DNA from: Guyparkeria sp. SCN-R1
GTDB taxonomy: Bacteria > Pseudomonadota > Gammaproteobacteria > Halothiobacillales > Halothiobacillaceae
Reading direction: 5' to 3'
Assembly (NCBI RefSeq): GCF_003932495.1
Contig: NZ_QZMT01000001.1
Location: 62,001 to 126,000 of the forward strand
Length of the DNA stretch: 64,000 bases
Under the pieces are notes generated by a model, which ran no database searches, was not told the origin of the DNA, and was given only the letters and a program-made list of their open reading frames with translations. Each line of letters begins with the position of its first letter. Within the stretch, counting starts at the first letter, position 1. Made by a program: the position numbers and the translations under genes. Positions 1 through 64,000 of the stretch are shown here, piece after piece.

Positions 1-1800
1 CAGCCTGCCGTCCCGGGCCTTGCCACCGAGGGTACCGGTGCGCTGTGCCTGTCTGGCGAGCGTGCCGGGGAGGTGCTCTCGGCGCAATTGGCTGGGGATC
101 TGGCGCTGGAGGCATTGTGGCAGCAGTGGCCCGCGCACGAGGGGGCTGCGGTCCAGTGGCCGGGGCGGCTGTCGGTCGATGCCGAGGCACGTGTCGAGGG
201 CGAGGGACGGTCGGCGAGTGTGGACCTGCGCCTGCCGCCCAGCGAGATCCGGTTTACCGGCCGTGACGACCTCGAGACCGACGCGGATCGCGAAGTGATT
301 GCCTATCCCGAGACCCGCCTGATGGCCACCCTGGCTGACGAACGAATTGAGGCATCCTTGCAGGGTGGGCTCGAGGATTGGCTGGTGTTCGACGGGCAGG
401 GCGAGACCAGCCTGGGGGATGGGGCGCTCGATGGGGCGCTCTCGCTCGAGGAGGCCGATCTGGCCCGCTTGTTCGATCTGGTCGATCGCTTGTTCGGTCC
501 GCTGGATATGCCGATCAGCGATCTTGCCGGGGCACTGAGTGGTCGGCTGGCGGTCTCGGGGCGGCTAGACGCCCCCCGGCTGTCGGGGCAACTGCTGGGC
601 GAGGATCTGGCGTTCGCCTCGCTGCCCACCGGCACGGATTACCGTGACGGGAGTTTGGAGCTATCGGTCGAGCCCGACGGGGCGCTGCGCCTGACGGGCG
701 ATTTGCTGGGCGAGGCCGAGACCCCGCCGCGGCCGGTGTTCTCGGCACGCCGTGTCGACGAGGTTGAATCGCCGCCCAGCCGGGGGCGAATCCGGTTGGA
801 GGGCGATGGCCATCTCACGGCCTTCAACGACTGGCGACTGGAGGCCGAACTGGGCGGCGAGGCCTTGCCGATACTGCGCCTGCCGACGCTGGCGGTGGAT
901 GCACGCCCGGCGATCTCGATCGATCTGGCGCCGGATGGCGGACAGCTGGGCGGGGCGATTCACGTGCCCCTGGCGATCGCCAACCTCGGCGAGTTGCCCG
1001 AGAATGCCCGTGGCAACTCTGAGGACCTGGTGATTGTCGGCGAGGAGGCCGAGGAGCAGGGAGCGGCCTACCCATTGACCGGTGACATCGAGGTGATTCT
1101 CGGTGACGAGGTCAGTCTGCGTGGTGAGGGCTTCGCCACGCGCCTGACGGGCGGGCTGGAGATGCGGGTGCGCCCGGGTGAAACACCCGGTGCGTTCGGC
1201 GAGATTCGCTTGAAAGACGGGCGTTACGAGACCTACGGCCAGACGTTGGCGGTGGAACGTGGCCGGCTGATCTTCACCGGGCCACTCACCGCGCCAGGTC
1301 TGGACGTGGTCGCCACCCGGGAGATCAACGACGATGCCGGTACGGTGGTGGGCCTGTCGATTGCCGGCGAGCTGGAATCGCCCGAGACCGAGGTGTTCTC
1401 GCGGCCGCCGACATCGCCCAGCGATGCCCTGTCGCTGTTGCTCACCGGGCGGCGGCTGTCGGCCGGCAGTGACGCCGATGCCTCCCTGCTGCTTAACGCC
1501 ATCGCGGGGTTGGGTATTCGCCAGGGCGATGACCTCGCCCAGCAGGTCAACAGCGTGTTCGGTTTCGATGAGATCGGCCTGACCTCCGATGACGGGGTGG
1601 GCGGTACGCAGTTGAGCGTGGGCAAGCGCATCGGGGAGAATCTGCTGGTCCGCTATGCCGTGGGTGTTTTCGATGGAGTCGGTGAGGTGATCACGCGTTA
1701 TCGCATCAACAAGTTCCTGCACCTGGAATTGTCCAGTGGTGCCGAGGCGCAGTCGGGCGACTTGATCTATCAGATTGACCGCGGTCGGCCGGAGGACTGA
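1..1800 (+). CDS. tamB: TamB, translocation and assembly module subunit (C-terminal part)
   Basis: The reading frame is open from the first base, so the 5' end lies outside the window; about 599 residues are present. TamB spans the periplasm from the inner membrane and works with the BamA-like TamA in outer-membrane biogenesis and lipid transport. The visible part is beta-rich, repetitive and acidic, as expected for the TamB/DUF490 repeat-groove domain. The end carries the family's typical closing pattern: a VGKRIGENLLVRYAVGVFD-like stretch, then ITRYRINKFLHLEL and LIYQID just before the stop. No frameshift is visible. tamA would be expected upstream. The family call rests on the C-terminal pattern and low-complexity beta architecture, and is confident. 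Confidence 0.86.
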   Translation, partial: QPAVPGLATEGTGALCLSGERAGEVLSAQLAGDLALEALWQQWPAHEGAAVQWPGRLSVDAEARVEGEGRSASVDLRLPPSEIRFTGRDDLETDADREVIAYPETRLMATLADERIEASLQGGLEDWLVFDGQGETSLGDGALDGALSLEEADLARLFDLVDRLFGPLDMPISDLAGALSGRLAVSGRLDAPRLSGQLLGEDLAFASLPTGTDYRDGSLELSVEPDGALRLTGDLLGEAETPPRPVFSARRVDEVESPPSRGRIRLEGDGHLTAFNDWRLEAELGGEALPILRLPTLAVDARPAISIDLAPDGGQLGGAIHVPLAIANLGELPENARGNSEDLVIVGEEAEEQGAAYPLTGDIEVILGDEVSLRGEGFATRLTGGLEMRVRPGETPGAFGEIRLKDGRYETYGQTLAVERGRLIFTGPLTAPGLDVVATREINDDAGTVVGLSIAGELESPETEVFSRPPTSPSDALSLLLTGRRLSAGSDADASLLLNAIAGLGIRQGDDLAQQVNSVFGFDEIGLTSDDGVGGTQLSVGKRIGENLLVRYAVGVFDGVGEVITRYRINKFLHLELSSGAEAQSGDLIYQIDRGRPED

Positions 1801-1927
1801 TGGGCGCCTCGAAAAACCTGTTGCGCCGCCCGATTGCTGCGTCGCGTGCTTACTCGCTCCTCGCCTATCCAACTGGTATGTCTCGTCGTTCGCTGCGCGG
1901 CTCACGACGGAATTTCGAGGTGCATTG

Positions 1928-2617
1928 ATGGGTATCGGTCTTCTGATCGGCCTGGGCCTGATGGCCGCGCTGTCCTACCTGCCCGGCTGGTGGGTGGGGC
2001 AGGTGATGCGCCGTCATAGCGAGCCGGCCGATCGATTCGATTTCAGCGGTGCCGATCTGGCCCGTTATCTGCTCGACCGGCACCACCTCGAGTACGTCAA
2101 GGTCGAGCAGACGAAATCGGGGGATCACTACGACCCCGCTGACCGGGCCGTGCGCCTGTCGCCGGCCCACTTCTCGGGGCGGTCGCTCACGGCGATCACC
2201 GTGGCCGCCCACGAGGTGGGCCATGCCCTGCAGGATGCCGAGAAGTACCCGCCGTTCCTGCGTCGCCAGGAGGTGGTCGAGCGCACCCAGTGGGCACAGC
2301 GCATCGCCGGCTGGATTCTGGTCGCCATCCCCGTGGTCTCGGTGATCCAGAAGGGGCCACTCGCCGGCCTGATCATGTTCGCCGCCGGCGTGATGACCAT
2401 GGCGGTGCCGGTGTTCGCCCACCTCGCTACGTTGCCGACCGAGCTGGATGCGAGCTTCAATCGCGCCCTGCCGATGCTCAAGGAAGCCGGGTTGCTGAAG
2501 CGTGCTGACCGCCGACCGGCGCGCCGCATCCTGCGCGCGGCCGCCTTCACCTACGTCGCCCAGGCGCTGTCGTCCCTGATCAACGTCTTCAAGTGGCTGC
2601 GCGGCATGCGGCGCTGA
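1928..2617 (+). CDS. Zinc-dependent membrane peptidase (YugP / Zn_peptidase_2 family)
   Basis: A 229-residue protein. The N-terminus is a membrane segment (MGIGLLIGLGLMAALSYLPG). A HEVGH zinc-binding motif near residue 97 sits in AAHEVGHALQDAE. Two further hydrophobic segments lie around residues 125-170. Order and length fit the YugP-like neutral zinc metallopeptidases, whose substrates are not known. The frame continues upstream to 1775, but the ATG at 1928 starts exactly at the membrane helix and avoids overlap with tamB. The C-terminus KWLRGMRR matters because its coding DNA recurs, diverged only at synonymous sites, at 5140-5166 beyond the next two genes. This suggests that the accessory block downstream entered or recombined at this gene's 3' end. 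Confidence 0.85.
   Translation: MGIGLLIGLGLMAALSYLPGWWVGQVMRRHSEPADRFDFSGADLARYLLDRHHLEYVKVEQTKSGDHYDPADRAVRLSPAHFSGRSLTAITVAAHEVGHALQDAEKYPPFLRRQEVVERTQWAQRIAGWILVAIPVVSVIQKGPLAGLIMFAAGVMTMAVPVFAHLATLPTELDASFNRALPMLKEAGLLKRADRRPARRILRAAAFTYVAQALSSLINVFKWLRGMRR
2591..2617 (+). repeat. 27-bp direct repeat, left copy (3' end of the peptidase gene)
   Basis: These 27 bases encode KWLRGMRR plus the stop of the peptidase gene. They match 5140-5166 at 24 of 27 positions by direct comparison. All three differences are synonymous (CTG/TTG, CGG/CGT, CGC/CGT). The pair brackets the two-gene accessory block, an arrangement resembling attachment-site duplication or a recombination join with a diverged homologue. 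Confidence 0.7.
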
Positions 2618-3167
2618 GGCTCCTCTCATGGCCGGCCAGCCCGGCGGAGTGCAGGGCAATAACATAGACCGTTCCCAAGCGGTGACGCTCAAGGTTTGTC
2701 CGTACGTTAAACCGAGATTCTGGTCGGGGAGTGCGCCGCGCTGGTTCTTGACCTAGCCTGCAAGTCTATGATCTTATCTCGCTCCATATGCGCATATGGT
2801 AATGCGCTGAAAAACTAATGGACTAGGTTGCGAGGTTGTCACGGATGGACAACGCCCTTCCCCCGAGCGCTCTCGTGCTCAAGACTCCCACTGCCCGTGG
2901 GTCACGGACTCCCCGTGCCCGCGTTCGACCGAACCATAACGGACCGCGCTCCATGCTTGCGGTCACGTCACTCCGTGCGCTCGCGATTTGTTTCCGGGGT
3001 GTTTTCGGCTCCGTTTTGGAGCCCGGCATGCGGGTGAAGCAATTGGCTATCGACTGGCTGGGGAGCGTGCATGTTCTTGTCCTACCCCAGACTCCTCGGC
3101 GGGCATCGATGCTGACTTTTCGTTGTCTCGTGTCGATAGTGCCGGGTTCTGTTCATGGTGGTCAGCC
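2618..3167. other. 550-bp gene-free region opening the accessory block
   Basis: No convincing gene is present. A rightward frame at 2836-3171 gives 111 residues, but its composition is arginine- and proline-rich, it has no recognisable domain, and it runs into the next gene's start. The stretch around 2690-2830 is visibly richer in A and T than its neighbours. It holds a perfect 16-bp palindrome at 2784-2799. A TTGACC at 2748-2753 has no well-spaced -10 partner. The region probably contains the promoter of the two downstream paralogs and perhaps degraded sequence. Confidence 0.5.
2784..2799. repeat. Perfect 16-bp palindrome
   Basis: CCATATGCGCATATGG reads identically on both strands. It lies in the AT-richer gene-free part of the accessory block, about 370 bp upstream of the first paralog. 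It could be a dimeric regulator's operator or a recombination remnant. No T-run follows, so it does not look like a terminator. Confidence 0.45.
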
Positions 3168-4136
3168 ATGAGGATGAAATGGCGCTCAGCTTGGATAAGC
3201 ACTTTCTGGGGGCGGCTGGCCTTGCTGATTGCCGTTCTCGTGTTGCTCTGGGTCGGCGCGTCGTCGCTGTGGTCCGACGTGGCGAGGCCACTGCTGATCA
3301 AGCACACGATGCCGGAAGCGTGGCGCCAGTTGCACGGCGAGGTTCCGCCGTTGATAGCGGAGCGGGAGGTTCGTCTTCGCAAGGCCAATATCAACGGCGT
3401 GCCGATTGCGATTCCCTCCAACTATCTCGCGCTGGTGGGGATCGAGTACAAGGATCAGAGCATCTGGGCGCCGCGCAAGCCCGAAACTCCGAGGCCGGAT
3501 GAGCGGACGTCCGAGGATCCGGCCAATGCCTTCACGCTCTCCGTTCGGTGGCCGGGCCTTCAGCCCCGCGGCCGGGAAACGGAGAAGAGTTATTGGAACA
3601 AGGACGACCCAGAGGGCGATGCATGGCTGTTGATTGGCCTTAGGGCCCATAGCACCCCGGAGGCAATCGAGCGGGGCTGGGGGCCGGTGCTGCGCGGCAG
3701 GATCAAGATGATCGAGGGGCGGCTTAACACCAGATTTCTTCCTCCCCGAAACTCCACGGAGATATCGGGAGGGACGGAAAAAGTGCGAATTCACTACGAA
3801 ATGCGCGGTACCGATCCAGAGACAGGCTTGAGATGGGCCGAGCCAGTCGGGCCCGGAGACGATCGGTTTCACCCCTGGAATCAAACGCTTCACTGGCGGG
3901 GTGAACTGGATGGTCACGTGAGCGACCTAATCGCCTGCTACAACGGCCGGATACCGAATCCGGACATTCGTCCGGTATGTCGCCACCGCTTCTATTTGGC
4001 TGAATGGAGCGCAACGATCGACGTAACCTATCCCCTTGAGTTGCTTCCCCAGTGGCAGGCGGTCAAGTCCAAGGTGCGCGATCTGATTCTGGGCTTTAAG
4101 GCAGGCCCTTCCGATTCAATGAAGGAATCGCACTGA
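3168..4136 (+). CDS. Membrane-anchored protein of unknown function, paralog 1
   Basis: A 322-residue protein that I do not recognise by function. It has one N-terminal membrane helix (about residues 15-38, LALLIAVLVLLWVGASSLW) preceded by basic residues, then a soluble domain of roughly 280 residues predicted to face the periplasm. Conserved landmarks shared with its neighbour are KANINGVPIAIPSNYLAL, YKDQSIWAPRKP, a WLLIGL strand, and a late cysteine pair in ACYNGRIPNP and RPVCRHRF. It ends with a helix after TYPLELLPQW. The frame continues upstream to 2988, but the ATG at 3168, after GGTGG, gives a sensible membrane anchor. The C-terminal pattern (two cysteines, Tyr-Pro, LLPxW, amphipathic helix) recalls T6SS lipase-immunity-type proteins. 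That resemblance is from memory only, and no effector gene is nearby. Confidence 0.8.
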   Translation: MRMKWRSAWISTFWGRLALLIAVLVLLWVGASSLWSDVARPLLIKHTMPEAWRQLHGEVPPLIAEREVRLRKANINGVPIAIPSNYLALVGIEYKDQSIWAPRKPETPRPDERTSEDPANAFTLSVRWPGLQPRGRETEKSYWNKDDPEGDAWLLIGLRAHSTPEAIERGWGPVLRGRIKMIEGRLNTRFLPPRNSTEISGGTEKVRIHYEMRGTDPETGLRWAEPVGPGDDRFHPWNQTLHWRGELDGHVSDLIACYNGRIPNPDIRPVCRHRFYLAEWSATIDVTYPLELLPQWQAVKSKVRDLILGFKAGPSDSMKESH

Positions 4137-4159
4137 TTAACCCACAAGGAAAGTGACTG

Positions 4160-5140
4160 ATGGGAAAAGGGGTCAGAGACCTTTTTGATCGCTGGGCGCG
4201 GCTGTCCTTGCTGATTGCCGTTCTCGTGTTGCTCTGGGTTGGCGCGTCGGTGCTTTGGTCAGACGTGGCGAGGCCGCTGCTGGTCAAGCACGCGACGCCG
4301 GAAGCGTGGCCCCAGCTACATGGCGAGGTGCCGCCGTTGCTGGCAGAGCGCCGGGTGACGATTCGCAAGGCCAATATCAACGGCGTACCGATCGCGATTC
4401 CATCCAACTACTTGGCGCTGGCCGGTGTCGAGTACAAGGATCAGAGTATCTGGGCTCCGCGCAAGCCGGACACGCCGATGCCGGACGAGCGGACATTTGA
4501 ACATGCTGCCGATGCATTCACGCTCTCCGTTCGGTGGCCGGACCTTCAGCCCCGCAGCCGGGAAACGGAGAAGAGTTACTGGAGCAAAGACGATCCAGAC
4601 GGGGATGTCTGGCTGCTGATCGGCCTCGTGGCCGATAGCAATCCAGAGGCAATCGATCGTCATCTTGGCTTGACGCGGGTGCTGCGCGGCAGGATCAAGA
4701 TGATTGAGGGGCGACTGCATACGAGAAAACTTCCTCCTCGGAACTCTACCGAGATGTGGGGAGGGGCTGAAAAAGTACGAATCCACTACGAAATGCGCGG
4801 CACTGATCCGGAGACAGGCCTGAAATGGGCCGAGCCGGTTGGGCCTGGTACCGAACGCTTTCACGCCTGGAATCAAACGCTTCATTGGCAGGGCAGCCTG
4901 GATGGCCAAGTGATCGACATGATCGAGTGCTACAACGGCCGGATGCCGAATCCGGAGAGCCGTCCGGTATGTCGCCATCGCCTCCGTCTGTCCGAATGGG
5001 GTGCTTCGGTCGCAGTAACCTATCCGCTCGAGCTGCTTCCACGCTGGAAGAAAATAAAGTCCAAAGTCCAGGATCTGATTCTGGACTTCGAAGAAAAACT
5101 CTCGATTCAATCGGCAAAGGGGTCAGAAACCTTTTTGTGA
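4160..5140 (+). CDS. Membrane-anchored protein of unknown function, paralog 2
   Basis: A 326-residue tandem paralog of the preceding gene, 23 bp downstream, with most residues identical over about 290 positions, including the membrane helix, KANINGVPIAIPSNYLAL, YKDQSIWAPRKP, NSTEMWGG, YEMRGTDPETGL and the cysteine pair. DNA identity is also high, which points to a recent duplication. Homology starts just inside the membrane helix and stops near the last helix. The divergent ends (GKGVRDLF at the start, KGSETFL at the finish) are encoded by two copies of one hairpin motif at 4165-4186 and 5116-5136, read in different frames. The start at 4160 has an AAGGAAAG ribosome-binding site. The function is unknown; the duplication suggests dosage or diversification, as seen in immunity-type or surface-exclusion genes. 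Confidence 0.8.
   Translation: MGKGVRDLFDRWARLSLLIAVLVLLWVGASVLWSDVARPLLVKHATPEAWPQLHGEVPPLLAERRVTIRKANINGVPIAIPSNYLALAGVEYKDQSIWAPRKPDTPMPDERTFEHAADAFTLSVRWPDLQPRSRETEKSYWSKDDPDGDVWLLIGLVADSNPEAIDRHLGLTRVLRGRIKMIEGRLHTRKLPPRNSTEMWGGAEKVRIHYEMRGTDPETGLKWAEPVGPGTERFHAWNQTLHWQGSLDGQVIDMIECYNGRMPNPESRPVCRHRLRLSEWGASVAVTYPLELLPRWKKIKSKVQDLILDFEEKLSIQSAKGSETFL
4165..4186. repeat. Hairpin motif, copy 1 (start of paralog 2)
   Basis: The motif has a GGTC-AGA-GACC core inside A-rich and T-rich arms. In RNA the stem extends through two G-U pairs and several A-U pairs. A near copy, one internal base different and with a shorter A-arm, lies at 5116-5136, at the other end of paralog 2. It resembles repetitive extragenic hairpins of the GGGGTCAGA type that I recall from proteobacteria; no transposase gene is nearby. 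Confidence 0.6.
5116..5136. repeat. Hairpin motif, copy 2 (end of paralog 2)
   Basis: It repeats the motif at 4165-4186, with GGTC-AGA-AACC replacing the perfect core. It encodes the last residues of paralog 2 and directly abuts the right copy of the 27-bp repeat. Direct repeats about 950 bp apart therefore bracket paralog 2 almost exactly. Confidence 0.6.
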
Positions 5141-5166
5141 AGTGGTTGCGCGGCATGCGTCGTTGA
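5140..5166 (+). repeat. 27-bp direct repeat, right copy (orphan peptidase gene end)
   Basis: This is a diverged copy of the peptidase gene's last 27 bases. It still encodes KWLRGMRR and a stop, although no peptidase reading frame precedes it. The purely synonymous differences indicate that it came from a related gene under protein-level selection, not from random drift. Confidence 0.7.
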
Positions 5167-5270
5167 CACCCGGCCTGCTTTGCGTCCGAACGCAGGCGTG
5201 TCTCGTATACAATGCCCGCCATCACGCCGGTATCCGGCACGAAATCCAGAATAAAACCAGGAAACGCGTC

Positions 5271-6041
5271 ATGCAGAGCCAATACCTCGAAACCGCGCTG
5301 GCCGCCGCCCGCGCCGCCGAAACCGTCGTCCGTCGCTACTGGCAGCAGAACGTCGAGATCGAGATCAAGGAAGACGCCACGCCGGTCACGGTCGCCGACG
5401 TGGAAACCGAGAAGGCGATCAAGGCGGTGATCCTGGATGCCTTTCCGGATCATGGTTTCTACGGCGAGGAGACCGGCAAGACGCGTCCCGAGGCCGAGTT
5501 CACCTGGCTGGTCGATCCCATCGACGGCACCAAGAGCTTCGTGCGCGAGTACCCGTTCTTTTCCACGCAGATTGCGCTGATGCAGGGCGACGAGATCATC
5601 CTGGGCGTGTCCAGCGCACCGGTGTTCGGCGAGTACGCCTACGCCGAGAAGGGTGGTGGGGCGTTCTTCATGGACCGCGCCGCGCGCGTCAGCCAGATCG
5701 ACACCCTGTCCGAGGCGACGCTTTCGGTGGGCAATCTCGCGACACTGGCCAAGCAGCCGGTCGGCTGGGCGGGCCTGGCGACGCTGGTCGCGGAGGTGAA
5801 CCGCACCCGAGGCTACGGCGATTTCTACCACTATCACCTGCTGGCGCGCGGCGCGATCGACCTGATCGTCGAGTCGGACGTCAACGTGCTCGACATCGCT
5901 GCGCTGTCGGTGATCGTCCAGGAGGCCGGTGGCGTGTTCACCGACCTGGAGGGCAAGGGCGTTGGGCTGGACACCACGACCGTGTGTGCCGCGGCCACGC
6001 CGGCACTGCACCAGGTCGCGCGCAAGCGGCTGGGGTACTGA
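5271..6041 (+). CDS. hisN: Inositol-monophosphatase-family phosphatase, histidinol-phosphatase (HisN) type
   Basis: A 256-residue cytoplasmic, metal-dependent phosphatase. The metal-binding signature is intact: a GEETG site near residue 66, then WLVDPIDGTKSF around residues 80-91, and a later DVNVLDIAAL near residue 205 supplying the third metal ligand. KSFVREYPFF following DPIDGT is more like histidinol-phosphatases than SuhB or CysQ. The likely reaction is therefore L-histidinol phosphate to histidinol in histidine synthesis; activity on other phosphate monoesters cannot be excluded. The ATG at 5271 was chosen because the upstream extension has no family similarity. The gene stands alone, 104 bp after the accessory block. 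Confidence 0.75.
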   Translation: MQSQYLETALAAARAAETVVRRYWQQNVEIEIKEDATPVTVADVETEKAIKAVILDAFPDHGFYGEETGKTRPEAEFTWLVDPIDGTKSFVREYPFFSTQIALMQGDEIILGVSSAPVFGEYAYAEKGGGAFFMDRAARVSQIDTLSEATLSVGNLATLAKQPVGWAGLATLVAEVNRTRGYGDFYHYHLLARGAIDLIVESDVNVLDIAALSVIVQEAGGVFTDLEGKGVGLDTTTVCAAATPALHQVARKRLGY

Positions 6042-6187
6042 GAACGGGTTTCCTGCCGGGGGTCTGTAGGGTGAACTTCAGTCCAACGTCGGCCGGATGG
6101 CCGACGACGAGGTGTTGCCCGTTGGATGATTCGTCGAGCTGAAACCTGCTCGGCAGGGCGGTGGCAATCGGCCGTCGAGCGCTGGCG

Positions 6188-7054
6188 TCAGGTAGGCAGA
6201 TCGATCCAGCCGAGCAGGACGGCCGCTGCCAGTAGCCAGACATAGAACGAAAAGATCTTCAGCTGGGCGCGGTACAGGAAGTAGACCACCAGCTTCAGGG
6301 AGACGATGCCGACCAGCGCCGAGACCACGAAGCCGACCGTCATGGCCATCAGGCTGATGCCATTGAGGCCAAGGTTGCCCCACACCTCCAGGCTCTGTAC
6401 CAGGGTGGCGGCCAGGATGGTCGGAATGGCCAGGAAGAAGCTGTATTCGGCGGCCCAGCGGCGCTTGAGGCCAGTGAACAGCGAGAACACGATGGTCATG
6501 GCGCTGCGCGACAGTCCCGGGACCAGCGCAAAGCCCTGGGCCACGCCGATGACGGTCGCCACCTTGGCATTAATGCCCTTGAGGCCGCGCCGTCGCGGCT
6601 TGAGCTTGTCGGTCCACCACAGCAGGATGCCGGTCAAGGTCAGCGTGAAGGCGATCATCACCGGCGTGGCGAACACCTGCTCGAAGGTGGTCTTGAGCCC
6701 GAAACCGATCACCGCGGTGGCCAGCACCGACAGCATCCCCAGCAGGAACAAGCGCACGTAGAGGGGCATGCCTTCGTGCCGACCCTCGGCCGAGGCCCAG
6801 TGAAGGGCGCCGGTCGCCGCGTTGTGCGAAAAGCGCCACAGGCTGGGCCAGAACACCACCACGATCGAGACCAGCGTGCCGACATGCACCACCAGGTCGA
6901 ACAGGATCATCTCGGGGCTGTCCGGCGACGGCAGGTCATGGCCTTTTTCGATCAGCCAGTGCTGGGTCAGCACCAGGTGGGCTGTCGAACTGACGGGCAG
7001 GAACATGAAGATGCCCTGAATGACGCCGAGCAGGGCGGCGATGAGCAGTGTCAC
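6188..7054 (-). CDS. uppP: Undecaprenyl-diphosphatase family membrane protein (UppP/BacA-like), atypical active site
   Basis: A 288-residue multi-pass inner-membrane protein with the BacA/UppP fold. It carries FLPVSSTAHLVL near residues 18-29, a second half-site with PGLSRSAMT near residue 172, and about eight hydrophobic segments. UppP recycles undecaprenyl diphosphate to the monophosphate lipid carrier for peptidoglycan synthesis. In E. coli the first motif carries two catalytic glutamates (EGLTEFLP). Here they are Gln13 and Met17 (QGIFMFLP), so activity may differ. The start is a GTG at 7054, just before the first membrane helix with AGGATA upstream. An upstream extension to 7180 is not membrane-like. 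Confidence 0.8.
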   Translation of the reverse strand: MTLLIAALLGVIQGIFMFLPVSSTAHLVLTQHWLIEKGHDLPSPDSPEMILFDLVVHVGTLVSIVVVFWPSLWRFSHNAATGALHWASAEGRHEGMPLYVRLFLLGMLSVLATAVIGFGLKTTFEQVFATPVMIAFTLTLTGILLWWTDKLKPRRRGLKGINAKVATVIGVAQGFALVPGLSRSAMTIVFSLFTGLKRRWAAEYSFFLAIPTILAATLVQSLEVWGNLGLNGISLMAMTVGFVVSALVGIVSLKLVVYFLYRAQLKIFSFYVWLLAAAVLLGWIDLPT

Positions 7055-7270
7055 GTGGCTATCCTGATGTTGGGAAAGCGGTGTTTTTACTGCACGGGGC
7101 TGGGGGGCGTCAAATGCCGGCTGTGCATTGGGCATTCGGAGTGCGAGCGGACCCGCATTCCGGTGATAACAAGCGCGCAAGGTTCCCGTGACGTTGTCGG
7201 CCGGGGCTCGTGTCGGATTGAGCGGCTGCCGATGGCGCGATGTTCTGGGAAACGTTAAGTGCGGCGATCT

Positions 7271-7867
7271 TCAGCCATTGCGCAAGGGGTCGATGCCCGC
7301 GGCGCGTAGCAGGCGGGCGGTGGCGATCAGCGGCATGCCAAGGATCGCGCTGGGGTCGCGGCTGTCCATGTGCTCGACCAGGCAGGCGCCGAGACCTTCC
7401 GAGCGCATGCTGCCGGCGCAGTCGAAGGGCTTCTCGATCTCGACGTAGCGGGCAATCTCCTCGTTCGTCAGTTTCCGCATGCGGGCCTCGACGGTTTCGT
7501 GCCAGTCGAGCCGCCGCCCGTCCGGGCAGGCAACGCTGATCGCCACGTGGAAGGTGATGGCTTCGCCGCTGATCTGGGTGAGCTGGCGGCAGGCGGTCTC
7601 GGCATCGCCGGGCTTGCCCAGCAGACCGCCACGCCAAGACAACATCTGGTCGGAGCCCAGTACCACGGTACCGGGGTGGCGATCGGCTACCCGATCGGCC
7701 TTTGCCCGCGCCAGTCGTTGGCAAGCCTCCTTGGCGGGTTCGTTGGCGGCCAGCGTTTCGTCGATGTCGGCGGGGTCGACGGTGTAGGGGATCTGCAGTC
7801 GGTCGAGCAACTGGCGGCGGGTTGCCGAGCCGGAGGCGAGAATCAGGTCTGGTTTGGGGAGCGGCAT
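7271..7867 (-). CDS. yceF: Maf-family nucleotide pyrophosphatase (YceF type)
   Basis: A 198-residue Maf/HAM1-superfamily enzyme that hydrolyses modified nucleoside triphosphates to monophosphates. YceF homologues prefer 7-methyl-GTP, a house-cleaning role in the cytoplasm. The N-terminal ASGSATRRQLL and the VVLGSDQML motif supply the phosphate-binding and catalytic residues, and LGKPGDAETA and the closing GMPLIA segment are also typical. It is transcribed divergently from yceD-rpmF-plsX-fabH, the same arrangement as in E. coli, which supports the YceF subfamily call. Confidence 0.88.
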   Translation of the reverse strand: MPLPKPDLILASGSATRRQLLDRLQIPYTVDPADIDETLAANEPAKEACQRLARAKADRVADRHPGTVVLGSDQMLSWRGGLLGKPGDAETACRQLTQISGEAITFHVAISVACPDGRRLDWHETVEARMRKLTNEEIARYVEIEKPFDCAGSMRSEGLGACLVEHMDSRDPSAILGMPLIATARLLRAAGIDPLRNG

Positions 7868-7977
7868 TGTGTTTGGCGAAAGTGTGAGAAGCCGGTAAAC
7901 TTAGCGGATTAAGATTCCCGCTTGCAAGGCCGTTGGCGCCGTAGGGCGTTCCGGTCCACTGGCGCAGGACGTAGCCG

Positions 7978-8544
7978 ATGTCGACTGACGACAGCCAGAC
8001 CGATGCCAAGCAGTTGAGCGTGCCGCTTGACGTGCGCGCCGCGTGCCGGGCGGGCGAGGAGAGGGCCGGCGAATTGCCGCTCACGGCATTGACTCGATGC
8101 CGTGACATGGCCCCCGAGGACGGTCGGCTATCCTATCGGATACGTTTCTTCGAGGGGCAGGGGGTGCACCCGCTGGCCGCCGAGATAGCCATCTCGGCGT
8201 CGTTGGCGCTGGAGTGCGCCCGCTGCCGCGAGACGGTGGTGCAGCCGGTCGCATCGTCCTCCCGGTTGAGCTTCGTGTTCAGCGAGGAGCAGGCCGAACA
8301 CGTGGATGCCGCGGCCGAGCCGGTCATCCTCGGGCGCGAGGGGCGGGTCAAGCTGCTCGACCTGATCGAGGACGAGTTGCTGATGGCCGTGCCCCTGATG
8401 CCGGTGCATGAAACGCCCTGTGGGCCGATCCCGCCCGATCGGCCTTACGAGTCGGGCCAGCTGGCCGAGCCGATCGACGAGGACGGCGACGACAACCCCT
8501 TCGCGGCCCTGGCCGCGTTGAAGAAGGGGCCGGGGAAAGAGTGA
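7978..8544 (+). CDS. yceD: YceD family protein (DUF177), large-subunit rRNA accumulation protein
   Basis: A 188-residue cytoplasmic protein. It has the DUF177 landmarks: an ALECARCRE cysteine pair in the middle (around residues 79-82), an acidic DLIEDELLMAVPLMP segment, and the C-terminal NPFAALAALK. Family members are co-transcribed with rpmF and have been tied to 23S rRNA accumulation. The ATG at 7978 follows AGGAC. It is the first gene of the rpmF-plsX-fabH group. Confidence 0.87.
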   Translation: MSTDDSQTDAKQLSVPLDVRAACRAGEERAGELPLTALTRCRDMAPEDGRLSYRIRFFEGQGVHPLAAEIAISASLALECARCRETVVQPVASSSRLSFVFSEEQAEHVDAAAEPVILGREGRVKLLDLIEDELLMAVPLMPVHETPCGPIPPDRPYESGQLAEPIDEDGDDNPFAALAALKKGPGKE

Positions 8545-8569
8545 TTCCCCGGGGGCGAACGAAATTCGT

Positions 8570-8633
8570 GTCGTGGCGTTAGCGCCGCGACGGAAAGGGA
8601 AAACGTGAAAGTTAGCAGGCGCGCCCCGGCGCG
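8570..8633 (+). promoter_or_regulatory. Leader hairpins before rpmF
   Basis: Two inverted repeats lie in the 116-bp yceD-rpmF gap. The first is a 9-bp stem at 8570-8578/8583-8591 with a TTAG loop. The second is a GC-only stem, CGCGC...GCGCG, at 8620-8633. Neither has a clear T-run, so they look more like RNA structures or a weak attenuator than a terminator. Confidence 0.3.
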
Positions 8634-8660
8634 TCTTGATCATTTTGGAGGTAGAAAACC

Positions 8661-8846
8661 ATGGCCGTACAGCAGAACAAGGTCAGCCGCGCCAAGCGCG
8701 ACTCCCGCCGCGCCCACGACAGCCTGAAGAGCACCCAGCTGTCCATCGATCCGACCAGCGGCGAGACCCATCGTCGTCACCACGTCACTCCGGACGGTTT
8801 CTACCGTGGTCGTCGCGTGGTCACCAAGTCGGGCGACAACGCCTGA
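8661..8846 (+). CDS. rpmF: 50S ribosomal protein bL32
   Basis: A 61-residue basic protein starting [20 protein letters not shown], the standard bL32 N-terminus, with [13 protein letters not shown] at the end. There are no zinc-binding cysteine pairs, so it is the cysteine-free form usual in gammaproteobacteria. A strong GGAGGT ribosome-binding site lies 8 bases upstream of the start. It stands between yceD and plsX as in E. coli. Confidence 0.97.
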
Positions 8847-8967
8847 TTTCCTTCGCCGAATGCCTGCGTGCCGCCCGCTTGTCGGGCGGCACGGCCTGTC
8901 CGTGCCGCCTAGTCGGTGATTCGGGCAGCGTCGTCACGCGCGGGCTTCCCGCGGGTAAGGGGCATCG

Positions 8968-9990
8968 ATGACTAACCAGATCGCAATTGACGTAATGGGT
9001 GGCGATCACGGACCGGAGGTCACGGTTCGTGCCGCTGCCCGTTTTCTGTCGCGCCACCCGTCGGCCGGGCTGTTGCTGGTCGGTGACCAGGCCACGATCG
9101 AGCGATACCTGGCCGAGGAGGCCGGTGTCGACCGCGACCGGATCGAAATCGTCCACGCCGACCAGGTGGTGGCGATGGACGAGTCGCCGGCGGTCGCCCT
9201 GCGCACCAAGAAGTCATCGTCGATGCGGCTGGCGATCGATCTGGTCAAGGATGGTCGAGCGCAGGCCGCGGTCAGCGCGGGCAATACCGGCGCGCTGATG
9301 GCCACGGCCAAGTTCGTGCTCAAGACCCTGCCGGGTATCGAGCGGCCGGCCATCTGCACCGCGCTGCCGAACGAGTCCGGGCACACCCATGTGCTCGACC
9401 TTGGGGCGAACGTCGATTGCGACGCCGAGCACCTGTTCCAGTTTGCGGTCATGGGCTCTGTGCTGGTCGAGGCCTTCGACGACAACCCCTCACCGCGCGT
9501 CGGCCTGCTTAATGTCGGTGCCGAGGCGATGAAGGGCAACGACACCGTCAAGAGCGCCGCCGAACGGCTCCAGGCGGGACCGGTGAATTACATCGGCTTC
9601 GTCGAGGGCGACGACATCTACAAGGGTGGCGTCGACGTGGTGGTCTGCGACGGCTTTGTCGGCAACGTCGCGCTCAAGAGCAGCGAGGGGGTGGCCAAGA
9701 TGATCAGCCACTTCCTGCGCCAGGAGTTCAAGCGCGGTATCTTCTCTCGCCTGGCCGCCCTGATGGCGATGCCGGTGCTTGCGCGCCTGAAAAAACGCGT
9801 CGACCCCGGCCGCTACAACGGCGCCAGCCTGCTCGGCCTGCAAGGCATCGTCATCAAGAGTCACGGCGGTGCCAGTGTCGAGGCCTTCGGCAACGCGCTC
9901 GACGTCGCCTTGCGCGAGATCGAGAAGGACGTGCCGCGCCGTATCGACCAGCGGCTGGAGACACTGCTTCAGGAGCGCTCTGACGGATGA
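8968..9990 (+). CDS. plsX: Phosphate acyltransferase PlsX
   Basis: A 340-residue peripheral enzyme that converts acyl-ACP to acyl phosphate for the PlsY step of phospholipid synthesis. The N-terminal [16 protein letters not shown], the internal [13 protein letters not shown] and the [16 protein letters not shown] segments are family signatures. Length is normal. Its stop overlaps the fabH start (ATGA at 9987-9990), indicating translational coupling. Confidence 0.96.
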
Positions 9991-10961
9991 TCCATTCGCG
10001 CATCACCGGGACCGGCAGCTACCTCCCCGAGCGGGTCATGACCAATCATGACCTCGAGCAGATCGTCGATACCTCCGATGCCTGGATTCGCGAACGGACC
10101 GGCATCGAGCAGCGTCACATCGCCGCCGAAGGCCAGCTGACGTCCGATCTGGCCGAGCCCGCGGCGCGACGGGCACTCGAGGCCGCCGGCCGCGTGCCCG
10201 AGGAAGTCGACTTGATCATCGTGGCGACCACCACGCCCGATCGCACCTTCCCCTCCACCGCCTGCCTGTTGCAGCAGAAGCTCGGCATCCACGGCCCGCC
10301 GGCGTTCGATGTCCAGGCGGTCTGCACCGGTTTCGTCTACGCGCTGTCGGTGGCCGACAAGTTCATCAAAACCGGTGCGGCCCGCTGCGCCCTGGTTGTC
10401 GGCGCAGAGACGCTCTCGCGCATCGTAAATTGGTCGGACCGCAACACCTGCGTGCTGTTCGCCGACGGCGCCGGCGCGGTGGTGCTGGAGGCCTCGGACG
10501 AGCCGGGCATCATCCGCACCGATATCCACGCCGATGGCAGTTACGAGTCGCTGCTGACCACCACCAAGCCAGACCCCGAAACCACCGACCCGGAGCGGCT
10601 CGCCGACGGCACCGCCTTCATCGAGATGCGTGGCAACGAGGTCTTCCGCATGGCGGTGAATACCCTTGGGCGCATCGTCGACCAGACCATGGAAGCCGCC
10701 GGCATGAGCCCGGACGAGATCGACTGGCTCGTCCCGCACCAGGCGAACATTCGTATCATCCAGGCCACGGCGCGCAAGTTGGGCATGTCGATGGACCGGG
10801 TGGTGGTGACCGTCGATCGGCACGGCAACACCTCGGCGGCCTCGGTGCCGTTGGCACTGGATGTGGCCGTGCGCGACGGGCGCATCAAGCGCGGCGATGT
10901 CATCCTTACCGAGGCCTTTGGTGGCGGGTTTACCTGGGGCTCGGCGCTGCTGCGCTACTGA
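9987..10961 (+). CDS. fabH: 3-oxoacyl-ACP synthase III (KAS III)
   Basis: A 324-residue enzyme that condenses acetyl-CoA with malonyl-ACP to begin fatty acid synthesis. The catalytic triad is visible: Cys113 in QAVCTGF, His251 in VPHQANIRI and Asn281 in GNTSAAS. The C-terminal [10 protein letters not shown]-like glycine loop is present as [15 protein letters not shown]. The E. coli order would continue with fabD, but here a CYTH-domain gene follows after 27 bp. Confidence 0.97.
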
Positions 10962-10988
10962 TCCGCTTTCGACCTTCCGGAGACGCGA

Positions 10989-11456
10989 ATGGCCAAGGAA
11001 ATCGAACGCAAGTTCCTGCTGGCCAGCGAGGCCTGGCGCAACGAGATCGAGCGCTCCGAGCGCATGGTGCAGGGCTATCTCAACGACCAAGGGCCGGTGT
11101 CGGTACGTGCCCGCATCGCCGGCAGCCGTGCCTGGTTAAACATCAAGAGCCGGACCCTCGGGATTTCGCGTGACGAATTCGAGTACGAGATTCCCTTGGC
11201 GGATGCCGAACGGATGCTCGATCACCTAACCACGGGGCCCGTGATCGACAAGACCCGGCATTTCGTGCCGCGAGACGATCTGTTGTGGGAAATCGACGAG
11301 TTCCACGGCGAGAACGACGGTCTGGTCGTCGCCGAGGTGGAGCTTCAACACGTCGATCAGCCCTCCCCTCACCCAGCGTGGCTGGGCGAAGAGGTGTCAC
11401 ATGACGCCAGGTACTACAACGTCTCGCTGGTTAAAAATCCCTACAGTCAGTGGTAA
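10989..11456 (+). CDS. CYTH domain protein (triphosphate tunnel metalloenzyme)
   Basis: A 155-residue single-domain CYTH protein. The hallmark ExExK motif is EIERK at residues 4-8, and alternating charged strands (VSVRARI, WLNIKSR, EFEYEIP, LLWEIDEFHGEN, AEVEL) build the tunnel. Bacterial stand-alone members mostly hydrolyse inorganic triphosphate; some are class IV adenylate cyclases or thiamine triphosphatases, and the sequence does not separate these options. GGAG lies upstream of the ATG. It follows fabH closely on the same strand, which looks like a lineage-specific neighbour. Confidence 0.85.
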   Translation: MAKEIERKFLLASEAWRNEIERSERMVQGYLNDQGPVSVRARIAGSRAWLNIKSRTLGISRDEFEYEIPLADAERMLDHLTTGPVIDKTRHFVPRDDLLWEIDEFHGENDGLVVAEVELQHVDQPSPHPAWLGEEVSHDARYYNVSLVKNPYSQW

Positions 11457-11593
11457 ATTGCCGGCTGATCGATGCTACTTCCGGGTGGCGCGTGACGGGA
11501 CACTCGGTCCGGACGGAGGAAGATGCCGGGCTGGACAGGACGCACGGTGAGGGATCGATACGGGCGTGTCCGCACCAAGACGAAGGGTTGCCG

Positions 11594-12232
11594 ATGATTC
11601 GGGTCATGATTGTTGATGATCACACGATGGTGCGCGCCGCGATCAGTCACCTGATCGGCGGGGTGCGTGACATCGAGGTGGTTGCCGAGGCCGACAGCGG
11701 CGAGCGCGCGCTGGACAAGCTGCGTTCGGAGGCGATCGACGCGATTCTCTGCGACATCCACATGCCAGGGATGGGCGGCTACGAGTGCCTCAAGCGTGCT
11801 CACCAGGCCCACCCGCGGCTCGGTCTGGTCGCCTTGACCGCCGAGGCCGACGTCACACTGGCGCGTCAGGTGCTCGACTGCGGCGTGCACGCCTACGTCA
11901 CCAAGGATGCCGATCCCGACGAGTTGATCAGCGCCATCCGCAAGGCCGCCGAGGGGAAACGTTACGTCTCCAGCCGCATCGCCCAGGAGATCGCCCTTCA
12001 GAACGGTCGCCCCGAGGAAGACCCCTTCGAGGTGCTGTCCGGGCGCGAGCAACAGGTGCTGCGCATGATCCTCGATGGCAAGAACAACTCCCTGATCGCC
12101 GAGGCGCTCTGCGTCAGTCCCAAGACGATCAGTACCTACCGCGCCCGCATCCACGAGAAGCTCGGGGTCAGCACCGACATCGACCTGCTGCGACTGGCGG
12201 TCAAGGCCGGCCGCACCGTCCTTTCGGCCTGA
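11594..12232 (+). CDS. uvrY: UvrY/GacA-family response regulator
   Basis: A 212-residue NarL/FixJ-type regulator. The receiver domain (about residues 1-120) has VDDH at 8-11, the phospho-acceptor aspartate in CDIHMPGM near residue 55, and the switch lysine in VTKDAD. The C-terminal LuxR-type helix-turn-helix is SGREQQVLRMILDGKNNSLIAEAL...SPKTISTYRARI. Adjacency to uvrC is conserved for GacA/UvrY, the partner of the BarA/GacS sensor kinase that activates CsrA-antagonising small RNAs. The ATG at 11594 begins at the receiver domain; the frame upstream to 11450 has no domain. The cognate kinase is not in the window. Confidence 0.9.
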   Translation: MIRVMIVDDHTMVRAAISHLIGGVRDIEVVAEADSGERALDKLRSEAIDAILCDIHMPGMGGYECLKRAHQAHPRLGLVALTAEADVTLARQVLDCGVHAYVTKDADPDELISAIRKAAEGKRYVSSRIAQEIALQNGRPEEDPFEVLSGREQQVLRMILDGKNNSLIAEALCVSPKTISTYRARIHEKLGVSTDIDLLRLAVKAGRTVLSA

Positions 12233-12247
12233 TCTTTCCCCGCTCCC

Positions 12248-14089
12248 ATGACCGACCGGTTTGATGCCAAGGCCTTCCTGGCCTCAGTAACCGAGCGCCC
12301 CGGCGTCTACCGTTTCCTCAATGCCGACGGCGACATCCTCTACGTCGGCAAGGCGCGCAACCTCAAGAATCGCCTCTCCAGCTATTTCCGCGGCACACCG
12401 GCGGCGATCAAGACCCGCCGACTGGTCGAGCAGGTGCACGAGGTGGAAATCACCACCACCCAGACCGAGGCCGAGGCGCTGCTCCTGGAGAGCAACCTGA
12501 TCAAGGCCCATCGGCCGCGCTATAACGTCCTGCTACGCGACGACAAGAGCTACCCCTGGATCTACGTCTCCACCAACGACCGCTTCCCGCGGCTGGCGTA
12601 CCATCGCGGCTCGCGCAAGCGCCCGGGGCGTTATTTCGGGCCCTATCCCTCGGCCGGGGCGGTGCGTGAGACGCTCAACCTGCTCGAGAAGGTGTTCAAG
12701 GTCCGCCAGTGCGAGGACAGCGTGTTCAAGAATCGTTCACGCCCCTGCTTGCAGTACCAGATCGAGCGCTGCAAAGCGCCTTGCGTGGACTATGTCGATG
12801 AGGCGGAATACCGCCAGGACGTCGAGGACACCATGGCGTTCCTGTCAGGGCGCAGCCAGAAGCTGACTGATGACCTGGTGGCCCGCATGGAGCGTGCCGC
12901 CGAGGCGCTGGATTTCGAGGCTGCCGCCGCCCTGCGCGACCAGATCGGCATGCTGCGCGCGGTCAGCCAGCAACAGGGCATCACCGGCATGTCAGGGGAT
13001 GCGGACGTGATCGCGCAGATCAGCGAGCAGGGCGCCACCGCCGTGGGCGTGGCCACCATCCGCGATGGCCGGCACCTGGGCACCCGTCATTTTTTCCCGG
13101 ACGTGCCGGCCGACGCCGATCCGGGCGAGGTGATCAGCGGCTTTCTGGGGCTCTATTACAGCGACCGCGACCTGCCACGGCGCATCCTCTGCGACCACCT
13201 GCCGGAGGATGCCGAATGGCTGGCCGGGGTGTTTGCCGAGCAGGCCGGCCATCGCGTCGAGTTGCTGGTGCCGCAACGGGGCAAGGCGAAGGCCTGGCTG
13301 GAGGACACCCGCGAGAACGCCCGCATCGCGCTGGCCGAGCGGCTGGTCAGTCGCCGCGGCCTGACGCGCCGCTTCGAGGCGCTGGGCGAGTGGCTCGCCA
13401 TCGAGCAAATCGAGCGGATCGAGTGCTTCGATATCTCCCACACCCAGGGCGAGTTGACGGTGGCATCCTGCGTGGTGTTCGGTCCGGAGGGGCCGCGCAA
13501 GGACCAGTATCGCCGCTATCACATCGAGGGTGTCGCGCCCGGGGATGACTACGCCGCCATGCATCAGGCCCTGACGCGGCGTTTCGATCGCGCAGTGCGT
13601 GAGTCCGGCGTGCTGCCGGACGTGCTGCTGATCGATGGCGGCAAGGGGCAACTCGCCCAGGCCATCGACGTGCTCGCCGAGCGCGATCTCGCCAACCGTG
13701 TCCGGGTCATCGGCGTCGCCAAGGGGCCGGAGCGGCGACCCGGCGAGGAAAGCCTGATCCAGCCACTGGCGGGCTCGCCGGGGCTGTACGTTGAGGACCA
13801 CCTGAGCCCGCACGACCCGGCCCTGCACCTGATCCAGCAGGTACGCGACGAGGCCCATCGCTTTGCGATCACGGGCCACCGCGCCCGGCGGCAGAAGGCG
13901 CGTACCCAGTCGGATCTCGAGCGCATCCCCGGTGTCGGTGGCAAGCGGCGCCAGGCGCTCCTGAAGCATTTCGGCGGTATCCGTGGGCTCAAGGGGGCGA
14001 GCGTCGCCGAACTGGCCAAGGTGCCCGGCGTCTCGCCAACGCTTGCCACCCGTATCCACGAGTGGTTCCACGAGGGCGGGGCGAGCTGA
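12248..14089 (+). CDS. uvrC: Excinuclease ABC subunit C
   Basis: A 613-residue nuclease that makes both incisions in nucleotide excision repair after UvrAB loading. The domain order is complete: GIY-YIG endonuclease (PGVYRFLNADGDILYVGKA, residues 18-36), a four-cysteine CEDSVFKNRSRPCLQYQIERCKAPC-type region around residue 155, a UVR motif near 215, an RNase H-like endonuclease domain (FDISHTQG, LLIDGGKGQL), and two C-terminal helix-hairpin-helix motifs (LERIPGVGGKRRQALL and VPGVSPTLA). It lies 15 bp after uvrY and is probably in one transcript with it. Confidence 0.97.
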   Translation: MTDRFDAKAFLASVTERPGVYRFLNADGDILYVGKARNLKNRLSSYFRGTPAAIKTRRLVEQVHEVEITTTQTEAEALLLESNLIKAHRPRYNVLLRDDKSYPWIYVSTNDRFPRLAYHRGSRKRPGRYFGPYPSAGAVRETLNLLEKVFKVRQCEDSVFKNRSRPCLQYQIERCKAPCVDYVDEAEYRQDVEDTMAFLSGRSQKLTDDLVARMERAAEALDFEAAAALRDQIGMLRAVSQQQGITGMSGDADVIAQISEQGATAVGVATIRDGRHLGTRHFFPDVPADADPGEVISGFLGLYYSDRDLPRRILCDHLPEDAEWLAGVFAEQAGHRVELLVPQRGKAKAWLEDTRENARIALAERLVSRRGLTRRFEALGEWLAIEQIERIECFDISHTQGELTVASCVVFGPEGPRKDQYRRYHIEGVAPGDDYAAMHQALTRRFDRAVRESGVLPDVLLIDGGKGQLAQAIDVLAERDLANRVRVIGVAKGPERRPGEESLIQPLAGSPGLYVEDHLSPHDPALHLIQQVRDEAHRFAITGHRARRQKARTQSDLERIPGVGGKRRQALLKHFGGIRGLKGASVAELAKVPGVSPTLATRIHEWFHEGGAS

Positions 14090-14196
14090 TTTCCCCGACC
14101 CCGATCGGGCGGCGTCGATTCCCCTCGCGCGCGTTCGTCCGCGTTTTCCTTTGCTAGGCTTGCTGCCGTTACCGACCCATGCCGGAGAAGCACTTG

Positions 14197-16569
14197 ATGT
14201 CATCTGTTCCTGCCGATCTGTCCACCTCGTTGTCGCATCGCTGGCGCTGGTGGCCGGGAATTCTGCTGTCGCTGCTGTTGATGGCCGCCGGCCCGGCACT
14301 CGCTCAGCAGGCGGGCGGCCAGGGTGAGTCGGCGGCGCAGCCGGCCGACGCCGAGGCAGGTTCGCAAGCCGGTGGTGAGGGCCGCTATGCGGGTCTGGTC
14401 GAATTGCTCAAGGACCCGGCCAAGCGCGACGAGCTGATCGCGGAGCTGGAGCGGCTGTCTTCCGGTGAGGGAGAGTCCTCGAGCGACTCGTCCGAGCAGG
14501 CCACCGATGCCTCGGGGGCCACCGACGGCATCGCCTCGGGTCTCGTGGACGTGGTCTCGGGGACCGTGGCCGACATGGCTGGTTCGGTCTCGCGCCTGGC
14601 TAAGGGCGGACTGGACGTGGACTGGGTGTCGGTCGGGCAGATCGCCTGGCGGACGGTCGCGGTGCTTGCTATCGCCTACCTGGTGCTGGCAATAGGCCGG
14701 CAGCTGCTCGGCGGTATCTGGCGACGTCTGGATGCCTATGCGCAGTCGGCGAGTACGCGCCATCGGCTCCTTCGCACCGGGGTGGCGGTACTCGCCAGCC
14801 TCGCGCTGGGGGTGGTGCTTCTGGCGGTGGCCTACGTGGCGGCACAGGCGAGCGTCTGGTGGCTGGCCGATGGTGATGAAACCACCGGTAGCGTGCTCGG
14901 CTTGGCGTTGCAGGCCTTTATCGTGGTCGAGGTCGCCCGATTGCTGGTGAGCACGGCATTCGCACCGGCGTCACCCGGACTGCGCTTGTTCCGGCTGTCG
15001 AAGGACGATTCGCGATTCTGGTCCGGCTGGCTTTCGCGTGTGATCTGGTTTACCGGCTACGCCGGAATCATGCTGGTGCCGGCCATTGAGCTGGCCGATC
15101 GAAATGACCTGGCCAACGCCGTCGGCTGGGGCGTGGCACTGGTGGCACTGGCCTATACCTGGAGCCGGCTGTGGAAGGCGCGAGGCTTGGTGCGCGGCGC
15201 GTTGGTCGCGCGAGGTGAGCGCAGTCGCCAGCCGGTCGCCTCCTGGGCCTTCCATCTGCTGGGTGCCAGCTGGCACTGGCTGGCCATGATCTACGCGACC
15301 GGCGTGTTCTTCGTGGCCATCACCCGGCCGGGCGAGGCCTTGCCGTTCGTCGCCCTGGCGACCTTCAATACTGTCATTATCGTCGGCGCGGCCATCTTCG
15401 TCGCCGCGATGTTGACCCAGTGGATCGGGCGTGGCGTGCCGGTGCCCGAGGGCCTGCTCCTGCGCATGCCTACCCTGCAGTTGCGGTTGAATACCTACGT
15501 GCCGCTGATCCTGCGGATCGTGCGCATCGTCATTGGGGTCGTTGCGGTGTTCGGTGTGCTGTCGGTCTGGCACCTGGTCGACATGTTTGCCTGGCTTGCC
15601 AGTGACAACGGCCGGTGGTTGCTTGCCGCGGTGACCGACATCTCGATCGTGCTGATCATCGCCTTGCTGGTCTGGCTGGTCGCCACCGGCCTGATCGAGG
15701 CGAAGCTCAACAGTGATGTGGGCATGCCCTCGGCGCGGCTGCAGACGCTCCTGTCCCTGTTTCGCAACGCCATCGCGATCGCCCTGGTCACCATCACCGC
15801 GATGATCATCCTCTCGGAGCTGGGCGTGAATATCGGGCCGCTGCTCGCCGGTGCCGGCGTGCTGGGTCTGGCGATCGGTTTCGGTGCGCAGAAGATGGTT
15901 CAGGACGTCATCACCGGTGTGTTCATCCAGATCGAGAACGCCATCAACACCGGCGACGTGATCACGGTGGCCGGCGTGACTGGCACCGCCGAGCGATTGT
16001 CCATCCGGTCGGTCTCGATTCGTGACCTGTCGGGCACCGTGCACGTCATCCCGTTCTCGTCGGTGGATATCGTCTCGAACTACATGCGCGAGTACGCCTA
16101 CCACAAGGGCGAATACGGCATCGCCTACCGCGAGAACATCGACGATGCGATTGCCCAGCTCAAGGCGGCGTTCGACGAGCTGGCGGCCGATCCGGACTTC
16201 AAGCCCCATATCCTCGAGCCGATCGAGATTCCGGGCGTGGTCGCGCTGGCCGACAGTTCGGTCAATATCCGCACGATGATCAAGACCACGCCGGGGGACC
16301 AGTGGTCCGTCGGTCGGGCGTACAACCGCCTGGTGAAGATGTACTTCGACAAGGCGGGCATCGAGATCCCGTTCCCGCATACCACGCTGTTCTTCGGGGT
16401 GGACAAGGACGGCACGGCCCCGCCGGCCAACGTGCACCTGCTGAAGGACGACTCGGTGGAAGAGGAGTACGAGACGGAATCCGACCAACGCTCACGTCGT
16501 GGTCAGAAGCCCGATGGGCCGGGTGGCAAGGTGCCCGACAGCGACGACGTCGACCTGCCCGAAGACTGA
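14197..16569 (+). CDS. Large MscS-family mechanosensitive channel (YbiO-like)
   Basis: A 790-residue inner-membrane channel. It has a cleavable-looking signal (LLSLLLMAAGPALAQQ), then a periplasmic Gln/Ser/Glu-rich segment with an amphipathic LVELLKDPAKRDELIAELERL helix. About ten membrane helices follow, then the MscS pore and beta domain: LLAGAGVLGLAIGFGAQKMVQDVITG and GDVITVAGVTGTAERLSIR. The acidic cytoplasmic tail ends in DSDDVDLPED. The size and layout resemble E. coli YbiO/MscM-type channels that protect against hypo-osmotic shock. The ATG at 14197 has GGAGAAG at good spacing; an in-frame ATG at 14179 is the alternative. Confidence 0.87.
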   Translation: MSSVPADLSTSLSHRWRWWPGILLSLLLMAAGPALAQQAGGQGESAAQPADAEAGSQAGGEGRYAGLVELLKDPAKRDELIAELERLSSGEGESSSDSSEQATDASGATDGIASGLVDVVSGTVADMAGSVSRLAKGGLDVDWVSVGQIAWRTVAVLAIAYLVLAIGRQLLGGIWRRLDAYAQSASTRHRLLRTGVAVLASLALGVVLLAVAYVAAQASVWWLADGDETTGSVLGLALQAFIVVEVARLLVSTAFAPASPGLRLFRLSKDDSRFWSGWLSRVIWFTGYAGIMLVPAIELADRNDLANAVGWGVALVALAYTWSRLWKARGLVRGALVARGERSRQPVASWAFHLLGASWHWLAMIYATGVFFVAITRPGEALPFVALATFNTVIIVGAAIFVAAMLTQWIGRGVPVPEGLLLRMPTLQLRLNTYVPLILRIVRIVIGVVAVFGVLSVWHLVDMFAWLASDNGRWLLAAVTDISIVLIIALLVWLVATGLIEAKLNSDVGMPSARLQTLLSLFRNAIAIALVTITAMIILSELGVNIGPLLAGAGVLGLAIGFGAQKMVQDVITGVFIQIENAINTGDVITVAGVTGTAERLSIRSVSIRDLSGTVHVIPFSSVDIVSNYMREYAYHKGEYGIAYRENIDDAIAQLKAAFDELAADPDFKPHILEPIEIPGVVALADSSVNIRTMIKTTPGDQWSVGRAYNRLVKMYFDKAGIEIPFPHTTLFFGVDKDGTAPPANVHLLKDDSVEEEYETESDQRSRRGQKPDGPGGKVPDSDDVDLPED

Positions 16570-16605
16570 TCCGGCCCATCGGTGGCCATCGGTTGCGGGC
16601 ATGAA

Positions 16606-16638
16606 AAAGCCCCGACGTGGTTGCCACGTCGGGGCTTT
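16606..16638. terminator. Bidirectional intrinsic terminator
   Basis: A perfect 15-bp stem (AAAGCCCCGACGTGG at 16606-16620 against 16624-16638) with a TTG loop. A-rich sequence on one side and T-rich on the other let it serve both the channel gene and the convergent DUF3365 gene. Confidence 0.88.
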
Positions 16639-16667
16639 GTCTTTGATCGTCCGCGAAGAAAGGGAAG

Positions 16668-17264
16668 TCAATCCTCGAGCGCGGCGGTGACGGAGAACGC
16701 ACCGCGGATGTCGCCTTCCTCGAACCCGGTTGCCTGGTCATCGGGATAGATGCGGTCGATCTCGGCCTTGAGCTTCGGGTCGACATCCTGGCCGTGGCAG
16801 GTCAGGCAGACGCCCTCGGTGGCAATCGCCTTCATGAAGCGCAGTTGCTTCTCCCCGTCGACTTCCTTGACCTCGTGCCAGGCAATTTCACCGACCGGGG
16901 CGCCAGCAGCCTTGCGTGCCTCGAAGTCTTCGAGAACGACGCGCTCCCAGTCGGTGGGCTCGGTCGCGCGCGGCTTGAGGCTGGTGCGGCGCAGGGTGTA
17001 GCCGCTTTCCGCGCTCATGTCGGCGGCGATTTCCGGGGCGCGCTCGTTGCATACCTGGACCGCAGCCATCGGGCCGCCTTCCTTCATGGCCGCCTGCAGC
17101 TCACCCTTGAGGGTCTTGCCGAAGGCCTGCATGGTCGCCTTGTAGTCCTGCAGCTGTGCCTGGACGGCCTGGTCGGTCGAGGCGTCGGCGTGGGCCTGCA
17201 TGGCCACGACGCCCAGCACGGTGGCGACGAGCAGTGAAGGGAAGATGCGTCTTTCGTTCGTCAT
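16668..17264 (-). CDS. Periplasmic c-type haem protein with DUF3365 (Tll0287-like) domain
   Basis: A 198-residue protein with an N-terminal signal peptide (residues 1-26, ending AMQAHA). One CxxCH haem-attachment site, CLTCHG, is near residue 159. The segments MAAVQVCNERAPEIAADM and DFEARKAAGAPVGEIAWHEV fit the DUF3365 domain, found alone or as the sensory part of signalling proteins. It carries no output domain here, so it may be a soluble redox or gas-responsive haem protein; its role is not established. AAGGAG lies upstream of the ATG at 17264, which decides this start against longer frames. Confidence 0.82.
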   Translation of the reverse strand: MTNERRIFPSLLVATVLGVVAMQAHADASTDQAVQAQLQDYKATMQAFGKTLKGELQAAMKEGGPMAAVQVCNERAPEIAADMSAESGYTLRRTSLKPRATEPTDWERVVLEDFEARKAAGAPVGEIAWHEVKEVDGEKQLRFMKAIATEGVCLTCHGQDVDPKLKAEIDRIYPDDQATGFEEGDIRGAFSVTAALED

Positions 17265-17371
17265 GGACGTCTCCTTGTGTTGGCTCACGAATAAGTATTG
17301 GCAATTGGGGTAAACAGATAGCTTATAGGTAAATTCGGGGGGCGGTGCAAGACCGAGCGCTACGCGGGACG

Positions 17372-17408
17372 AAAAACGCCGGCCTCCTGGGGAAGGGCCG
17401 GCGTTTTT
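17372..17408 (-). terminator. Intrinsic terminator after the DUF1134 gene
   Basis: A perfect 13-bp stem, AAAAACGCCGGCC at 17372-17384 against 17396-17408, with an 11-base loop. On the minus strand it lies just beyond the stop at 17431 and ends in a U-run. The A-run on the plus side means it could also act on rightward transcripts. Confidence 0.85.
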
Positions 17409-17430
17409 AAGGCAAGTGCGCTGGTGCGGG

Positions 17431-18045
17431 TCAGAACGGGTTGTAGGACCTGTCCTGCGTGAACTGCATGTAACCCACGCCGGCACCCAGCCGCAGACCG
17501 ACACCGACGCGAATCGGTGCGACCACGATCGATTGGCTGCGCAGGTACTGCATGCCCGCGCCCCCAACGACGAATGCCGAGCCATTAACGCCTGCAAATC
17601 GCTGGAAGATCAAATCCGGGCTGGGCAGGTTGTAGACCAGCATGAACACTCGGCCGGCATCACCGCCGAAGTCCCAGCCAACCGATGGCCCTTGCCAGAA
17701 GACGGTCTGTTTCTCGCCGGCCTTGGCCATAAACTCGCCCATGCCGTAGCGCAGGCCCACGATGAACGCACCGCCGCCTTCCTCACCCTTGATGATGGCG
17801 TTGGGGCGACCGTAATCCGCGAAGGCGCGGTCGATCATGCGGGCGATTCCTTCGGCCGATCCGCCCAGGAAGTCCACCGCTTGCTGGGTCGTCTCGTACT
17901 TGTCGTAGCTCTCGTTCTGGTCGCTCGACTGGCTGCTTTCGCCCGCGCTGTTGTTGCCGTTCTGGGTCGCCGGCGCGCTCGCGCAGCCGCCCAGGAGCAG
18001 GGCCATGGCTAGCGCCGCGATCAGGCTCGCCATACGTGAGCTCAT
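17431..18045 (-). CDS. DUF1134-domain lipoprotein
   Basis: About 204 residues. The lipobox LLGGC near residue 21 predicts an acylated periplasmic lipoprotein. A Ser/Asn/Gln-rich linker precedes a DUF1134 domain with its standard blocks: FLGGSAEGIARMIDRAF, GRPNAIIKGEEGGGAFIVGL, WQGPSVGWDFGGDA, MLVYNLPSPDLIFQRFAGV, GSAFVVGGAGMQY and PIRVGVGLRLGAGVGYMQFT. The best-known relative, EipA in alphaproteobacteria, acts in envelope integrity. The start at 18045 puts the lipobox at normal distance. In-frame ATGs at 18090 and 18126 (the latter with AAGGA upstream) are alternatives that would lengthen the signal. Confidence 0.82.
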   Translation of the reverse strand: MSSRMASLIAALAMALLLGGCASAPATQNGNNSAGESSQSSDQNESYDKYETTQQAVDFLGGSAEGIARMIDRAFADYGRPNAIIKGEEGGGAFIVGLRYGMGEFMAKAGEKQTVFWQGPSVGWDFGGDAGRVFMLVYNLPSPDLIFQRFAGVNGSAFVVGGAGMQYLRSQSIVVAPIRVGVGLRLGAGVGYMQFTQDRSYNPF

Positions 18046-18290
18046 TGCCGACGGGGAGAGACGTGGGAAGTTGAGGAGAGTGCCTTGCATGTTTCGAAAA
18101 ATCCCTTGTTCAGAGTGAAACGGCATGTCGAAAGGTTCCTTCAAGCAGACCGGCGCAAGCCGCAAAAGTTGCGCCCGGACGGGGCAGGCGGGTTGGGCGG
18201 CCCCGGTTGACAACCCGCTGTTTTGTCGCAAGCATACGCGCTTTGCCGCGGGATAGCCCGACGGTACCGCCTTTTCAACGGGATGACCGA

Positions 18291-18872
18291 ATGAGTATCA
18301 AGTCCGATCGCTGGATCCGCCGAATGGCCGAGGAGCACGGCATGATTGAGCCGTTCGAGCCGGGACAGGTTCGCAGCAGCCGGGACAGCGAGGGCAACGA
18401 AGTGCCCATGGTGTCCTACGGTACCTCGAGCTACGGCTACGACGTGCGTTGTTCGACCCATTTCAAGGTGTTCACCAACATCAACACCACGATCGTTGAC
18501 CCGAAGGCCTTCGACGAGCGCAGCTTCGTCGACGTGCACTCCGACGTCTGCATCATCCCGCCAAACTCCTTTGCCCTGGCGCACACGGTCGAGTATTTCC
18601 GCATCCCGCGCAACGTGCTGACCATCTGCCTGGGCAAGTCGACCTACGCCCGTTGCGGCATTATCGTCAACGTCACCCCGCTCGAGCCCGAGTGGGAGGG
18701 CCATGTGACGCTGGAGTTCTCCAACACCACGCCCATCCCGGCGAAGATCTATGCCAACGAGGGCGTGGCGCAGATGCTGTTCCTGGAATCCGATGAGGTC
18801 TGTGAGACTTCCTACAAGGACCGGGGTGGCAAGTACCAGGGCCAGCGCGGCGTCACTCTGCCGACGGCCTGA
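18291..18872 (+). CDS. dcd: dCTP deaminase
   Basis: A 193-residue enzyme making dUTP from dCTP for thymidylate synthesis. Family landmarks are the N-terminal [25 protein letters not shown], the GKSTYARCG core, [16 protein letters not shown] with the catalytic glutamate, and [12 protein letters not shown]. The last segment and the C-terminal [11 protein letters not shown] tail match the monofunctional gammaproteobacterial form. The ATG at 18291 was chosen by family alignment; the frame upstream has no similarity. A terminator lies 25 bp after the stop. Confidence 0.96.
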
Positions 18873-18896
18873 TCGCCTCGAACGCTCAGGCTCTTC

Positions 18897-18926
18897 CGCC
18901 CCCGGTACGATGCCGGGGGCGTTTTT
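18897..18926 (+). terminator. Intrinsic terminator after dcd
   Basis: A 9-bp stem CGCCCCCGG (18897-18905) pairs with CCGGGGGCG (18913-18921) around a 7-base loop, followed by TTTTT. It separates dcd from the convergent HAD gene. Confidence 0.88.
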
Positions 18927-18930
18927 CGTT

Positions 18931-19605
18931 CTATTCCGCCGTTTCCTCGACGACGTTGAGCGCCAGCAACTGCCAGCCGCGTGCCTCGGCCTCGCGGCGC
19001 AGTACCGGGTCCGGGTCGACCGCCACCGGGTGGTCGACCTGCTCGAGCAGCGGCAAGTCGTTGCGCGAATCGGAGTAGAACCAGGTCTCCTCCGGGCGCA
19101 CCTGTTGGGTCTCCAGCCATTCCTCCAACGCCAGGATCTTGCCGTGCTGGAAGGTCGGCGTGCCGGTGTAGCGGCCCGTGTAGCGGCCATTGCGGCGTTC
19201 CGGCTCGGTGGCCAGCAGGTGCGGGATCTCCAGCAGTTCGGCAATCGGACCGGTGACGAAGGCGTTCGTTGCGGTGATCAGCATCAGGGTGTGCCCGCGG
19301 CGCCGGTGGGATTCGACCAGTTCGCGGGCGGCCGGGGTGATCAGCGGCCGGATGTCCCTCTCGATGAACTCGGCCCGCCAGGCCTCCAGATCCTCGGCCG
19401 GGTGCTCGGCCAGGGGGGCGAGCGCGAAGCGCAGGTAGGCATCGATGTCGAGCGTGCCCTGCTGGTAGTGGCGCAGGAACTCGTCGTTGTGCCGGGCGTA
19501 ATCGTCGGCGTCGACAATGCCGTGTTCGGTCATGAAGGCGCCCCAGGCGTGATCGGAGTCACCGGCGAGCAAGGTGTTGTCGAGGTCGAAGATGGCGAGT
19601 TTCAC
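18931..19605 (-). CDS. HAD-IB family phosphatase (SerB-like hydrolase)
   Basis: A 224-residue haloacid-dehalogenase enzyme. Motif I is FDLDNTLLAGDSD at residues 5-17 with the nucleophile aspartate, motif II LITATN near 108, and motifs III/IV K...YSDSRNDLPLL near 155-182. The cap is the helical subclass IB type. Relatives include phosphoserine phosphatase and CicA-like proteins; the natural substrate cannot be read from sequence. The start is a GTG at 19605 with a perfect AGGAGG at good spacing; no ATG fits the domain. RYTGRYTG near residue 137 comes from a 12-bp tandem duplication at 19166-19189. Confidence 0.85.
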   Translation of the reverse strand: MKLAIFDLDNTLLAGDSDHAWGAFMTEHGIVDADDYARHNDEFLRHYQQGTLDIDAYLRFALAPLAEHPAEDLEAWRAEFIERDIRPLITPAARELVESHRRRGHTLMLITATNAFVTGPIAELLEIPHLLATEPERRNGRYTGRYTGTPTFQHGKILALEEWLETQQVRPEETWFYSDSRNDLPLLEQVDHPVAVDPDPVLRREAEARGWQLLALNVVEETAE

Positions 19606-20068
19606 GAAAGGCCTCCTGGCGGCAGGGCGCGGTGCGCCTGCCGTCATGGTCGCGTTGGATCCCGGCGGGTTCCGGGTCGACGGGCGCGCATGATACCCCA
19701 ACATGACCGGATCGTGGCCCGGGGATATATGTGTCTGACTTGGCGAGTCGTTTGCCGTGTGAGGTGACCCGCCGGAACGGGCGTTGCGGCATTTCCCGAT
19801 CCGCCGGAGTGCCGCTTGCCGAGCGGCAATCAGCCTGACGTCAAACCGCCGCATCGAAGGTCGAGGAGGCCGCAAATCGAGGAGGGGCGGGGCTTGCAGC
19901 CGAGGTTAGCCGACCGGCTGACGGCGTCGGTTTATCGCCCCGGGGTTTTGTGAAAGAATCAATGCCACTTGGGTGATCACCAACGGCCTGTTGTCGACAC
20001 GGTGGTTTACCCCTGCGGGGCGCGACGTCCCGCCATTTCAGGCGACTGACTTTTGCAAGAGTGGAATC
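19606..20068. other. 463-bp divergent intergenic region
   Basis: No gene could be supported between the divergent HAD and rppH genes. The frames crossing it are short, lack domains and merely extend the flanking genes. It should contain both promoters, but I see no clean -35/-10 pair. Confidence 0.45.
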
Positions 20069-20650
20069 GTGATTGACCGTAGCGGCTTTCGACCCAATGT
20101 CGGCATCATCGTGTGCAACCAGCGAGGCGAGGTCTTCTGGGGCAAACGGGTCGGCCATCGTTCCTGGCAGTTTCCCCAGGGCGGCATCAATGTCGAGGAG
20201 CGGCCCCTGGAGGCCATGTACCGTGAGCTCCACGAGGAGGTCGGTCTGTTGCCCGAGCATGTCTCGGTCATGGCCTGGACTCGTGGTTGGTTGCGCTACC
20301 GACTGCCGCGCAACATGGTGCGTCGTCACGTCCACCCCGTCTGCATCGGTCAGAAGCAGAAGTGGTTTCTCCTGCGCCTGCGCACGGACGAGAGCGCCTT
20401 CGACCTCAACGCCACCCACAAGCCGGAATTCGACGGCTGGGAATGGCGCCCGTTCTGGTCGATCCTGCCTGAAGTGATCTACTTTAAGCGCACCGTCTAT
20501 TTCCAGGCGCTGCACCAGTTCGCGCCCTTCATCCAGGGCGTGCCCGCCGAATGCCCGGACGACTGCCTGCCCGAGCAACTCGAGCGCCGCGGCGGTGGAC
20601 CGGACTCATCGGCCGATCTGGCCACAGCGGGAAATCGCGATGCTCGATGA
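20069..20650 (+). CDS. rppH: RNA pyrophosphohydrolase
   Basis: A 193-residue Nudix hydrolase that removes pyrophosphate from the 5' end of transcripts and so triggers mRNA decay. The start VIDRSGFRPNVGIIVCN is the classic RppH N-terminus, and the Nudix box GGINVEERPLEAMYRELHEEVGL is intact around residues 38-60. The start is a GTG at 20069; the upstream extension to 19973 has no family similarity. The tail is longer than in E. coli because the gene runs 11 bases into ptsP. The rppH-ptsP pair is conserved. Confidence 0.93.
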   Translation: MIDRSGFRPNVGIIVCNQRGEVFWGKRVGHRSWQFPQGGINVEERPLEAMYRELHEEVGLLPEHVSVMAWTRGWLRYRLPRNMVRRHVHPVCIGQKQKWFLLRLRTDESAFDLNATHKPEFDGWEWRPFWSILPEVIYFKRTVYFQALHQFAPFIQGVPAECPDDCLPEQLERRGGGPDSSADLATAGNRDAR

Positions 20651-22931
20651 ACTGCGCCAGATCGTTACCGAGGTTTCCAAGTCCGCCGACCTGCGGGCCG
20701 CGCTCGACCTGATCGCCCGTCGGGTACAGTCGGCGCTCGACGTCTCGGTCTGCTCGGTCTACGTGCTGGGTGGCGACGAGGCCGAGGCAGTCGAGCCCAG
20801 CCTCGTGTTGCAGGCCACCGAAGGGTTGAACAAGTCGATGGTGGGGCAGGTCTCGCTCGCCCTCGACGAGGGTCTGGTCGGGCTGGTCGCGCGCCGAGCC
20901 GAGGTGATCAACCTCGAGGATGCCTCGCTCCATCCGGCCTTCAAGTTCGTCACCGATATCGGCGAGGAGCCCTATCACGGGTTCTTGGGGGTGCCGATCA
21001 TCCACCGGGGTGATGTGCTGGGCGTGCTGGTCGTGCAGGCCCGCGAGCGGCGCCGGTTTTCCGATGACCAGGAATCCTTCGTCGTCACCCTGGCCACCCA
21101 GCTGGCCTCTGCCATTCGTCACGCCCGGGCCAGCGGTGAGCTGATGCGCACCGGCAACGAGCCGGGCGGCTTTGATTCGGCCTTCTCGGCGCGCGGGTTG
21201 CCGGGATCGCCCGGCGTGGTGTTCGGCACCGCGGTGGTAGTGGCCGATGGGCAGTCGCTGGAGATGGTCGAGGATCGCGATGTCGAGGACATCGACCACG
21301 AGCTGGGCGTGCTCGACAGCGCGATCGAGGCCGTCCGCCAGGAATTCGAGCAGCTCAAGATCGACTTTGCGCGGGCGTCGGGCAGCGAGGAGGAGAACCT
21401 GCTGTTCGATGCCTACATCCGCATGCTGTCGGGTGGTTCGCTGGTCGAGGCGATCGAGCAACATATCCGCGCCGGGCAGTGGGCGGGGGCGGCGTTGCGC
21501 GATGCGATCGCCGAGCACGCCGCGGTGTTCGAGCAGATGAGCGATGCCTACCTGCGCGAGCGTGCCCAGGACATCCGCGATCTGGGCAACCGGGTGCTGC
21601 AGAAGCTGCATGCCGAGAGTGCCGGTCCGACCGACTGGCCCGACCAGATCGTGCTGGTCGGCAACGACTTGTCCGCCTCGCATCTGGCCGAGGTGCCCAC
21701 CGAACGCTTAGTGGGCATCGTCTCGTCGACCGGCTCGGGCTCCTCGCACCTCGCGATTCTGGCGCGTGCGCTGGGCGTGCCCGCGGCGATGGGCGTCTCC
21801 GACCTGCCGATCTCGCGTCTGCGCAACAAGGAAGTGGTGGTCGACGGTTACCGCGGCCTGGTTGTCGTGCGCCCACGTGGCTCGCTGCGCGAGGAAATGC
21901 GACGGCTGGCCCGCGAGGAGGCCGAGCTGACCGAAGAGCTCGCCGCCCTGCGCGACGAGCCGGCGCTGACCAGTGATGGCGTGCGCGTGGCCATGCACGT
22001 CAATATCGGCCTGCTCTCGGACATGGCGCCCTCGCTGACCGTCGGCGCCGAGGGCATTGGCCTGTACCGCACCGAGGTGCCGTTCCAGATCCGCAAGCAG
22101 TTCCCTGGCGAGGAAGAGCAGGCGCATATCTACCGCGAGGCGCTCGAGACGTTTGCCGGCAAGCCGGTGGTGTTGCGTACGCTCGACGTGGGTGGCGACA
22201 AGCCGCTGTCGTATTTCCCCATCCGCGAGGACAACCCCTTTCTCGGCTGGCGGGGCATCCGGCTGGTGCTGGACCACCCGGAGATCTTCCTCACCCAGAT
22301 CCGAGCGATGCTCAAGGCCTCGGCGGGGCTCAACAACCTGCATATCCTCCTGCCGATGATCTCGGCGGTCGAGGAGCTCGACCAGTCGCTGGCCTATATC
22401 GCGCAGGCATACGATGAGGTATCCGAGGAGATCGGCGAGATCCAGCGGCCAAAGATCGGCGTGATGATCGAGGTGCCTTCGGCGGTCTACCAGGCCGATG
22501 CGCTGGCCAGTCGCTGCGACTTTCTCTCCATCGGCACCAACGATCTGACCCAGTACCTGCTGGCGATCGACCGCAACAACGAGCGCGTCGCCTCGCGTTA
22601 CGACGCCCTGCACCCGGCGGTGCTCGCCGCGATTCGCGATGTCTGTGCCGCGGGTGCGCGACAGAAGTGCGAGGTCGCCGTCTGCGGCGAGCTATCCGGT
22701 GATCCGCTCGGTGCCGTGCTGCTGCTGGGGCTGGGGATTCACTCGCTGTCGATGAGTGCCGGCTCGCTGCCGCGCATCAAGTGGGTAATTCGAAGCTTCT
22801 CGCACGCCGACGCCCAGGCGCTGCTCGAGCAGGCCATGCGTTGCGAACGCCCGGCCGAGATCCGTACCCTGCTCAACCAGGCGCTGGACGATCGTGGGCT
22901 GGGCGGCTTGATTCGCGCGGGTCGCTATTGA
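20640..22931 (+). CDS. ptsP: Nitrogen-related PTS enzyme I (EI-Ntr)
   Basis: A 763-residue phosphotransferase that passes phosphate from PEP to NPr and EIIA-Ntr, a regulatory system for nitrogen, potassium and envelope responses. The domains in order are an N-terminal GAF sensor (about 1-165), a linker, the EI N-terminal and phosphohistidine domain with the active His370 in SSTGSGSSHLAILARALG, and a PEP-binding TIM barrel with GIGLYRTE, LDVGGDKPL, the FLSIGTNDLTQY signature and the active cysteine in AVCGELSGDP. It overlaps rppH by 11 bases. Confidence 0.96.
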   Translation: MLDELRQIVTEVSKSADLRAALDLIARRVQSALDVSVCSVYVLGGDEAEAVEPSLVLQATEGLNKSMVGQVSLALDEGLVGLVARRAEVINLEDASLHPAFKFVTDIGEEPYHGFLGVPIIHRGDVLGVLVVQARERRRFSDDQESFVVTLATQLASAIRHARASGELMRTGNEPGGFDSAFSARGLPGSPGVVFGTAVVVADGQSLEMVEDRDVEDIDHELGVLDSAIEAVRQEFEQLKIDFARASGSEEENLLFDAYIRMLSGGSLVEAIEQHIRAGQWAGAALRDAIAEHAAVFEQMSDAYLRERAQDIRDLGNRVLQKLHAESAGPTDWPDQIVLVGNDLSASHLAEVPTERLVGIVSSTGSGSSHLAILARALGVPAAMGVSDLPISRLRNKEVVVDGYRGLVVVRPRGSLREEMRRLAREEAELTEELAALRDEPALTSDGVRVAMHVNIGLLSDMAPSLTVGAEGIGLYRTEVPFQIRKQFPGEEEQAHIYREALETFAGKPVVLRTLDVGGDKPLSYFPIREDNPFLGWRGIRLVLDHPEIFLTQIRAMLKASAGLNNLHILLPMISAVEELDQSLAYIAQAYDEVSEEIGEIQRPKIGVMIEVPSAVYQADALASRCDFLSIGTNDLTQYLLAIDRNNERVASRYDALHPAVLAAIRDVCAAGARQKCEVAVCGELSGDPLGAVLLLGLGIHSLSMSAGSLPRIKWVIRSFSHADAQALLEQAMRCERPAEIRTLLNQALDDRGLGGLIRAGRY

Positions 22932-22957
22932 CCGTCGACCGAGGCTGCCCGGGGCGA

Positions 22958-22986
22958 TTGACTTGGCCCCGGTCGATGCCTATCAT
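22958..22986 (+). promoter_or_regulatory. Sigma-70 promoter of the tRNA operon
   Basis: TTGACT (22958-22963) and TATCAT (22981-22986) are separated by exactly 17 bases. They lie about 70 bp upstream of tRNA-Pro, each matching the consensus at five of six positions. Initiation is expected near 22993. Confidence 0.75.
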
Positions 22987-23057
22987 GGCGCACCTTCGTC
23001 ACCGGCACGGGTCGAACCGCTCCGGCGGACGAGGCGCGTTTGCGCGATGACGGCGAA

Positions 23058-23134
23058 CGGAGTGTAGCGCAGTCTGGTAGCGCACCTGGTTTGGGACCAG
23101 GTGGTCGGGGGTTCGAATCCCTCCACTCCGACCA
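23058..23134 (+). tRNA. tRNA-Pro (anticodon TGG)
   Basis: A 77-base cloverleaf. The acceptor CGGAGTG pairs with CACTCCG, the anticodon stem CCTGG/CCAGG holds loop TTTGGGA, and the T-arm has GTTCGAATC. The CCA end is encoded. It is first in a three-tRNA operon. Confidence 0.97.
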
Positions 23135-23152
23135 GTGAATTAGCCGAAACTT

Positions 23153-23229
23153 GCGCCTGTAGCTCAACCGGATAGAGCATCGGCCTTCTAAGCCGAGGGT
23201 TGCGGGTTCGAGTCCTGCCGGGCGCGCCA
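23153..23229 (+). tRNA. tRNA-Arg (anticodon TCT)
   Basis: A 77-base cloverleaf. The acceptor GCGCCTG pairs with CGGGCGC (one G-U). The anticodon stem TCGGC/GCCGA holds loop CTTCTAA, the T-loop is TTCGAGT, the discriminator is G, and CCA is encoded. Confidence 0.97.
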
Positions 23230-23265
23230 TAAGCGCACCTGCACGAACGGCAACTGCCTTTCGAT

Positions 23266-23342
23266 GGTGACTGTAGCTCAGTTGGTAGAGCCCCGGATTG
23301 TGATTCCGGTGGTCGTGGGTTCGAATCCCATCAGTCACCCCA
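23266..23342 (+). tRNA. tRNA-His (anticodon GTG)
   Basis: It includes the extra 5' G (position -1) that pairs with C73, diagnostic of tRNA-His. The anticodon loop TTGTGAT sits in a CCGGA/TCCGG stem, and the T-arm is GTGGGTTCGAATCCCAT. CCA is encoded at 23340-23342. Confidence 0.97.
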
Positions 23343-23353
23343 CCATAGCCTTG

Positions 23354-23383
23354 AAAAAGCCCGCCTCGCATGGCGGGCTTTTT
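23354..23383. terminator. Intrinsic terminator of the tRNA operon
   Basis: A perfect 12-bp stem AAAAAGCCCGCC / GGCGGGCTTTTT with loop TCGCAT, 11 bases after tRNA-His. It is symmetrical enough to end leftward transcripts from the flagellar gene pair as well. Confidence 0.9.
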
Positions 23384-23446
23384 CGTGCGTAACCGATTTT
23401 CAACGCCGGTGGTGACGCCCCTTGATCCCGGCGATCCGGATCAGGA

Positions 23447-23794
23447 TCAACCGTCGTTCTCCTCTCCCCGTTCCCGGGCCCGTCGCAGCACCTCCTCGTG
23501 GCGGTCGTTGACGTAGAGCGCATAGCTCAGCACCTCGGCCACGGCGCGGAACAGTGCCTCGGGGATGTGTTCGCCCAGATCGATCTCGGCCAGCGCACGG
23601 GCGAGCATCGGGTCTTCAACGGCCGGCACGCCGGACTCCCGGGCCACCTCGATGATGCGTCGGGCCAGCTCGTCCTGCCCGGTCGCCACCACTTGCGGCA
23701 CGTCGGTGCCGTCGTAGGACAGCGCAATCGCCCGCCGCGGGCCGGATGACGGGCGATGGTGCTTGTCTGCATTGCCCTGGTCCGGGTCGTTCAT
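23447..23794 (-). CDS. Orphan FlhB C-terminal-domain protein (export apparatus switch homologue)
   Basis: A 115-residue protein matching only the cytoplasmic C-terminal domain of FlhB/YscU. It begins at PRRAIALSYDG, the point that follows the NPTH self-cleavage site in full FlhB, and continues with PQVVATGQDELARRIIEVA, VPAVEDPMLARALAEIDLGEHIP and LFRAVAEVLSYAL. It has no membrane segments and no NPTH motif, so it cannot act as the export gate itself. Family homologues of this short form (FlhB-like, FlhX) can partly replace the FlhB C-domain. It overlaps the FliK-like gene by 4 bases, so the two are coupled. Confidence 0.85.
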   Translation of the reverse strand: MNDPDQGNADKHHRPSSGPRRAIALSYDGTDVPQVVATGQDELARRIIEVARESGVPAVEDPMLARALAEIDLGEHIPEALFRAVAEVLSYALYVNDRHEEVLRRARERGEENDG

Positions 23795-25299
23795 GCCTGC
23801 TCGCTCAGAAAGCCCCGCGGGGCGGAATCACCGGCGGCCGTCGCCGTGTCGGGCTCCAGTCGGGCCTGCGCGCTGGCCGGTGGCGGGCCGGGGTATGCGC
23901 CCAGGCGTCCGGGCGTGAAGCCGGCGTCGGCCAGCGCGCGGGCCAGTGTCGGGCGCGTGGTTTCCAGCACGGGTACCGTCTCCGGTTGGTCGGCAAACAG
24001 GTCGACATCGATCTGCTCGCCCTGCATGACCACCGCGGCATGCAGGGGGCCGAGTTGCGGCCACTCCATCGCCAGGTCGATGCGCCAGCGTCCCCCGCCC
24101 ATGTGCGCCTCGCCCGAGTGATCTTCTTCCCGAATCGACAACCGCAGCGTGTGTGCCTCGTTGGCGAGCTGCAGCGGGATCTCCAGCAACCAGGTGGGCT
24201 GGTTGGGGCCGGTCTGGGTGCCGGCCGCCGCGCCGGCCGCGCCCTGGGAGAGGGCGGTGGCCAGCTGGCTGCGCTCGACCTGCTCGCCAAGCCGCTGCAT
24301 GAATTCGAGAGTGGCCTGTCGGGCGGCGGGGTCACGCGGTGCCAGATCCGGTTGGCTGCGCAGGCTGCGGGCAGCTTGCTGGAGCAGGGTGCCCAGCGGG
24401 GTTTCCATGAATCCCTGACCCTGACCGGCGGGTGCCGGCATCGGCCCGCCCACCCCAGCCAGCGGGTTGGGTTGTTTGGCGGGATTGGTGGGCGTGGCCA
24501 GCCAGCCGGAGACCAGCCCCTGGATGAGCCGCGGTTCGCGCAGCGCCGAGAGCAGTGGCAGCAGCCCATTGAGCCCCGGCGGGATGGTCTGCGCTGGTGC
24601 CGTTGTCGTGGCTTGCCCAGGGGGCGGGGCGTTCGCCCCTGTGGTCGGCTGGCTCCCGGTCGTGCTCGTCTGAGCGAGTGCGGCGCGCATCAGCGATTCG
24701 GTGGGCCCGGCCGCGATGCTCGATCGAGTTGCCTGAAAGACCGACGCCGGGATCGACGCGGCGGTGGGCCCGCTGGCGCCGCTGGCCTGCCGGGGCATTG
24801 CCTGATTCGGCGGGGTGCCTGGTCGCAGTGTGTTCGGTGCATTCCCCGTTGACGAGCCGCTCGGCGCTTGGGTCGGGCTGCCGGGAGGGGTGGCTGGTGC
24901 GGTGCCTGTGCCGGGAGTGGTCGGTGACATCCCCAAGTTCGGGCTGACGTTTGGGGTGGTTGCGATGCCCGCGCCGCTGGTTGGCAGGCGGGCGAGCGCC
25001 TGCAGCAGATTGCGGGTCAGCTGCGCCTGATCGAGCTGGCGCGGGTCAGGGGGAGGTCCGAGCGGCCGCAGGTGAACCTGTTCGCCGAGTCGAGTGACCA
25101 CCAGGTCGATCGCCTGACCGGCCTTCAACGGGTGTTGCGTGGTGACCTGCAGCTGCCCGCCGGCCACGGACAGCATGGCGCGCTCTCCGGGGCGGGCATC
25201 CGACAGCGAAATGGCCGCCAGGCGTTGCCCCGTCTCCAGGCGGAGGACCGGCCCCGCGGTGGTCGTCTGACCGGGCTGTTCGACCTTGAGAATCTTCAT
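23791..25299 (-). CDS. FliK-like flagellar hook-length control family protein (second copy)
   Basis: A 502-residue protein. The N-terminal 80 residues form a compact beta-rich domain (MKILKVEQPGQ...VHLRPLG). A long disordered Pro/Thr/Gly/Ala-rich middle (about residues 85-290) follows, then a C-terminal domain of the FliK type with WLLEIPLQLANEAHTLRLSI and WRIDLAMEWPQLGPLHAAVV. This layout suits a secreted molecular ruler. The canonical fliK is at 33046, so this is a paralog or a distinct FliK-like protein often paired with the short FlhB homologue. GGAG precedes the ATG at 25299. Confidence 0.75.
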   Translation of the reverse strand: MKILKVEQPGQTTTAGPVLRLETGQRLAAISLSDARPGERAMLSVAGGQLQVTTQHPLKAGQAIDLVVTRLGEQVHLRPLGPPPDPRQLDQAQLTRNLLQALARLPTSGAGIATTPNVSPNLGMSPTTPGTGTAPATPPGSPTQAPSGSSTGNAPNTLRPGTPPNQAMPRQASGASGPTAASIPASVFQATRSSIAAGPTESLMRAALAQTSTTGSQPTTGANAPPPGQATTTAPAQTIPPGLNGLLPLLSALREPRLIQGLVSGWLATPTNPAKQPNPLAGVGGPMPAPAGQGQGFMETPLGTLLQQAARSLRSQPDLAPRDPAARQATLEFMQRLGEQVERSQLATALSQGAAGAAAGTQTGPNQPTWLLEIPLQLANEAHTLRLSIREEDHSGEAHMGGGRWRIDLAMEWPQLGPLHAAVVMQGEQIDVDLFADQPETVPVLETTRPTLARALADAGFTPGRLGAYPGPPPASAQARLEPDTATAAGDSAPRGFLSEQA

Positions 25300-25598
25300 G
25301 CAGGCTCCGGTCGGTGGCGGTTGCCGGCTGGGTGGGCCGAGGCTCCTGTCGATGGTAGGACGAGCCGGTGTCGCTCACAAGCTACAGGGGGAGCTCACGG
25401 AATTTCTTTGAGAGTGACAATGTTTTGACATGCCACTGGGGGCAGGATAATTTTTTTGGGAACTTTCTCGCTCGTCGATTGTCATGGCCGCTCCGCTAGG
25501 GGGCATGCATGGGACGAGCGCGACAGTTTGCTCGGAAAAACAAACAAAAAACAACAAGAATCGGCGGCGATTGACCGCCGAGTACCCAGGAGAAGAGC
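25300..25598. other. Divergent promoter region between the FliK-like gene and fleQ
   Basis: About 300 bases without a gene. The middle (25385-25470) is conspicuously A/T-rich for this genome and contains a TTTTTTT run. It holds a probable rightward promoter at 25425-25451 and, next to fleQ, a CGGCGG...CCGCCG inverted repeat near 25562-25580 before the AGGAGAAG ribosome-binding site. Confidence 0.5.
25425..25451 (+). promoter_or_regulatory. Candidate fleQ promoter
   Basis: TTGACA (perfect -35) at 25425-25430 and GATAAT at 25446-25451 are separated by 15 bases, slightly short. They lie in an AT-rich patch about 150 bp upstream of fleQ. No sigma-54-type GG-N10-GC element was found here. Confidence 0.45.
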
Positions 25599-27026
25599 AT
25601 GCCGCGGCCGCAACCCCTTTGCTGGATTGACAGCAAGGCGCCCGAGGCGTCGTTGCTGAACGAGCAATTGACGCTGCTCGGTTTCGACACCCGCATCGGC
25701 CCCAAGCCGTCCGGGCCCGATGAGCCGATGTGCCGAGTAACGTTCGCCGCCGATGGTGCGGTGGGGGCGACCGATTCGATCACCCAGCCCCCGTGGGTGG
25801 TGATGGGTGAGCTTGGCGGCGTCCCACCGGTGCCGCCGGCGGCCCAACTGCCCTGGCCGGTGTCGCTGGACACGTTGCAGGCGGTGCTCGCACCGATGAA
25901 AAGCCGTTGGCACGGCGAGCGACTGCGTCATGAGAATCGTGGCCTGATCGGCAGCAGCCCGGCACTCGAGGGCGTGCGCCGCGAGGTGGCCCAGGTGGCC
26001 CCGACGGATGCCACCGTGCTGATCCTGGGCGAGACCGGCACGGGCAAGGAAGTGGTCGCCCGGATGATCCACATGCTCTCCGAGCGCGCCGACAAGCCCT
26101 TCGTGCCGGTCAACTGCGGGGCCATCCCCGGTGAGTTGCTCGAATCGGAGTTGTTCGGTCACGAAAAGGGGGCCTTCACCGGCGCGATCAGCCAGCGCAA
26201 GGGGCGTTTCGAACTGGCCCAGGGCGGCACCATCTTTCTCGACGAGATCGGCGACATGCCGTTCTCCATGCAGGTCAAGATCCTGCGTGTGCTCCAGGAG
26301 CGCAAGTTCGAGCGCGTCGGTGGCAGCGCCTCGTTTGATGCCGACGTGCGTATCGTCGCCGCGACTCACCGCGATCTGCTCTCGATGGTCGACGAGGGAA
26401 AGTTCCGCCAGGATCTCTACTACCGCCTCAATGTCTTCCCCATCCAGACGCAGCCGCTGCGCGCACTGCGCGACGACCTGCCGGAGATCGCCTCGGCACT
26501 GGTCGAGCGGTTGCACCGCGATGGCCGCCCGGCCCCCACGCTGACCGACGCCGTGATCTCCGTGCTCAAAGGGCACGACTGGCCCGGCAATGTGCGCGAG
26601 CTGGCCAACGTGCTCGAACGGATCGGCATCCTCGCGGCCGACCGCCCGGCGCGGGTCGCCGATCTCCCCCCGCACCTGCAGCACCTTGCTCCGTCGGAGC
26701 CCGTACCCGACGCCCCCTCGGGCGAACCGACCGCCGCTCGCGCGGCTGCGCCAGCCGAACGACTTGACCCGGACCCGCGCAGCATCTGGTCGCTGACCGA
26801 GAACATCGGTCCGCGGCTGCCCTTGACTCAGGAGGAGGTCGAAGACTGTGACCTGACGCTGCCGAACGACGGCATCTCCCTGAAGGGCCAACTCGAAGCC
26901 ATCGAGCGTGCCTGGATTGGAGCGGCGCTCGCTCAGGCCGACGCGGTGGTTGCGCGTGCCGCCCGGCTGCTGGGGATCCGTCGCACCACGCTCGTCGAGA
27001 AGATGCGCAAGTACCAGATCGGTTGA
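25599..27026 (+). CDS. fleQ: FleQ-type sigma-54-dependent flagellar master regulator
   Basis: A 475-residue enhancer-binding protein. The N-terminal 115 residues are a degenerate receiver-like FleQ domain. The AAA+ domain follows, with Walker A GETGTGKE near residue 144, the sigma-54-contacting GAFTGA near residue 191, Walker [12 protein letters not shown], and an arginine-finger region. The C-terminal Fis-type helix-turn-helix is [21 protein letters not shown]. It lies 29 bp upstream of a consensus sigma-54 promoter for fliE, so it almost certainly activates the operon that follows. c-di-GMP binding, known in Pseudomonas FleQ, cannot be decided here. Confidence 0.92.
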
Positions 27027-27054
27027 GCCGCGACCGGTCGATCCCTTCACCCTT

Positions 27055-27072
27055 TTGGCACACCTCGTGCAA
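27055..27072 (+). promoter_or_regulatory. Sigma-54 promoter of the fliE operon
   Basis: TTGGCAC at the -24 element and TGCA at the -12 element, with GG (27057-27058) and GC (27069-27070) separated by exactly 10 bases. This spacing and sequence are diagnostic of RpoN promoters. It lies between fleQ and fliE. Confidence 0.88.
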
Positions 27073-27115
27073 GTGACTGCGCAAGTCAATCCGCGACAGT
27101 CAACGAGGTGGGTCC

Positions 27116-27469
27116 ATGAGCGGCAACGACATGTCAGTCGATCAGATCCTTTCCCAGATGCAGCAGCTGCGTAACGCAGCCACCCAGCGCCCGGCGGGCC
27201 CGGAGGCGATCAATCCGGCCGCGCAGGGCGTCAACGAAGTCGAGCGCACCAACTTCGCCGATGCCCTGACCCAGGCGGTCGGGCAGGTCAACGAGGCACA
27301 ACAGACCACCGGTGACCTCAAGAACCGCCTGCAGGCGGGTGACGATCAGGTGACGCTCACCGAGGTCATGCTCGCCTCGCAACGATCTTCCGTGGCCTTC
27401 GAGGCGACCCTGCAGGTGCGCAATCGACTGGTTCAGGCCTACGAGAAGGTCATGAACATGCCGTTGTAA
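27116..27469 (+). CDS. fliE: Flagellar hook-basal body protein FliE
   Basis: A 117-residue export substrate that joins the MS ring to the rod. The C-terminal VTLTEVMLASQRSSVAFEATLQVRNRLVQAYEKVMNMPL is the family signature, and FADALTQAVGQVNEAQ the preceding helix. It is the first gene after the sigma-54 promoter. GAGGTGG precedes the ATG at 27116; an in-frame ATG at 27131 is possible. Confidence 0.95.
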   Translation: MSGNDMSVDQILSQMQQLRNAATQRPAGPEAINPAAQGVNEVERTNFADALTQAVGQVNEAQQTTGDLKNRLQAGDDQVTLTEVMLASQRSSVAFEATLQVRNRLVQAYEKVMNMPL

Positions 27470-27519
27470 TGCCTCGTTCTATCCCGTCACCCGTATTTTC
27501 CTGATTCGGACAAAACGTC

Positions 27520-29304
27520 ATGGCCCAAGGTTCTGCTATCACCACCACCCCGACCGGCAGCGGCGAAAGCCCGCGCTGGATCCGGCAGATGGATGCGTTC
27601 ACGCAGTCGTCAAGTTTCCGTCAGCTGTTGCTGCTGATCGCGCTGGCGGCGGTGATCTCGTTCATGGTCGGCTTCTTTCTATGGGGCAGCGGCAAGTCGA
27701 TGGTGCCTTTGTATCAGTCGCTGGATACCCAGTCTTCCGCCGAGGTGGTCGATGCACTCAAGGCCGCGGGCGAGCCCTACGAGTTGGCCAACGACGGCAC
27801 GGTGATGGTGGGTGCCGACCGACTGCCCGAGATTCGGATGCTGATGGCGCAGCAGGGCCTGCCGGGTGGTGATGGTACCGGGCTGGAGATGCTCAACCAG
27901 GACCAGTCGCTGGGTACCAGCCAGTTCATCGAACAGGCGCGCTACCGGCGTGCAATCGAAACCGAACTGGCCCGGTCGATCCAGACGATCGGCGCCGTCC
28001 GTGCCGCCCGCGTGCATATCGCCCAGCCCGAGAAATCGGTGTTCGTGCGCGATCGCAAGACGCCGACCGCCTCGGTCGTGGTCGACATCAAGGGGGGCAG
28101 CAGCCTCGGTCGTGGTCAGGTCAACGGCATCGTCCACCTGGTTGCTTCCAGCATCAACGACCTGTCCCCCGAGAACGTCAGTTTGGTCGACCAGGGGGGC
28201 AACCTGCTGACCAACCAGGGCGACGATGCCGCGGGCATGGGGCTGACCAGCCGCCAGTTCCAGTACCGTCAGAATCTTGAACAGGCCTACGCGCGGCGGA
28301 TCGAGTCGCTGCTCGCGCCAATCGTCGGCTCGGATCGCGTCCGCGCCCAGGTGTCGGCGGATATCGACTTTTCCCGCCGCGAGGGCACCAGCCAGACCTA
28401 TGGGCCCGGCGAGGGCATCCTGCTCAGCGAGCAGGTCAACGAGACCATCCGTTCGCTGGGTGGCGGCGAGGGCGTCGTGGGGGTGCCTGGCGCGATTGCT
28501 AATCAGCCGCCGGGCGGCGGCGAGGTCAACCCGGATGGTGGTGAGGGTGGCCTGGCTCCGCCGCAGGACCTGACGGTCGAGGAATTCCAGACGCTGGTCC
28601 AGACCCCGATCGACAGCGATCGCAACGAGACGCGCAACTACAACGTCGATCGCAATATCGAGCACACCCAGTTCGCCAGCGGACAGATCGAAAAACTCAG
28701 CGTCGCCGTCCTGCTCGACGAGAACGCGACCGGCGGCGGTGCCGCGGCCGATGCCGAGGATGAGGCGGCCGCCGAGGCTGCCGCCCAGGCCCGCACCGAA
28801 CGCCTGGAACAGATGCGCGCATTGGTGGCCCAGTCCGTCGGCATCGACGAGGCTCGCGGCGATCAGGTCACCCTGAGCACCTTCGCGTTCGTCGACCAGG
28901 ACATCGAGCCGGTGACCACGCCGGTCTGGGAGCAGGGCTGGTTCTGGGCCACGTTGAAGAACGCCGGCATTGGCCTGGCGATGCTGCTGGTGTTCCTGCT
29001 GGTTGCCCGTCCGCTGCTGAAGATGCTCGCCGAGAGTCGCCGTGAGCGCGCGGCCACCTCGACCGAGCTCAGCGATCAGTCGGGGCAGCAGGGGCCGCAG
29101 TACACTATGCCGACGCAATACCCGGACGAGCGCCGCGCGCGGGCCGAGGAAGAGGAATACGACGAGGATGACCTCTCCAACGTGCCCGAGCTGATCGGCA
29201 ATGCCAGCTATACCGACAAGCTGCGCCAGCTGCGCAAGAGCGTCAACCACGATCCCAAGGCGGTCGCTGCGGTCATCAAGCAGTGGACCCACGAGGAGAA
29301 CTGA
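27520..29304 (+). CDS. fliF: Flagellar MS-ring protein FliF
   Basis: A 594-residue inner-membrane ring protein. It has one N-terminal membrane helix (about residues 38-58), the YscJ/FliF ring domains with LYQSLDTQSSAEVVDALKAAGEPYEL and RAARVHIAQPEKSVFVRDRKTPTASV, and the RBM3 region with long Gly-rich loops (residues 320-350). A second membrane helix lies near 480-500, and the FliG-binding acidic tail ends VAAVIKQWTHEEN. It lies 50 bp after fliE and 6 bp before fliG. Confidence 0.97.
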   Translation: MAQGSAITTTPTGSGESPRWIRQMDAFTQSSSFRQLLLLIALAAVISFMVGFFLWGSGKSMVPLYQSLDTQSSAEVVDALKAAGEPYELANDGTVMVGADRLPEIRMLMAQQGLPGGDGTGLEMLNQDQSLGTSQFIEQARYRRAIETELARSIQTIGAVRAARVHIAQPEKSVFVRDRKTPTASVVVDIKGGSSLGRGQVNGIVHLVASSINDLSPENVSLVDQGGNLLTNQGDDAAGMGLTSRQFQYRQNLEQAYARRIESLLAPIVGSDRVRAQVSADIDFSRREGTSQTYGPGEGILLSEQVNETIRSLGGGEGVVGVPGAIANQPPGGGEVNPDGGEGGLAPPQDLTVEEFQTLVQTPIDSDRNETRNYNVDRNIEHTQFASGQIEKLSVAVLLDENATGGGAAADAEDEAAAEAAAQARTERLEQMRALVAQSVGIDEARGDQVTLSTFAFVDQDIEPVTTPVWEQGWFWATLKNAGIGLAMLLVFLLVARPLLKMLAESRRERAATSTELSDQSGQQGPQYTMPTQYPDERRARAEEEEYDEDDLSNVPELIGNASYTDKLRQLRKSVNHDPKAVAAVIKQWTHEEN

Positions 29305-29310
29305 TTTCCC

Positions 29311-30351
29311 ATGGCCCAGTCACCCGACACGAATTTCCCGCAGGAAAGCCCGCTCGTCGGCCTCAAGGGGCCGGAGAAGGCGGCCATTCTGATGATGGCG
29401 CTGGGGGAGGAGTCCGCGGCACACATCTTCGGTCAACTCGACCCGCGCGAGGTGCAGAAGATCGGTCAGGCCATGGCGGTCCTGAAGAACGTCACCCGCC
29501 CGCAGATCCAGGCGGCGCTCGACGAATTCTCCGACGACCTGGAAAACCAGACCGGCCTCGCCCTGGGTTCGAACGACTACATCCGCAACGTGCTGAACCG
29601 CGCGTTGGGCGAGGACAAGGCCGCGGGTCTGCTCGAGCGGATCTCGTCGCAGGGTAATCGCCGCAACCTCGAGTTTCTCAAGTGGATGGACGCGCGTTCG
29701 ATCGCCGAGATCATCCGCTACGAGCACCCGCAGATCATCGCGATCGTGCTTTCGCACCTGGAAAGCGACCAGGCTGCGGAGATCCTGCAGATGCTGCCGG
29801 AGAACACCCGCACCGACATCGTCCTGCGGATCGCGCACCTCGAGGGGGTATCCCCCCAGGCCCTCGAGGAGCTCGACGACATCATGGAGCGTCAGGCATC
29901 CGGCACCCAGGGTGGCAAGTCCTCCAAGGTCGGCGGCGTGAAGATCGCCGCCGGCATCATGAACTTCCTCGAATCCAACGTGGAAGAGGAGCTGATGGGG
30001 CGTGTCAAGGAGACCGACGAGGAACTGGGTACCCAGATCGAGGACCTGATGTTCGTCTTCGCCAACCTGGTCGATGTCGAGGACCGCAGTCTGCAGGTGC
30101 TGCTGCGAGAGGTGCCGGCCGACAAGCTCCTGCTGGCGATGAAGGGCGCGGATTCCGAGCTCAAGGAAAAGATCTTCGGCAACATGTCGCGTCGTGCCGC
30201 CGAGATGATGCGCGACGACCTCGAAACCCTCGGCCCGACGCGCCTGGCCGACGTGGAGGCCGCGCAGAAGGAAGTCCTGCAGGTCGCACGTCAGCTCTCC
30301 GAGGAAGGCAAGATAGCGCTGGGCGGTGGTGGTGGCGATGAGTTCATCTGA
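29311..30351 (+). CDS. fliG: Flagellar motor switch protein FliG
   Basis: A 346-residue rotor protein that couples the stators to the MS ring. The N-terminal KGPEKAAILMMALGEESAAHIF, middle RYEHPQIIAIVLSHLESDQAAEIL and C-terminal motor domain with MFVFANLVDVEDRSLQVLLREV are all present, including the charged EKIFGNMSRRAAEMM helix that contacts MotA. Length is normal. Its start uses a GAGGAG inside the end of fliF. Confidence 0.97.
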   Translation: MAQSPDTNFPQESPLVGLKGPEKAAILMMALGEESAAHIFGQLDPREVQKIGQAMAVLKNVTRPQIQAALDEFSDDLENQTGLALGSNDYIRNVLNRALGEDKAAGLLERISSQGNRRNLEFLKWMDARSIAEIIRYEHPQIIAIVLSHLESDQAAEILQMLPENTRTDIVLRIAHLEGVSPQALEELDDIMERQASGTQGGKSSKVGGVKIAAGIMNFLESNVEEELMGRVKETDEELGTQIEDLMFVFANLVDVEDRSLQVLLREVPADKLLLAMKGADSELKEKIFGNMSRRAAEMMRDDLETLGPTRLADVEAAQKEVLQVARQLSEEGKIALGGGGGDEFI

Positions 30352-31210
30352 CGAGTCGCCGACCCTCACCCGCCCGCTGGATAGCTCTGACTGGTCGGAG
30401 CTCGTGGGCGCCTGGGAACTGCCGGACTTCAGCGCCGCGCCGGTCGACGAGGCCCCTGAAGAACTCGATCCGGCCACGGCCGAGGAGCTTGCCGAGTTGC
30501 GCGCCGAGGCGGAGAAGCGCGGTTACGAGGCGGGCCTGCAGAAGGGCCGTGATGCCGGTTATCAGGATGGCATGGCCGCGGCCCGCGAGGAGATCGATAG
30601 CGTCGAGAATCGCCTGCGCGGCTGGCTGTCGCATCTCGAACGCCCGCTGGCCCTGCTCGACGACGAGGTCACCGAGCAGCTCACGGCCCTGGCGACCCAG
30701 ATCGCGCGCGTCATGGTTGCCCGCGAGGTGTTGGCGGACAATAGCGGATTGCCATCGATCGCCCGGGAGGCCCTCTCGGCCCTGCCGGTATCCGTGCGGG
30801 CGGTGACCCTGCGTTGCGCGCCCGATGACCACGCGGCGCTGCGCGAGCTGATCGAGGACCCGCGCTTCGAGACGCTCGACCTGCGGCCCGATCCGACAGT
30901 CAGTGCTGGTGGCGTGATCGTCGAATCGGGCGATGCCCGGGTCGATGCCAGTCTGGCCAATCGCTGGGCGGCCACGCTCGATCACATGATCGGCCGGGTC
31001 TACCCCGGCCCGGATCAGGCGGTCCCCGAAACCAACGCGACACCGTCGGGGACAGGTCAGTCTGACGAGCCCGCCGAGGTGGCGGAGCAATCTATCGAAG
31101 CCGAGGAGTCAGCCCGGACGGGTCCCGCCCCGGAAGCCGATCAGGTTTCTGACACCGAGACGGCGTCCAAAGCCGATGATGCGCAGTCGGAGGAGCGCCG
31201 CGATGACTGA
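30338..31210 (+). CDS. fliH: Flagellar assembly protein FliH
   Basis: A 290-residue stator of the FliI export ATPase. The N-terminal half has the family's GxxxG-like repeat region (AEKRGYEAGLQKGRDAGYQDGMAAAREE). The C-terminal V-ATPase E-subunit-like domain has LATQIARVMVAREVL and LRPDPTVSAGGVIVESGDARVDASL. The acidic tail is unusually long. The ATG at 30338 overlaps fliG by 14 bases; a GTG at 30326 is a less likely start. Confidence 0.9.
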   Translation: MSSSDESPTLTRPLDSSDWSELVGAWELPDFSAAPVDEAPEELDPATAEELAELRAEAEKRGYEAGLQKGRDAGYQDGMAAAREEIDSVENRLRGWLSHLERPLALLDDEVTEQLTALATQIARVMVAREVLADNSGLPSIAREALSALPVSVRAVTLRCAPDDHAALRELIEDPRFETLDLRPDPTVSAGGVIVESGDARVDASLANRWAATLDHMIGRVYPGPDQAVPETNATPSGTGQSDEPAEVAEQSIEAEESARTGPAPEADQVSDTETASKADDAQSEERRDD

Positions 31211-32567
31211 TCCGGGATTGCGTGACCCCAGCGCCGATGTCTCGCTGAACTGGGCGCGGCGCCTGATGGGCACGACCGCACGGGTCGATGCCCCGGCGGC
31301 GGCCTCCGAGGGACGCATCGTGCGGGTGGTTGGCTTGGCGCTGGAAGCGCGTGGGCTGTCGGCGCTGATCGGCGATCAATGCGAGGTGACCGACCCGCAA
31401 GGGCGGACCTTCGAGGCAGAGGTGGTCGGGTTTGCCGAGGAGGCGACCTATCTGATGCCGCTGGAGACCACCCAGGGTGTGGGCCCGGGCTGCCGGGTGA
31501 AAAACCTTGGTACGGCCAGCCGCGTGCCGATGGGCGAGCAACTGCTCGGCCGGGTGCTCGATGCCCGGGGTCGTCCGATCGATGATGGCGAGCGCCTGAC
31601 CGGCGATGCCTCGGTCAATCTGCACGGTCGACCGATCAACCCCCTCAAGCGTCGCGAGATAACCGAACCGCTGGACGTCGGCGTACGCGCGATCAACGCC
31701 CTGATGACCGTTGGCCGGGGCCAGCGCATGGGCATCTTTGCCGGCTCGGGCGTCGGTAAGAGCGTGCTGCTCGGGATGATGACCCGCTACACCCGCGCGC
31801 AGATCATCGTGGTCGGGCTGGTCGGCGAACGGGGCCGTGAGGTGGCCGAATTCGTCAGCGAGATCCTGGATGACGAGGCGCGAGCGCGCGCGGTCGTGGT
31901 GGCAGCGCCGGCCGACAGCTCTGCGCTGATGCGCCTGCACGGGGCGAACCTGGCCAGCTCGATCGCCGAGCATTTTCGCGATCAGGGCTTCGACGTACTG
32001 CTGCTGATGGATTCGCTGACCCGTTACGCCCAGGCCCAGCGCGAGATCGGGCTGGCGATCGGCGAGCCGCCGGCGACCAAGGGCTATCCGCCGTCGGTGT
32101 TCGCGCACCTGCCCAGGCTGGTCGAGCGGGCCGGTAACAGCGAAAGCCGCCAGGGTAGCCTGACCGCCTTCTACACCGTGCTGGTCGAGGGGGACGATCT
32201 CACCGATCCGGTGGCCGATGCCGCGCGGGCGATCCTCGACGGGCACATCGTGCTCTCGCGCGAGATCGCCGAGCGCGGCCGGTTCCCGGCGATCGACGTC
32301 GAGGCCTCGATCTCCCGGCTGATGCCCAAGCTGGTCGACCCCGATCATCTATCCTTGATGAGGCGATTCAAGGAGTTGGCAGCTACCTATCGCGAGAATC
32401 GCGACCTGATTGCCGTGGGCGCCTATCGCCGTGGGCAGGACGCGCGGCTGGACCGGGTGATCGACATCCAGCCCGACCTCGAGGCGTTCCTGTCGCAGCC
32501 CATGAACGAGCCGGCGGACATGGCTTCCAGCATCGATGCGCTGGTCGACCTGCTGCATTCCGATTGA
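31203..32567 (+). CDS. fliI: Flagellum-specific export ATPase FliI
   Basis: A 454-residue F1-beta-like ATPase of the flagellar type III export system. Walker A is GIFAGSGVGKS near residue 180, Walker B VLLLMDSLTRYAQAQREIGLA, and the export-ATPase motifs PSVFAHLPRLVERAG and GSLTAFYTVLVEGDD are intact. The ATG at 31203 has GGAGGAG upstream and overlaps fliH by 8 bases; the longer frame from 31176 is less likely. Confidence 0.96.
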   Translation: MTDPGLRDPSADVSLNWARRLMGTTARVDAPAAASEGRIVRVVGLALEARGLSALIGDQCEVTDPQGRTFEAEVVGFAEEATYLMPLETTQGVGPGCRVKNLGTASRVPMGEQLLGRVLDARGRPIDDGERLTGDASVNLHGRPINPLKRREITEPLDVGVRAINALMTVGRGQRMGIFAGSGVGKSVLLGMMTRYTRAQIIVVGLVGERGREVAEFVSEILDDEARARAVVVAAPADSSALMRLHGANLASSIAEHFRDQGFDVLLLMDSLTRYAQAQREIGLAIGEPPATKGYPPSVFAHLPRLVERAGNSESRQGSLTAFYTVLVEGDDLTDPVADAARAILDGHIVLSREIAERGRFPAIDVEASISRLMPKLVDPDHLSLMRRFKELAATYRENRDLIAVGAYRRGQDARLDRVIDIQPDLEAFLSQPMNEPADMASSIDALVDLLHSD

Positions 32568-32581
32568 TGGGGTAGCCGAGC

Positions 32582-33049
32582 ATGAGTGACGCACAACGAC
32601 TCAAGTCCCTGGGCAACGCCGGCCGAGTGATGGAGCATCAGGCCGACCTGGCCAGCCGCCGCCGTCGCGAGGCGCAGCGTGAACTGGACGCGCAGCGCCA
32701 GCGTCTTGCCGATCTCGAAGGCTATTTCACCGAATACACCAACAATCTGGGATTCGCGGCCGAGGGCCGCAACCGGGCCTTTGCGCTGCAGAACTACCGT
32801 CAGTTCATGGCCCGGATCGAAGAGACCATCGAGCACCAGCGCAAGGTGGTCCGCGATCTCGAGGAACAATTGAGCAAGCGGGCGAACGACTCGCGTGAGG
32901 CGCATGCACGCAATGAATCGGTTGATCGTCTGAGTCAGCGCTACCGTGACTCGATCCGGCGGCGTGCCGATCGGGCCGAGCAACAGGTGATGGATCAGCA
33001 CGGCGCGGCCAAGGCCGCGCGCGGGGGCGGAACAGGGGGAATGCAATGA
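32582..33049 (+). CDS. fliJ: Flagellar export chaperone FliJ
   Basis: A 155-residue, almost wholly helical, highly charged protein predicted to form the antiparallel coiled coil that sits in the FliI hexamer. The EAQRELDAQRQRLADLEGYFTEY and ALQNYRQFMARIEETIEHQ segments are typical. Its position between fliI and fliK, with a 4-base overlap into fliK, supports the call. Confidence 0.9.
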   Translation: MSDAQRLKSLGNAGRVMEHQADLASRRRREAQRELDAQRQRLADLEGYFTEYTNNLGFAAEGRNRAFALQNYRQFMARIEETIEHQRKVVRDLEEQLSKRANDSREAHARNESVDRLSQRYRDSIRRRADRAEQQVMDQHGAAKAARGGGTGGMQ

Positions 33050-34737
33050 GTCAGATCGGTGAAGGCAAGACGACGATCGAGTCGCTAGGTCGCCTGCTGG
33101 GCAGTGCCGACGGCAAGGCCGGGCGGCTGGCCGCAGGCCTTGGCGGCGGTGGGCGCGAGGAGTTCGCGCGCCTGATGGCCTCCGCGCAGGGGCGTCTCAA
33201 GACGGACGGTGAGGGCGGTTTGTCGCGCGGCGCGGCCGCCTCGTCGGAGAGTCTGGCGATGGCCGGGCAAGGTGTCGGCGGGGATGGGGGCGACTTCGAG
33301 CAGGCGCTCGCGGGGTTGGCCGATCAACTGGCCCAGTTGCGCGAGGCGCTTGCCGGCCGGTCGCAGGGCGCGGCCCAGTCGGGTGAGAAGGCCACCACGG
33401 AGATCGGTCGCGAGGTTCAGTCGGCACTGGATGAACTGGCCGGGCTGCTCGACGGTCGTGGCGCCCGCCTGAACGGCGCGTCGGGAGACGGCGGTGCGCA
33501 GGGCCGTTGGGATGGCTCCGCCGATGCTTCGGGCAATGGTCTGGGCAGGTCGTCGGGCGCCGATTGGCGTGGTGGTGACGGGGCCGTCGCTAGCTTGGCC
33601 GGTGGTTCGTCTAACCCTGCCGGTGGGGTGGCGGATGACCTGATGGCCGGGCTGGGCGATCAGATGAAGGAGCTGACCGATGCCCTTGGCCGTTTGCGCC
33701 AATCGATCGGTGATGCCGCGTCACCGTCGCCGGAGGCATTGCAAGGTCTGGCGGACCGCCTGGCCGCGCTGCGTGACGGTCTGGCCGATGCGCAGTCCGA
33801 GGGTGGTGCCATGGCGCCGGGTCTCCTCGGCCAGTTGCAGGCACTCGAGCAAGCCGTGCGCCGTGCCGAGTCGGCCGCTAGCGGAGAGGCACGAGTCGCC
33901 CAGGGTCTGGCGGCGTCTCGTGGCGAGGGTCAGTCATCCTGGGAGGGTTTCTGGCGCTTTGCCGAGAATGGCCGCCGACCGAACGAGTCGGCCCGGTTGG
34001 TCGGTGGTGCTGCAAGTGAGGTGAAGCGAGATGCCGATTGGACCGGTGGGCCGGTGAGTGCCGCCCTGGGTCTGACCGGGCGCGAGCCATCCCAGGCTGA
34101 GCGTGAGCGGGTACCGCTGACCCATTGGTCGTCGCTGAACGGGTTGGAGGGGCGCCAGGCGCGTTCCGAGGCGGATCTCGCGTCCGGTGCCGCCCAAACC
34201 GCGTCGACGGGCCTGGGTGCCAGCCCGGCGTCGATGTCGTCCGGCGGCAGCCCGGCGGGGGGCATATTCACGGGTCAGGCGGCAGTCGGTACGCCCAATC
34301 CGCAGATGCCCGCCCAACTGGGCCAGCAGATCCAGTGGATGGTCGGCAAGGGCGTCTCCAAGGCCAGCATCGAGTTGAGGCCCGCGGATCTGGGTCCGCT
34401 GAAGATTGCCATCGAGACCCAGGGCGATGAGACCCGTATCGCACTGACGGCAACCAATGCCACCGCCCAAGGCTTGCTCGAGCAGCAGTTGCCGCGGTTG
34501 AAAGAGTGGTTGCAGGAAGCGGGGCTGGCCAATAGCGAAGTCGAGGTTGGGCTCGGCCAGGAAAGCGATTTCGGTCAACAGCTGGCCGATGCCGACGATG
34601 ATGGTCAGGGCGGCGCGGGTGGTGAGTCCGATGACGGCGCTCAGAGTGGCCAGACGGCCATGGCCAGCGCCGACGGCACGGATGACTTGGATGAGGAATC
34701 GATCCAGGGGCGCCTGGTCCTCGATCTCTTTGCCTGA
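33046..34737 (+). CDS. fliK: Flagellar hook-length control protein FliK
   Basis: A 563-residue secreted ruler that stops hook growth and switches export specificity through FlhB. The first 400 residues are low-complexity, rich in Gly, Ala, Ser and Gln with heptad-like DALGRLRQSI segments. The conserved C-domain (about 420-510) has KASIELRPADLGPLKIAIETQGDETRI and LPRLKEWLQEAGL. It is the last gene of the run from fliE; the usual fliLMNOPQR do not follow. Confidence 0.9.
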   Translation: MSQIGEGKTTIESLGRLLGSADGKAGRLAAGLGGGGREEFARLMASAQGRLKTDGEGGLSRGAAASSESLAMAGQGVGGDGGDFEQALAGLADQLAQLREALAGRSQGAAQSGEKATTEIGREVQSALDELAGLLDGRGARLNGASGDGGAQGRWDGSADASGNGLGRSSGADWRGGDGAVASLAGGSSNPAGGVADDLMAGLGDQMKELTDALGRLRQSIGDAASPSPEALQGLADRLAALRDGLADAQSEGGAMAPGLLGQLQALEQAVRRAESAASGEARVAQGLAASRGEGQSSWEGFWRFAENGRRPNESARLVGGAASEVKRDADWTGGPVSAALGLTGREPSQAERERVPLTHWSSLNGLEGRQARSEADLASGAAQTASTGLGASPASMSSGGSPAGGIFTGQAAVGTPNPQMPAQLGQQIQWMVGKGVSKASIELRPADLGPLKIAIETQGDETRIALTATNATAQGLLEQQLPRLKEWLQEAGLANSEVEVGLGQESDFGQQLADADDDGQGGAGGESDDGAQSGQTAMASADGTDDLDEESIQGRLVLDLFA

Positions 34738-34821
34738 TCGTGCCGTCCTCAGAGTGGCTGACGTCGGGATGTGACGTTGCGCGCCGGCTGACACCGAGAT
34801 AAGACAAGCCGTGCTTTTATT

Positions 34822-34845
34822 AAGGGGTCGCCTTGCGGCCCTTTT
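34822..34845 (+). terminator. Probable terminator of the fliE-fliK operon
   Basis: AAGGGGTCGC (34822-34831) pairs with GCGGCCCTTT from 34835 through two G-U pairs, with loop CTT and a short T-run. It lies 85 bp after fliK. Confidence 0.55.
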
Positions 34846-35012
34846 GGCTATCTGCCGGCCGACTACTTAATGCATTTTGTCGTGACAATCGTCGTTCCGA
34901 CCGAAAATAAGTGGCAGGCCGTTTCACGGTTTTCGATGAGGAGATGGTTTCGCCGGAACCTTTCAGGTAATCGCGAGGTTTTCACAGGGCGGCGATTATG
35001 GCTCGTCAGGCG

Positions 35013-35041
35013 TTGACCTGTTTGATTTAATGGGCTAGATT
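35013..35041 (+). promoter_or_regulatory. Candidate promoter of the H-NS gene
   Basis: TTGACC at 35013-35018 and TAGATT at 35036-35041 are 17 bases apart, about 105 bp upstream of the start codon, implying a leader of roughly 100 bases. Confidence 0.5.
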
Positions 35042-35148
35042 CCCGAAGCATTAGGCCGGGCCATGGAAAGCGCGGCTTTCTCCGGAACGAATGTGGATTC
35101 GAGTGAATCCCATTCCGGTCATTACTTTTTTCAGGGGTACCTATCCAG

Positions 35149-35472
35149 ATGAGTCAATTCGACGTAAAGAACCTTTCCGCCGATGAACTGAAGAAACTGG
35201 TCAATGACGCCGAGCAGGCCCTGCGCGAGCGCAGCAAGCAGCGCGTCATGGAGTTGCGCCGCGAGGCCGAGGCGCTGGCCAGCGAGCTCAACACCACCGT
35301 GGCCGATATCTTTGGTCTGGAGAAGGGCAGCAAGCAGTCGGGCAAGAAGTTGCCGGCCAAGTACATGAACCCGGCCAACCCGTCGCAGACCTGGTCGGGG
35401 CGTGGCAAGCGGCCCAACTGGCTGGTCGATGAGCTCAACAAGGGCAAGAAGCTCGAGGACTTCCGCATCTGA
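35149..35472 (+). CDS. hns: H-NS family nucleoid-associated protein
   Basis: A 107-residue DNA-binding protein. The N-terminal 60 residues form the charged coiled-coil oligomerisation region (ELKKLVNDAEQALRERSKQ). The C-terminal domain has the DNA-binding loop YMNPANPSQTWSGRGKRPNWL. Such proteins silence AT-rich, often acquired DNA. It is monocistronic, with its own promoter candidate and a strong terminator. The symbol follows the family; it may be one of several paralogs in the genome. Confidence 0.9.
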   Translation: MSQFDVKNLSADELKKLVNDAEQALRERSKQRVMELRREAEALASELNTTVADIFGLEKGSKQSGKKLPAKYMNPANPSQTWSGRGKRPNWLVDELNKGKKLEDFRI

Positions 35473-35533
35473 ATCATTGGCCCCGGTGTTTGATCGGGGT
35501 GCGGCGAATCGTTTCGACGATTCGGTCGAAAAG

Positions 35534-35563
35534 AAAGGCCCTGCCAAACGGCAGGGCCTTTTT
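35534..35563 (+). terminator. Intrinsic terminator after the H-NS gene
   Basis: A perfect 12-bp stem AAAGGCCCTGCC / GGCAGGGCCTTT with an AAAC loop and five T residues, 60 bp after the stop. It could also stop leftward transcripts. Confidence 0.9.
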
Positions 35564-35591
35564 GCATGTGATCCGATTGTATGCGATTCGA

Positions 35592-36755
35592 TTAGCCTTG
35601 CTGCTTGATGCGTTGGGTGAGCCATTCCGGTGGTTTGTCGATTTTATCCAGGCAATGTCGCGCGGCGCGTTCGATCACGCCGTGCTCGTGATAAAGCCCT
35701 TCTTTCTCGGCCCATTCGCGCACTTCCTCTTCGAGGATGCCGTGGTGTTTCGCCACGCTGATTAGCTGAACCACGCCGTCACGGTGCCATTTCGCTTGGG
35801 TCTGGCTTTTCTCCTGCTGGCTTTCGGCGACGGCTACCGAGGCGGCGGCAATTAACGACGCGCTCTCGTCCCGGCGAGCTGAATCGCTTCCCAGCAGCCT
35901 GGCGGCCAGTGGGCAGGTGACCTCGGCGGGGGCGCGCAGCGATAGGGCGGCCGTGAACGCCAGCAGCAGATGTTGTGGGTCGTTGCCGGCCTGGTCGACG
36001 AGTCGGTTGAGTACCGTGCGGTAGTCGCCAGCGCGGACCATCAGGGCGATGCCGCGGTCGCGCAGGTCCGGGTCGAGCTGGTCGCCGAGTCGATCGAGTA
36101 CCCGTTGCCACAGGCCCAGGCGTTTCTCGTCGAGATGGGGCGAGAGAATCTCCACGGCCTCTTCGGCGCCGCCCTGTTCGACCAGTTGCTCTATCAGGGT
36201 GTCGGCCGCGTGTTCCAACCACGTCGGATCGTCGCAGCGGGCGGCCGTTTCCACGGCTTGTGTCAGGACCGGGATGGCCTTGAACAGGCTCCCCTGACGA
36301 CGGAGCAGGGTGGCCAGGTCTAGGTGCACCTGGGTGGCGATTTCCGGCGGCAGGGTCGCGAATTCCGGATGGGCGACCAGATCGCGAAGTCGGGTGGTTG
36401 CCTCTGCCACCTTCCCCCGCGCGGCCAGGGCCAGGGCCAGGGTGTGCGTCAATCCGGCGTCCCAGGCCTCGCCCAGCAAGCCCTCGGCCAGGTCGCTGGC
36501 TTCCTGCAATTGCCCCTCGCCGATAAGGGTCACGGCGAGACCGTCGCCGATCTCGAATCGGCGCGGGTCGTGGCAATGACGCATCCAGTCGAGTAGCCAC
36601 GGCAGTTCGTCACGAGCGATGCGATCGGTCTGCCAAGCCTGTTCGTAGTACCAGTCGATCACGTCTGCGGCCTGATCACAGTCCACGCGACTGGTGGCTG
36701 GTTCGGCCATTTGGCTGCACAGGGTGTCGAGAGGGGCGGGGAGCGATTCGGGCAT
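35592..36755 (-). CDS. Alpha-helical repeat (TPR-like) protein of unknown function
   Basis: A 387-residue protein without a signal peptide or membrane segment. It consists of repeated helix pairs resembling degenerate tetratricopeptide repeats, for example LEHAADTLIEQLVEQGGAEEAVEIL and LALALAARGKVAEATTRLRDLV. The C-terminal segment VVQLISVAKHHGILEEEVREWAEKEGLYHEHGVIE has a helix-turn-helix-like look, and WLTQRIKQQG closes the protein. A scaffold or interaction role is likely, but I cannot name the family. It stands alone between the H-NS gene and rnpB. The ribosome-binding site is weak; the start at 36755 is the longest ATG. Confidence 0.72.
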   Translation of the reverse strand: MPESLPAPLDTLCSQMAEPATSRVDCDQAADVIDWYYEQAWQTDRIARDELPWLLDWMRHCHDPRRFEIGDGLAVTLIGEGQLQEASDLAEGLLGEAWDAGLTHTLALALAARGKVAEATTRLRDLVAHPEFATLPPEIATQVHLDLATLLRRQGSLFKAIPVLTQAVETAARCDDPTWLEHAADTLIEQLVEQGGAEEAVEILSPHLDEKRLGLWQRVLDRLGDQLDPDLRDRGIALMVRAGDYRTVLNRLVDQAGNDPQHLLLAFTAALSLRAPAEVTCPLAARLLGSDSARRDESASLIAAASVAVAESQQEKSQTQAKWHRDGVVQLISVAKHHGILEEEVREWAEKEGLYHEHGVIERAARHCLDKIDKPPEWLTQRIKQQG

Positions 36756-36850
36756 GGCTGGGCTCGAGGCAAGGGTGTGATCTGAACGGTTTCGGTGTTC
36801 GAAGTCTACCGGACTCGCCCCTGGATGACGGCGCTCGAATCACGCTCGCC

Positions 36851-36878
36851 TCGACACCGCCTGCGGTTTCTTTATACT
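36851..36878 (+). promoter_or_regulatory. Promoter of rnpB
   Basis: TCGACA (36851-36856) and TATACT (36873-36878) are separated by 16 bases. The first RNA base would fall about 8-10 bases later, matching the predicted 5' end of RNase P RNA. Confidence 0.7.
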
Positions 36879-36886
36879 CCGCCGCC

Positions 36887-37239
<353 letters not shown>

Positions 37240-37598
37240 ACCCCATTATTGTGTTTTCGGCGGAACGGTCCCGTTTCCGCCGGCGAACGCGGCTGATCGA
37301 AGCCCTGCCGACTTGGCGGACACGCTCGACTCCACGCGCGGCACCCGTACCCGATTTCCTCCCACTTTCCCCCACCGGCACTTCGGTGCGCCGGGATGCG
37401 GCTGCGCACATCCTCGTGCGCTTTGTTATCTATGCGCGGTAACCCCCTGTTTTTATCTGGAAACAGCGTCCCGATTTCCCTTCCTTTGTTGGCTAACTCC
37501 TTGTGGTCAAAAGAAAAATGCCGCCATTTGCTTGATAGCCCTGTTGCCTGGGGCTATAGTGCGCGCAGGTGTAGAAAAGTGGGAAAAAGTGGGAAAAA
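37240..37598. other. 359-bp region between rnpB and mraZ
   Basis: No gene is supported. Directly after rnpB lies a CGGCGGAA...TTCCGCCG hairpin (37258-37282) without a T-run, perhaps the RNA's 3' boundary. The right end carries the mraZ promoter and the MraZ boxes. The stretch around 37440-37545 is relatively A/T-rich. Confidence 0.5.
37532..37560 (+). promoter_or_regulatory. Sigma-70 promoter of mraZ and the dcw cluster
   Basis: TTGATA (37532-37537) and TATAGT (37555-37560) with a perfect 17-base spacer. Initiation near 37567 would give a leader of only about 30 bases, most of it occupied by MraZ boxes. Confidence 0.8.
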
Positions 37599-37603
37599 GT
37601 GTT
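37576..37603 (+). promoter_or_regulatory. MraZ operator: three boxes at 10-bp spacing
   Basis: AAAGTGGG occurs at 37576-37583 and 37586-37593, and a partial AAAGTGTT at 37596-37603. Direct repeats with a GTGGG core every 10 bp are the known MraZ binding pattern. The third box contains the GTG start codon of mraZ, so binding would block both transcription and ribosome access. Confidence 0.78.
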
Positions 37604-38051
37604 CCGAGGCATCACCAACCTGAATCTCGACGCCAAAGGTCGCCTGGCCATGCCCACGCGTCATCGGGAGGCGTTTGCCCAAGATGAGAACCAACTGATC
37701 CTCACCATCGACACGCAGGAACACTGCCTCCTTATCTACCCGCTGGCGACCTGGTTGGAAATCGAGAAACAGATCGATGCCCTGCCGTCCTTCAACAAGA
37801 CCGCCAACCGCATCAAGCGGATGTTGATCGGTCACGCCACCCAGGTCGAATTCGACTCGGCCGGCCGTATTGTCATTCCCCCCGCGCTGCGCGCCCACGC
37901 GAAGCTGGAAAAACCGGCCGTGCTGGTCGGGCAGGGCAAGAAGCTCGAGCTCTGGTCGCAGCCACTGTGGAGCCAGATGACCGAGGAGTTCCTCGACCAG
38001 TCCGACGAGGACGACCAACTGCCCACGGCCCTGGAGACCCTGTCGCTATGA
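37599..38051 (+). CDS. mraZ: Transcriptional regulator MraZ
   Basis: A 150-residue double AbrB-like protein that represses the division and wall cluster and its own gene. Both conserved repeats are present: LDAKGRLAMPTRHRE near residue 10 and FDSAGRIVIPPALRAHA near residue 86. It starts with GTG at 37599; family alignment (MFRGITNLNLD) requires this start although no good ribosome-binding site precedes it. GGGAAAAA from the operator box is the only candidate. It overlaps rsmH by 4 bases. Confidence 0.95.
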   Translation: MFRGITNLNLDAKGRLAMPTRHREAFAQDENQLILTIDTQEHCLLIYPLATWLEIEKQIDALPSFNKTANRIKRMLIGHATQVEFDSAGRIVIPPALRAHAKLEKPAVLVGQGKKLELWSQPLWSQMTEEFLDQSDEDDQLPTALETLSL

Positions 38052-38971
38052 CCTTCGATGCCAGCCACGACACGGTGCTGCGCGACGAGGCGGTTGATAA
38101 CCTGGTCACCGACTCGGCTGGCATCTATGTGGATGGCACCTTCGGTCGTGGCGGCCACAGCCGCGCCATTCTGGCGAAGCTATCCGCGAAGGGGCGACTG
38201 GTCGGTTTCGATCGCGATGCCGAAGCCGCGGACAGTGCGGCCCGGCTCGCCGACGAGGATTCTCGCTTCTCCTTTATCAAGGCCTCCTTTTCCGGCTGGG
38301 GCGAGGCCCTGGCCGAGCACGGCATCGACCAGCCGGTGGACGGCGTGATGTTCGATCTGGGCGTGTCCTCCCCGCAGCTCGATCAGGCCGAGCGCGGTTT
38401 TTCGTTCCGATTCGACGGTCCGCTGGACATGCGGATGGACCAAAGCCACGGGCCGTCGGCGGCCGACTGGCTGGCGGTCGCCGAGGAAGAGGAGATCCGT
38501 GACGTGCTGTTCCGGCTCGGCGAGGAACGCTTCGCCCGTCGGATCGCCGCCGGCATCGTTGACCGTCGCGAGCAAGCCCCGCTGACCCGCACGACTGACC
38601 TCGTGGATTGCGTCGTCGCGGCCATCCCGAGGCGCGACCCAAACAAGCATCCGGCCACCCGCACGTTCCAGGCGATCCGGCTCTATATAAACAAGGAACT
38701 CGACGAGATCACCCGGGCCCTCGAGCAGGCGCTCGAGCACCTCGCGCCGGGTGGCCGGCTGGTGGTGATCAGCTTCCATTCGCTCGAGGACCGTATCGTC
38801 AAACGCTTCATCCGCGATCACAGCACGGCCGGCAAGGATTTCTTCGGCAACCCGGTCGGCGAGGTGGCGTTGAAGAAAGTCGGCAAGGCCATTCGCGCCG
38901 GCCGCGAGGAAACCGCCAAGAACCCGCGTGCACGCAGCGCGATCATGCGGGTCGCGGAGCGCACGTCATGA
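38048..38971 (+). CDS. rsmH: 16S rRNA m4C1402 methyltransferase
   Basis: A 307-residue SAM-dependent enzyme that N4-methylates C1402 in the ribosomal P site. Motifs are YVDGTFGRGGHSRAIL near residue 27, the GVMFDLGVSSPQLDQAERGFSF core, and RTFQAIRLYINKELD and VISFHSLEDRIVKRF near the end. The ATG at 38048 overlaps the mraZ stop; the frame extending upstream to 37967 lies inside mraZ. Confidence 0.97.
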   Translation: MTFDASHDTVLRDEAVDNLVTDSAGIYVDGTFGRGGHSRAILAKLSAKGRLVGFDRDAEAADSAARLADEDSRFSFIKASFSGWGEALAEHGIDQPVDGVMFDLGVSSPQLDQAERGFSFRFDGPLDMRMDQSHGPSAADWLAVAEEEEIRDVLFRLGEERFARRIAAGIVDRREQAPLTRTTDLVDCVVAAIPRRDPNKHPATRTFQAIRLYINKELDEITRALEQALEHLAPGGRLVVISFHSLEDRIVKRFIRDHSTAGKDFFGNPVGEVALKKVGKAIRAGREETAKNPRARSAIMRVAERTS

Positions 38972-39228
38972 GGGCGGTCAATCTCTTCTTGCTGGTGCTG
39001 GTTGTCTCGAGCGCCCTCGCGGTGGTGGTGCTGGTGGCCGAGGATCGGCGACTGACCCAGCAGATCGCCGTGGCGCGGGACGGCATCGAACGTCTCGAAG
39101 GGACCTATGCCGAGCTGCAGCTCGAAGAGGGCACGTTGACCGCCCAGGGGCGGATCGAACGTATCGCGACTGAAGACCTCGGCATGCGTCCGCCGGCCGA
39201 GGATCAGATCACGGTGGTGTTCCGATGA
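38968..39228 (+). CDS. ftsL: Cell division protein FtsL
   Basis: An 86-residue bitopic membrane protein of the FtsQLB divisome activator. It has a short N-terminus, one membrane helix (about residues 5-25) and a periplasmic coiled coil (RRLTQQIAVARDGIERLEGTYAEL) ending in RIERIATEDLGMRPP. It was assigned by this architecture and by position between rsmH and ftsI, overlapping both by 4 bases. Confidence 0.92.
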   Translation: MRAVNLFLLVLVVSSALAVVVLVAEDRRLTQQIAVARDGIERLEGTYAELQLEEGTLTAQGRIERIATEDLGMRPPAEDQITVVFR

Positions 39229-40994
39229 AGGCGGCCTGGGCATTTATTACCCGTTGGGCCACCTGGCTGGGCGTGCGCTGGCGTGCGGGTGTCGTGCTGA
39301 TGGTGTTTGCGTTCGCGGCAGTCATGCTGCTCGGTCGGGCGGTGCAGTTGCAGGTCACCGAACGGGATTTCTATGCCGAGCAGGGCGGTGATCGCCAACA
39401 GCGCGTACAGACCATTGCGGCCCATCGCGGCATGATCACCGATCGCCACGGCGAGCCGTTGGCCATCAGCGTCGCGATGCACGCGATCTGGATCGACCCC
39501 AAGGTGATCGGCGCCCACCCCGAGGCGGTCACCCGGCTGGCGAAAATCCTCGATCAGCCTGCCGCCGAGTTGCAGCGGCGGGTACGTGAATACGGCTCGC
39601 GCCGGTTCCTGTACGTCGCCCGCCAGGTGCGCCCGAGCCTCGCCGAGGCGGTGCGTGCGGCCAAGCTGCCGGGCGTGGGTCTCAAGCGTGAATACAAGCG
39701 TTTCTATCCGACCGCGGACGTCACCGCGCCGCTGCTGGGCTTTGCCAATATCGACGACGAGGGGCTGGCCGGCATCGAGCTGAGTTTCGACGAGCTGCTA
39801 GCCGGTACCCCGGGCAAGCGACGCATCCTCAAGGACGGTGATGGTCGCGAGATTGTCGACCTGGGCGTGGTTCAGGCCGCGCGGCCGGGGCAGGATCTCG
39901 CCCTCTCCATCGATCGGCGGTTGCAATACCTTGCGTATCGCGAACTATCGCGTGCAGTCGAGGAGCATGATGCGCTGGGTGGATCGGCCACCCTGATGAA
40001 CGTGGCCACCGGCGAGGTGTTGGCCATGGCCAGTGCGCCGTCGTTCAACCCGAACAATCGGGCCGCGATCGACCCGTCGCTTACCCGTCACCACTCGATA
40101 GTCGATCAGTTCGAGCCGGGTTCGGCGGTCAAGCCTTTTACCGTGGCCGCTGCGCTCGCCAGCGGTCGATGGCAGCCGTCCGATACCGTCGACACGGCCC
40201 CGGGCTATCGTCGGGTCGGTGGCTTTACCATCCACGATCACCGCAATTACGGCACGCTGGACATGACCGGCCTGCTGGAGAAATCGAGCAACATCGGTGC
40301 GAGCATGCTGGCCGAGGACCTCGGGGCCCAGGTCATCTGGAACACCTACCGGGGGCTGGGCTTCGGGCAGGTCACCGGCGTGGGTTTCCCGGGCGAGGCC
40401 TCCGGCTCGCTCAGCCTGTGGCGCGACTGGCGTGTGGCCGACACGGCCGCACACAGCTACGGCTATGGACTGGCGGTTACGCCGTTGCAACTGGCCTCGG
40501 CCTATGTCGCACTAGGCAATGGCGGTCAGTTCGTGGCACCCAGCCTGTTGCGCCTGGACGACCCACCCGAAACGCGGCCGGTGTTCGAGCCCGAAGTAGC
40601 CGACCGCGTGGTCGGCATGTTGCGTTCCGTGGTTTCGCCGACCGGCACCGCACCCGAGGCTGCCGTAACCGGCTTCCAGGTTGCCGGCAAGACCGGCACC
40701 GTGCGACGCCTGGGCGAGGGCGGCTACTCCCGAACCGACTACAACACTGTCTTTGCCGGCCTGGCTCCGGCGAGCGATCCGCGGCTGGCCCTGGTCGTCG
40801 TCCTGCATCGGCCCAATGCCGGCAAGGTCTATGCCGGCGATGTCGCCGCACCCGTCTTCCAGCGGGTGATGAGCGGTGCGCTGCGCATGCTCAATATCCG
40901 CCCGGACAACCTGCCGGAACTGCCTGCCGGGCAGATTGCCGGGGACCTGCCGTCCGTGGTGGCCGACTCCAATCGATCCCGGGAGGCTGGCTGA
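39225..40994 (+). CDS. ftsI: Peptidoglycan transpeptidase FtsI (PBP3)
   Basis: A 589-residue class B penicillin-binding protein that cross-links septal peptidoglycan. It has one N-terminal membrane helix (about residues 20-40), then the dimerisation domain (HRGMITDRHGEPLAISV) and the transpeptidase domain. The catalytic motifs are GSAVKPF with the active serine near residue 299, KSSNIG, and AGKTGTVRR. Overlaps ftsL by 4 bases; murE begins 2 bases after the stop. Confidence 0.97.
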   Translation: MKAAWAFITRWATWLGVRWRAGVVLMVFAFAAVMLLGRAVQLQVTERDFYAEQGGDRQQRVQTIAAHRGMITDRHGEPLAISVAMHAIWIDPKVIGAHPEAVTRLAKILDQPAAELQRRVREYGSRRFLYVARQVRPSLAEAVRAAKLPGVGLKREYKRFYPTADVTAPLLGFANIDDEGLAGIELSFDELLAGTPGKRRILKDGDGREIVDLGVVQAARPGQDLALSIDRRLQYLAYRELSRAVEEHDALGGSATLMNVATGEVLAMASAPSFNPNNRAAIDPSLTRHHSIVDQFEPGSAVKPFTVAAALASGRWQPSDTVDTAPGYRRVGGFTIHDHRNYGTLDMTGLLEKSSNIGASMLAEDLGAQVIWNTYRGLGFGQVTGVGFPGEASGSLSLWRDWRVADTAAHSYGYGLAVTPLQLASAYVALGNGGQFVAPSLLRLDDPPETRPVFEPEVADRVVGMLRSVVSPTGTAPEAAVTGFQVAGKTGTVRRLGEGGYSRTDYNTVFAGLAPASDPRLALVVVLHRPNAGKVYAGDVAAPVFQRVMSGALRMLNIRPDNLPELPAGQIAGDLPSVVADSNRSREAG

Positions 40995-40995
40995 C

Positions 40996-42513
40996 ATGGC
41001 GCGCGTGGCATTCCCCGAAATCGGTTTGCGAGAGATTGCCCGGCTGCGTCATGCCGGCGCCCCAGATCGTCGGGTGCGTGCGATCAGCGACGATAGCCGC
41101 GATCTCGATGCCAGCACGCTCTTCTATGCCCGCGAAACCCAGTCGCACGATGCCGATCGGTTCGTCGCGGATGCATTGGCCCGCGGGGCGGCCGGAGTCA
41201 TTGGTGCCGGGCTTACGCCGGCCAAGGGCGTGGTGCTGGTCGACCGCCCGGAGGAGGCGATCGCCGAACTGATCATGCAGGCCAATGGCTGGAACCACGA
41301 GGCGGTTGCGATTACCGCGGTCACCGGGACCAACGGCAAGACCACCGTCTGCCACCTGATCGCCGGGTTGATCGGCTTCGACGGCGAGCCCGTCGGGGTG
41401 ATCGGTACGCTGGGTTGGGGGCTGTGGTCGCCGCGAGCGGAGTACCAGTCCACGACCAACACCACGCCGGGACTGATCGAAAACTGGCGCCTGATCGGTG
41501 AACTGGTCCGTGAGGGCGCGCGCGAGATCGTCATGGAAGTCTCCTCCCACGCCCTGACCCAGGGCCGGGTAGACGGCCTGCCCATCCGCACCGGGGTGTT
41601 CACCAACCTCGGTCGGGACCACTTCGACTATCACGGCGACGTCGAGGCCTACCTCGGGGCCAAGGCCCGCCTGTTCGCCTTGCCGAGCCTGCGCCAGGCG
41701 GTACTCAATGCCGACCAGTCGGCGACGGCGCGAATGCTCGACACACTCGCCGCCCGAGATGACGCGCCACGCCAGCTGTGTTACTCGCTGGCCCCGGCGG
41801 CCGGCTCGACCGACTGCCGCCCATGCCTGACCGGCGTGCTCGAGGCCCCGGAGTCGGGCCGCATGCGACTAGCAGTCAGCGGCTTCGGCGAACGGGCCGA
41901 GCTCGAGGCGGCGCTGGCCGGTCGCTTCAATGCCGAGAACCTGCTCGCCGCGCTGGCCGCGCGCTTGGTAGTGGGCGAGACGCTCGATGCCCTTGCCCAC
42001 CATGTGGGACGGCTCAAGACCCCGCCGGGCCGGATGGAAACTTTTGTGATCGGTCGCGGCATGACTGCCGTGGTCGACTACGCCCATACCGCCGATGCCC
42101 TGGAGAACGTGCTTGCCAGCCTGCGTGAAGGGCTGCCTCATGGCGCCCGCTTGGGTGTGATCTTCGGCTGTGGCGGCGACCGCGACACCGGCAAGCGCCC
42201 GCTGATGGGAGCCGTGGCCGAACGACTGGCCGACTGGGTAATCGTCACCAGTGACAACCCGCGCAGTGAATCGCCCGAGGCGATCATCGACGCGATCCTG
42301 ACCGGCATGACGCACCCCGCGGAGGTCGAACGCCTCGTCGATCGGCAGGAGGCGATTGCCAACGGTATCCGCCGGCTCGCCGACGGGCGTCCGGGCGATT
42401 GCCTGCTGGTTGCCGGCAAGGGCCATGAAACCGGCCAGGAAGTCGGCGACCAGGTACGCCCGTTCGATGACCGTCTGGTGGTTCGCGAACAGGCACGGGA
42501 GGTGGCGCCATGA
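40996..42513 (+). CDS. murE: UDP-MurNAc-tripeptide synthetase MurE
   Basis: A 505-residue Mur ligase that adds meso-diaminopimelate to UDP-MurNAc-L-Ala-D-Glu. The ATP loop is TGTNGKTT near residue 112. The DNPRSE motif near residue 418 is the specificity signature for meso-diaminopimelate rather than lysine. YQSTTNTTPG binds the UDP-MurNAc-dipeptide. The start at 40996 is set by the family N-terminus; a longer frame from 40876 lies within ftsI. Confidence 0.97.
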   Translation: MARVAFPEIGLREIARLRHAGAPDRRVRAISDDSRDLDASTLFYARETQSHDADRFVADALARGAAGVIGAGLTPAKGVVLVDRPEEAIAELIMQANGWNHEAVAITAVTGTNGKTTVCHLIAGLIGFDGEPVGVIGTLGWGLWSPRAEYQSTTNTTPGLIENWRLIGELVREGAREIVMEVSSHALTQGRVDGLPIRTGVFTNLGRDHFDYHGDVEAYLGAKARLFALPSLRQAVLNADQSATARMLDTLAARDDAPRQLCYSLAPAAGSTDCRPCLTGVLEAPESGRMRLAVSGFGERAELEAALAGRFNAENLLAALAARLVVGETLDALAHHVGRLKTPPGRMETFVIGRGMTAVVDYAHTADALENVLASLREGLPHGARLGVIFGCGGDRDTGKRPLMGAVAERLADWVIVTSDNPRSESPEAIIDAILTGMTHPAEVERLVDRQEAIANGIRRLADGRPGDCLLVAGKGHETGQEVGDQVRPFDDRLVVREQAREVAP

Positions 42514-43964
42514 TTCGGGCCACGCTCGACCAGATCGCCCGCTGGGCCGAGGGACGCCTGGCCCCGACCGCCGACGGTGGAGTGCCGGTAGCCGGCGTCG
42601 GCACCGACACCCGCGCCGAGCTGGGTGGCCGACTGTTCGTCGCCCTGAAGGGCCCGAACTTCGATGCGCATGGCTTCATCGACCAGGCGGCCCAACAGGG
42701 GGCGGTCGCCGCGCTGGTCGAACGCGAACAACCGGATTGTGCCCTGCCACAGGTGATCGTCGACGACACGCTCGCCGCCCTGGGGCGGTTGGCCCGGGGC
42801 TGGCGCGAGGCGGTCGATCCGACCGTGATCGGGATCACCGGCAGCAGCGGCAAGACCACCGTCAAGGAACTGCTAGCCGCCATGCTGGGTCAGATCGGCG
42901 CCACGGCGGCCACCCGCGGTAATCTCAACAATGACATCGGCGTTCCACTGACCTTGCTCGACTGGGCGCCCGAAACGCGTTTTGCGGTAGTCGAGATGGG
43001 TGCCAACCACGTTGGCGAGATCGCCCGGCTGACCGAGTTGGTCGCCCCGGACATCGTCGTGGTCACCATGGCCGGTCGTGCCCACGTAGGCGAGTTCGGC
43101 TCGGTCGAACGCATCATCGAGGCCAAGGGCGAGATCTATCGCCACTGCCCCGCCGCGGCCCGAGCGCTGATCAACCTGGATTCCAACGGCGCCGACCAGT
43201 GGCTGAAGGCCGCGCCGCAGGCCGAGACCTTCACGCTCGATCCCTGCCATCGTGAATGGGCAACCTGGTTCGGCGAATACGATGCGACGGCCCACGAGCT
43301 GTCGGTCACCGAACGCAGTCAGCCGGTGTTCGATCGCCTTGCCGTGCCCATGGCCGGTGCGCACAACGCTGCCAATCTGCTCGCCGCGATCGGGCTGGCA
43401 CGCCTGGCGGGTGCGCCCGTCGAGGCGATCACGACCGGGCTGTCCACCTTCCACCCGCCGGCCGGTCGGATGGGTCTTGTGGTGCTCGCCAACGGCTGGC
43501 GATTGATCGATGACAGCTACAACGCCAACCCCGAGTCCATGCGGGCCGCACTCGGTTACCTGGCCGGCCAGCCCGGGGCACGGTTTGCCGTGCTCGGCAG
43601 CATGGGCGAGCTGGGTTCGGAGGACGAGCTACTGCACCGCCAGTTGGGCGAGTTCGCCGCTGGCCAGGAACTCCAGGGGGTGATCGCGGTCGGTCCGGGG
43701 GCCGCGGCGCTCGCCGCCGGTTTCGAGGCCGCCGGTGGCCCGGCCGACTCGCTCGAGGTGGTCGAGGACAGCGAGGCGGCCACCCAGGCATTGCGCCAGC
43801 GCCTGGCCGACCGCGGCCGGACGGCCGTGACCGTGCTGCTCAAGGGCTCACGCTTCATGCACATCGAACGGGTCCGCGAGGCCTTCGAACGGGAGATCGG
43901 CATCACGCCGGGGACCGGCAATAAAACCACAGGGAGAGGGCGAGATGCTGCTCTGGCTGACTGA
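42510..43964 (+). CDS. murF: UDP-MurNAc-pentapeptide synthetase MurF
   Basis: A 484-residue Mur ligase that attaches D-Ala-D-Ala, completing the pentapeptide. Motifs are [15 protein letters not shown] near residue 110, [29 protein letters not shown], and the Mur C-terminal [11 protein letters not shown]. Overlaps murE by 4 bases and mraY by 20 bases. Confidence 0.97.
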
Positions 43965-45027
43965 ATGGCTGACCCAGTACGCCAGCTTCTTTGGCGTATT
44001 CGAATACCTGACGTTCCGCGCGATGCTGGGCGTGGCCACGGCGTTGTTGATCTCGCTGGCGATTGGCCCGTTCGTTATCCGCTGGCTGCAAAGCGTCAAG
44101 GCGGGTCAGCCGATCCGCGAACTGGGCCCGCAGACCCATCTGGCCAAGGCAGGCACGCCCACCATGGGCGGGGCGCTGATCCTGATCTCGATTGCCGTGT
44201 CGATGCTGCTCTGGGGCAGCCTCGGCAATGTCTATGTATGGGTCGCGCTGCTGACCACCATGGGCTTTGGTCTGATCGGCGGTTGGGACGACTACCTCAA
44301 GCTCTCGCGTCGCAACAGCGACGGACTGGCCGCGCGTTGGAAATACCTGGGCCAGTCGGTCATCGCGCTGGTCGCCGCCGTCTTCCTGTTCTCGATCGCC
44401 GAGACGCCGGCCGAGACCAGTCTGCTGATCCCGCTGGTCAAGGATGCCCTGATCCCGTTGGGCTTCGGCTTCGTGATCCTGACCTATTTCGTGGTAGTCG
44501 GCAGCTCGAACGCCGTCAACCTCACCGACGGGCTCGACGGGCTGGCGATCATGCCCACCGTCCTGGTCGCCGGCGGATTGGGCGCGTTTGCCTACGTCAC
44601 CGGTCACTACGAGTTCGCCAATTACCTCGGCCTGCCATTCATCGCCGGGGTGGGCGAACTGGTGGTCTTCTGCGCCGCGATCGTCGGTGCGGGGCTCGGC
44701 TTTCTCTGGTTCAACAGCTACCCCGCCCAGGTGTTCATGGGCGACGTGGGTGCGCTGGCCCTGGGTGCGGCCCTGGGCATCGTCGCCGTGATGGTCCGCC
44801 AGGAAATCGTGCTGTTCATCATGGGCGGCATCTTCGTGCTCGAGACCGTCTCGGTGATGCTCCAGGTCGCCTCGTTCAAGCTGACCGGCAAGCGCATCTT
44901 CCGCATGGCGCCGATCCATCACCACTTCGAGCTCAAGGGCTGGCCCGAGCCGAAGGTCATCGTGCGCTTCTGGATCATCACCGTGATTCTGGTGTTGGTC
45001 GGCCTGGCAACGATGAAGGTGCGCTGA
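43945..45027 (+). CDS. mraY: Phospho-MurNAc-pentapeptide transferase MraY
   Basis: A 360-residue inner-membrane enzyme that makes lipid I on undecaprenyl phosphate. It has ten hydrophobic segments, the substrate loop [16 protein letters not shown], the metal-binding [10 protein letters not shown] and the [11 protein letters not shown] and [17 protein letters not shown] motifs. AGGGAGAGGG precedes the start at 43945. Confidence 0.98.
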
Positions 45028-46493
45028 TGAAGCTGATTGTCGGCATGGGACAGACCGGATTTTCCGCGGGGCGCTTCTTCGCTCGTCGTGGCGAGTCGTT
45101 CGTCGCCGCCGACACCCGCGGGGCGAGCGCCCCGCGCGCCGCCTGGCTCGAGGCATTCGGCGTCGGCACGGTCTTCGACGGGGAGATTGGCGCGGCCATG
45201 CTCGACTCGGCCGACCTCCAAGCACTCGACGGCATCGTGTTGAGCCCGGGTTTGAACCCCGCGTCCGAACCGCTGGCCGGGCTTCTGGACGAGGCGCGCC
45301 GTCGCGGCATCCCGGTGGAGAGCGACATTGCCGTCGCCCTGCGCCACGCCCCGGTGCCCTATGTCCTGATCACCGGTTCCAACGGCAAGAGCACGGTCAC
45401 GGCACTGACCGCCGAATTGCTCACCGCCGCGGGCTACCGGGTGGCCATCGGTGGCAATTACGGCACCCCGGCCCTGGACCTGCTGGCCGAATCGGGCGAT
45501 ATCCTGGTGCTCGAGGTCTCGAGCTTCCAGTTGGAGGCCTGCGATCCCGAGGCCATCCGCGCACGGGCCGCGACCGTATTAAATATCAGTGCCGATCACC
45601 TCGACCGGCACGGCTCGATCGAGGCCTACGCGGCGCTCAAGCAAAAGATCCTCGTCCATGCCGAGACGGCCGTGATCAATGTTGACGATGCGCGCGTCGC
45701 GTCGATGGCGGCCGACAGTGGCGCTCGGGTCGTGACCTTTTCCGCCGGGGCGAGCGACGACTCGCTTGGCGCCGAGCATCGCTATTACCTGGATGCCGAT
45801 GGCGAATCCCTTTGCCGCGACGACCAGGTGCTGTTCGCCGGCGAGGATCTTTCCCTGCCGGGGGCTCACAACCGCATGAATGCCTTGGCTGCCCTGGCGC
45901 TGGTCGAGGCCGTAGCCGGTCGAGCCGCGCTCGACGGGGCGGCCCTGCGCGCCGCGTTGGCCACGTTCACCGGCCTGCCGCATCGCATGCAGGTGGTCTG
46001 CCGCTGGCCGGTTAATGGCGGCGAGGTGCGCTTCATCAACGACTCCAAGGCCACCAATGTCGGTGCTGCCGTGGCCGCCATCGACGGGTTGGCCGCGGGC
46101 GGCGTGGCCGGCCAGGTAGTGATCGTCGGTGGGCAGGCCAAGGGTCAGTCCTTCGACGAGCTGGCCACGGCCCTCAAGACCCACGCCCTGGGCGTGGCGC
46201 TGATCGGCGTCGATGCCGACCGGATCGAATCGGCGCTCGTCCCGGTCGCCGGGGGCACGTTGCCCATCGCACGTTGCGAGTCGCTCGAGGCCGCCGTGAC
46301 CTGGGCCGCCGAGCAGGCCTCTGCCCGGGTATCGCCAGGTCGGCAGGTAGTGGTGTTGCTGTCCCCGGCCTGTGCGAGCTTCGACCAGTTCCGCGGCTAT
46401 GCCGATCGCGGCGAGCATTTTGCCCGGGCGGCCGAGTCGATCTGCGACCCGCGTGATGTACCGGCGCAGGTGTCCGTGGAGGTGGCCTCATGA
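45027..46493 (+). CDS. murD: UDP-MurNAc-L-alanine:D-glutamate ligase MurD
   Basis: A 488-residue Mur ligase. The N-terminal Rossmann-like domain starts KLIVGMGQTGFSAGRFF, the ATP loop is ITGSNGKSTVTALT near residue 116, and EVSSFQLEA and the C-domain VRFINDSKATNVGA follow. The start at 45027 shares one base with the mraY stop. The same frame is open far upstream inside mraY, but only this ATG gives the family N-terminus. Confidence 0.96.
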   Translation: MKLIVGMGQTGFSAGRFFARRGESFVAADTRGASAPRAAWLEAFGVGTVFDGEIGAAMLDSADLQALDGIVLSPGLNPASEPLAGLLDEARRRGIPVESDIAVALRHAPVPYVLITGSNGKSTVTALTAELLTAAGYRVAIGGNYGTPALDLLAESGDILVLEVSSFQLEACDPEAIRARAATVLNISADHLDRHGSIEAYAALKQKILVHAETAVINVDDARVASMAADSGARVVTFSAGASDDSLGAEHRYYLDADGESLCRDDQVLFAGEDLSLPGAHNRMNALAALALVEAVAGRAALDGAALRAALATFTGLPHRMQVVCRWPVNGGEVRFINDSKATNVGAAVAAIDGLAAGGVAGQVVIVGGQAKGQSFDELATALKTHALGVALIGVDADRIESALVPVAGGTLPIARCESLEAAVTWAAEQASARVSPGRQVVVLLSPACASFDQFRGYADRGEHFARAAESICDPRDVPAQVSVEVAS

Positions 46494-47746
46494 GCCTGTG
46501 GCAACTCAACGCCCGCGGTTGGCAATCGCTTGGACGCCTGGGCAGCCAGGGTCTGCAATGGCTCGCCGATCGCAATGTGGTCGACGGAGCAAAAGATGCC
46601 ACCAGCGGCATTTCCCTGGATCGGTCGCTCCTCATCGCGCTGCTGGCGCTGTTGTCGATCGGCCTGGTGATGGTCGCATCGGCCACCCTCGGCATGGGCG
46701 ATTCCGCGGCAGCCGGCCGGGGTCTGCTGATTCGTCAGTCAGGCGCGGTGGTCGTCGGCTTGATCGCGCTGTCGGTGCTGCTGATGGTGCCGTTGCGCCA
46801 CTTCGTGGCCCTGCGCAATGTGATCCTGATCGCCTCGATCCTGTCCTTGGCCGTGTTGTTCATCCCGGGGGTGGCACACACCGTGAACGGCGCGACGCGC
46901 TGGATCGATCTGGGCTTCATGCGGGTCCAGGTGAGCGAGTTTGCCCGCCTGGGCATGATCGTCTGGATGGCTGCCTATCTCGGTGTGCACCTGGAGAAGG
47001 TACAGACGCGTATCCGCGGCATGGCAGCCCCGGTGGCCGTGATCATGCTCGCCTCGACGCTCCTGCTGCTGCAGCCGGACTACGGCAATACCCTGGTGCT
47101 CGGCGCGACACTCTTTGCCATGGCCTGGCTGATGCGCGCCCAGCTGCAAACCATGTTGATGTTGATGGCCGCCGGCGGGGCATTGGCCGTGGTCGGCGTG
47201 TTCTCGGCCCAGTACCGGGTCGATCGTCTGCTGTCATTCTCCAATCCCTTTGCCGACCCGTTCGGCGACGGTTATCAGCTGGTCAACGCCCTGATTGCCA
47301 TCGGTACCGGCGGGCTGTTCGGCCGCGGTCTGGGCGAGGGCGTGCAGAAGCTCGCCTATCTGCCGGAGGCGCACACCGATTTCATCTTCGCCGTCTACGC
47401 CGAGGAGTTTGGCCTGTTCGGCGTCATCGCGTTGCTGGGGCTCTACGGGGTGCTGGTCTGGCGTGGCTTCGTGATCGCGCGCATGGCTTGGGCGGTGAAG
47501 CACTACACCGGCGCGGCGCTGGCCTGGGGCATCAGCACCTGGATCGGCATGCAGACGCTGATCAACATGGGCGTGAACATGGGGCTGCTGCCCACCAAGG
47601 GCCTGACCCTGCCGCTGATCAGCTACGGCGGTTCGGCGATGGTCGCGACCCTGCTCGCCATGGGCCTGATCCTGCGCGTACACCACGAGGCCAGCCGGGC
47701 GATGGCCGAGGCCGGTATCGAGGATGTGCGGGAGGTGACCCGGTGA
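46490..47746 (+). CDS. ftsW: Septal peptidoglycan glycosyltransferase FtsW
   Basis: A 418-residue SEDS-family polymerase paired with FtsI. It has ten membrane segments after a cytoplasmic N-terminus of about 45 residues, with NGATRWIDLGFMRVQVSEF, LLLLQPDYGNTLVL, GLGEGVQKLAYLPEAHTDFIF (containing the catalytic aspartate region) and LPLISYGGSAMVATLLAMGLI. Overlaps murD and murG by 4 bases each. Confidence 0.97.
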   Translation: MSLWQLNARGWQSLGRLGSQGLQWLADRNVVDGAKDATSGISLDRSLLIALLALLSIGLVMVASATLGMGDSAAAGRGLLIRQSGAVVVGLIALSVLLMVPLRHFVALRNVILIASILSLAVLFIPGVAHTVNGATRWIDLGFMRVQVSEFARLGMIVWMAAYLGVHLEKVQTRIRGMAAPVAVIMLASTLLLLQPDYGNTLVLGATLFAMAWLMRAQLQTMLMLMAAGGALAVVGVFSAQYRVDRLLSFSNPFADPFGDGYQLVNALIAIGTGGLFGRGLGEGVQKLAYLPEAHTDFIFAVYAEEFGLFGVIALLGLYGVLVWRGFVIARMAWAVKHYTGAALAWGISTWIGMQTLINMGVNMGLLPTKGLTLPLISYGGSAMVATLLAMGLILRVHHEASRAMAEAGIEDVREVTR

Positions 47747-48885
47747 GCCGCGCGGTGATCTACGTCATGGCCGGCGGTACCGGCGGGCACGTGGTGCCGG
47801 CACTGGCGGTGGCCGGTGCACTGGCCGAGCGCGGCTACGCCATCCGCTGGATGGGCACCGAGCGCGGCATCGAATCGCGCCTGGTCCCAGAGGCCGGCTA
47901 CCCGATCGACTACCTCGCAATCGGCGGCCTGCGCGGCAAGGGGCTGGCCACCCGGCTGGCAGCGCCCTTGCGGCTGCTGCACGCCGTCTGGCAGGCCGGC
48001 CGGCTGTTGCGCCGTCACCGCCCCGCTTTGGTGATCGGCATGGGCGGCTTTGCCGCCGGGCCGGGCGGACTTGCGGCCTGGCTGTTGCGCCGGCCGCTGG
48101 TGATCCACGAACAGAACGCCATTGCCGGGCTGACCAACCGGGTGCTCTCCCGCTTGGCCCGCGTGACGCTGGCGGCCTACCCGAAGGCCTTCGGGAAGGC
48201 GCTGGCCTCAAGCCAGGTGGTGGGCAACCCCGTGCGTGCGGAAATCGCCGCCCTGCCGGAGCCGGCAAGCCGGTTCGAGGGTCGTGGTGGGCCGGTGCGC
48301 GTGCTGGTCCTCGGCGGCAGCCTGGGCGCCCAGGCGCTCAACGAGGCCGTGCCTCAGGCCCTGGCGGGGATCAGCCAGGAAACCGATCTCATCGTGCGTC
48401 ACCAGGCGGGGCCACGTCACCTGGAGAAGGCAGTCGCCCATTACGAGTCTGCCGCTTGGGGTGCCGACAGTCGTCACGAGGTATCGGGCTACATCGACGA
48501 CATGGCCGAGGCCTTCGGCTGGGCGGATTTCGTCATCGCCCGGGCGGGCGCCATGACCGTTGCCGAGATCGCCGCTGCAGGTATCGGCGCACTGTTCGTG
48601 CCGTTCCCACACGCCGTCGACGATCACCAGCGATTCAATGCCGCCTGGCTGGTTGATCAGGGTGCCGCTCGGCTCTTGAACCAGCGCGAGGCGGACGTCG
48701 ACACCCTGGCACGCCTGCTCGAGCCGCTGCTGGCCGACCGGGCCGCCTTGCTCGACATGGCGACACGTGCCCGCGAGGCGGCCGTGCCCGACAGCACCGC
48801 GCGGATCGCGGCGATCTGCGAGGACGTGATCGCCGGGAAAACCCCAGACAACCAACCAGACAATCAATCCGGGGAGGGCCGGTAA
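47743..48885 (+). CDS. murG: Lipid II synthase MurG
   Basis: A 380-residue GT28-family glycosyltransferase that adds GlcNAc to lipid I on the cytoplasmic membrane face. Motifs are the N-terminal MAGGTGGHVVPALAVA, VIHEQNAIAGLTNRVL, VLGGSLGAQALNEAVP and the UDP-GlcNAc-binding RAGAMTVAEIAAAGIG. It starts with GTG at 47743, overlapping the ftsW stop by 4 bases. The frame upstream lies inside ftsW. Confidence 0.96.
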   Translation: MSRAVIYVMAGGTGGHVVPALAVAGALAERGYAIRWMGTERGIESRLVPEAGYPIDYLAIGGLRGKGLATRLAAPLRLLHAVWQAGRLLRRHRPALVIGMGGFAAGPGGLAAWLLRRPLVIHEQNAIAGLTNRVLSRLARVTLAAYPKAFGKALASSQVVGNPVRAEIAALPEPASRFEGRGGPVRVLVLGGSLGAQALNEAVPQALAGISQETDLIVRHQAGPRHLEKAVAHYESAAWGADSRHEVSGYIDDMAEAFGWADFVIARAGAMTVAEIAAAGIGALFVPFPHAVDDHQRFNAAWLVDQGAARLLNQREADVDTLARLLEPLLADRAALLDMATRAREAAVPDSTARIAAICEDVIAGKTPDNQPDNQSGEGR

Positions 48886-50321
48886 TGGATGCAGTGACAG
48901 CCGATTTCGCCCCGGTCGCCCAGGTGCGCATGCGCAAGGTGCGCCACCTGCACTTCGTCGGTATCGGCGGGGCGGGCATGAGCGGTATCGCCGAGGTGCT
49001 GCACACGCTGGGCTTCGTGGTGTCCGGCTCGGACATGAACGAATCGCCGGCGGTGCGGCACCTGCGCGAGCTGGGCATCGAGGTGTTCATCGGTCATGCC
49101 ACGGAGAATCTCGCCGGGGCCGACGTGTTGGTAGTCTCGACCGCGATCGCCGCGGACAACCCGGAGCTGTTGGCGGCGCACGAGCGGCGCATGCCGGTGG
49201 TGCGTCGTGCCGAGATGCTCGCCGAGATCATGCGGTTTCGGATCGGGTTGGCGGTCGCCGGCACCCACGGCAAGACCACCACCACCTCGCTGTTGGCCGC
49301 GATCATGGCCGAGGCGGGGCTCGATCCCACCTACGTGATCGGCGGCAAGCTGCTATCCAGCGCCTCGAACGCGCGCCTCGGCCGGGGTGAATACCTGCTC
49401 GCCGAGGCCGACGAGTCGGATGCCTCCTTCCTGCACCTGCAGCCGCACGTCGCGGTGGTCACCAATATCGACGCCGATCACCTCGAGACCTACGACAACG
49501 ATTTCTCGCGCCTGCTCGATCACTTCGTCGAATTCCTGCACAACCTGCCGTTCTACGGGTTGGCGGTGCTGTGTGCCGATGACAGTCACACCATGAGCAT
49601 CGTCGACCGGGTGGGTCGGCAGGTGCTGACCTATGGCATCGACGCGCCGGCCGACGTGCGCGCCACGGCCATCCACAGTGACGGCTTCGAGTCGAGCTTC
49701 GAGGTCAGCCTGCCGGGCGGCGAGTCGTGGCATTGCCGCCTGGCGATGCCGGGACGGCACAACATCCTGAATGCCCTGGCGGCGATTACCGTGGCCCACG
49801 ATCTGGGCGTCGAGGGCGAGGCGATCGTCCGGGCATTGGCCGGCTTCAAGGGCGTCGGACGTCGCCTCGAGCGGCGCGGCTCGCTTGCCTTCACCCATGG
49901 CAGGCGGATGCTGCTGGACGACTACGGCCACCACCCGCGCGAGGTTGCCGCCACCCTGGCGGCGGTGCGCGATGCCTGGCCGGACGAGCCGCTGCTCCTG
50001 ATCTTCCAGCCGCATCGCTATACCCGCACCCGCGACCTGTTCGAGGACTTCGTCGAGGTGCTTTCGCAGGTGGACCAACTGATCCTGATGGAGGTCTACG
50101 CCGCCGGGCAGCAGCCGATCGCCGGTGCCGACGGGCGCAGCTTGGCCCGGGCGATCCGTGCCCGCGGCCAGGTCGACCCGGTCTTTGTCGCCGAGCCGGC
50201 CCAGGTGGTCGAGGTGATCGACGACATGGTCCGCGAAGACGGCATTGTCCTGACGCTGGGTGCCGGCAATGTCGGCAGCCTGCCGGGGTTGCTGCTCGAG
50301 CACTGGGAGGACCGGGCATGA
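48885..50321 (+). CDS. murC: UDP-MurNAc-L-alanine ligase MurC
   Basis: A 478-residue ligase for the first amino acid of the peptide stem. HFVGIGGAGMSGIAEVLH lies near residue 25, the ATP loop AGTHGKTTTTSLL near 125, and ADESDASFLHL and LLDDYGHHPREVAATL are family signatures. It starts by TAATG overlap with murG and overlaps ddl by 4 bases. murB is not in the cluster. Confidence 0.97.
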   Translation: MDAVTADFAPVAQVRMRKVRHLHFVGIGGAGMSGIAEVLHTLGFVVSGSDMNESPAVRHLRELGIEVFIGHATENLAGADVLVVSTAIAADNPELLAAHERRMPVVRRAEMLAEIMRFRIGLAVAGTHGKTTTTSLLAAIMAEAGLDPTYVIGGKLLSSASNARLGRGEYLLAEADESDASFLHLQPHVAVVTNIDADHLETYDNDFSRLLDHFVEFLHNLPFYGLAVLCADDSHTMSIVDRVGRQVLTYGIDAPADVRATAIHSDGFESSFEVSLPGGESWHCRLAMPGRHNILNALAAITVAHDLGVEGEAIVRALAGFKGVGRRLERRGSLAFTHGRRMLLDDYGHHPREVAATLAAVRDAWPDEPLLLIFQPHRYTRTRDLFEDFVEVLSQVDQLILMEVYAAGQQPIAGADGRSLARAIRARGQVDPVFVAEPAQVVEVIDDMVREDGIVLTLGAGNVGSLPGLLLEHWEDRA

Positions 50322-51325
50322 ACGAGCAGGCACAACAGGCACAAGCACAAGCCCTGGGGCGCGTGATGGTGCTGATGGGCGGCTGGTCGGCCGAGCGGGA
50401 GGTCTCGCTCGCCAGCGGTCGGGCCGTCCACGAGGCATTGATCTCCCGCGGCGTGGATGCGATCGGCGTCGATCTGGATCGCGCCGGTGCCCAGGAACTG
50501 GGCCATCGCCTGCTGGCCGAGCGGGTCGATCGGGTCTTTATCGCCTTGCACGGTCGTGGCGGCGAGGACGGTCAGGTTCAGGCACTGCTGGAACTGGCCG
50601 AGATGCCCTACACCGGCAGCGGCATGGCCGCCTCGGCCATTGGCATGGACAAGGTGATGTGCAAGCGCATCTGGCAGGGCGCGGGACTGGGCACGCCCGC
50701 CTTTGCCATGGTCGACAGCCTCTCCGCGGCACGCGAGGCCGCCGAGGCGCTGGGTTGGCCGGTAATTATCAAGCCGACGGCGGACGGTTCCAGCGTCGGC
50801 GTGAGCAAGGTCGATGACCCGGCGGGTGTCGAACCGGCGTTCCGCGAGGCCGCCGCCCATGGCGAGGTGATGGTCGAGCAGTTCATCGCCGGTGGCGAGT
50901 ACACGGTCGCGATCCTCGGCGAACAGAGCCTGCCGGCGATCCGGATCGAGGCGAGCGCCGAGCATGCCTTTTACGACTACCAGGCCAAGTACGAGGCCGA
51001 GGACACCGGCTACCGGATTCCCTGTGGCCTTTCGGCCGAGGAAGAGGCCCGGCTGGCCGAGGCGGCCCGGGCGGCATTCGGCCTGATCGGTGCCCGAGGC
51101 TGGGGCCGCGTTGATTTCATTCGCGACGCCGAGGGGCGGCACTGGTTGATCGAGGTAAACACAGTCCCCGGGATGACCAGTCATTCGCTGGTACCCATGG
51201 CCGCGCACGCGGTCGGGATGGACTTTCCGGGGCTGTGTGTCGCCATTCTCGAGCAGACCCTGGGCAGCCGGCCCCACCCGGCCGGGGTGTCCACGGGAGG
51301 TGAGTCGGCTGATGGAGCGGTTTGA
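50318..51325 (+). CDS. ddl: D-alanine-D-alanine ligase
   Basis: A 335-residue ATP-grasp enzyme supplying D-Ala-D-Ala to MurF. It starts with a Gln/Ala-rich extension (about 14 residues), then VMVLMGGWSAEREVSLASG, FIALHGRGGEDGQVQALLE, PVIIKPTADGSSVGVSKV, and the metal site VDFIRD...WLIEVNTVPGMTSHSLVP. Overlaps murC by 4 bases and ftsQ by 1 base. Confidence 0.97.
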   Translation: MNEQAQQAQAQALGRVMVLMGGWSAEREVSLASGRAVHEALISRGVDAIGVDLDRAGAQELGHRLLAERVDRVFIALHGRGGEDGQVQALLELAEMPYTGSGMAASAIGMDKVMCKRIWQGAGLGTPAFAMVDSLSAAREAAEALGWPVIIKPTADGSSVGVSKVDDPAGVEPAFREAAAHGEVMVEQFIAGGEYTVAILGEQSLPAIRIEASAEHAFYDYQAKYEAEDTGYRIPCGLSAEEEARLAEAARAAFGLIGARGWGRVDFIRDAEGRHWLIEVNTVPGMTSHSLVPMAAHAVGMDFPGLCVAILEQTLGSRPHPAGVSTGGESADGAV

Positions 51326-52134
51326 TGACAACGCGACGTGCCTCCCGGGTACGGCCCCGCGGGCCGAGCTGGCGCGAGCGCTGGACGGCGTTCGTTACGG
51401 GCCTGCGGGTGGTGTTGCGCTGGGCCTGGCGGATCGGACTGTGGCTGGCCTTTGTCGCCGCGGTGGCACTGGTCTCTCAGCGGGTCTGGCTCAAGCTCCA
51501 GTCGCCGGTGGCGGCACTGGAGATCGACGGGGCCAATCGCTTCGTCACCCAGGAGCAGGCCCGTCAGGAACTGTGGCCCGCGCTTGGACAGGGGATCTGG
51601 AGTGTGGATATCGCGGCGTTGCGCGAGCGATTGCTCGAGGACGGCTGGCTTACCGAGGTGCGTATTACCCGGCAATGGCCGGATCGGCTGCTGGTGAGTC
51701 TGCAGACCCATCAGCCGATCGCCGCCTGGAACGGGGACCGGTTGCTGAGCGCTTCGGGCGCGGTGTTCGCCCCACAGCGGCGACCCGTCGATCTGAGCCT
51801 GCCGCGGCTGGCCGGACCGACCGGAAGCCAGTGGGCCGTCTGGGAACGCTACACCAGCCTCAAGCCGGTGCTGGCCACGGTCGGATTGGAACTCGTGGGC
51901 GTGACGATGAGCCCGCGCGGCTCGCTGAGTCTCGCGCTCGCCTCCGGGGCGGTGATCCACACCGGGCAGGAATCGCTGGAGGCACGACTGCAGCGATTGC
52001 TGGACGTCTACCCGGACACGCTGGCCGGGAAGATGGACCGGGTCGAGCGCATCGACCTGCGCTACAGCAACGGCTTTGCCGTGGCCTGGCGCGAGGCGGA
52101 CAGCGAAACGAACGAAAAGACAACAAACGACTGA
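51325..52134 (+). CDS. ftsQ: Cell division protein FtsQ
   Basis: A 269-residue bitopic divisome protein. It has a basic cytoplasmic N-terminus (about 35 residues), one membrane helix (near 40-58), a POTRA domain beginning ALEIDGANRFVTQEQARQEL, and the beta-domain with PDRLLVSLQTHQPIAAWNGDRLLSASGAVF. The ATG at 51325 overlaps the ddl stop (TGATG). A TTG three bases upstream is in frame but less likely. The C-terminal EKTTND tail is polar. Confidence 0.93.
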   Translation: MTTRRASRVRPRGPSWRERWTAFVTGLRVVLRWAWRIGLWLAFVAAVALVSQRVWLKLQSPVAALEIDGANRFVTQEQARQELWPALGQGIWSVDIAALRERLLEDGWLTEVRITRQWPDRLLVSLQTHQPIAAWNGDRLLSASGAVFAPQRRPVDLSLPRLAGPTGSQWAVWERYTSLKPVLATVGLELVGVTMSPRGSLSLALASGAVIHTGQESLEARLQRLLDVYPDTLAGKMDRVERIDLRYSNGFAVAWREADSETNEKTTND

Positions 52135-52169
52135 CAAGGATGTTTTGGAGCCAGGAACGAACCGAAACC

Positions 52170-52199
52170 ATGGCAATCAAGGGCAGAAACACAGCATGA
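52170..52199 (+). CDS. Possible 9-codon leader ORF coupled to ftsA
   Basis: ATG at 52170 opens a nine-residue frame (MAIKGRNTA) whose TGA overlaps the ftsA ATG as ATGA. It has an AGGAA element upstream, whereas ftsA itself has only a distant AGGGC. This is the overlap geometry used throughout the cluster, so it may couple translation into ftsA. It could also be chance. Confidence 0.3.
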   Translation: MAIKGRNTA

Positions 52200-53440
52200 G
52201 CGCGTTGAGAAAAGGAGAGCGGGAGTTCGTTGTCGGACTCGACATCGGCACCAGCAAGGTGGCGGCCCTCGTTGGCGAATGCGACGGCGACGGGCGGTTG
52301 AGCCTGATCGGCTACGGCTCGCATCCGACCAACAAGGGGCTGCGGCGTGGCTCGGTGGTCGATATCGAGTCCACCTCGATGGCGATTCGCCGCGCGATCG
52401 ACGGGGCGAGTGCCCTGTCGGACTGCGAGATCGGGTCGGCATGGGTCGGGGTCGCAGGCGATCACGTCCGCAGCCTGGACTCGCAGGGGATGACCGGCAC
52501 CGGGGGGCGCGAGATCACCGACGGCGATGTCAGCCAGGTGATCCAGTCGGCCCGGGCGGTGAAGATCCCCGATGGCCAGCAGATCCTGCATTGCGAGCCG
52601 CAGGAGTTCCGCATCGACGGGCAGGACGGTATCCGCAAACCGCAAGGCATGAGTGGCCATCGGCTGGAGGCGAACGTGCACATCGTCACCTCGGCGGCGA
52701 ACAACGTGCAGAACGTGATCAAGTGCGTCGAGCGTTGTGACGTGCATGTCGAGGGCACCATCCTCGAGCCGATTGCCGCGGCCCGCGCCGTGCTCAACGA
52801 CGACGAGCGCGAACTCGGGGTGGTGCTGATCGACATCGGCGGTGGCACCACGGATATCGCGATCTATACCGGCGGGGCACTGCGTTATGCCGCCGTGCTG
52901 CCGATCGCCGGCGAGCAGATCACCAACGACCTTTCCTACGGCCTGACCACGCCGCCGGCCGAGGCCGAAAAGATCAAGATCAACCACGCCAACCTCGGTG
53001 CGCTGGACGAGCGCGAAGCCTCACGTGCCATCGAGGTGCCGGGGGTTTCCGGTCGCCCGCCGCGGCGCATTCCGCAGGAGACGATGATGCGCATCGTCCG
53101 CCCACGGGTGGAGGAGCTCCTTTCCTACGTGCAGGAGGAGATCCGCCAGTCGGGTTGCCAGAACCTGGTGAACGCCGGCGTGGTGCTCACCGGCGGCACG
53201 GCACAGATGCCGGGCTTCGTCGAGTTGGCCGAAGATTTTCTGCAGATGCCGGCCCGACTGGGGACCCCCCAGGGTGTGGTCGGCAATCTGGACGCCTTGG
53301 GGGACCCGGCGAACGCCGCCGGGATTGGTTTGATGCTGCACGGGCTGCAACAGGCCCGCGAACAAACGGCCCATGGACCGGCAACGGTCCATGGAAATGT
53401 TCTGGAACGCCTGAAGGGCTGGTTCCGCGATCACTTCTGA
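52196..53440 (+). CDS. ftsA: Cell division protein FtsA
   Basis: A 414-residue actin-like ATPase that tethers FtsZ to the membrane. Motifs are FVVGLDIGTSKVAALVGE near residue 12, the 1C SHS2 domain, LIDIGGGTTDIAIYTGGAL (phosphate 2 loop) near 213, and VVLTGGTAQMPG (adenosine loop). The C-terminal amphipathic membrane anchor is VLERLKGWFRDHF. The start at 52196 is set by family length. Confidence 0.96.
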   Translation: MSALRKGEREFVVGLDIGTSKVAALVGECDGDGRLSLIGYGSHPTNKGLRRGSVVDIESTSMAIRRAIDGASALSDCEIGSAWVGVAGDHVRSLDSQGMTGTGGREITDGDVSQVIQSARAVKIPDGQQILHCEPQEFRIDGQDGIRKPQGMSGHRLEANVHIVTSAANNVQNVIKCVERCDVHVEGTILEPIAAARAVLNDDERELGVVLIDIGGGTTDIAIYTGGALRYAAVLPIAGEQITNDLSYGLTTPPAEAEKIKINHANLGALDEREASRAIEVPGVSGRPPRRIPQETMMRIVRPRVEELLSYVQEEIRQSGCQNLVNAGVVLTGGTAQMPGFVELAEDFLQMPARLGTPQGVVGNLDALGDPANAAGIGLMLHGLQQAREQTAHGPATVHGNVLERLKGWFRDHF

Positions 53441-53486
53441 TTCACACCACTTATCTGAATGCCACGCGAGAGAAGGAGATGACACC

Positions 53487-54644
53487 ATGAGCAACTGGAC
53501 TATGGCCGAAATGCAGACCGAAAGCGCCAAGATCAAGGTTATCGGTGTTGGTGGGGGCGGCGGCAACGCCGTGGCCCACATGGTCACGCAACACATCGAG
53601 GGCATCGAGTACATCAGTGCCAACACCGATGCCCAGGCGCTGGTGAAGAGCAACGCGCCGTCGCAACTGCAGATCGGCGCGAACATCACCAAGGGTCTCG
53701 GCGCAGGCGCCGACCCGGAACTGGGCCGCCAGGCCGCCCTCGAGGATCGCGAGCAGATCCAGGAGGCAATCTCCGACGCCAACATGCTGTTCATCACCAC
53801 CGGCATGGGTGGTGGCACCGGCACCGGTGCGGCGCCGGTAATCGCCCAGATCGCCCGTGACATGAACATCCTCACCGTCGCGGTAGTAACCCGGCCGTTC
53901 TCCTTCGAGGGCAAGAAGCGCACTAGCGTGGCCATGGAAGGCATCCAGGAACTCGAGGACAACGTCGACTCGCTGATCGTCATCCCGAACGACCAGCTCA
54001 CCGCAGTGATGGGCAAGCAGGCCGCCCTGCGTGATGCCTTTGCCGCCGCCAACGAGGTGCTGTTCACCGCCGTGGCCGGTATCTCCGAGCTGATCACCCG
54101 TCCGGGTGAGATCAACCTCGATTTTGCCGACGTGCGGGCGATCATGACCGAGAAGGGCACGGCCATGATGGGCACCGGCATCGGCACCGGCGACAATCGC
54201 GCCGCCGAGGCAGCAGAAGCGGCCATTCACAGCCCGCTGCTCGACGACATCAACCTCACCGGCGCCGAGGGCATCCTGGTCAACGTCACCTCCAACGGCG
54301 ACCTGTCGATCGGCGAGTTCATGGAGATCGGCGAGATGGTCCAGGAGTTGGCCGGCGACGAGGCGGTGGTCAAGGTGGGCACCGCAGTCGACGACGAGCT
54401 CGACGGTCAGCTGCGCGTCACGCTGGTGGCCACCGGGCTGTCTCGGATCAAGAACGTCAACGCCGAGTCGAGCAAGCCGCGCGTGGTGATCGACAATGCT
54501 CGCCGCGAGGAGTCGAACGAGTCGAGCGAGCCGTCGCACGCCGAGGTCCAGCAGGCCTACGCCGGCACCGCCCATCGCGGCAACACCGCGATCAACCTCG
54601 ACACCATCGACATTCCGTCGTTCCTGCGCCACCAGGCGGACTGA
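53487..54644 (+). CDS. ftsZ: Cell division protein FtsZ
   Basis: A 385-residue tubulin-like GTPase that forms the division ring. It has IKVIGVGGGGGNAVAHM near residue 12, the GTP-binding GGGTGTGAAPV near 107, and NLDFADVRAIM (T7 loop). A flexible linker leads to the C-terminal peptide DIPSFLRHQAD, which binds FtsA and ZipA. A strong AAGGAG ribosome-binding site precedes the start. A terminator follows directly. Confidence 0.98.
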   Translation: MSNWTMAEMQTESAKIKVIGVGGGGGNAVAHMVTQHIEGIEYISANTDAQALVKSNAPSQLQIGANITKGLGAGADPELGRQAALEDREQIQEAISDANMLFITTGMGGGTGTGAAPVIAQIARDMNILTVAVVTRPFSFEGKKRTSVAMEGIQELEDNVDSLIVIPNDQLTAVMGKQAALRDAFAAANEVLFTAVAGISELITRPGEINLDFADVRAIMTEKGTAMMGTGIGTGDNRAAEAAEAAIHSPLLDDINLTGAEGILVNVTSNGDLSIGEFMEIGEMVQELAGDEAVVKVGTAVDDELDGQLRVTLVATGLSRIKNVNAESSKPRVVIDNARREESNESSEPSHAEVQQAYAGTAHRGNTAINLDTIDIPSFLRHQAD

Positions 54645-54691
54645 ACGACGGCCCCCGGTTGATTGCCGGGGCAAAACTCGCGAGGCAAACC

Positions 54692-54731
54692 AAAGGCCCC
54701 GGGACATGAGTCCGCGGGGCCTTTCTTTTTT
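54692..54731 (+). terminator. Intrinsic terminator ending the dcw cluster
   Basis: AAAGGCCCCG (54692-54701) pairs with CGGGGCCTTT (54715-54724). An inner GGAC/GTCC extension closes an ATGA loop, leaving one bulged G. A long T-rich tract follows. It ends transcription after ftsZ, so lpxC does not share this transcript as it does in E. coli. Confidence 0.9.
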
Positions 54732-54764
54732 TGGCTCGCTCTCTGTGGGGTCGGCTGGATTGTC

Positions 54765-55226
54765 TCAGCCGCCGGGCAGCAACTGCACTATCCGCATGGC
54801 CTGGCGATCGTCGATCCAGCTGCGGCGCTGTGGGTCGCGGCGGGCGGCGAAGAACAGCAGGCCAAGTGTCGCGAGACTCAGCACGCCGAAGCCGAAGCGC
54901 GCCAGCATCGGCCCCAGGCAAGCGCCGCTGCGCTCACGGATCAGAAGCAGGCGCCAGACCTTCATGCCGGGCGTCTGGCCGAATCGGCACCAGAAGAACA
55001 CGAAGTAGGCCGCGATCCAGGCGAGTAGGTAGAGGCGGAACAACCACTGGATTGGCCCTTCCGGTGGGACGGGCTCGCCGCCGGTGAACACCAGGGCGAT
55101 GAACGTCGCCAGGATCACCACGGCGATGACGAACAGCATGTCGTAGAAAAGCGCCGCGACACGTCGCCACAGCGGGGCAGTGCGCGCAGGGCGCTTGGGC
55201 GCGTCGTTTTTGCTGGAGTCGGTCAT
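54765..55226 (-). CDS. RDD family membrane protein
   Basis: A 153-residue inner-membrane protein. The RDD signature begins LWRRVAALFYDMLFVIAV, with the arginine and aspartate residues that name the family. Two main membrane segments and a third near QWLFRLYLLAWIAAYFVFFW precede the conserved GQTPGMKVWRLLLI. A transport or ion-handling role is suspected for the family but is not established. It overlaps mfd by 4 bases and is probably co-transcribed. Confidence 0.88.
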   Translation of the reverse strand: MTDSSKNDAPKRPARTAPLWRRVAALFYDMLFVIAVVILATFIALVFTGGEPVPPEGPIQWLFRLYLLAWIAAYFVFFWCRFGQTPGMKVWRLLLIRERSGACLGPMLARFGFGVLSLATLGLLFFAARRDPQRRSWIDDRQAMRIVQLLPGG

Positions 55227-58200
55227 GTGTTGGACTTCGTGGGCTCGGGCAGGGCGAGGTCCTGCAGGATGGCCTCGATGGTCTTCAGGCGCTCGTCGAG
55301 CGCCGGCATTTCCCGGTTAAATCGCAGGGTGTCGGCCGACAGTCGATAGGTCTCCGGGGCGGCCTGCACGGCGGCGACCAGCTTGGCCGGGTCGATGCGG
55401 GCGTTCTCGCCGAAGATCAGGCGGCCGCCCCGGGCCGTGAGCTCGAGCTTGGTAATGCCGATCCGCCGGGCACGGATGCGCAGCCGGTGGGTCTCGACAA
55501 GGGCGACGACCGGCTCGGGCAGCAGGCCGAAGCGGTCGATCAGCTCCACCTTGAGCTCGTTGAGCGCCTCGTCGTCCGTCGCCGTCGACAGGCGCTTGTA
55601 CAGTGTCAGGCGGGTATGCACATCGGCGACGTAGTCCTCGGGGATCAGCGCAGGCTCGCCCAGCTCAACCTCGGTGCTGATGTTCTGCATCGGCGCGTCC
55701 AGTGCCGGCTCACGCCCCTGGCGGATGGCGGCGACCGCCCGGTCGAGCAGTTGCATGTAGTAACGGTAACCGACTTCGTGCATCTGCCCGGACTGCCCGG
55801 AGCCCAGCAGCTCGCCGGCGCCGCGGATCTCGAGATCGTGCGTGGAGAGTGTGAAGCCCACGCCCAGATCCTCGAGCGCGGCGATCGCCTCGAGGCGCTT
55901 CTGCGCATCCGGGGTGAGCTGGCCCGGTTCCGGGGTGATCAGGTAGGCGTAGGCCCGGTGATGCGATCGGCCGACTCGGCCGCGTAACTGGTGGAGCTGG
56001 GCCAGGCCGAACTTATCGGCGCGATGGATTAGGATCGTATTGGCCGTGGGGATGTCGATCCCCGACTCGATGATCGTGGTCGAGACCAGCACGTTGAAGC
56101 GCTGGTGGTAGAAGTCCGACATCACCTGTTCGAGCCCGCGCTCGCCCATCTGCCCGTGGGCGACGCCGATGCGTGCCTCCGGGACGATCTCCTCGACCAG
56201 GCGGGCCATGCGGTCGATGCTCTTGACCTCGTTGTGCAGGAAGTAGACCTGCCCGCCGCGCTTGAGTTCCCGCTGGATTGCCTCGCGGATCTGTACTTCG
56301 TCCCAGCGGAGGATCACGGTCTTGACGGCTAGTCGCTCGCGCGGCGGGGTGGCGATGATCGACAGGTCCCGTATGCCCGAGAGCGCCATGTTGAGCGTGC
56401 GCGGGATGGGCGTGGCGGTCAGGGTCAACAGGTCGACCTCGGCGCGCAGGGCCTTGAGCCGCTCCTTGTCACGCACGCCGAAGCGCTGCTCCTCGTCGAT
56501 GATCACCAACCCGAGGTTGGCGAACTCGGGTGAATCGCGCAGCAGCTTGTGGGTGCCGATGACGATATCGACCTTGCCGGCCTTGATCCGCTCGCGCAAC
56601 TCGGCGGTCTTCTTGCCACCCGACAGGCGCGAGAGGCTCTCGATGGTCACCGGCCAGTTGGCGAAGCGGTCGCGGAAGTTGCGCAAGTGCTGCTCGGCCA
56701 GCAGCGTGGTCGGCACCAGCACGGCCACCTGGGCGTGGTTCTCGACCGCGACGAAGGCCGCGCGCATCGCCACCTCGGTCTTGCCGAAGCCGACGTCGCC
56801 ACAGACGACGCGGTCCATCGGCTGGCCGGCTGCCATGTCGACCAGCACCTGCTCGATGGCCAGCCGCTGATCGTCGGTCGGTTCGAAGGCGAATTCCTCG
56901 GCGAACTGGTGGTAGTCGGCCTCGTCGACCTTGAGCGAGGTGCCCTTGCGCGCGGCCCGGCGTGCATGCACGTCCAGGAGCTCGGCGGCGACGTCATGCA
57001 CCTGCTGGGCGGCGCGCTTCTTTGCCTTTTCCCATTGTCCGGAGCCCAGCCGATGCAGCGGGGCGGTTTCCTCGGCCCCGCCGGTGTAGCGCGAGATCCG
57101 CTCGAGACTCGAGACCGGTACGTAGAGCTTGTCGTCGTCGGCGTAGGTCAGCAGCAGGTATTCCTGCTGCTGGTCGTTCATCTCAAGTGTGACCAATCCC
57201 TGGAAGCGGCCGACCCCGTGATCCTCGTGGACTACGGGCGCACCGATGGCGAGATCGTCGAGGTTCTGGATGATCGCATCGGCGTCACGACCGCGACGTG
57301 ACTTGGCTCGCCGTTGTGCGACTCGTTCGGCGAACAGGTTGGTCTCGCTGATCACCGCCACCGGTCGGCCGGCCGTCGGCAGGATGGCGCCGTGCTCTAG
57401 CTCGGCCACCGCGATGGTCACCGGTGCCTTGTCGGCCTCGTCCCAACCCTTGATGCCCAGCGGTTTCAGGCCAGCGGCGTTGGTCTGCTCGACCAGGGCC
57501 TGGCGCCTACCGCTGCTCTCGGCGACCAGCAGGGTATGACCATCGAAGCCGCGCACGAACTCGGCCAAACGCTCGATCACCGCCGGCTGGGCGGCGCTGC
57601 CGGCCGTCAGGTCGGGCAGCGGCCGGTCGCCGATGTCGGCGGCCTGCGGGAAACGCTCGTCCGAGCCGGCCACCAGTTGCCAGCGCGGCAGGTGCTTGAG
57701 ATGTTCACCGAACTCGTCCGGTGTCTGGTAGAGCGCCTCGGGGGCGAGGATGGGGTGATCGATGTCGCCGGCACGCTGGGCAAAGCGCTCGCTGGTCTCG
57801 TGGACGAAGGCTTCGAGGGACCGCTCGACGCCGTCGAACAACAGCAGGCGCGCCGAGTCCGGCAGGAAGTCGAACAGCGTCGCGGTCGACTCGAAGAACA
57901 GCGGCAGGTAGCTCTCGATGCCAGCCGGTACCAGTCCTTCCGACACCTGCTTGTAGATGGGGGCGCTGGTCGGGTCACCGGGGAAGGTGTTGCGCCAGTT
58001 CTGGCGGAAGGTGGCGATGCCCTTGTCGGTCAGGGGGTATTCGCGGGCCGGCAGCAGGGTGATGGCCTCGACCGTTTCGGTGGAGCGCTGCGATTCGGGG
58101 TCGAAGTGACGCAGGGTCTCGATCTCGTCGTCGAACAGGTCGATGCGCACCGGTTCGTTGGCGCCCATCGGGAAGACATCGATCAGCCCGCCACGCAAGG

Positions 58201-58687
58201 CGTATTCGCCGTGCTGTTCGACGGTCGAGACCAGGCTGTAGCCGGCCTCCTCGAGTTGGTGACGGTAGGCTTCGCGATCGAGGCGCTGCCCGACCTCGAG
58301 GACCATGCCCTGGCCGGTGACAAAGGCCGGTGGCGGCAGGCGCTGGAGCAGGGTGGGCGCGGCGATCAGGGTCAGCCCGCGCGATTCGCCGGGCAATCGC
58401 CATAGCCTTGAAAGCCGGTCGGAGATCAGGTCCTGGTGCGGCGAGAAGCGGTCGTAGGGCAGGACTTCCCAGTCGGGGAAGATACTGGCGTCGATGCCCA
58501 GGAACGCCAGGGCGGCACGGGTGTCGTTGACCGCTCGACTGTCGGGCAGCACGGCGAGTACCGGTCGGTCCGCGGCCACGGCCGCCAGGCGCGTGGCCAG
58601 TGCTCGGCCGAGCTCGGTGTGCACGCGTAGATAGATCGGGTCGCGGTGATCGGCGGGCTGGGCGATGGACTGCTTGGCGTCGCTCAT
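55223..58687 (-). CDS. mfd: Transcription-repair coupling factor Mfd
   Basis: A 1154-residue ATP-dependent translocase that removes stalled RNA polymerase and recruits UvrA. The N-terminal UvrB-like region comes first. The RNA polymerase-interacting domain follows around residues 480-550 (VVHEDHGVGRFQGLVTLEMNDQQQEYLLLTYA). The RecG-like motor has Walker A CGDVGFGKTEVAMRAAF near 635, DEEQRFG, TLTATPIPRTLNMAL and the TRG motif region. The C-terminal D7 domain closes the protein. It is complete, with no lesion seen. It lies 226 bp from the next gene upstream. Confidence 0.97.
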   Translation of the reverse strand: MSDAKQSIAQPADHRDPIYLRVHTELGRALATRLAAVAADRPVLAVLPDSRAVNDTRAALAFLGIDASIFPDWEVLPYDRFSPHQDLISDRLSRLWRLPGESRGLTLIAAPTLLQRLPPPAFVTGQGMVLEVGQRLDREAYRHQLEEAGYSLVSTVEQHGEYALRGGLIDVFPMGANEPVRIDLFDDEIETLRHFDPESQRSTETVEAITLLPAREYPLTDKGIATFRQNWRNTFPGDPTSAPIYKQVSEGLVPAGIESYLPLFFESTATLFDFLPDSARLLLFDGVERSLEAFVHETSERFAQRAGDIDHPILAPEALYQTPDEFGEHLKHLPRWQLVAGSDERFPQAADIGDRPLPDLTAGSAAQPAVIERLAEFVRGFDGHTLLVAESSGRRQALVEQTNAAGLKPLGIKGWDEADKAPVTIAVAELEHGAILPTAGRPVAVISETNLFAERVAQRRAKSRRGRDADAIIQNLDDLAIGAPVVHEDHGVGRFQGLVTLEMNDQQQEYLLLTYADDDKLYVPVSSLERISRYTGGAEETAPLHRLGSGQWEKAKKRAAQQVHDVAAELLDVHARRAARKGTSLKVDEADYHQFAEEFAFEPTDDQRLAIEQVLVDMAAGQPMDRVVCGDVGFGKTEVAMRAAFVAVENHAQVAVLVPTTLLAEQHLRNFRDRFANWPVTIESLSRLSGGKKTAELRERIKAGKVDIVIGTHKLLRDSPEFANLGLVIIDEEQRFGVRDKERLKALRAEVDLLTLTATPIPRTLNMALSGIRDLSIIATPPRERLAVKTVILRWDEVQIREAIQRELKRGGQVYFLHNEVKSIDRMARLVEEIVPEARIGVAHGQMGERGLEQVMSDFYHQRFNVLVSTTIIESGIDIPTANTILIHRADKFGLAQLHQLRGRVGRSHHRAYAYLITPEPGQLTPDAQKRLEAIAALEDLGVGFTLSTHDLEIRGAGELLGSGQSGQMHEVGYRYYMQLLDRAVAAIRQGREPALDAPMQNISTEVELGEPALIPEDYVADVHTRLTLYKRLSTATDDEALNELKVELIDRFGLLPEPVVALVETHRLRIRARRIGITKLELTARGGRLIFGENARIDPAKLVAAVQAAPETYRLSADTLRFNREMPALDERLKTIEAILQDLALPEPTKSNT

Positions 58688-58848
58688 GGAGTCGGTTGCG
58701 GATCGTGGTCAAGGCGGGCCCCGTGGGGCCGGCGTGTATCAAGGCGGTCGGATTCGAAAGGCGCGATTGTCGCCCATTTGCCGCGCGGCTGCACGGGCGA
58801 CGGGGTTGGTGACGACGCTGCGGGTCGTCGGTGTTGCGGGGACAAAAA

Positions 58849-58870
58849 AATGCGGGCCGTAGCCCGCATT
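58849..58870 (-). terminator. Intrinsic terminator after the 77-residue protein gene
   Basis: On the minus strand AATGCGGGC-TACG-GCCCGCATT is a perfect 9-bp stem followed by a run of T residues. A second perfect 7-bp hairpin, GGCAGCG/CGCTGCC (58875-58893), lies between it and the stop codon. Confidence 0.9.
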
Positions 58871-58913
58871 CCCAGGCAGCGGTTGTCGCTGCCTTGTGTC
58901 AATCCCGATTGGA

Positions 58914-59147
58914 TCAGGCGCGTACGTCGATCATGCTGCCCGGGCCGCCGTCCTGTTGCTCGTCACCGGCACGGTTCTGCGCCGCGGCAGTTGGCTCACC
59001 GCCGTTGACCCGGTTTTCAACGGGGTTTTCGACCGGCGTGTTACGGGTCTGGGCGCTCGGGTTGGCCGTCTGCTGATTGGACGGTGTCGAGAGCATACCG
59101 TCGGCGGCCGCCACGTTGCTGTAGCCGCTATCCACATTGGCGATCAT
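58914..59147 (-). CDS. Small uncharacterised polar protein (77 residues)
   Basis: A 77-residue protein rich in Asn, Gln, Pro, Ala and Gly, without membrane segment, signal or cysteine, and probably disordered. It ends GGPGSMIDVRA. A GGAGG ribosome-binding site 10 bases upstream of the ATG and a strong terminator with a second hairpin right after the stop argue that it is a real, separately transcribed gene. The closing G-x-x-I-D-V-x-A resembles small motility-associated proteins of the YjfB kind; this is a recollection of pattern, not proof. Confidence 0.65.
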   Translation of the reverse strand: MIANVDSGYSNVAAADGMLSTPSNQQTANPSAQTRNTPVENPVENRVNGGEPTAAAQNRAGDEQQDGGPGSMIDVRA

Positions 59148-59244
59148 GTCGCTTGCCTCCCCTGATATCGGGATCAGGTGTGTTTCATCGATAGTCCCAT
59201 CCTAGTGAAATACCGGCACATTTCCAATTTTCCTTCCCCGACCG

Positions 59245-61242
59245 TCAGTCGGGCCGGCCGGTGAGCAGCAATTGTTCGGCGGTGTCGAGGGTCTCCGGCG
59301 AGCCATACAGGGTCAGCACGTCGCCTTCCTGTAGCTCGACCTCGTCGCTGGGGCTCTCGCCGCGGATGCCGTGGCGATTGATGGCGTCGACCACGACGTC
59401 GTCGTGGTCGGTCAAGAGCGCGCCGAGTCGCTTGCCAATCGCCGCGGCGCCCGGCACCAGCGCCACGTTCTTCAGGGTGCGCGGGGCGAGCAGGGCGAAG
59501 TCGTTTTCGTCCCGGGCGCGGTCGCCGTGGAAGGTGTGGCGCAATGGGGCGTAATCGGCCTGACGGATTTCCTGGATCTGGCGCAGGATCTTCGCCAGCG
59601 GCACGTCGAGCGTGCGCAGCACATGCCCGCCGAGTGCCAGGCTCATCTCGTAGACCGAGGCGACCACCTCGGTGGCCCCGGCCTCGTGGATGCGGTCGAG
59701 GTGCTCGTCGGTGCGGGTGCGCACGATCACCGGGATATCGCGGTTGTGCCCGCGGATCACCTCGATGGTCTTGATGGTCGAGGCATCGTCGAGGTGACTG
59801 ATCACCACGGCGCGAGCGCGGTCCAGGCCAGCCGACTGCAGGATGTCGAGGTGGGTGGAGTTGCCGAAGTACACCCGCAGCGCGGCCTCGTTGGCCTGCT
59901 GGACGATATCCGGGTCGACCTCGATCGCGGTGTAGTCGATGCCTTCGCTCTTGAGCAGGCGGGCGACGTTCTGGCCGACCCGGCCGAAGCCGCAGATGAG
60001 CACGTGCCGGGATACGTCGCTGGCATCGGCGCGCACCTCGATGTTGTGCTCGCGCCGGCTTTTCGCATAACCCGGCACCAGTCGCTTGGCGATGACGCCG
60101 TTGTACTTGACCAGAATCGGCGTGAGCACCATCGAGAAGATCACCGTGCCCAGTACGATCTGGTGCTCCATGTCGGTCATCAAATCGGGGCTGGCGATCG
60201 AGAGCATGGCAAAGCCGAACTCGCCCCCCTGGGCCAGGACCAGGCCCGAGCGCAGCGCCACGCCGGGTGCTTCACCCATCGCCCGGCCGATCAGGAAGAT
60301 GATCGCCATCTTGGCGAGGATCAGCAGGGCCAGGAACATCAATACCCAGTGGCCGATCTCGGCGAGGCCGCCGACGTTAAGCATCATGCCGATGGTGATG
60401 AAGAACAGCCCCAGCAGCACGTCGCGGAATGGCCGGATGTCGGCCTCGATCTGGTGCTTGTACTGGGTCTCGGACAGGGCGATGCCGGCGAGGAACGCGC
60501 CCAGTTCCCAGGACAGGCCGGCGGTGTTGGTCAGCCAGCCGGCGCCGAGCACGGTTAGCAGGACGGCCAGGGTGAACAGTTCGGCCGAGCGGGACTTGGC
60601 GATCTCGCGGAACAGCGGGCGCAGCACCCAGCGTCCCCCGAAGAACAGGATGATGGCGGCGAGCACGCCCGCGGCCAGGGTGAGCGTGATCTCGAGGGTC
60701 AGGTTGCCCGCGTCGCCCTCCGGCCCCGATACGCCGAGCACGGGGATGACGATCAGGAAAGGGATGACCGCGAGGTCCTGGAACAGCAGGATGCCGACGG
60801 CGTTGTTGCCGTGTCGGGAATTGACCTCCAGTTGCTCGCCGAGTTGGCGAATCACGATCGCCGTCGAGGAGACGGTCATCACCCCGGCCAGCGTGAAGGC
60901 CGCGGCCGGGGAAAAGCCCATCATCAGTGCCGCCCCGCCGGTGATCACGGCGGTGAGCAGCACCTGTGCCCCGCCCATGCCGACGACTGCCCGGCGCATG
61001 GCGATCAGTCGCGAGAGCGAGAATTCGAGCCCCAGCATGAACAGCAGGAACACCACGCCGAACTCGGCGATCAGGTGGATGTCGTGGATGTCCTTGACCA
61101 GCCCGAGCGCGTGCGGCCCGGCGAGCATGCCGACGGCGAGATAGCCGAGGATTGCGGGCAGGTTCAGACGTCGCAGGGCGACCACGGCCACGACCGAGAT
61201 CAGCAACAGTGTCAGCAGGATGCCCATGGTGTCGGCTGGCAT
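59245..61242 (-). CDS. Kef-type monovalent cation:proton antiporter with RCK domains
   Basis: A 665-residue inner-membrane protein. The CPA2 transport domain (about residues 1-385) has some twelve membrane segments with GYLAVGMLAGPHALGL, FMLGLEFSLSRL, VSSTAIVIRQLGEQLE, LLFQDLAVIPFLI and GAFLAGIALSETQYKHQIEADIRPF. A TrkA-N/RCK nucleotide-binding domain begins HVLICGFGRVGQNVARLL near 415, and a TrkA-C domain occupies the last 80 residues. This architecture matches KefB/KefC-like potassium efflux or YbaL-type proteins; ion preference is undecided. No ancillary KefG/KefF gene adjoins. An ATG at 61227 is an alternative start. Confidence 0.88.
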   Translation of the reverse strand: MPADTMGILLTLLLISVVAVVALRRLNLPAILGYLAVGMLAGPHALGLVKDIHDIHLIAEFGVVFLLFMLGLEFSLSRLIAMRRAVVGMGGAQVLLTAVITGGAALMMGFSPAAAFTLAGVMTVSSTAIVIRQLGEQLEVNSRHGNNAVGILLFQDLAVIPFLIVIPVLGVSGPEGDAGNLTLEITLTLAAGVLAAIILFFGGRWVLRPLFREIAKSRSAELFTLAVLLTVLGAGWLTNTAGLSWELGAFLAGIALSETQYKHQIEADIRPFRDVLLGLFFITIGMMLNVGGLAEIGHWVLMFLALLILAKMAIIFLIGRAMGEAPGVALRSGLVLAQGGEFGFAMLSIASPDLMTDMEHQIVLGTVIFSMVLTPILVKYNGVIAKRLVPGYAKSRREHNIEVRADASDVSRHVLICGFGRVGQNVARLLKSEGIDYTAIEVDPDIVQQANEAALRVYFGNSTHLDILQSAGLDRARAVVISHLDDASTIKTIEVIRGHNRDIPVIVRTRTDEHLDRIHEAGATEVVASVYEMSLALGGHVLRTLDVPLAKILRQIQEIRQADYAPLRHTFHGDRARDENDFALLAPRTLKNVALVPGAAAIGKRLGALLTDHDDVVVDAINRHGIRGESPSDEVELQEGDVLTLYGSPETLDTAEQLLLTGRPD

Positions 61243-61292
61243 GGGGTGTCTCGTTCCTAGAGAAGTGGGCCGGGCGGGGCGGCGGCGCTTGC

Positions 61293-61304
61293 TTAGTGCA
61301 CTAA
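61293..61304. repeat. Perfect 12-bp palindrome
   Basis: TTAGTGCACTAA lies in the 79-bp gap between the aat stop and the antiporter start, in the likely promoter region of the antiporter gene. It may be an operator; no T-run is attached. Confidence 0.35.
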
Positions 61305-61321
61305 CTGGCGCCCATGTTTTA

Positions 61322-62020
61322 TCACAACTTGTCCGCCAACTCGGTCGGCGACTCGTCCGGGCCATTCGCCCGAGCCGCCTCGTCCAACCAGCGCGTGAAC
61401 ACCGAGCGCGGGTATTCCTCGGCACCCAGTCCGAGCAGGTGCTCGGTGGTGAACTGGGCGTCGAGAAAGTCGATCGGTCCCCAGAGGCCATCCACCAGAA
61501 TGGCGGCCAGCGCGAACTTGGAAGCGTTGGGGGCGCGGCTGAACATGGACTCGCCGAAGGCCGCCCGGCCGATGCGGCTGCCGAACAGCCCGCCCACCAG
61601 TTCGTCGCCCGACCAGACCTCCACCGAGTGGGCGATTCCCGCGGCATGTAGCTCGACGAAGGCCTGGCGCATGGCCGGCACGATCCACGTGCCGGGGTCG
61701 CCTCGGCGCGGCCCAGCGCAGCCGTCTACCACCGCGGCGAACGCCGTGTCGACCGTCACTCGGTAGCGTTGCTGGCGGCGCCACTTGGCCAGGCTGCGCG
61801 AGACGTGGAACCGCTCGGGGGTGAACAGCGTGCGAGGGTCCGGGTTCCACCAGAGGATGGGGTCGCCCTCGGAATACCAAGGGAAGATGCCGCGACGGTA
61901 GGCCGTCGCCAGTCGCTCGACCGACAGATCACCCCCGGCGGCCAATAGGCCGTTGGGTTCTGTCAGGGCGCTGGTGACCGGTGGGAAGGCCCACGGATCC
62001 GGCCCGAGCAGCGGGATCAT
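61322..62020 (-). CDS. aat: Leucyl/phenylalanyl-tRNA-protein transferase
   Basis: A 232-residue enzyme that attaches Leu or Phe to N-terminal Arg/Lys of proteins, marking them for ClpAP (N-degron pathway). The family signatures are FPPVTSALTEPNGLLAAGGDLS, AYRRGIFPWYSEGDPILWWNPDPR, GTWIVPAMRQAFVELHAAGIAHSVEVW, and GLFGSRIGRAAFGESMFS. The start is coupled to yhbY by a 4-base overlap. Confidence 0.96.
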   Translation of the reverse strand: MIPLLGPDPWAFPPVTSALTEPNGLLAAGGDLSVERLATAYRRGIFPWYSEGDPILWWNPDPRTLFTPERFHVSRSLAKWRRQQRYRVTVDTAFAAVVDGCAGPRRGDPGTWIVPAMRQAFVELHAAGIAHSVEVWSGDELVGGLFGSRIGRAAFGESMFSRAPNASKFALAAILVDGLWGPIDFLDAQFTTEHLLGLGAEEYPRSVFTRWLDEAARANGPDESPTELADKL

Positions 62021-62334
62021 CGCTGGCCAGCTTTCCCCGGCTTGGGCAGGTTGAAGTCCGAGTAGCTGGCGCGCGGGCGGAACAGCACGGCGATGTGACC
62101 GACCGTCTGCACCAGGGTGGCCTTGGTGGCGTCGGTGATCGCGTCAATGATCTCGCGTTTCTCCTCGCGCTCGACTCCCGGGACCCGCACCTTGATCAGC
62201 TCGTGGATCTCGAGTGCCTGTTCGATCTCGAGGAGTACCGCCTCGGTCAGGCCGTGCTGGCCGAGGAGTACCACGGGCTTCAAGTGGTGTGCTTCGGCGC
62301 GAAGGTACTGTCGCTGTCGGGCGGTAAGGTTCAT
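62017..62334 (-). CDS. yhbY: YhbY-family ribosome assembly RNA-binding protein
   Basis: A 105-residue CRM-domain protein that associates with pre-50S particles. It has LTARQRQYLRAEAHHLKPVVLLGQHGLT, a variant GxxG loop, and VQTVGHIAVLFRP at the end of the fold. A basic tail follows. In E. coli it is divergent from rlmE; here the Sco and PCu(A)C genes lie between yhbY and rlmE. Confidence 0.93.
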   Translation of the reverse strand: MNLTARQRQYLRAEAHHLKPVVLLGQHGLTEAVLLEIEQALEIHELIKVRVPGVEREEKREIIDAITDATKATLVQTVGHIAVLFRPRASYSDFNLPKPGKAGQR

Positions 62335-62437
62335 GTCGTCGGGAATCTCCGGGAATCAGGTAGGCGGCTGTGTGAAATCACACATTGCAACACCGTGGAT
62401 GACCCGGCAGTTTACCGCTCTGGACTCCCTCGGACCA

Positions 62438-63100
62438 ATGACCAACACCATGTTGCTGCGCGTTCTGCTCCTGCCCTTCGTCCTCGTCTTGTTGCTCGCC
62501 GGCTGTCAGCCGGATGCCGAGAACGCCGGGGCCAATAATCCGCTGGCCGGCTACGAGAGCCCCGAGCCGCTGGTGCTGCGTGCCCCCGAGGCGCCCATGC
62601 CCGTGCCCGACAGGATGCTCGAAGGCGTCGACGGCCCCGTGGGCACATCGGCGCTGTTCGATGGCCGGTGGACCCTGCTCTACGTCGGCTACAGCTACTG
62701 CCCCGACATCTGCCCGACCGAGTTGGGCCAGCTGTCCCAGATCCTGCCGGCGCTGCAGGAGGGCTCGTCGCCGTTCGACTGGCAGGTGGTGTTCCTGTCG
62801 GTCGACCCGGAGCGTGACACGCCCGCCCATCTTGAAAAGTACACCGCGTTCTTCTCCGAGGAGTTCGTGCCGGTGACCGGATCGCGCGAGGCGATCGACG
62901 CGGTCACTGGCGCGGTGAAGGCCGGCTATCGCATCGGTAAGCACGCGCCGGGCGAACGGCGCTACAGTGTCGACCACGACACCGGTTTTCGCCTGATCGA
63001 CCCGCAAGGACGCATGCTGGCCCTGTTGCCCGGCCCGCATGATCCTGACCGGATCGTCACGATGATCCCGTCATTCCTATCTGAGGTAAGCCCCGAATGA
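62438..63100 (+). CDS. SCO1/SenC family copper chaperone lipoprotein
   Basis: A 220-residue thioredoxin-fold protein that delivers copper to the CuA site of cytochrome c oxidase. A lipobox LLLAGC near residue 22 anchors it in the membrane. The copper ligands are Cys88 and Cys92 in YCPDICPTE and His180 in VDHDTGFRLID. VVFLSVDPERDTP is the standard central block. The ATG at 62438 is preferred over that at 62450; both precede the signal. It overlaps the PCu(A)C gene by 4 bases. Confidence 0.92.
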   Translation: MTNTMLLRVLLLPFVLVLLLAGCQPDAENAGANNPLAGYESPEPLVLRAPEAPMPVPDRMLEGVDGPVGTSALFDGRWTLLYVGYSYCPDICPTELGQLSQILPALQEGSSPFDWQVVFLSVDPERDTPAHLEKYTAFFSEEFVPVTGSREAIDAVTGAVKAGYRIGKHAPGERRYSVDHDTGFRLIDPQGRMLALLPGPHDPDRIVTMIPSFLSEVSPE

Positions 63101-63573
63101 AACGTCTCTCAACCCTGATCGCCGCCACGTTTGCCGCCGTGATGACGTTGCCGGCCTCCGCCGCCGAACTGGAGGTCCATGAGCCGTGGGTGGTGCTGGC
63201 GCCGCCGGCCGCCTACGCCACGGCCGCGTTCATGGAACTGCACAACGCCGGTGAGACGCCCGTAAACGTGGTCGAGGCCGACGCGCCCGGCTTCGAGACG
63301 GTGGAGTTGCATCGATCGTTCAACGAGGATGGCATGCATCGGATGGTGCGCCAGGATCGTATCGAGGTGCCGGCGGGCGAGTCGGTCGCGCTGGCGCCCG
63401 GCGGGCTGCACATCATGCTGATCGGGCCCGAGCAGGCGCCCACCGAGGGTCAGCGCATCCCAATCGAGTTGCGCTTCGACGATGGCAGCACCCAGACGGT
63501 CGAGGCGGTAGTGCACCCGCGCGGGGAGCGTCCTGCCGGCCATAGCCATGGTGGCGATCACCACCATCATTGA
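63097..63573 (+). CDS. Periplasmic copper chaperone PCu(A)C
   Basis: A 158-residue secreted protein with a signal peptide (residues 1-22, ending ASA). The copper motif of the family is present as HRSF...MHRM, then GGLHIM, with a His/Met ligand set. [20 protein letters not shown] is diagnostic. The C-terminal tail is His-rich ([11 protein letters not shown]) and may add metal binding. It is coupled to the Sco gene and probably works with it in CuA assembly. Confidence 0.92.
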
Positions 63574-63671
63574 GGTCGGGCCGAGGCCGGTCTTTCCGGC
63601 GACCATGCGATCGACGTGTCCCCGCGGTATCGCGACCAGGGTTACCCGGTCGCGCGTTAGATCGCCGCGAT

Positions 63672-63700
63672 TTGGGTCGCCGGGGGCGATGGGGGATAAT
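63672..63700 (+). promoter_or_regulatory. Candidate rlmE promoter
   Basis: TTGGGT (63672-63677) and GATAAT (63695-63700) with a 17-base spacer, about 35 bp upstream of the rlmE start. The -10 matches well, the -35 only partly. Confidence 0.4.
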
Positions 63701-63734
63701 CCCGCTCCCTAGTAACGTCCTACCCGGAGGCCTC

Positions 63735-64000
63735 ATGGCGCGGTCGGTCAGCAGCAAACGATGGCTCACCGAGCATTTCCGTGATGAGTTCGTGCAGAAG
63801 GCCCAGCGCGAGGGCTGGCGTTCGCGCGCCGTCTACAAGCTGATCGAGCTCAACGAGCGTGACCGTTTCCTGCGCCCCGGCATGACGGTAGTCGACCTGG
63901 GTGCCGCGCCTGGCGGCTGGACTCAGTACGCCGCCCAGGTGGTCGGGAGCAAGGGGCACGTCTTCGCCCTCGATCTGCTTCCCATGGATCAATTCGCCGA
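63735..64000 (+). CDS. rlmE: 23S rRNA 2'-O-ribose U2552 methyltransferase (5' part)
   Basis: The first 88 residues of RlmE (FtsJ/RrmJ); the gene continues beyond the window. [31 protein letters not shown] is the family N-terminus with the catalytic lysine, and [16 protein letters not shown] the SAM-binding loop. RlmE modifies the A-loop in late 50S assembly. A GGAGG ribosome-binding site precedes the ATG. ftsH is expected downstream. Confidence 0.95.

Follow-up and report, generated by a model that had tools for sequence, protein, structure and literature searches.

The uppP locus and its product

The window, by which we mean the whole 64,000-nucleotide stretch of the Guyparkeria sp. SCN-R1 genome that was analyzed, holds a BacA-family gene bordered by maf and by an inositol-monophosphatase-family gene (Table 1). 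Its reading frame starts at a GTG, with an AGGA seen by eye 7 nt before it, and also opens upstream at a TTG at position 7180. The translation includes GVIQGIFMFLPVSSTAHL and PGLSRSAMT. Elsewhere in the window, two tandem plus-strand ORFs (3168-4136 and 4160-5140) are 78% identical over 300 amino acids, with a hydrophobic N-terminal stretch recognized by eye and no Pfam match at an E value of 0.01, and the plus-strand ORF 1775-2617 contains HEVGHALQ and looks like a membrane zinc metallopeptidase, presumably YugP-like.

Table 1. Coordinates of the uppP gene, its motifs, and the neighboring genes in the window
Feature	Position	Strand	Basis
uppP, FMF type, 288-aa BacA-family membrane protein	6188..7054	minus	Pfam BacA, AF2 model, Foldseek
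First motif, Q13-G-I-F-M17-F-L-P-V-S-S23-T-A-H26	6977..7018	minus	Alignment; coordinates by hand from GTG at 7054
Second motif, PGLSRSAMT (Arg183 = E. coli Arg174)	6494..6520	minus	ORF translation, alignment
Val272 codon (= E. coli Arg261, pocket arginine)	6239..6241	minus	Val or Leu in 79/79 FMF rows
Inositol-monophosphatase-family gene, presumably cysQ-like; downstream border of the uppP slot	5142..6041	plus	Pfam Inositol_P, on 5250-6038
maf; upstream border of the uppP slot	7271..7867	minus	Pfam Maf
ORF used as flank marker, presumably yceD-like	7978..8544	plus	Comparison of flanks
Two flank-marker genes, which we take to be plsX and fabH	8968..10961	plus	Comparison of flanks

The protein matches Pfam BacA (PF02673) with 218.9 bits against a cut-off of 33.4, its residues 6 to 277 covering positions 1 to 256 of the 257-position profile; the only further Pfam match, to EOS1, lies below its cut-off, and the Pfam scan gave no match to PF04018, PF09335, or PAP2. 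An AF2 model built from an alignment of 50 sequences (pLDDT, 85.9; pTM, 0.82) found the BacA structure 5oon as its best Foldseek match (E value, 2e-11; TMq, 0.75), and the only matches with E values below 0.001 were 5oon and 6fmt, both BacA. The window protein nevertheless scores under all 12 cut-offs of the NCBIfam UppP equivalogs (TIGR00753 and NF001388-NF001398), reaching 160.7 versus the 217.5 of TIGR00753; this comparison refers to the window protein, the other 49 rows of alignment A1 having been read by their best E values only.

What sets the protein apart lies in the motif that carries Glu21, the general base of canonical UppP, and that we take to be named (E/Q)xxxE. When aligned with the BacA/UppP structures 5oon and 6cb2 (chain numbering shifted by 9), Gln13, Met17, Ser23, and His26 correspond to Glu17, Glu21, Ser27, and His30 of Escherichia coli, whereas Ser22-Ser23-Thr24-x-His26 and PGLSRS are intact. 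An earlier note, made from the DNA alone, had assigned Gln13 and Met17 to the Glu17 and Glu21 positions and had described PGLSRS as intact; the structural alignment and the ORF translation agree with it on both counts. Thus, the protein shares with E. coli BacA (PF02673; 5oon, 6cb2) the fold, both re-entrant motifs, and the Ser27, Arg174, and His30 equivalents, but features Gln-Met for Glu17-Glu21, Phe for Thr20, and Val/Leu for Arg261, as well as an extra LPxPxSPEM loop. Among the papers listed in a literature search that covered few subscription papers, we saw no description of this variant.

A discrete subfamily without Glu21

The homologues considered are the best 80 of 113 loci found in a scan of genome contigs. 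Their first motif, QGxFMFxPVSST (hereafter “FMF” type), shows no variation across the 50 rows of alignment A1. A larger alignment has Phe16 and Met17 in 79/79 FMF-type rows and Thr-Glu in all of the remaining 50 rows, as counted without loci L001-L009, eight repeated loci, and four cyanobacterial rows whose N terminus is unaligned there (these four are in A1, where their motif is invariant); L169, one of the FMF rows, seems to duplicate L072. Among the best 80 of 113 loci, the Phe-Met pair is found in 79, and the 80th, L108, ends before the motif. Since WAAEYSFF occurs in all 80 of these loci and VIQGIFMF in only 7, the methionine does not stem from the search pattern, and this explanation could be ruled out. 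Chance or sequencing error is likewise ruled out by the conservation of Met17 across phyla, the FMF records being titled Gammaproteobacteria, Balneolaceae, Gemmatimonadetes, Cyanobacteria, and Firmicutes.

In a midpoint-rooted tree, 83 FMF sequences group together as a single clade, set apart by a long stem (length, 1.04; local support, 0.83). This isolation is mirrored in the bit scores: 290 of 369 gammaproteobacterial genomes match, six of them with 402 to 480 bits and the next best with 172, and in the phylum of G132 (the genome of L094, whose record is titled Gemmatimonadales) 191 of 200 genomes match, seven with 430 to 445 bits and the next with 163. These seven top-scoring loci all read FMF. 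From the lower-scoring loci of the same phylum 23 were fetched, of which 22 were readable; Glu21 is present in all 22, two of which lack Thr20. The suggestion of a divergent subfamily, made in the earlier note, is therefore borne out by a discrete clade and a large bit-score gap to other BacA proteins, and its remark on active relatives that share the first of the two changes is consistent with our data to the extent that 35 of 50 Glu21-type sequences carry Gln at this position. The FMF methionine marks a whole subfamily, not a decayed copy.

Some members deserve separate mention. FMF loci L037, L038, L044, and L070 stem from metagenome-assembled genomes (MAGs) titled Desulfonatronospira and are nested among gammaproteobacterial sequences, reflecting either transfer or misbinned contigs. 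The cyanobacterial matches L091, L100, L104, and L105 span 915 to 918 bases versus about 855 in most gammaproteobacterial ones, and in L104 about 25 extra columns follow the helix that ends near residue 88.

Conserved and altered residues

Residue conservation was read from 79 FMF rows (L036 and L108, cut, left out). In E. coli numbering, all 79 rows retain the equivalents of Ser26, Ser27, Thr28, Ser173, Arg174, Ser175, Thr178, and Arg189, and 78 retain that of His30. Residues that the 50 Glu21-type rows share almost without exception, but that FMF lacks, include Thr20 (Phe), Glu21 (Met), Ala59 (Ser), Pro101, Phe195 (Tyr), and Arg261 (Val or Leu). Arg261 is not a clean FMF marker: in the phylum of G132, as read by text pattern rather than by alignment, it is absent from 18 of the 22 readable Glu21-type loci (Cys in 13, Val in 4, Leu in 1), which weakens the idea that the paired loss of Glu21 and Arg261 is a charge-balanced rewiring.

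In the FMF alignment, we saw no clade-specific invariant acid in a membrane segment that could replace Glu21 as the shifted catalytic residue considered in the earlier note. Two candidates were rejected, namely, position 53, with Asp in only 66/79 rows, and Glu48, with Gln in 2/79. Comparing the window gene with four other FMF genes of the genus yielded dN/dS values of 0.05 to 0.10 (four comparisons), indicating that the FMF gene is under purifying selection.

Copy number and PAP2 phosphatases

In the genome from which the window derives (2.42 Mb, 68 contigs, 99.99% complete), the FMF gene is the only BacA place. From an initial 79 loci, 50 were taken into a survey of as many FMF genomes, in 37 of which FMF is again the sole BacA place, whereas 13 contain at least one more; for genomes with non-MAG titles, 14 of 18 are FMF-only. 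The extra copies could be read in 10 of the 13 genomes and carry Glu21 in all 10. Co-occurrence with a second UppP, raised in the earlier note, applies to these 13 genomes and fails in the other 37, and an account of FMF as a paralogue beside another BacA copy is true for only 13/50.

The essential carrier C55-P is made from undecaprenyl diphosphate (C55-PP) by BacA and PAP2 enzymes, according to a review (PMC12826051). PAP2 phosphatases (PgpB, YbjG, and BcrC; PF01569) catalyze the same reaction on the same side of the membrane (PMC4641660, PMC12826051) but belong to a different family, to which the FMF protein has no match. In 11 of 29 FMF-only genomes outside Guyparkeria (G107, G114, G119, G121, G122, G124, G126, G127, G135, G137, and G145), no PF01569 match was found at an E value of 0.001, nor did any of the 11 match PAP2_3 (PF14378); the 11 include two isolates, namely, Thioalkalivibrio halophilus HL17 (G107) and Natronospirillum operosum (G121). 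In these 11 genomes, FMF is thus the only recognizable candidate for a C55-PP phosphatase, with the caveats that FMF-only genomes are mostly drafts, in which a second phosphatase may have been missed, and that phosphatase families not yet recognized may exist. Within Guyparkeria, the window's own genome has three PAP2 places, and two to four were found in each of this genome and the nine genus-mates searched, so that the sole-phosphatase argument is one for the family and not for this genome.

Exchange of uppP types at one slot in Guyparkeria

Seven Guyparkeria genomes carry the FMF type (G000, G001, G002, G004, G006, G008, and G009), two have a Glu21-type UppP only (G005 and G010), and G007 has both; G003, which is 64% complete, gave no BacA match. 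In other genera of the family, the 15 matching genomes (G011-G025) score as canonical, with Glu21 in all nine that were read, and G026 gave no BacA match. Wherever the fetched stretch covers both flanks, uppP of either type sits between maf and the cysQ-like gene, the canonical gene occupying the FMF slot in G005, G010, and G007.

The two types interrupt otherwise similar DNA. The FMF protein is 30% identical to the canonical protein of G005, and an alignment of L029 with L006 shows 89.7% identity up to position 1452, resuming at 2440 with 86.3%; uppP lies at 1501-2268, and one 36-base match falls inside this otherwise dissimilar stretch. Conversely, the FMF genes of G000 and G008 are 93.0% identical, versus 75.8% for maf, 64.6% for yceD, 82.8% for plsX, 84.9% for fabH, 77.8% for a CYTH ORF, and 82.9% for cysQ.

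Trees of the neighboring genes place FMF and Glu21-type genomes next to each other. G008 (FMF) and contig 8 of G007 (Glu21 type) are sisters by maf, yceD, plsX, fabH, and the CYTH ORF, with 88.7 to 91.7% identity for these maf-side genes (90.4% for maf) and support of 1.0 each. In the cysQ tree, contig 8 of G007 pairs not with G008 but with G001 (95.9%; support, 0.875), so that the histories of the flanks are mosaic, which is itself a sign of recombination at the uppP slot. Similarly, rpoB groups G004 (FMF) as sister to G005 (Glu21 type; 94.3%; support, 0.984; G010 not included), as do cysQ, plsX, and fabH, and in the maf and yceD trees G010 pairs with G004 or G005. Judged from these trees, uppP type swapped at least twice. 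A gene-sized transfer of FMF has taken place in Guyparkeria; as for its direction, we infer that the canonical gene was the one replaced.

G007 carries two cysQ-like genes, L163 on contig 38 by the FMF uppP and L162 on contig 8 by the Glu21-type uppP. Its FMF copy is cut by the contig end beside the second cysQ, which suggests a mixed bin; the two-cysQ state as such suggests either a mixed bin or recombination at the slot. Both types also occur within other genera, in the genome pairs G182/G396 and G436/G341. The former share one 40% identical ORF about 4 kb from uppP and no nearer neighbor, and the latter have no ORF in common within the stretches fetched, so that in-place replacement finds no support from adjacent shared genes in these pairs. 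Carriage by phages or plasmids was rejected, since none of the matches, which fall in 290 plasmid and 23 phage records, reaches 60% identity.

Habitat distribution

Among the best 80 of 113 loci, 51 come from soda-lake samples or Thioalkalivibrio, 37 bearing the sample names CSSed, T1Sed, T3Sed, or B1Sed (CSSed16 labels were taken by name as the same lake) and 14 more being Thioalkalivibrio records; this enrichment is descriptive, and the title of a MAG may not hold for an individual contig. Since Guyparkeria species are halophilic rather than strictly alkaliphilic, high pH alone does not explain the distribution of FMF. The four sample names denote soda-lake datasets, and such lakes are low in calcium and magnesium, with pH values up to 11 (PMC6146748); Thioalkalivibrio inhabits soda lakes at pH 9.5 to 11 (PMC5345834). 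Adaptation to alkaline, Ca/Mg-poor brines is a plausible but unproven driver of FMF, and any selective reason is speculative.

FMF as a probable phosphatase and the competing explanations

The observed sequence change, the clade and its conservation, the copy number, and the shared slot are in our view best explained if FMF is a functional BacA-fold C55-PP phosphatase that dispenses with the Glu21 base and has been exchanged with canonical uppP by xenologous replacement, a reading we consider probable. If FMF replaced the canonical gene in place by horizontal transfer, it would do the housekeeping job of that gene. C55-PP hydrolysis would then proceed via phospho-Ser23: Ser23 (E. coli Ser27) would still attack the terminal phosphate, with Arg183 (Arg174) and both ends of the re-entrant helices keeping this phosphate in place. 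With no carboxylate at 17 or 21, the proton would have to be taken by something other than Glu21; it is tempting to speculate that the fully ionized substrate phosphate, or hydroxide at alkaline pH, is the simplest acceptor, which would fit high pH, and that the absence of the carboxylates relaxes the need for Ca or Mg. A point against this reading comes from E. coli BacA itself, whose E21A variant retains 1.4% of activity and fails to complement (Manat 2015, PMC4641660), so that loss of Glu21 alone should cripple the canonical enzyme; on C15-PP, E21A kept 40% residual activity, as quoted there from Chang et al. (PMC4641660). Weighing against the reading as well are the failure to find an acid in place of Glu21, the three PAP2 places of the window's own genome, the scores under the NCBIfam cut-offs, the mosaic flanks revealed by cysQ, and the draft state of most FMF-only genomes.

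Loss of the essential base could also mean that FMF is a non- or weakly catalytic translocase for C55-P or another lipid carrier, whose pocket binds without hydrolysis and whose inverted-repeat fold flips C55-P. BacA indeed has a transporter-like inverted repeat, and a flippase function has been suggested for it (PMC5861054, PMC5852022). The known C55-P translocases PopT (DUF368) and UptA (DedA) act in the same lipid-carrier cycle but belong to different families without a match to the FMF protein; in Vibrio cholerae, cells at alkaline pH depend on a DUF368 protein for their shape (PMC9876793). In favor of a translocase, PopT (PF04018) has no match in the 25 genomes of the Guyparkeria family searched; given matches in 12 of 60 genomes and in 0 of these 25, we rejected a PopT-linked role of FMF. 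However, FMF replaces canonical uppP in the same slot, takes the sole BacA place in 37/50 genomes, and retains Ser27 and Arg174 invariantly, two residues that a protein engaged in transport alone should be able to do without. All 27 genomes checked encode proteins of the DedA family, among whose members are C55-P flippases, and a translocase would leave 11 genomes with no recognizable C55-PP phosphatase. The slot, the copy number, and the DedA proteins thus disfavor the different role, such as transport, that the earlier note had raised, and we regard it as unlikely.

An active phosphatase with an altered substrate, such as another polyprenyl or lipid diphosphate, would have to leave C55-PP to PAP2 enzymes. 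The PAP2 places of the Guyparkeria genomes searched and the substitutions that characterize the clade in or close to the motifs (T20F, E21M, A59S, and F195Y) are compatible with this, but the 11 FMF-only genomes without a PAP2 match and the interchange with canonical uppP at one locus make it quite unlikely. Even less credible, and in our estimate highly improbable, is a decaying uppP made redundant by PAP2 enzymes: the same PAP2 places and the lost essential residue would agree with it, yet the low dN/dS values, the invariance of Met17 across several phyla, which by itself contradicts decay, and the role of FMF as the only recognizable C55-PP phosphatase in 11 genomes do not. Overall, FMF is a naturally occurring variant within a known family of enzymes and most probably an active phosphatase that takes the place of canonical UppP. 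The more far-reaching version, in which it would be a natural intramembrane C55-PP phosphatase without Glu17 and Glu21 that is possibly Ca/Mg independent, adapted to alkaline, carbonate-rich brines poor in Ca and Mg, and transferred between phyla as an alternative housekeeping allele, we put forward only as a tentative possibility.

The published mechanism of BacA rests on the Glu21 base and on a putative Glu17/Glu21 metal site (PMC4641660, PMC5852022, PMC5861054), Glu21 lying close to Glu17 as a carboxyl pair (PMC5861054) that has been proposed as a Ca site (PMC5852022). If the reading of FMF as a phosphatase free of Glu17 and Glu21 is true, Glu21 would not be obligatory for BacA catalysis. 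A widespread natural clade that keeps the nucleophile and the arginine, places Met at the base, and substitutes for canonical UppP in related species offers a direct test of the role of the base and the need for the metal site, and it defines a subfamily whose member in the window falls under the NCBIfam UppP cut-offs. For Guyparkeria, uppP provides a natural allele-swap system in which to ask why a housekeeping cell-wall enzyme should be exchanged.
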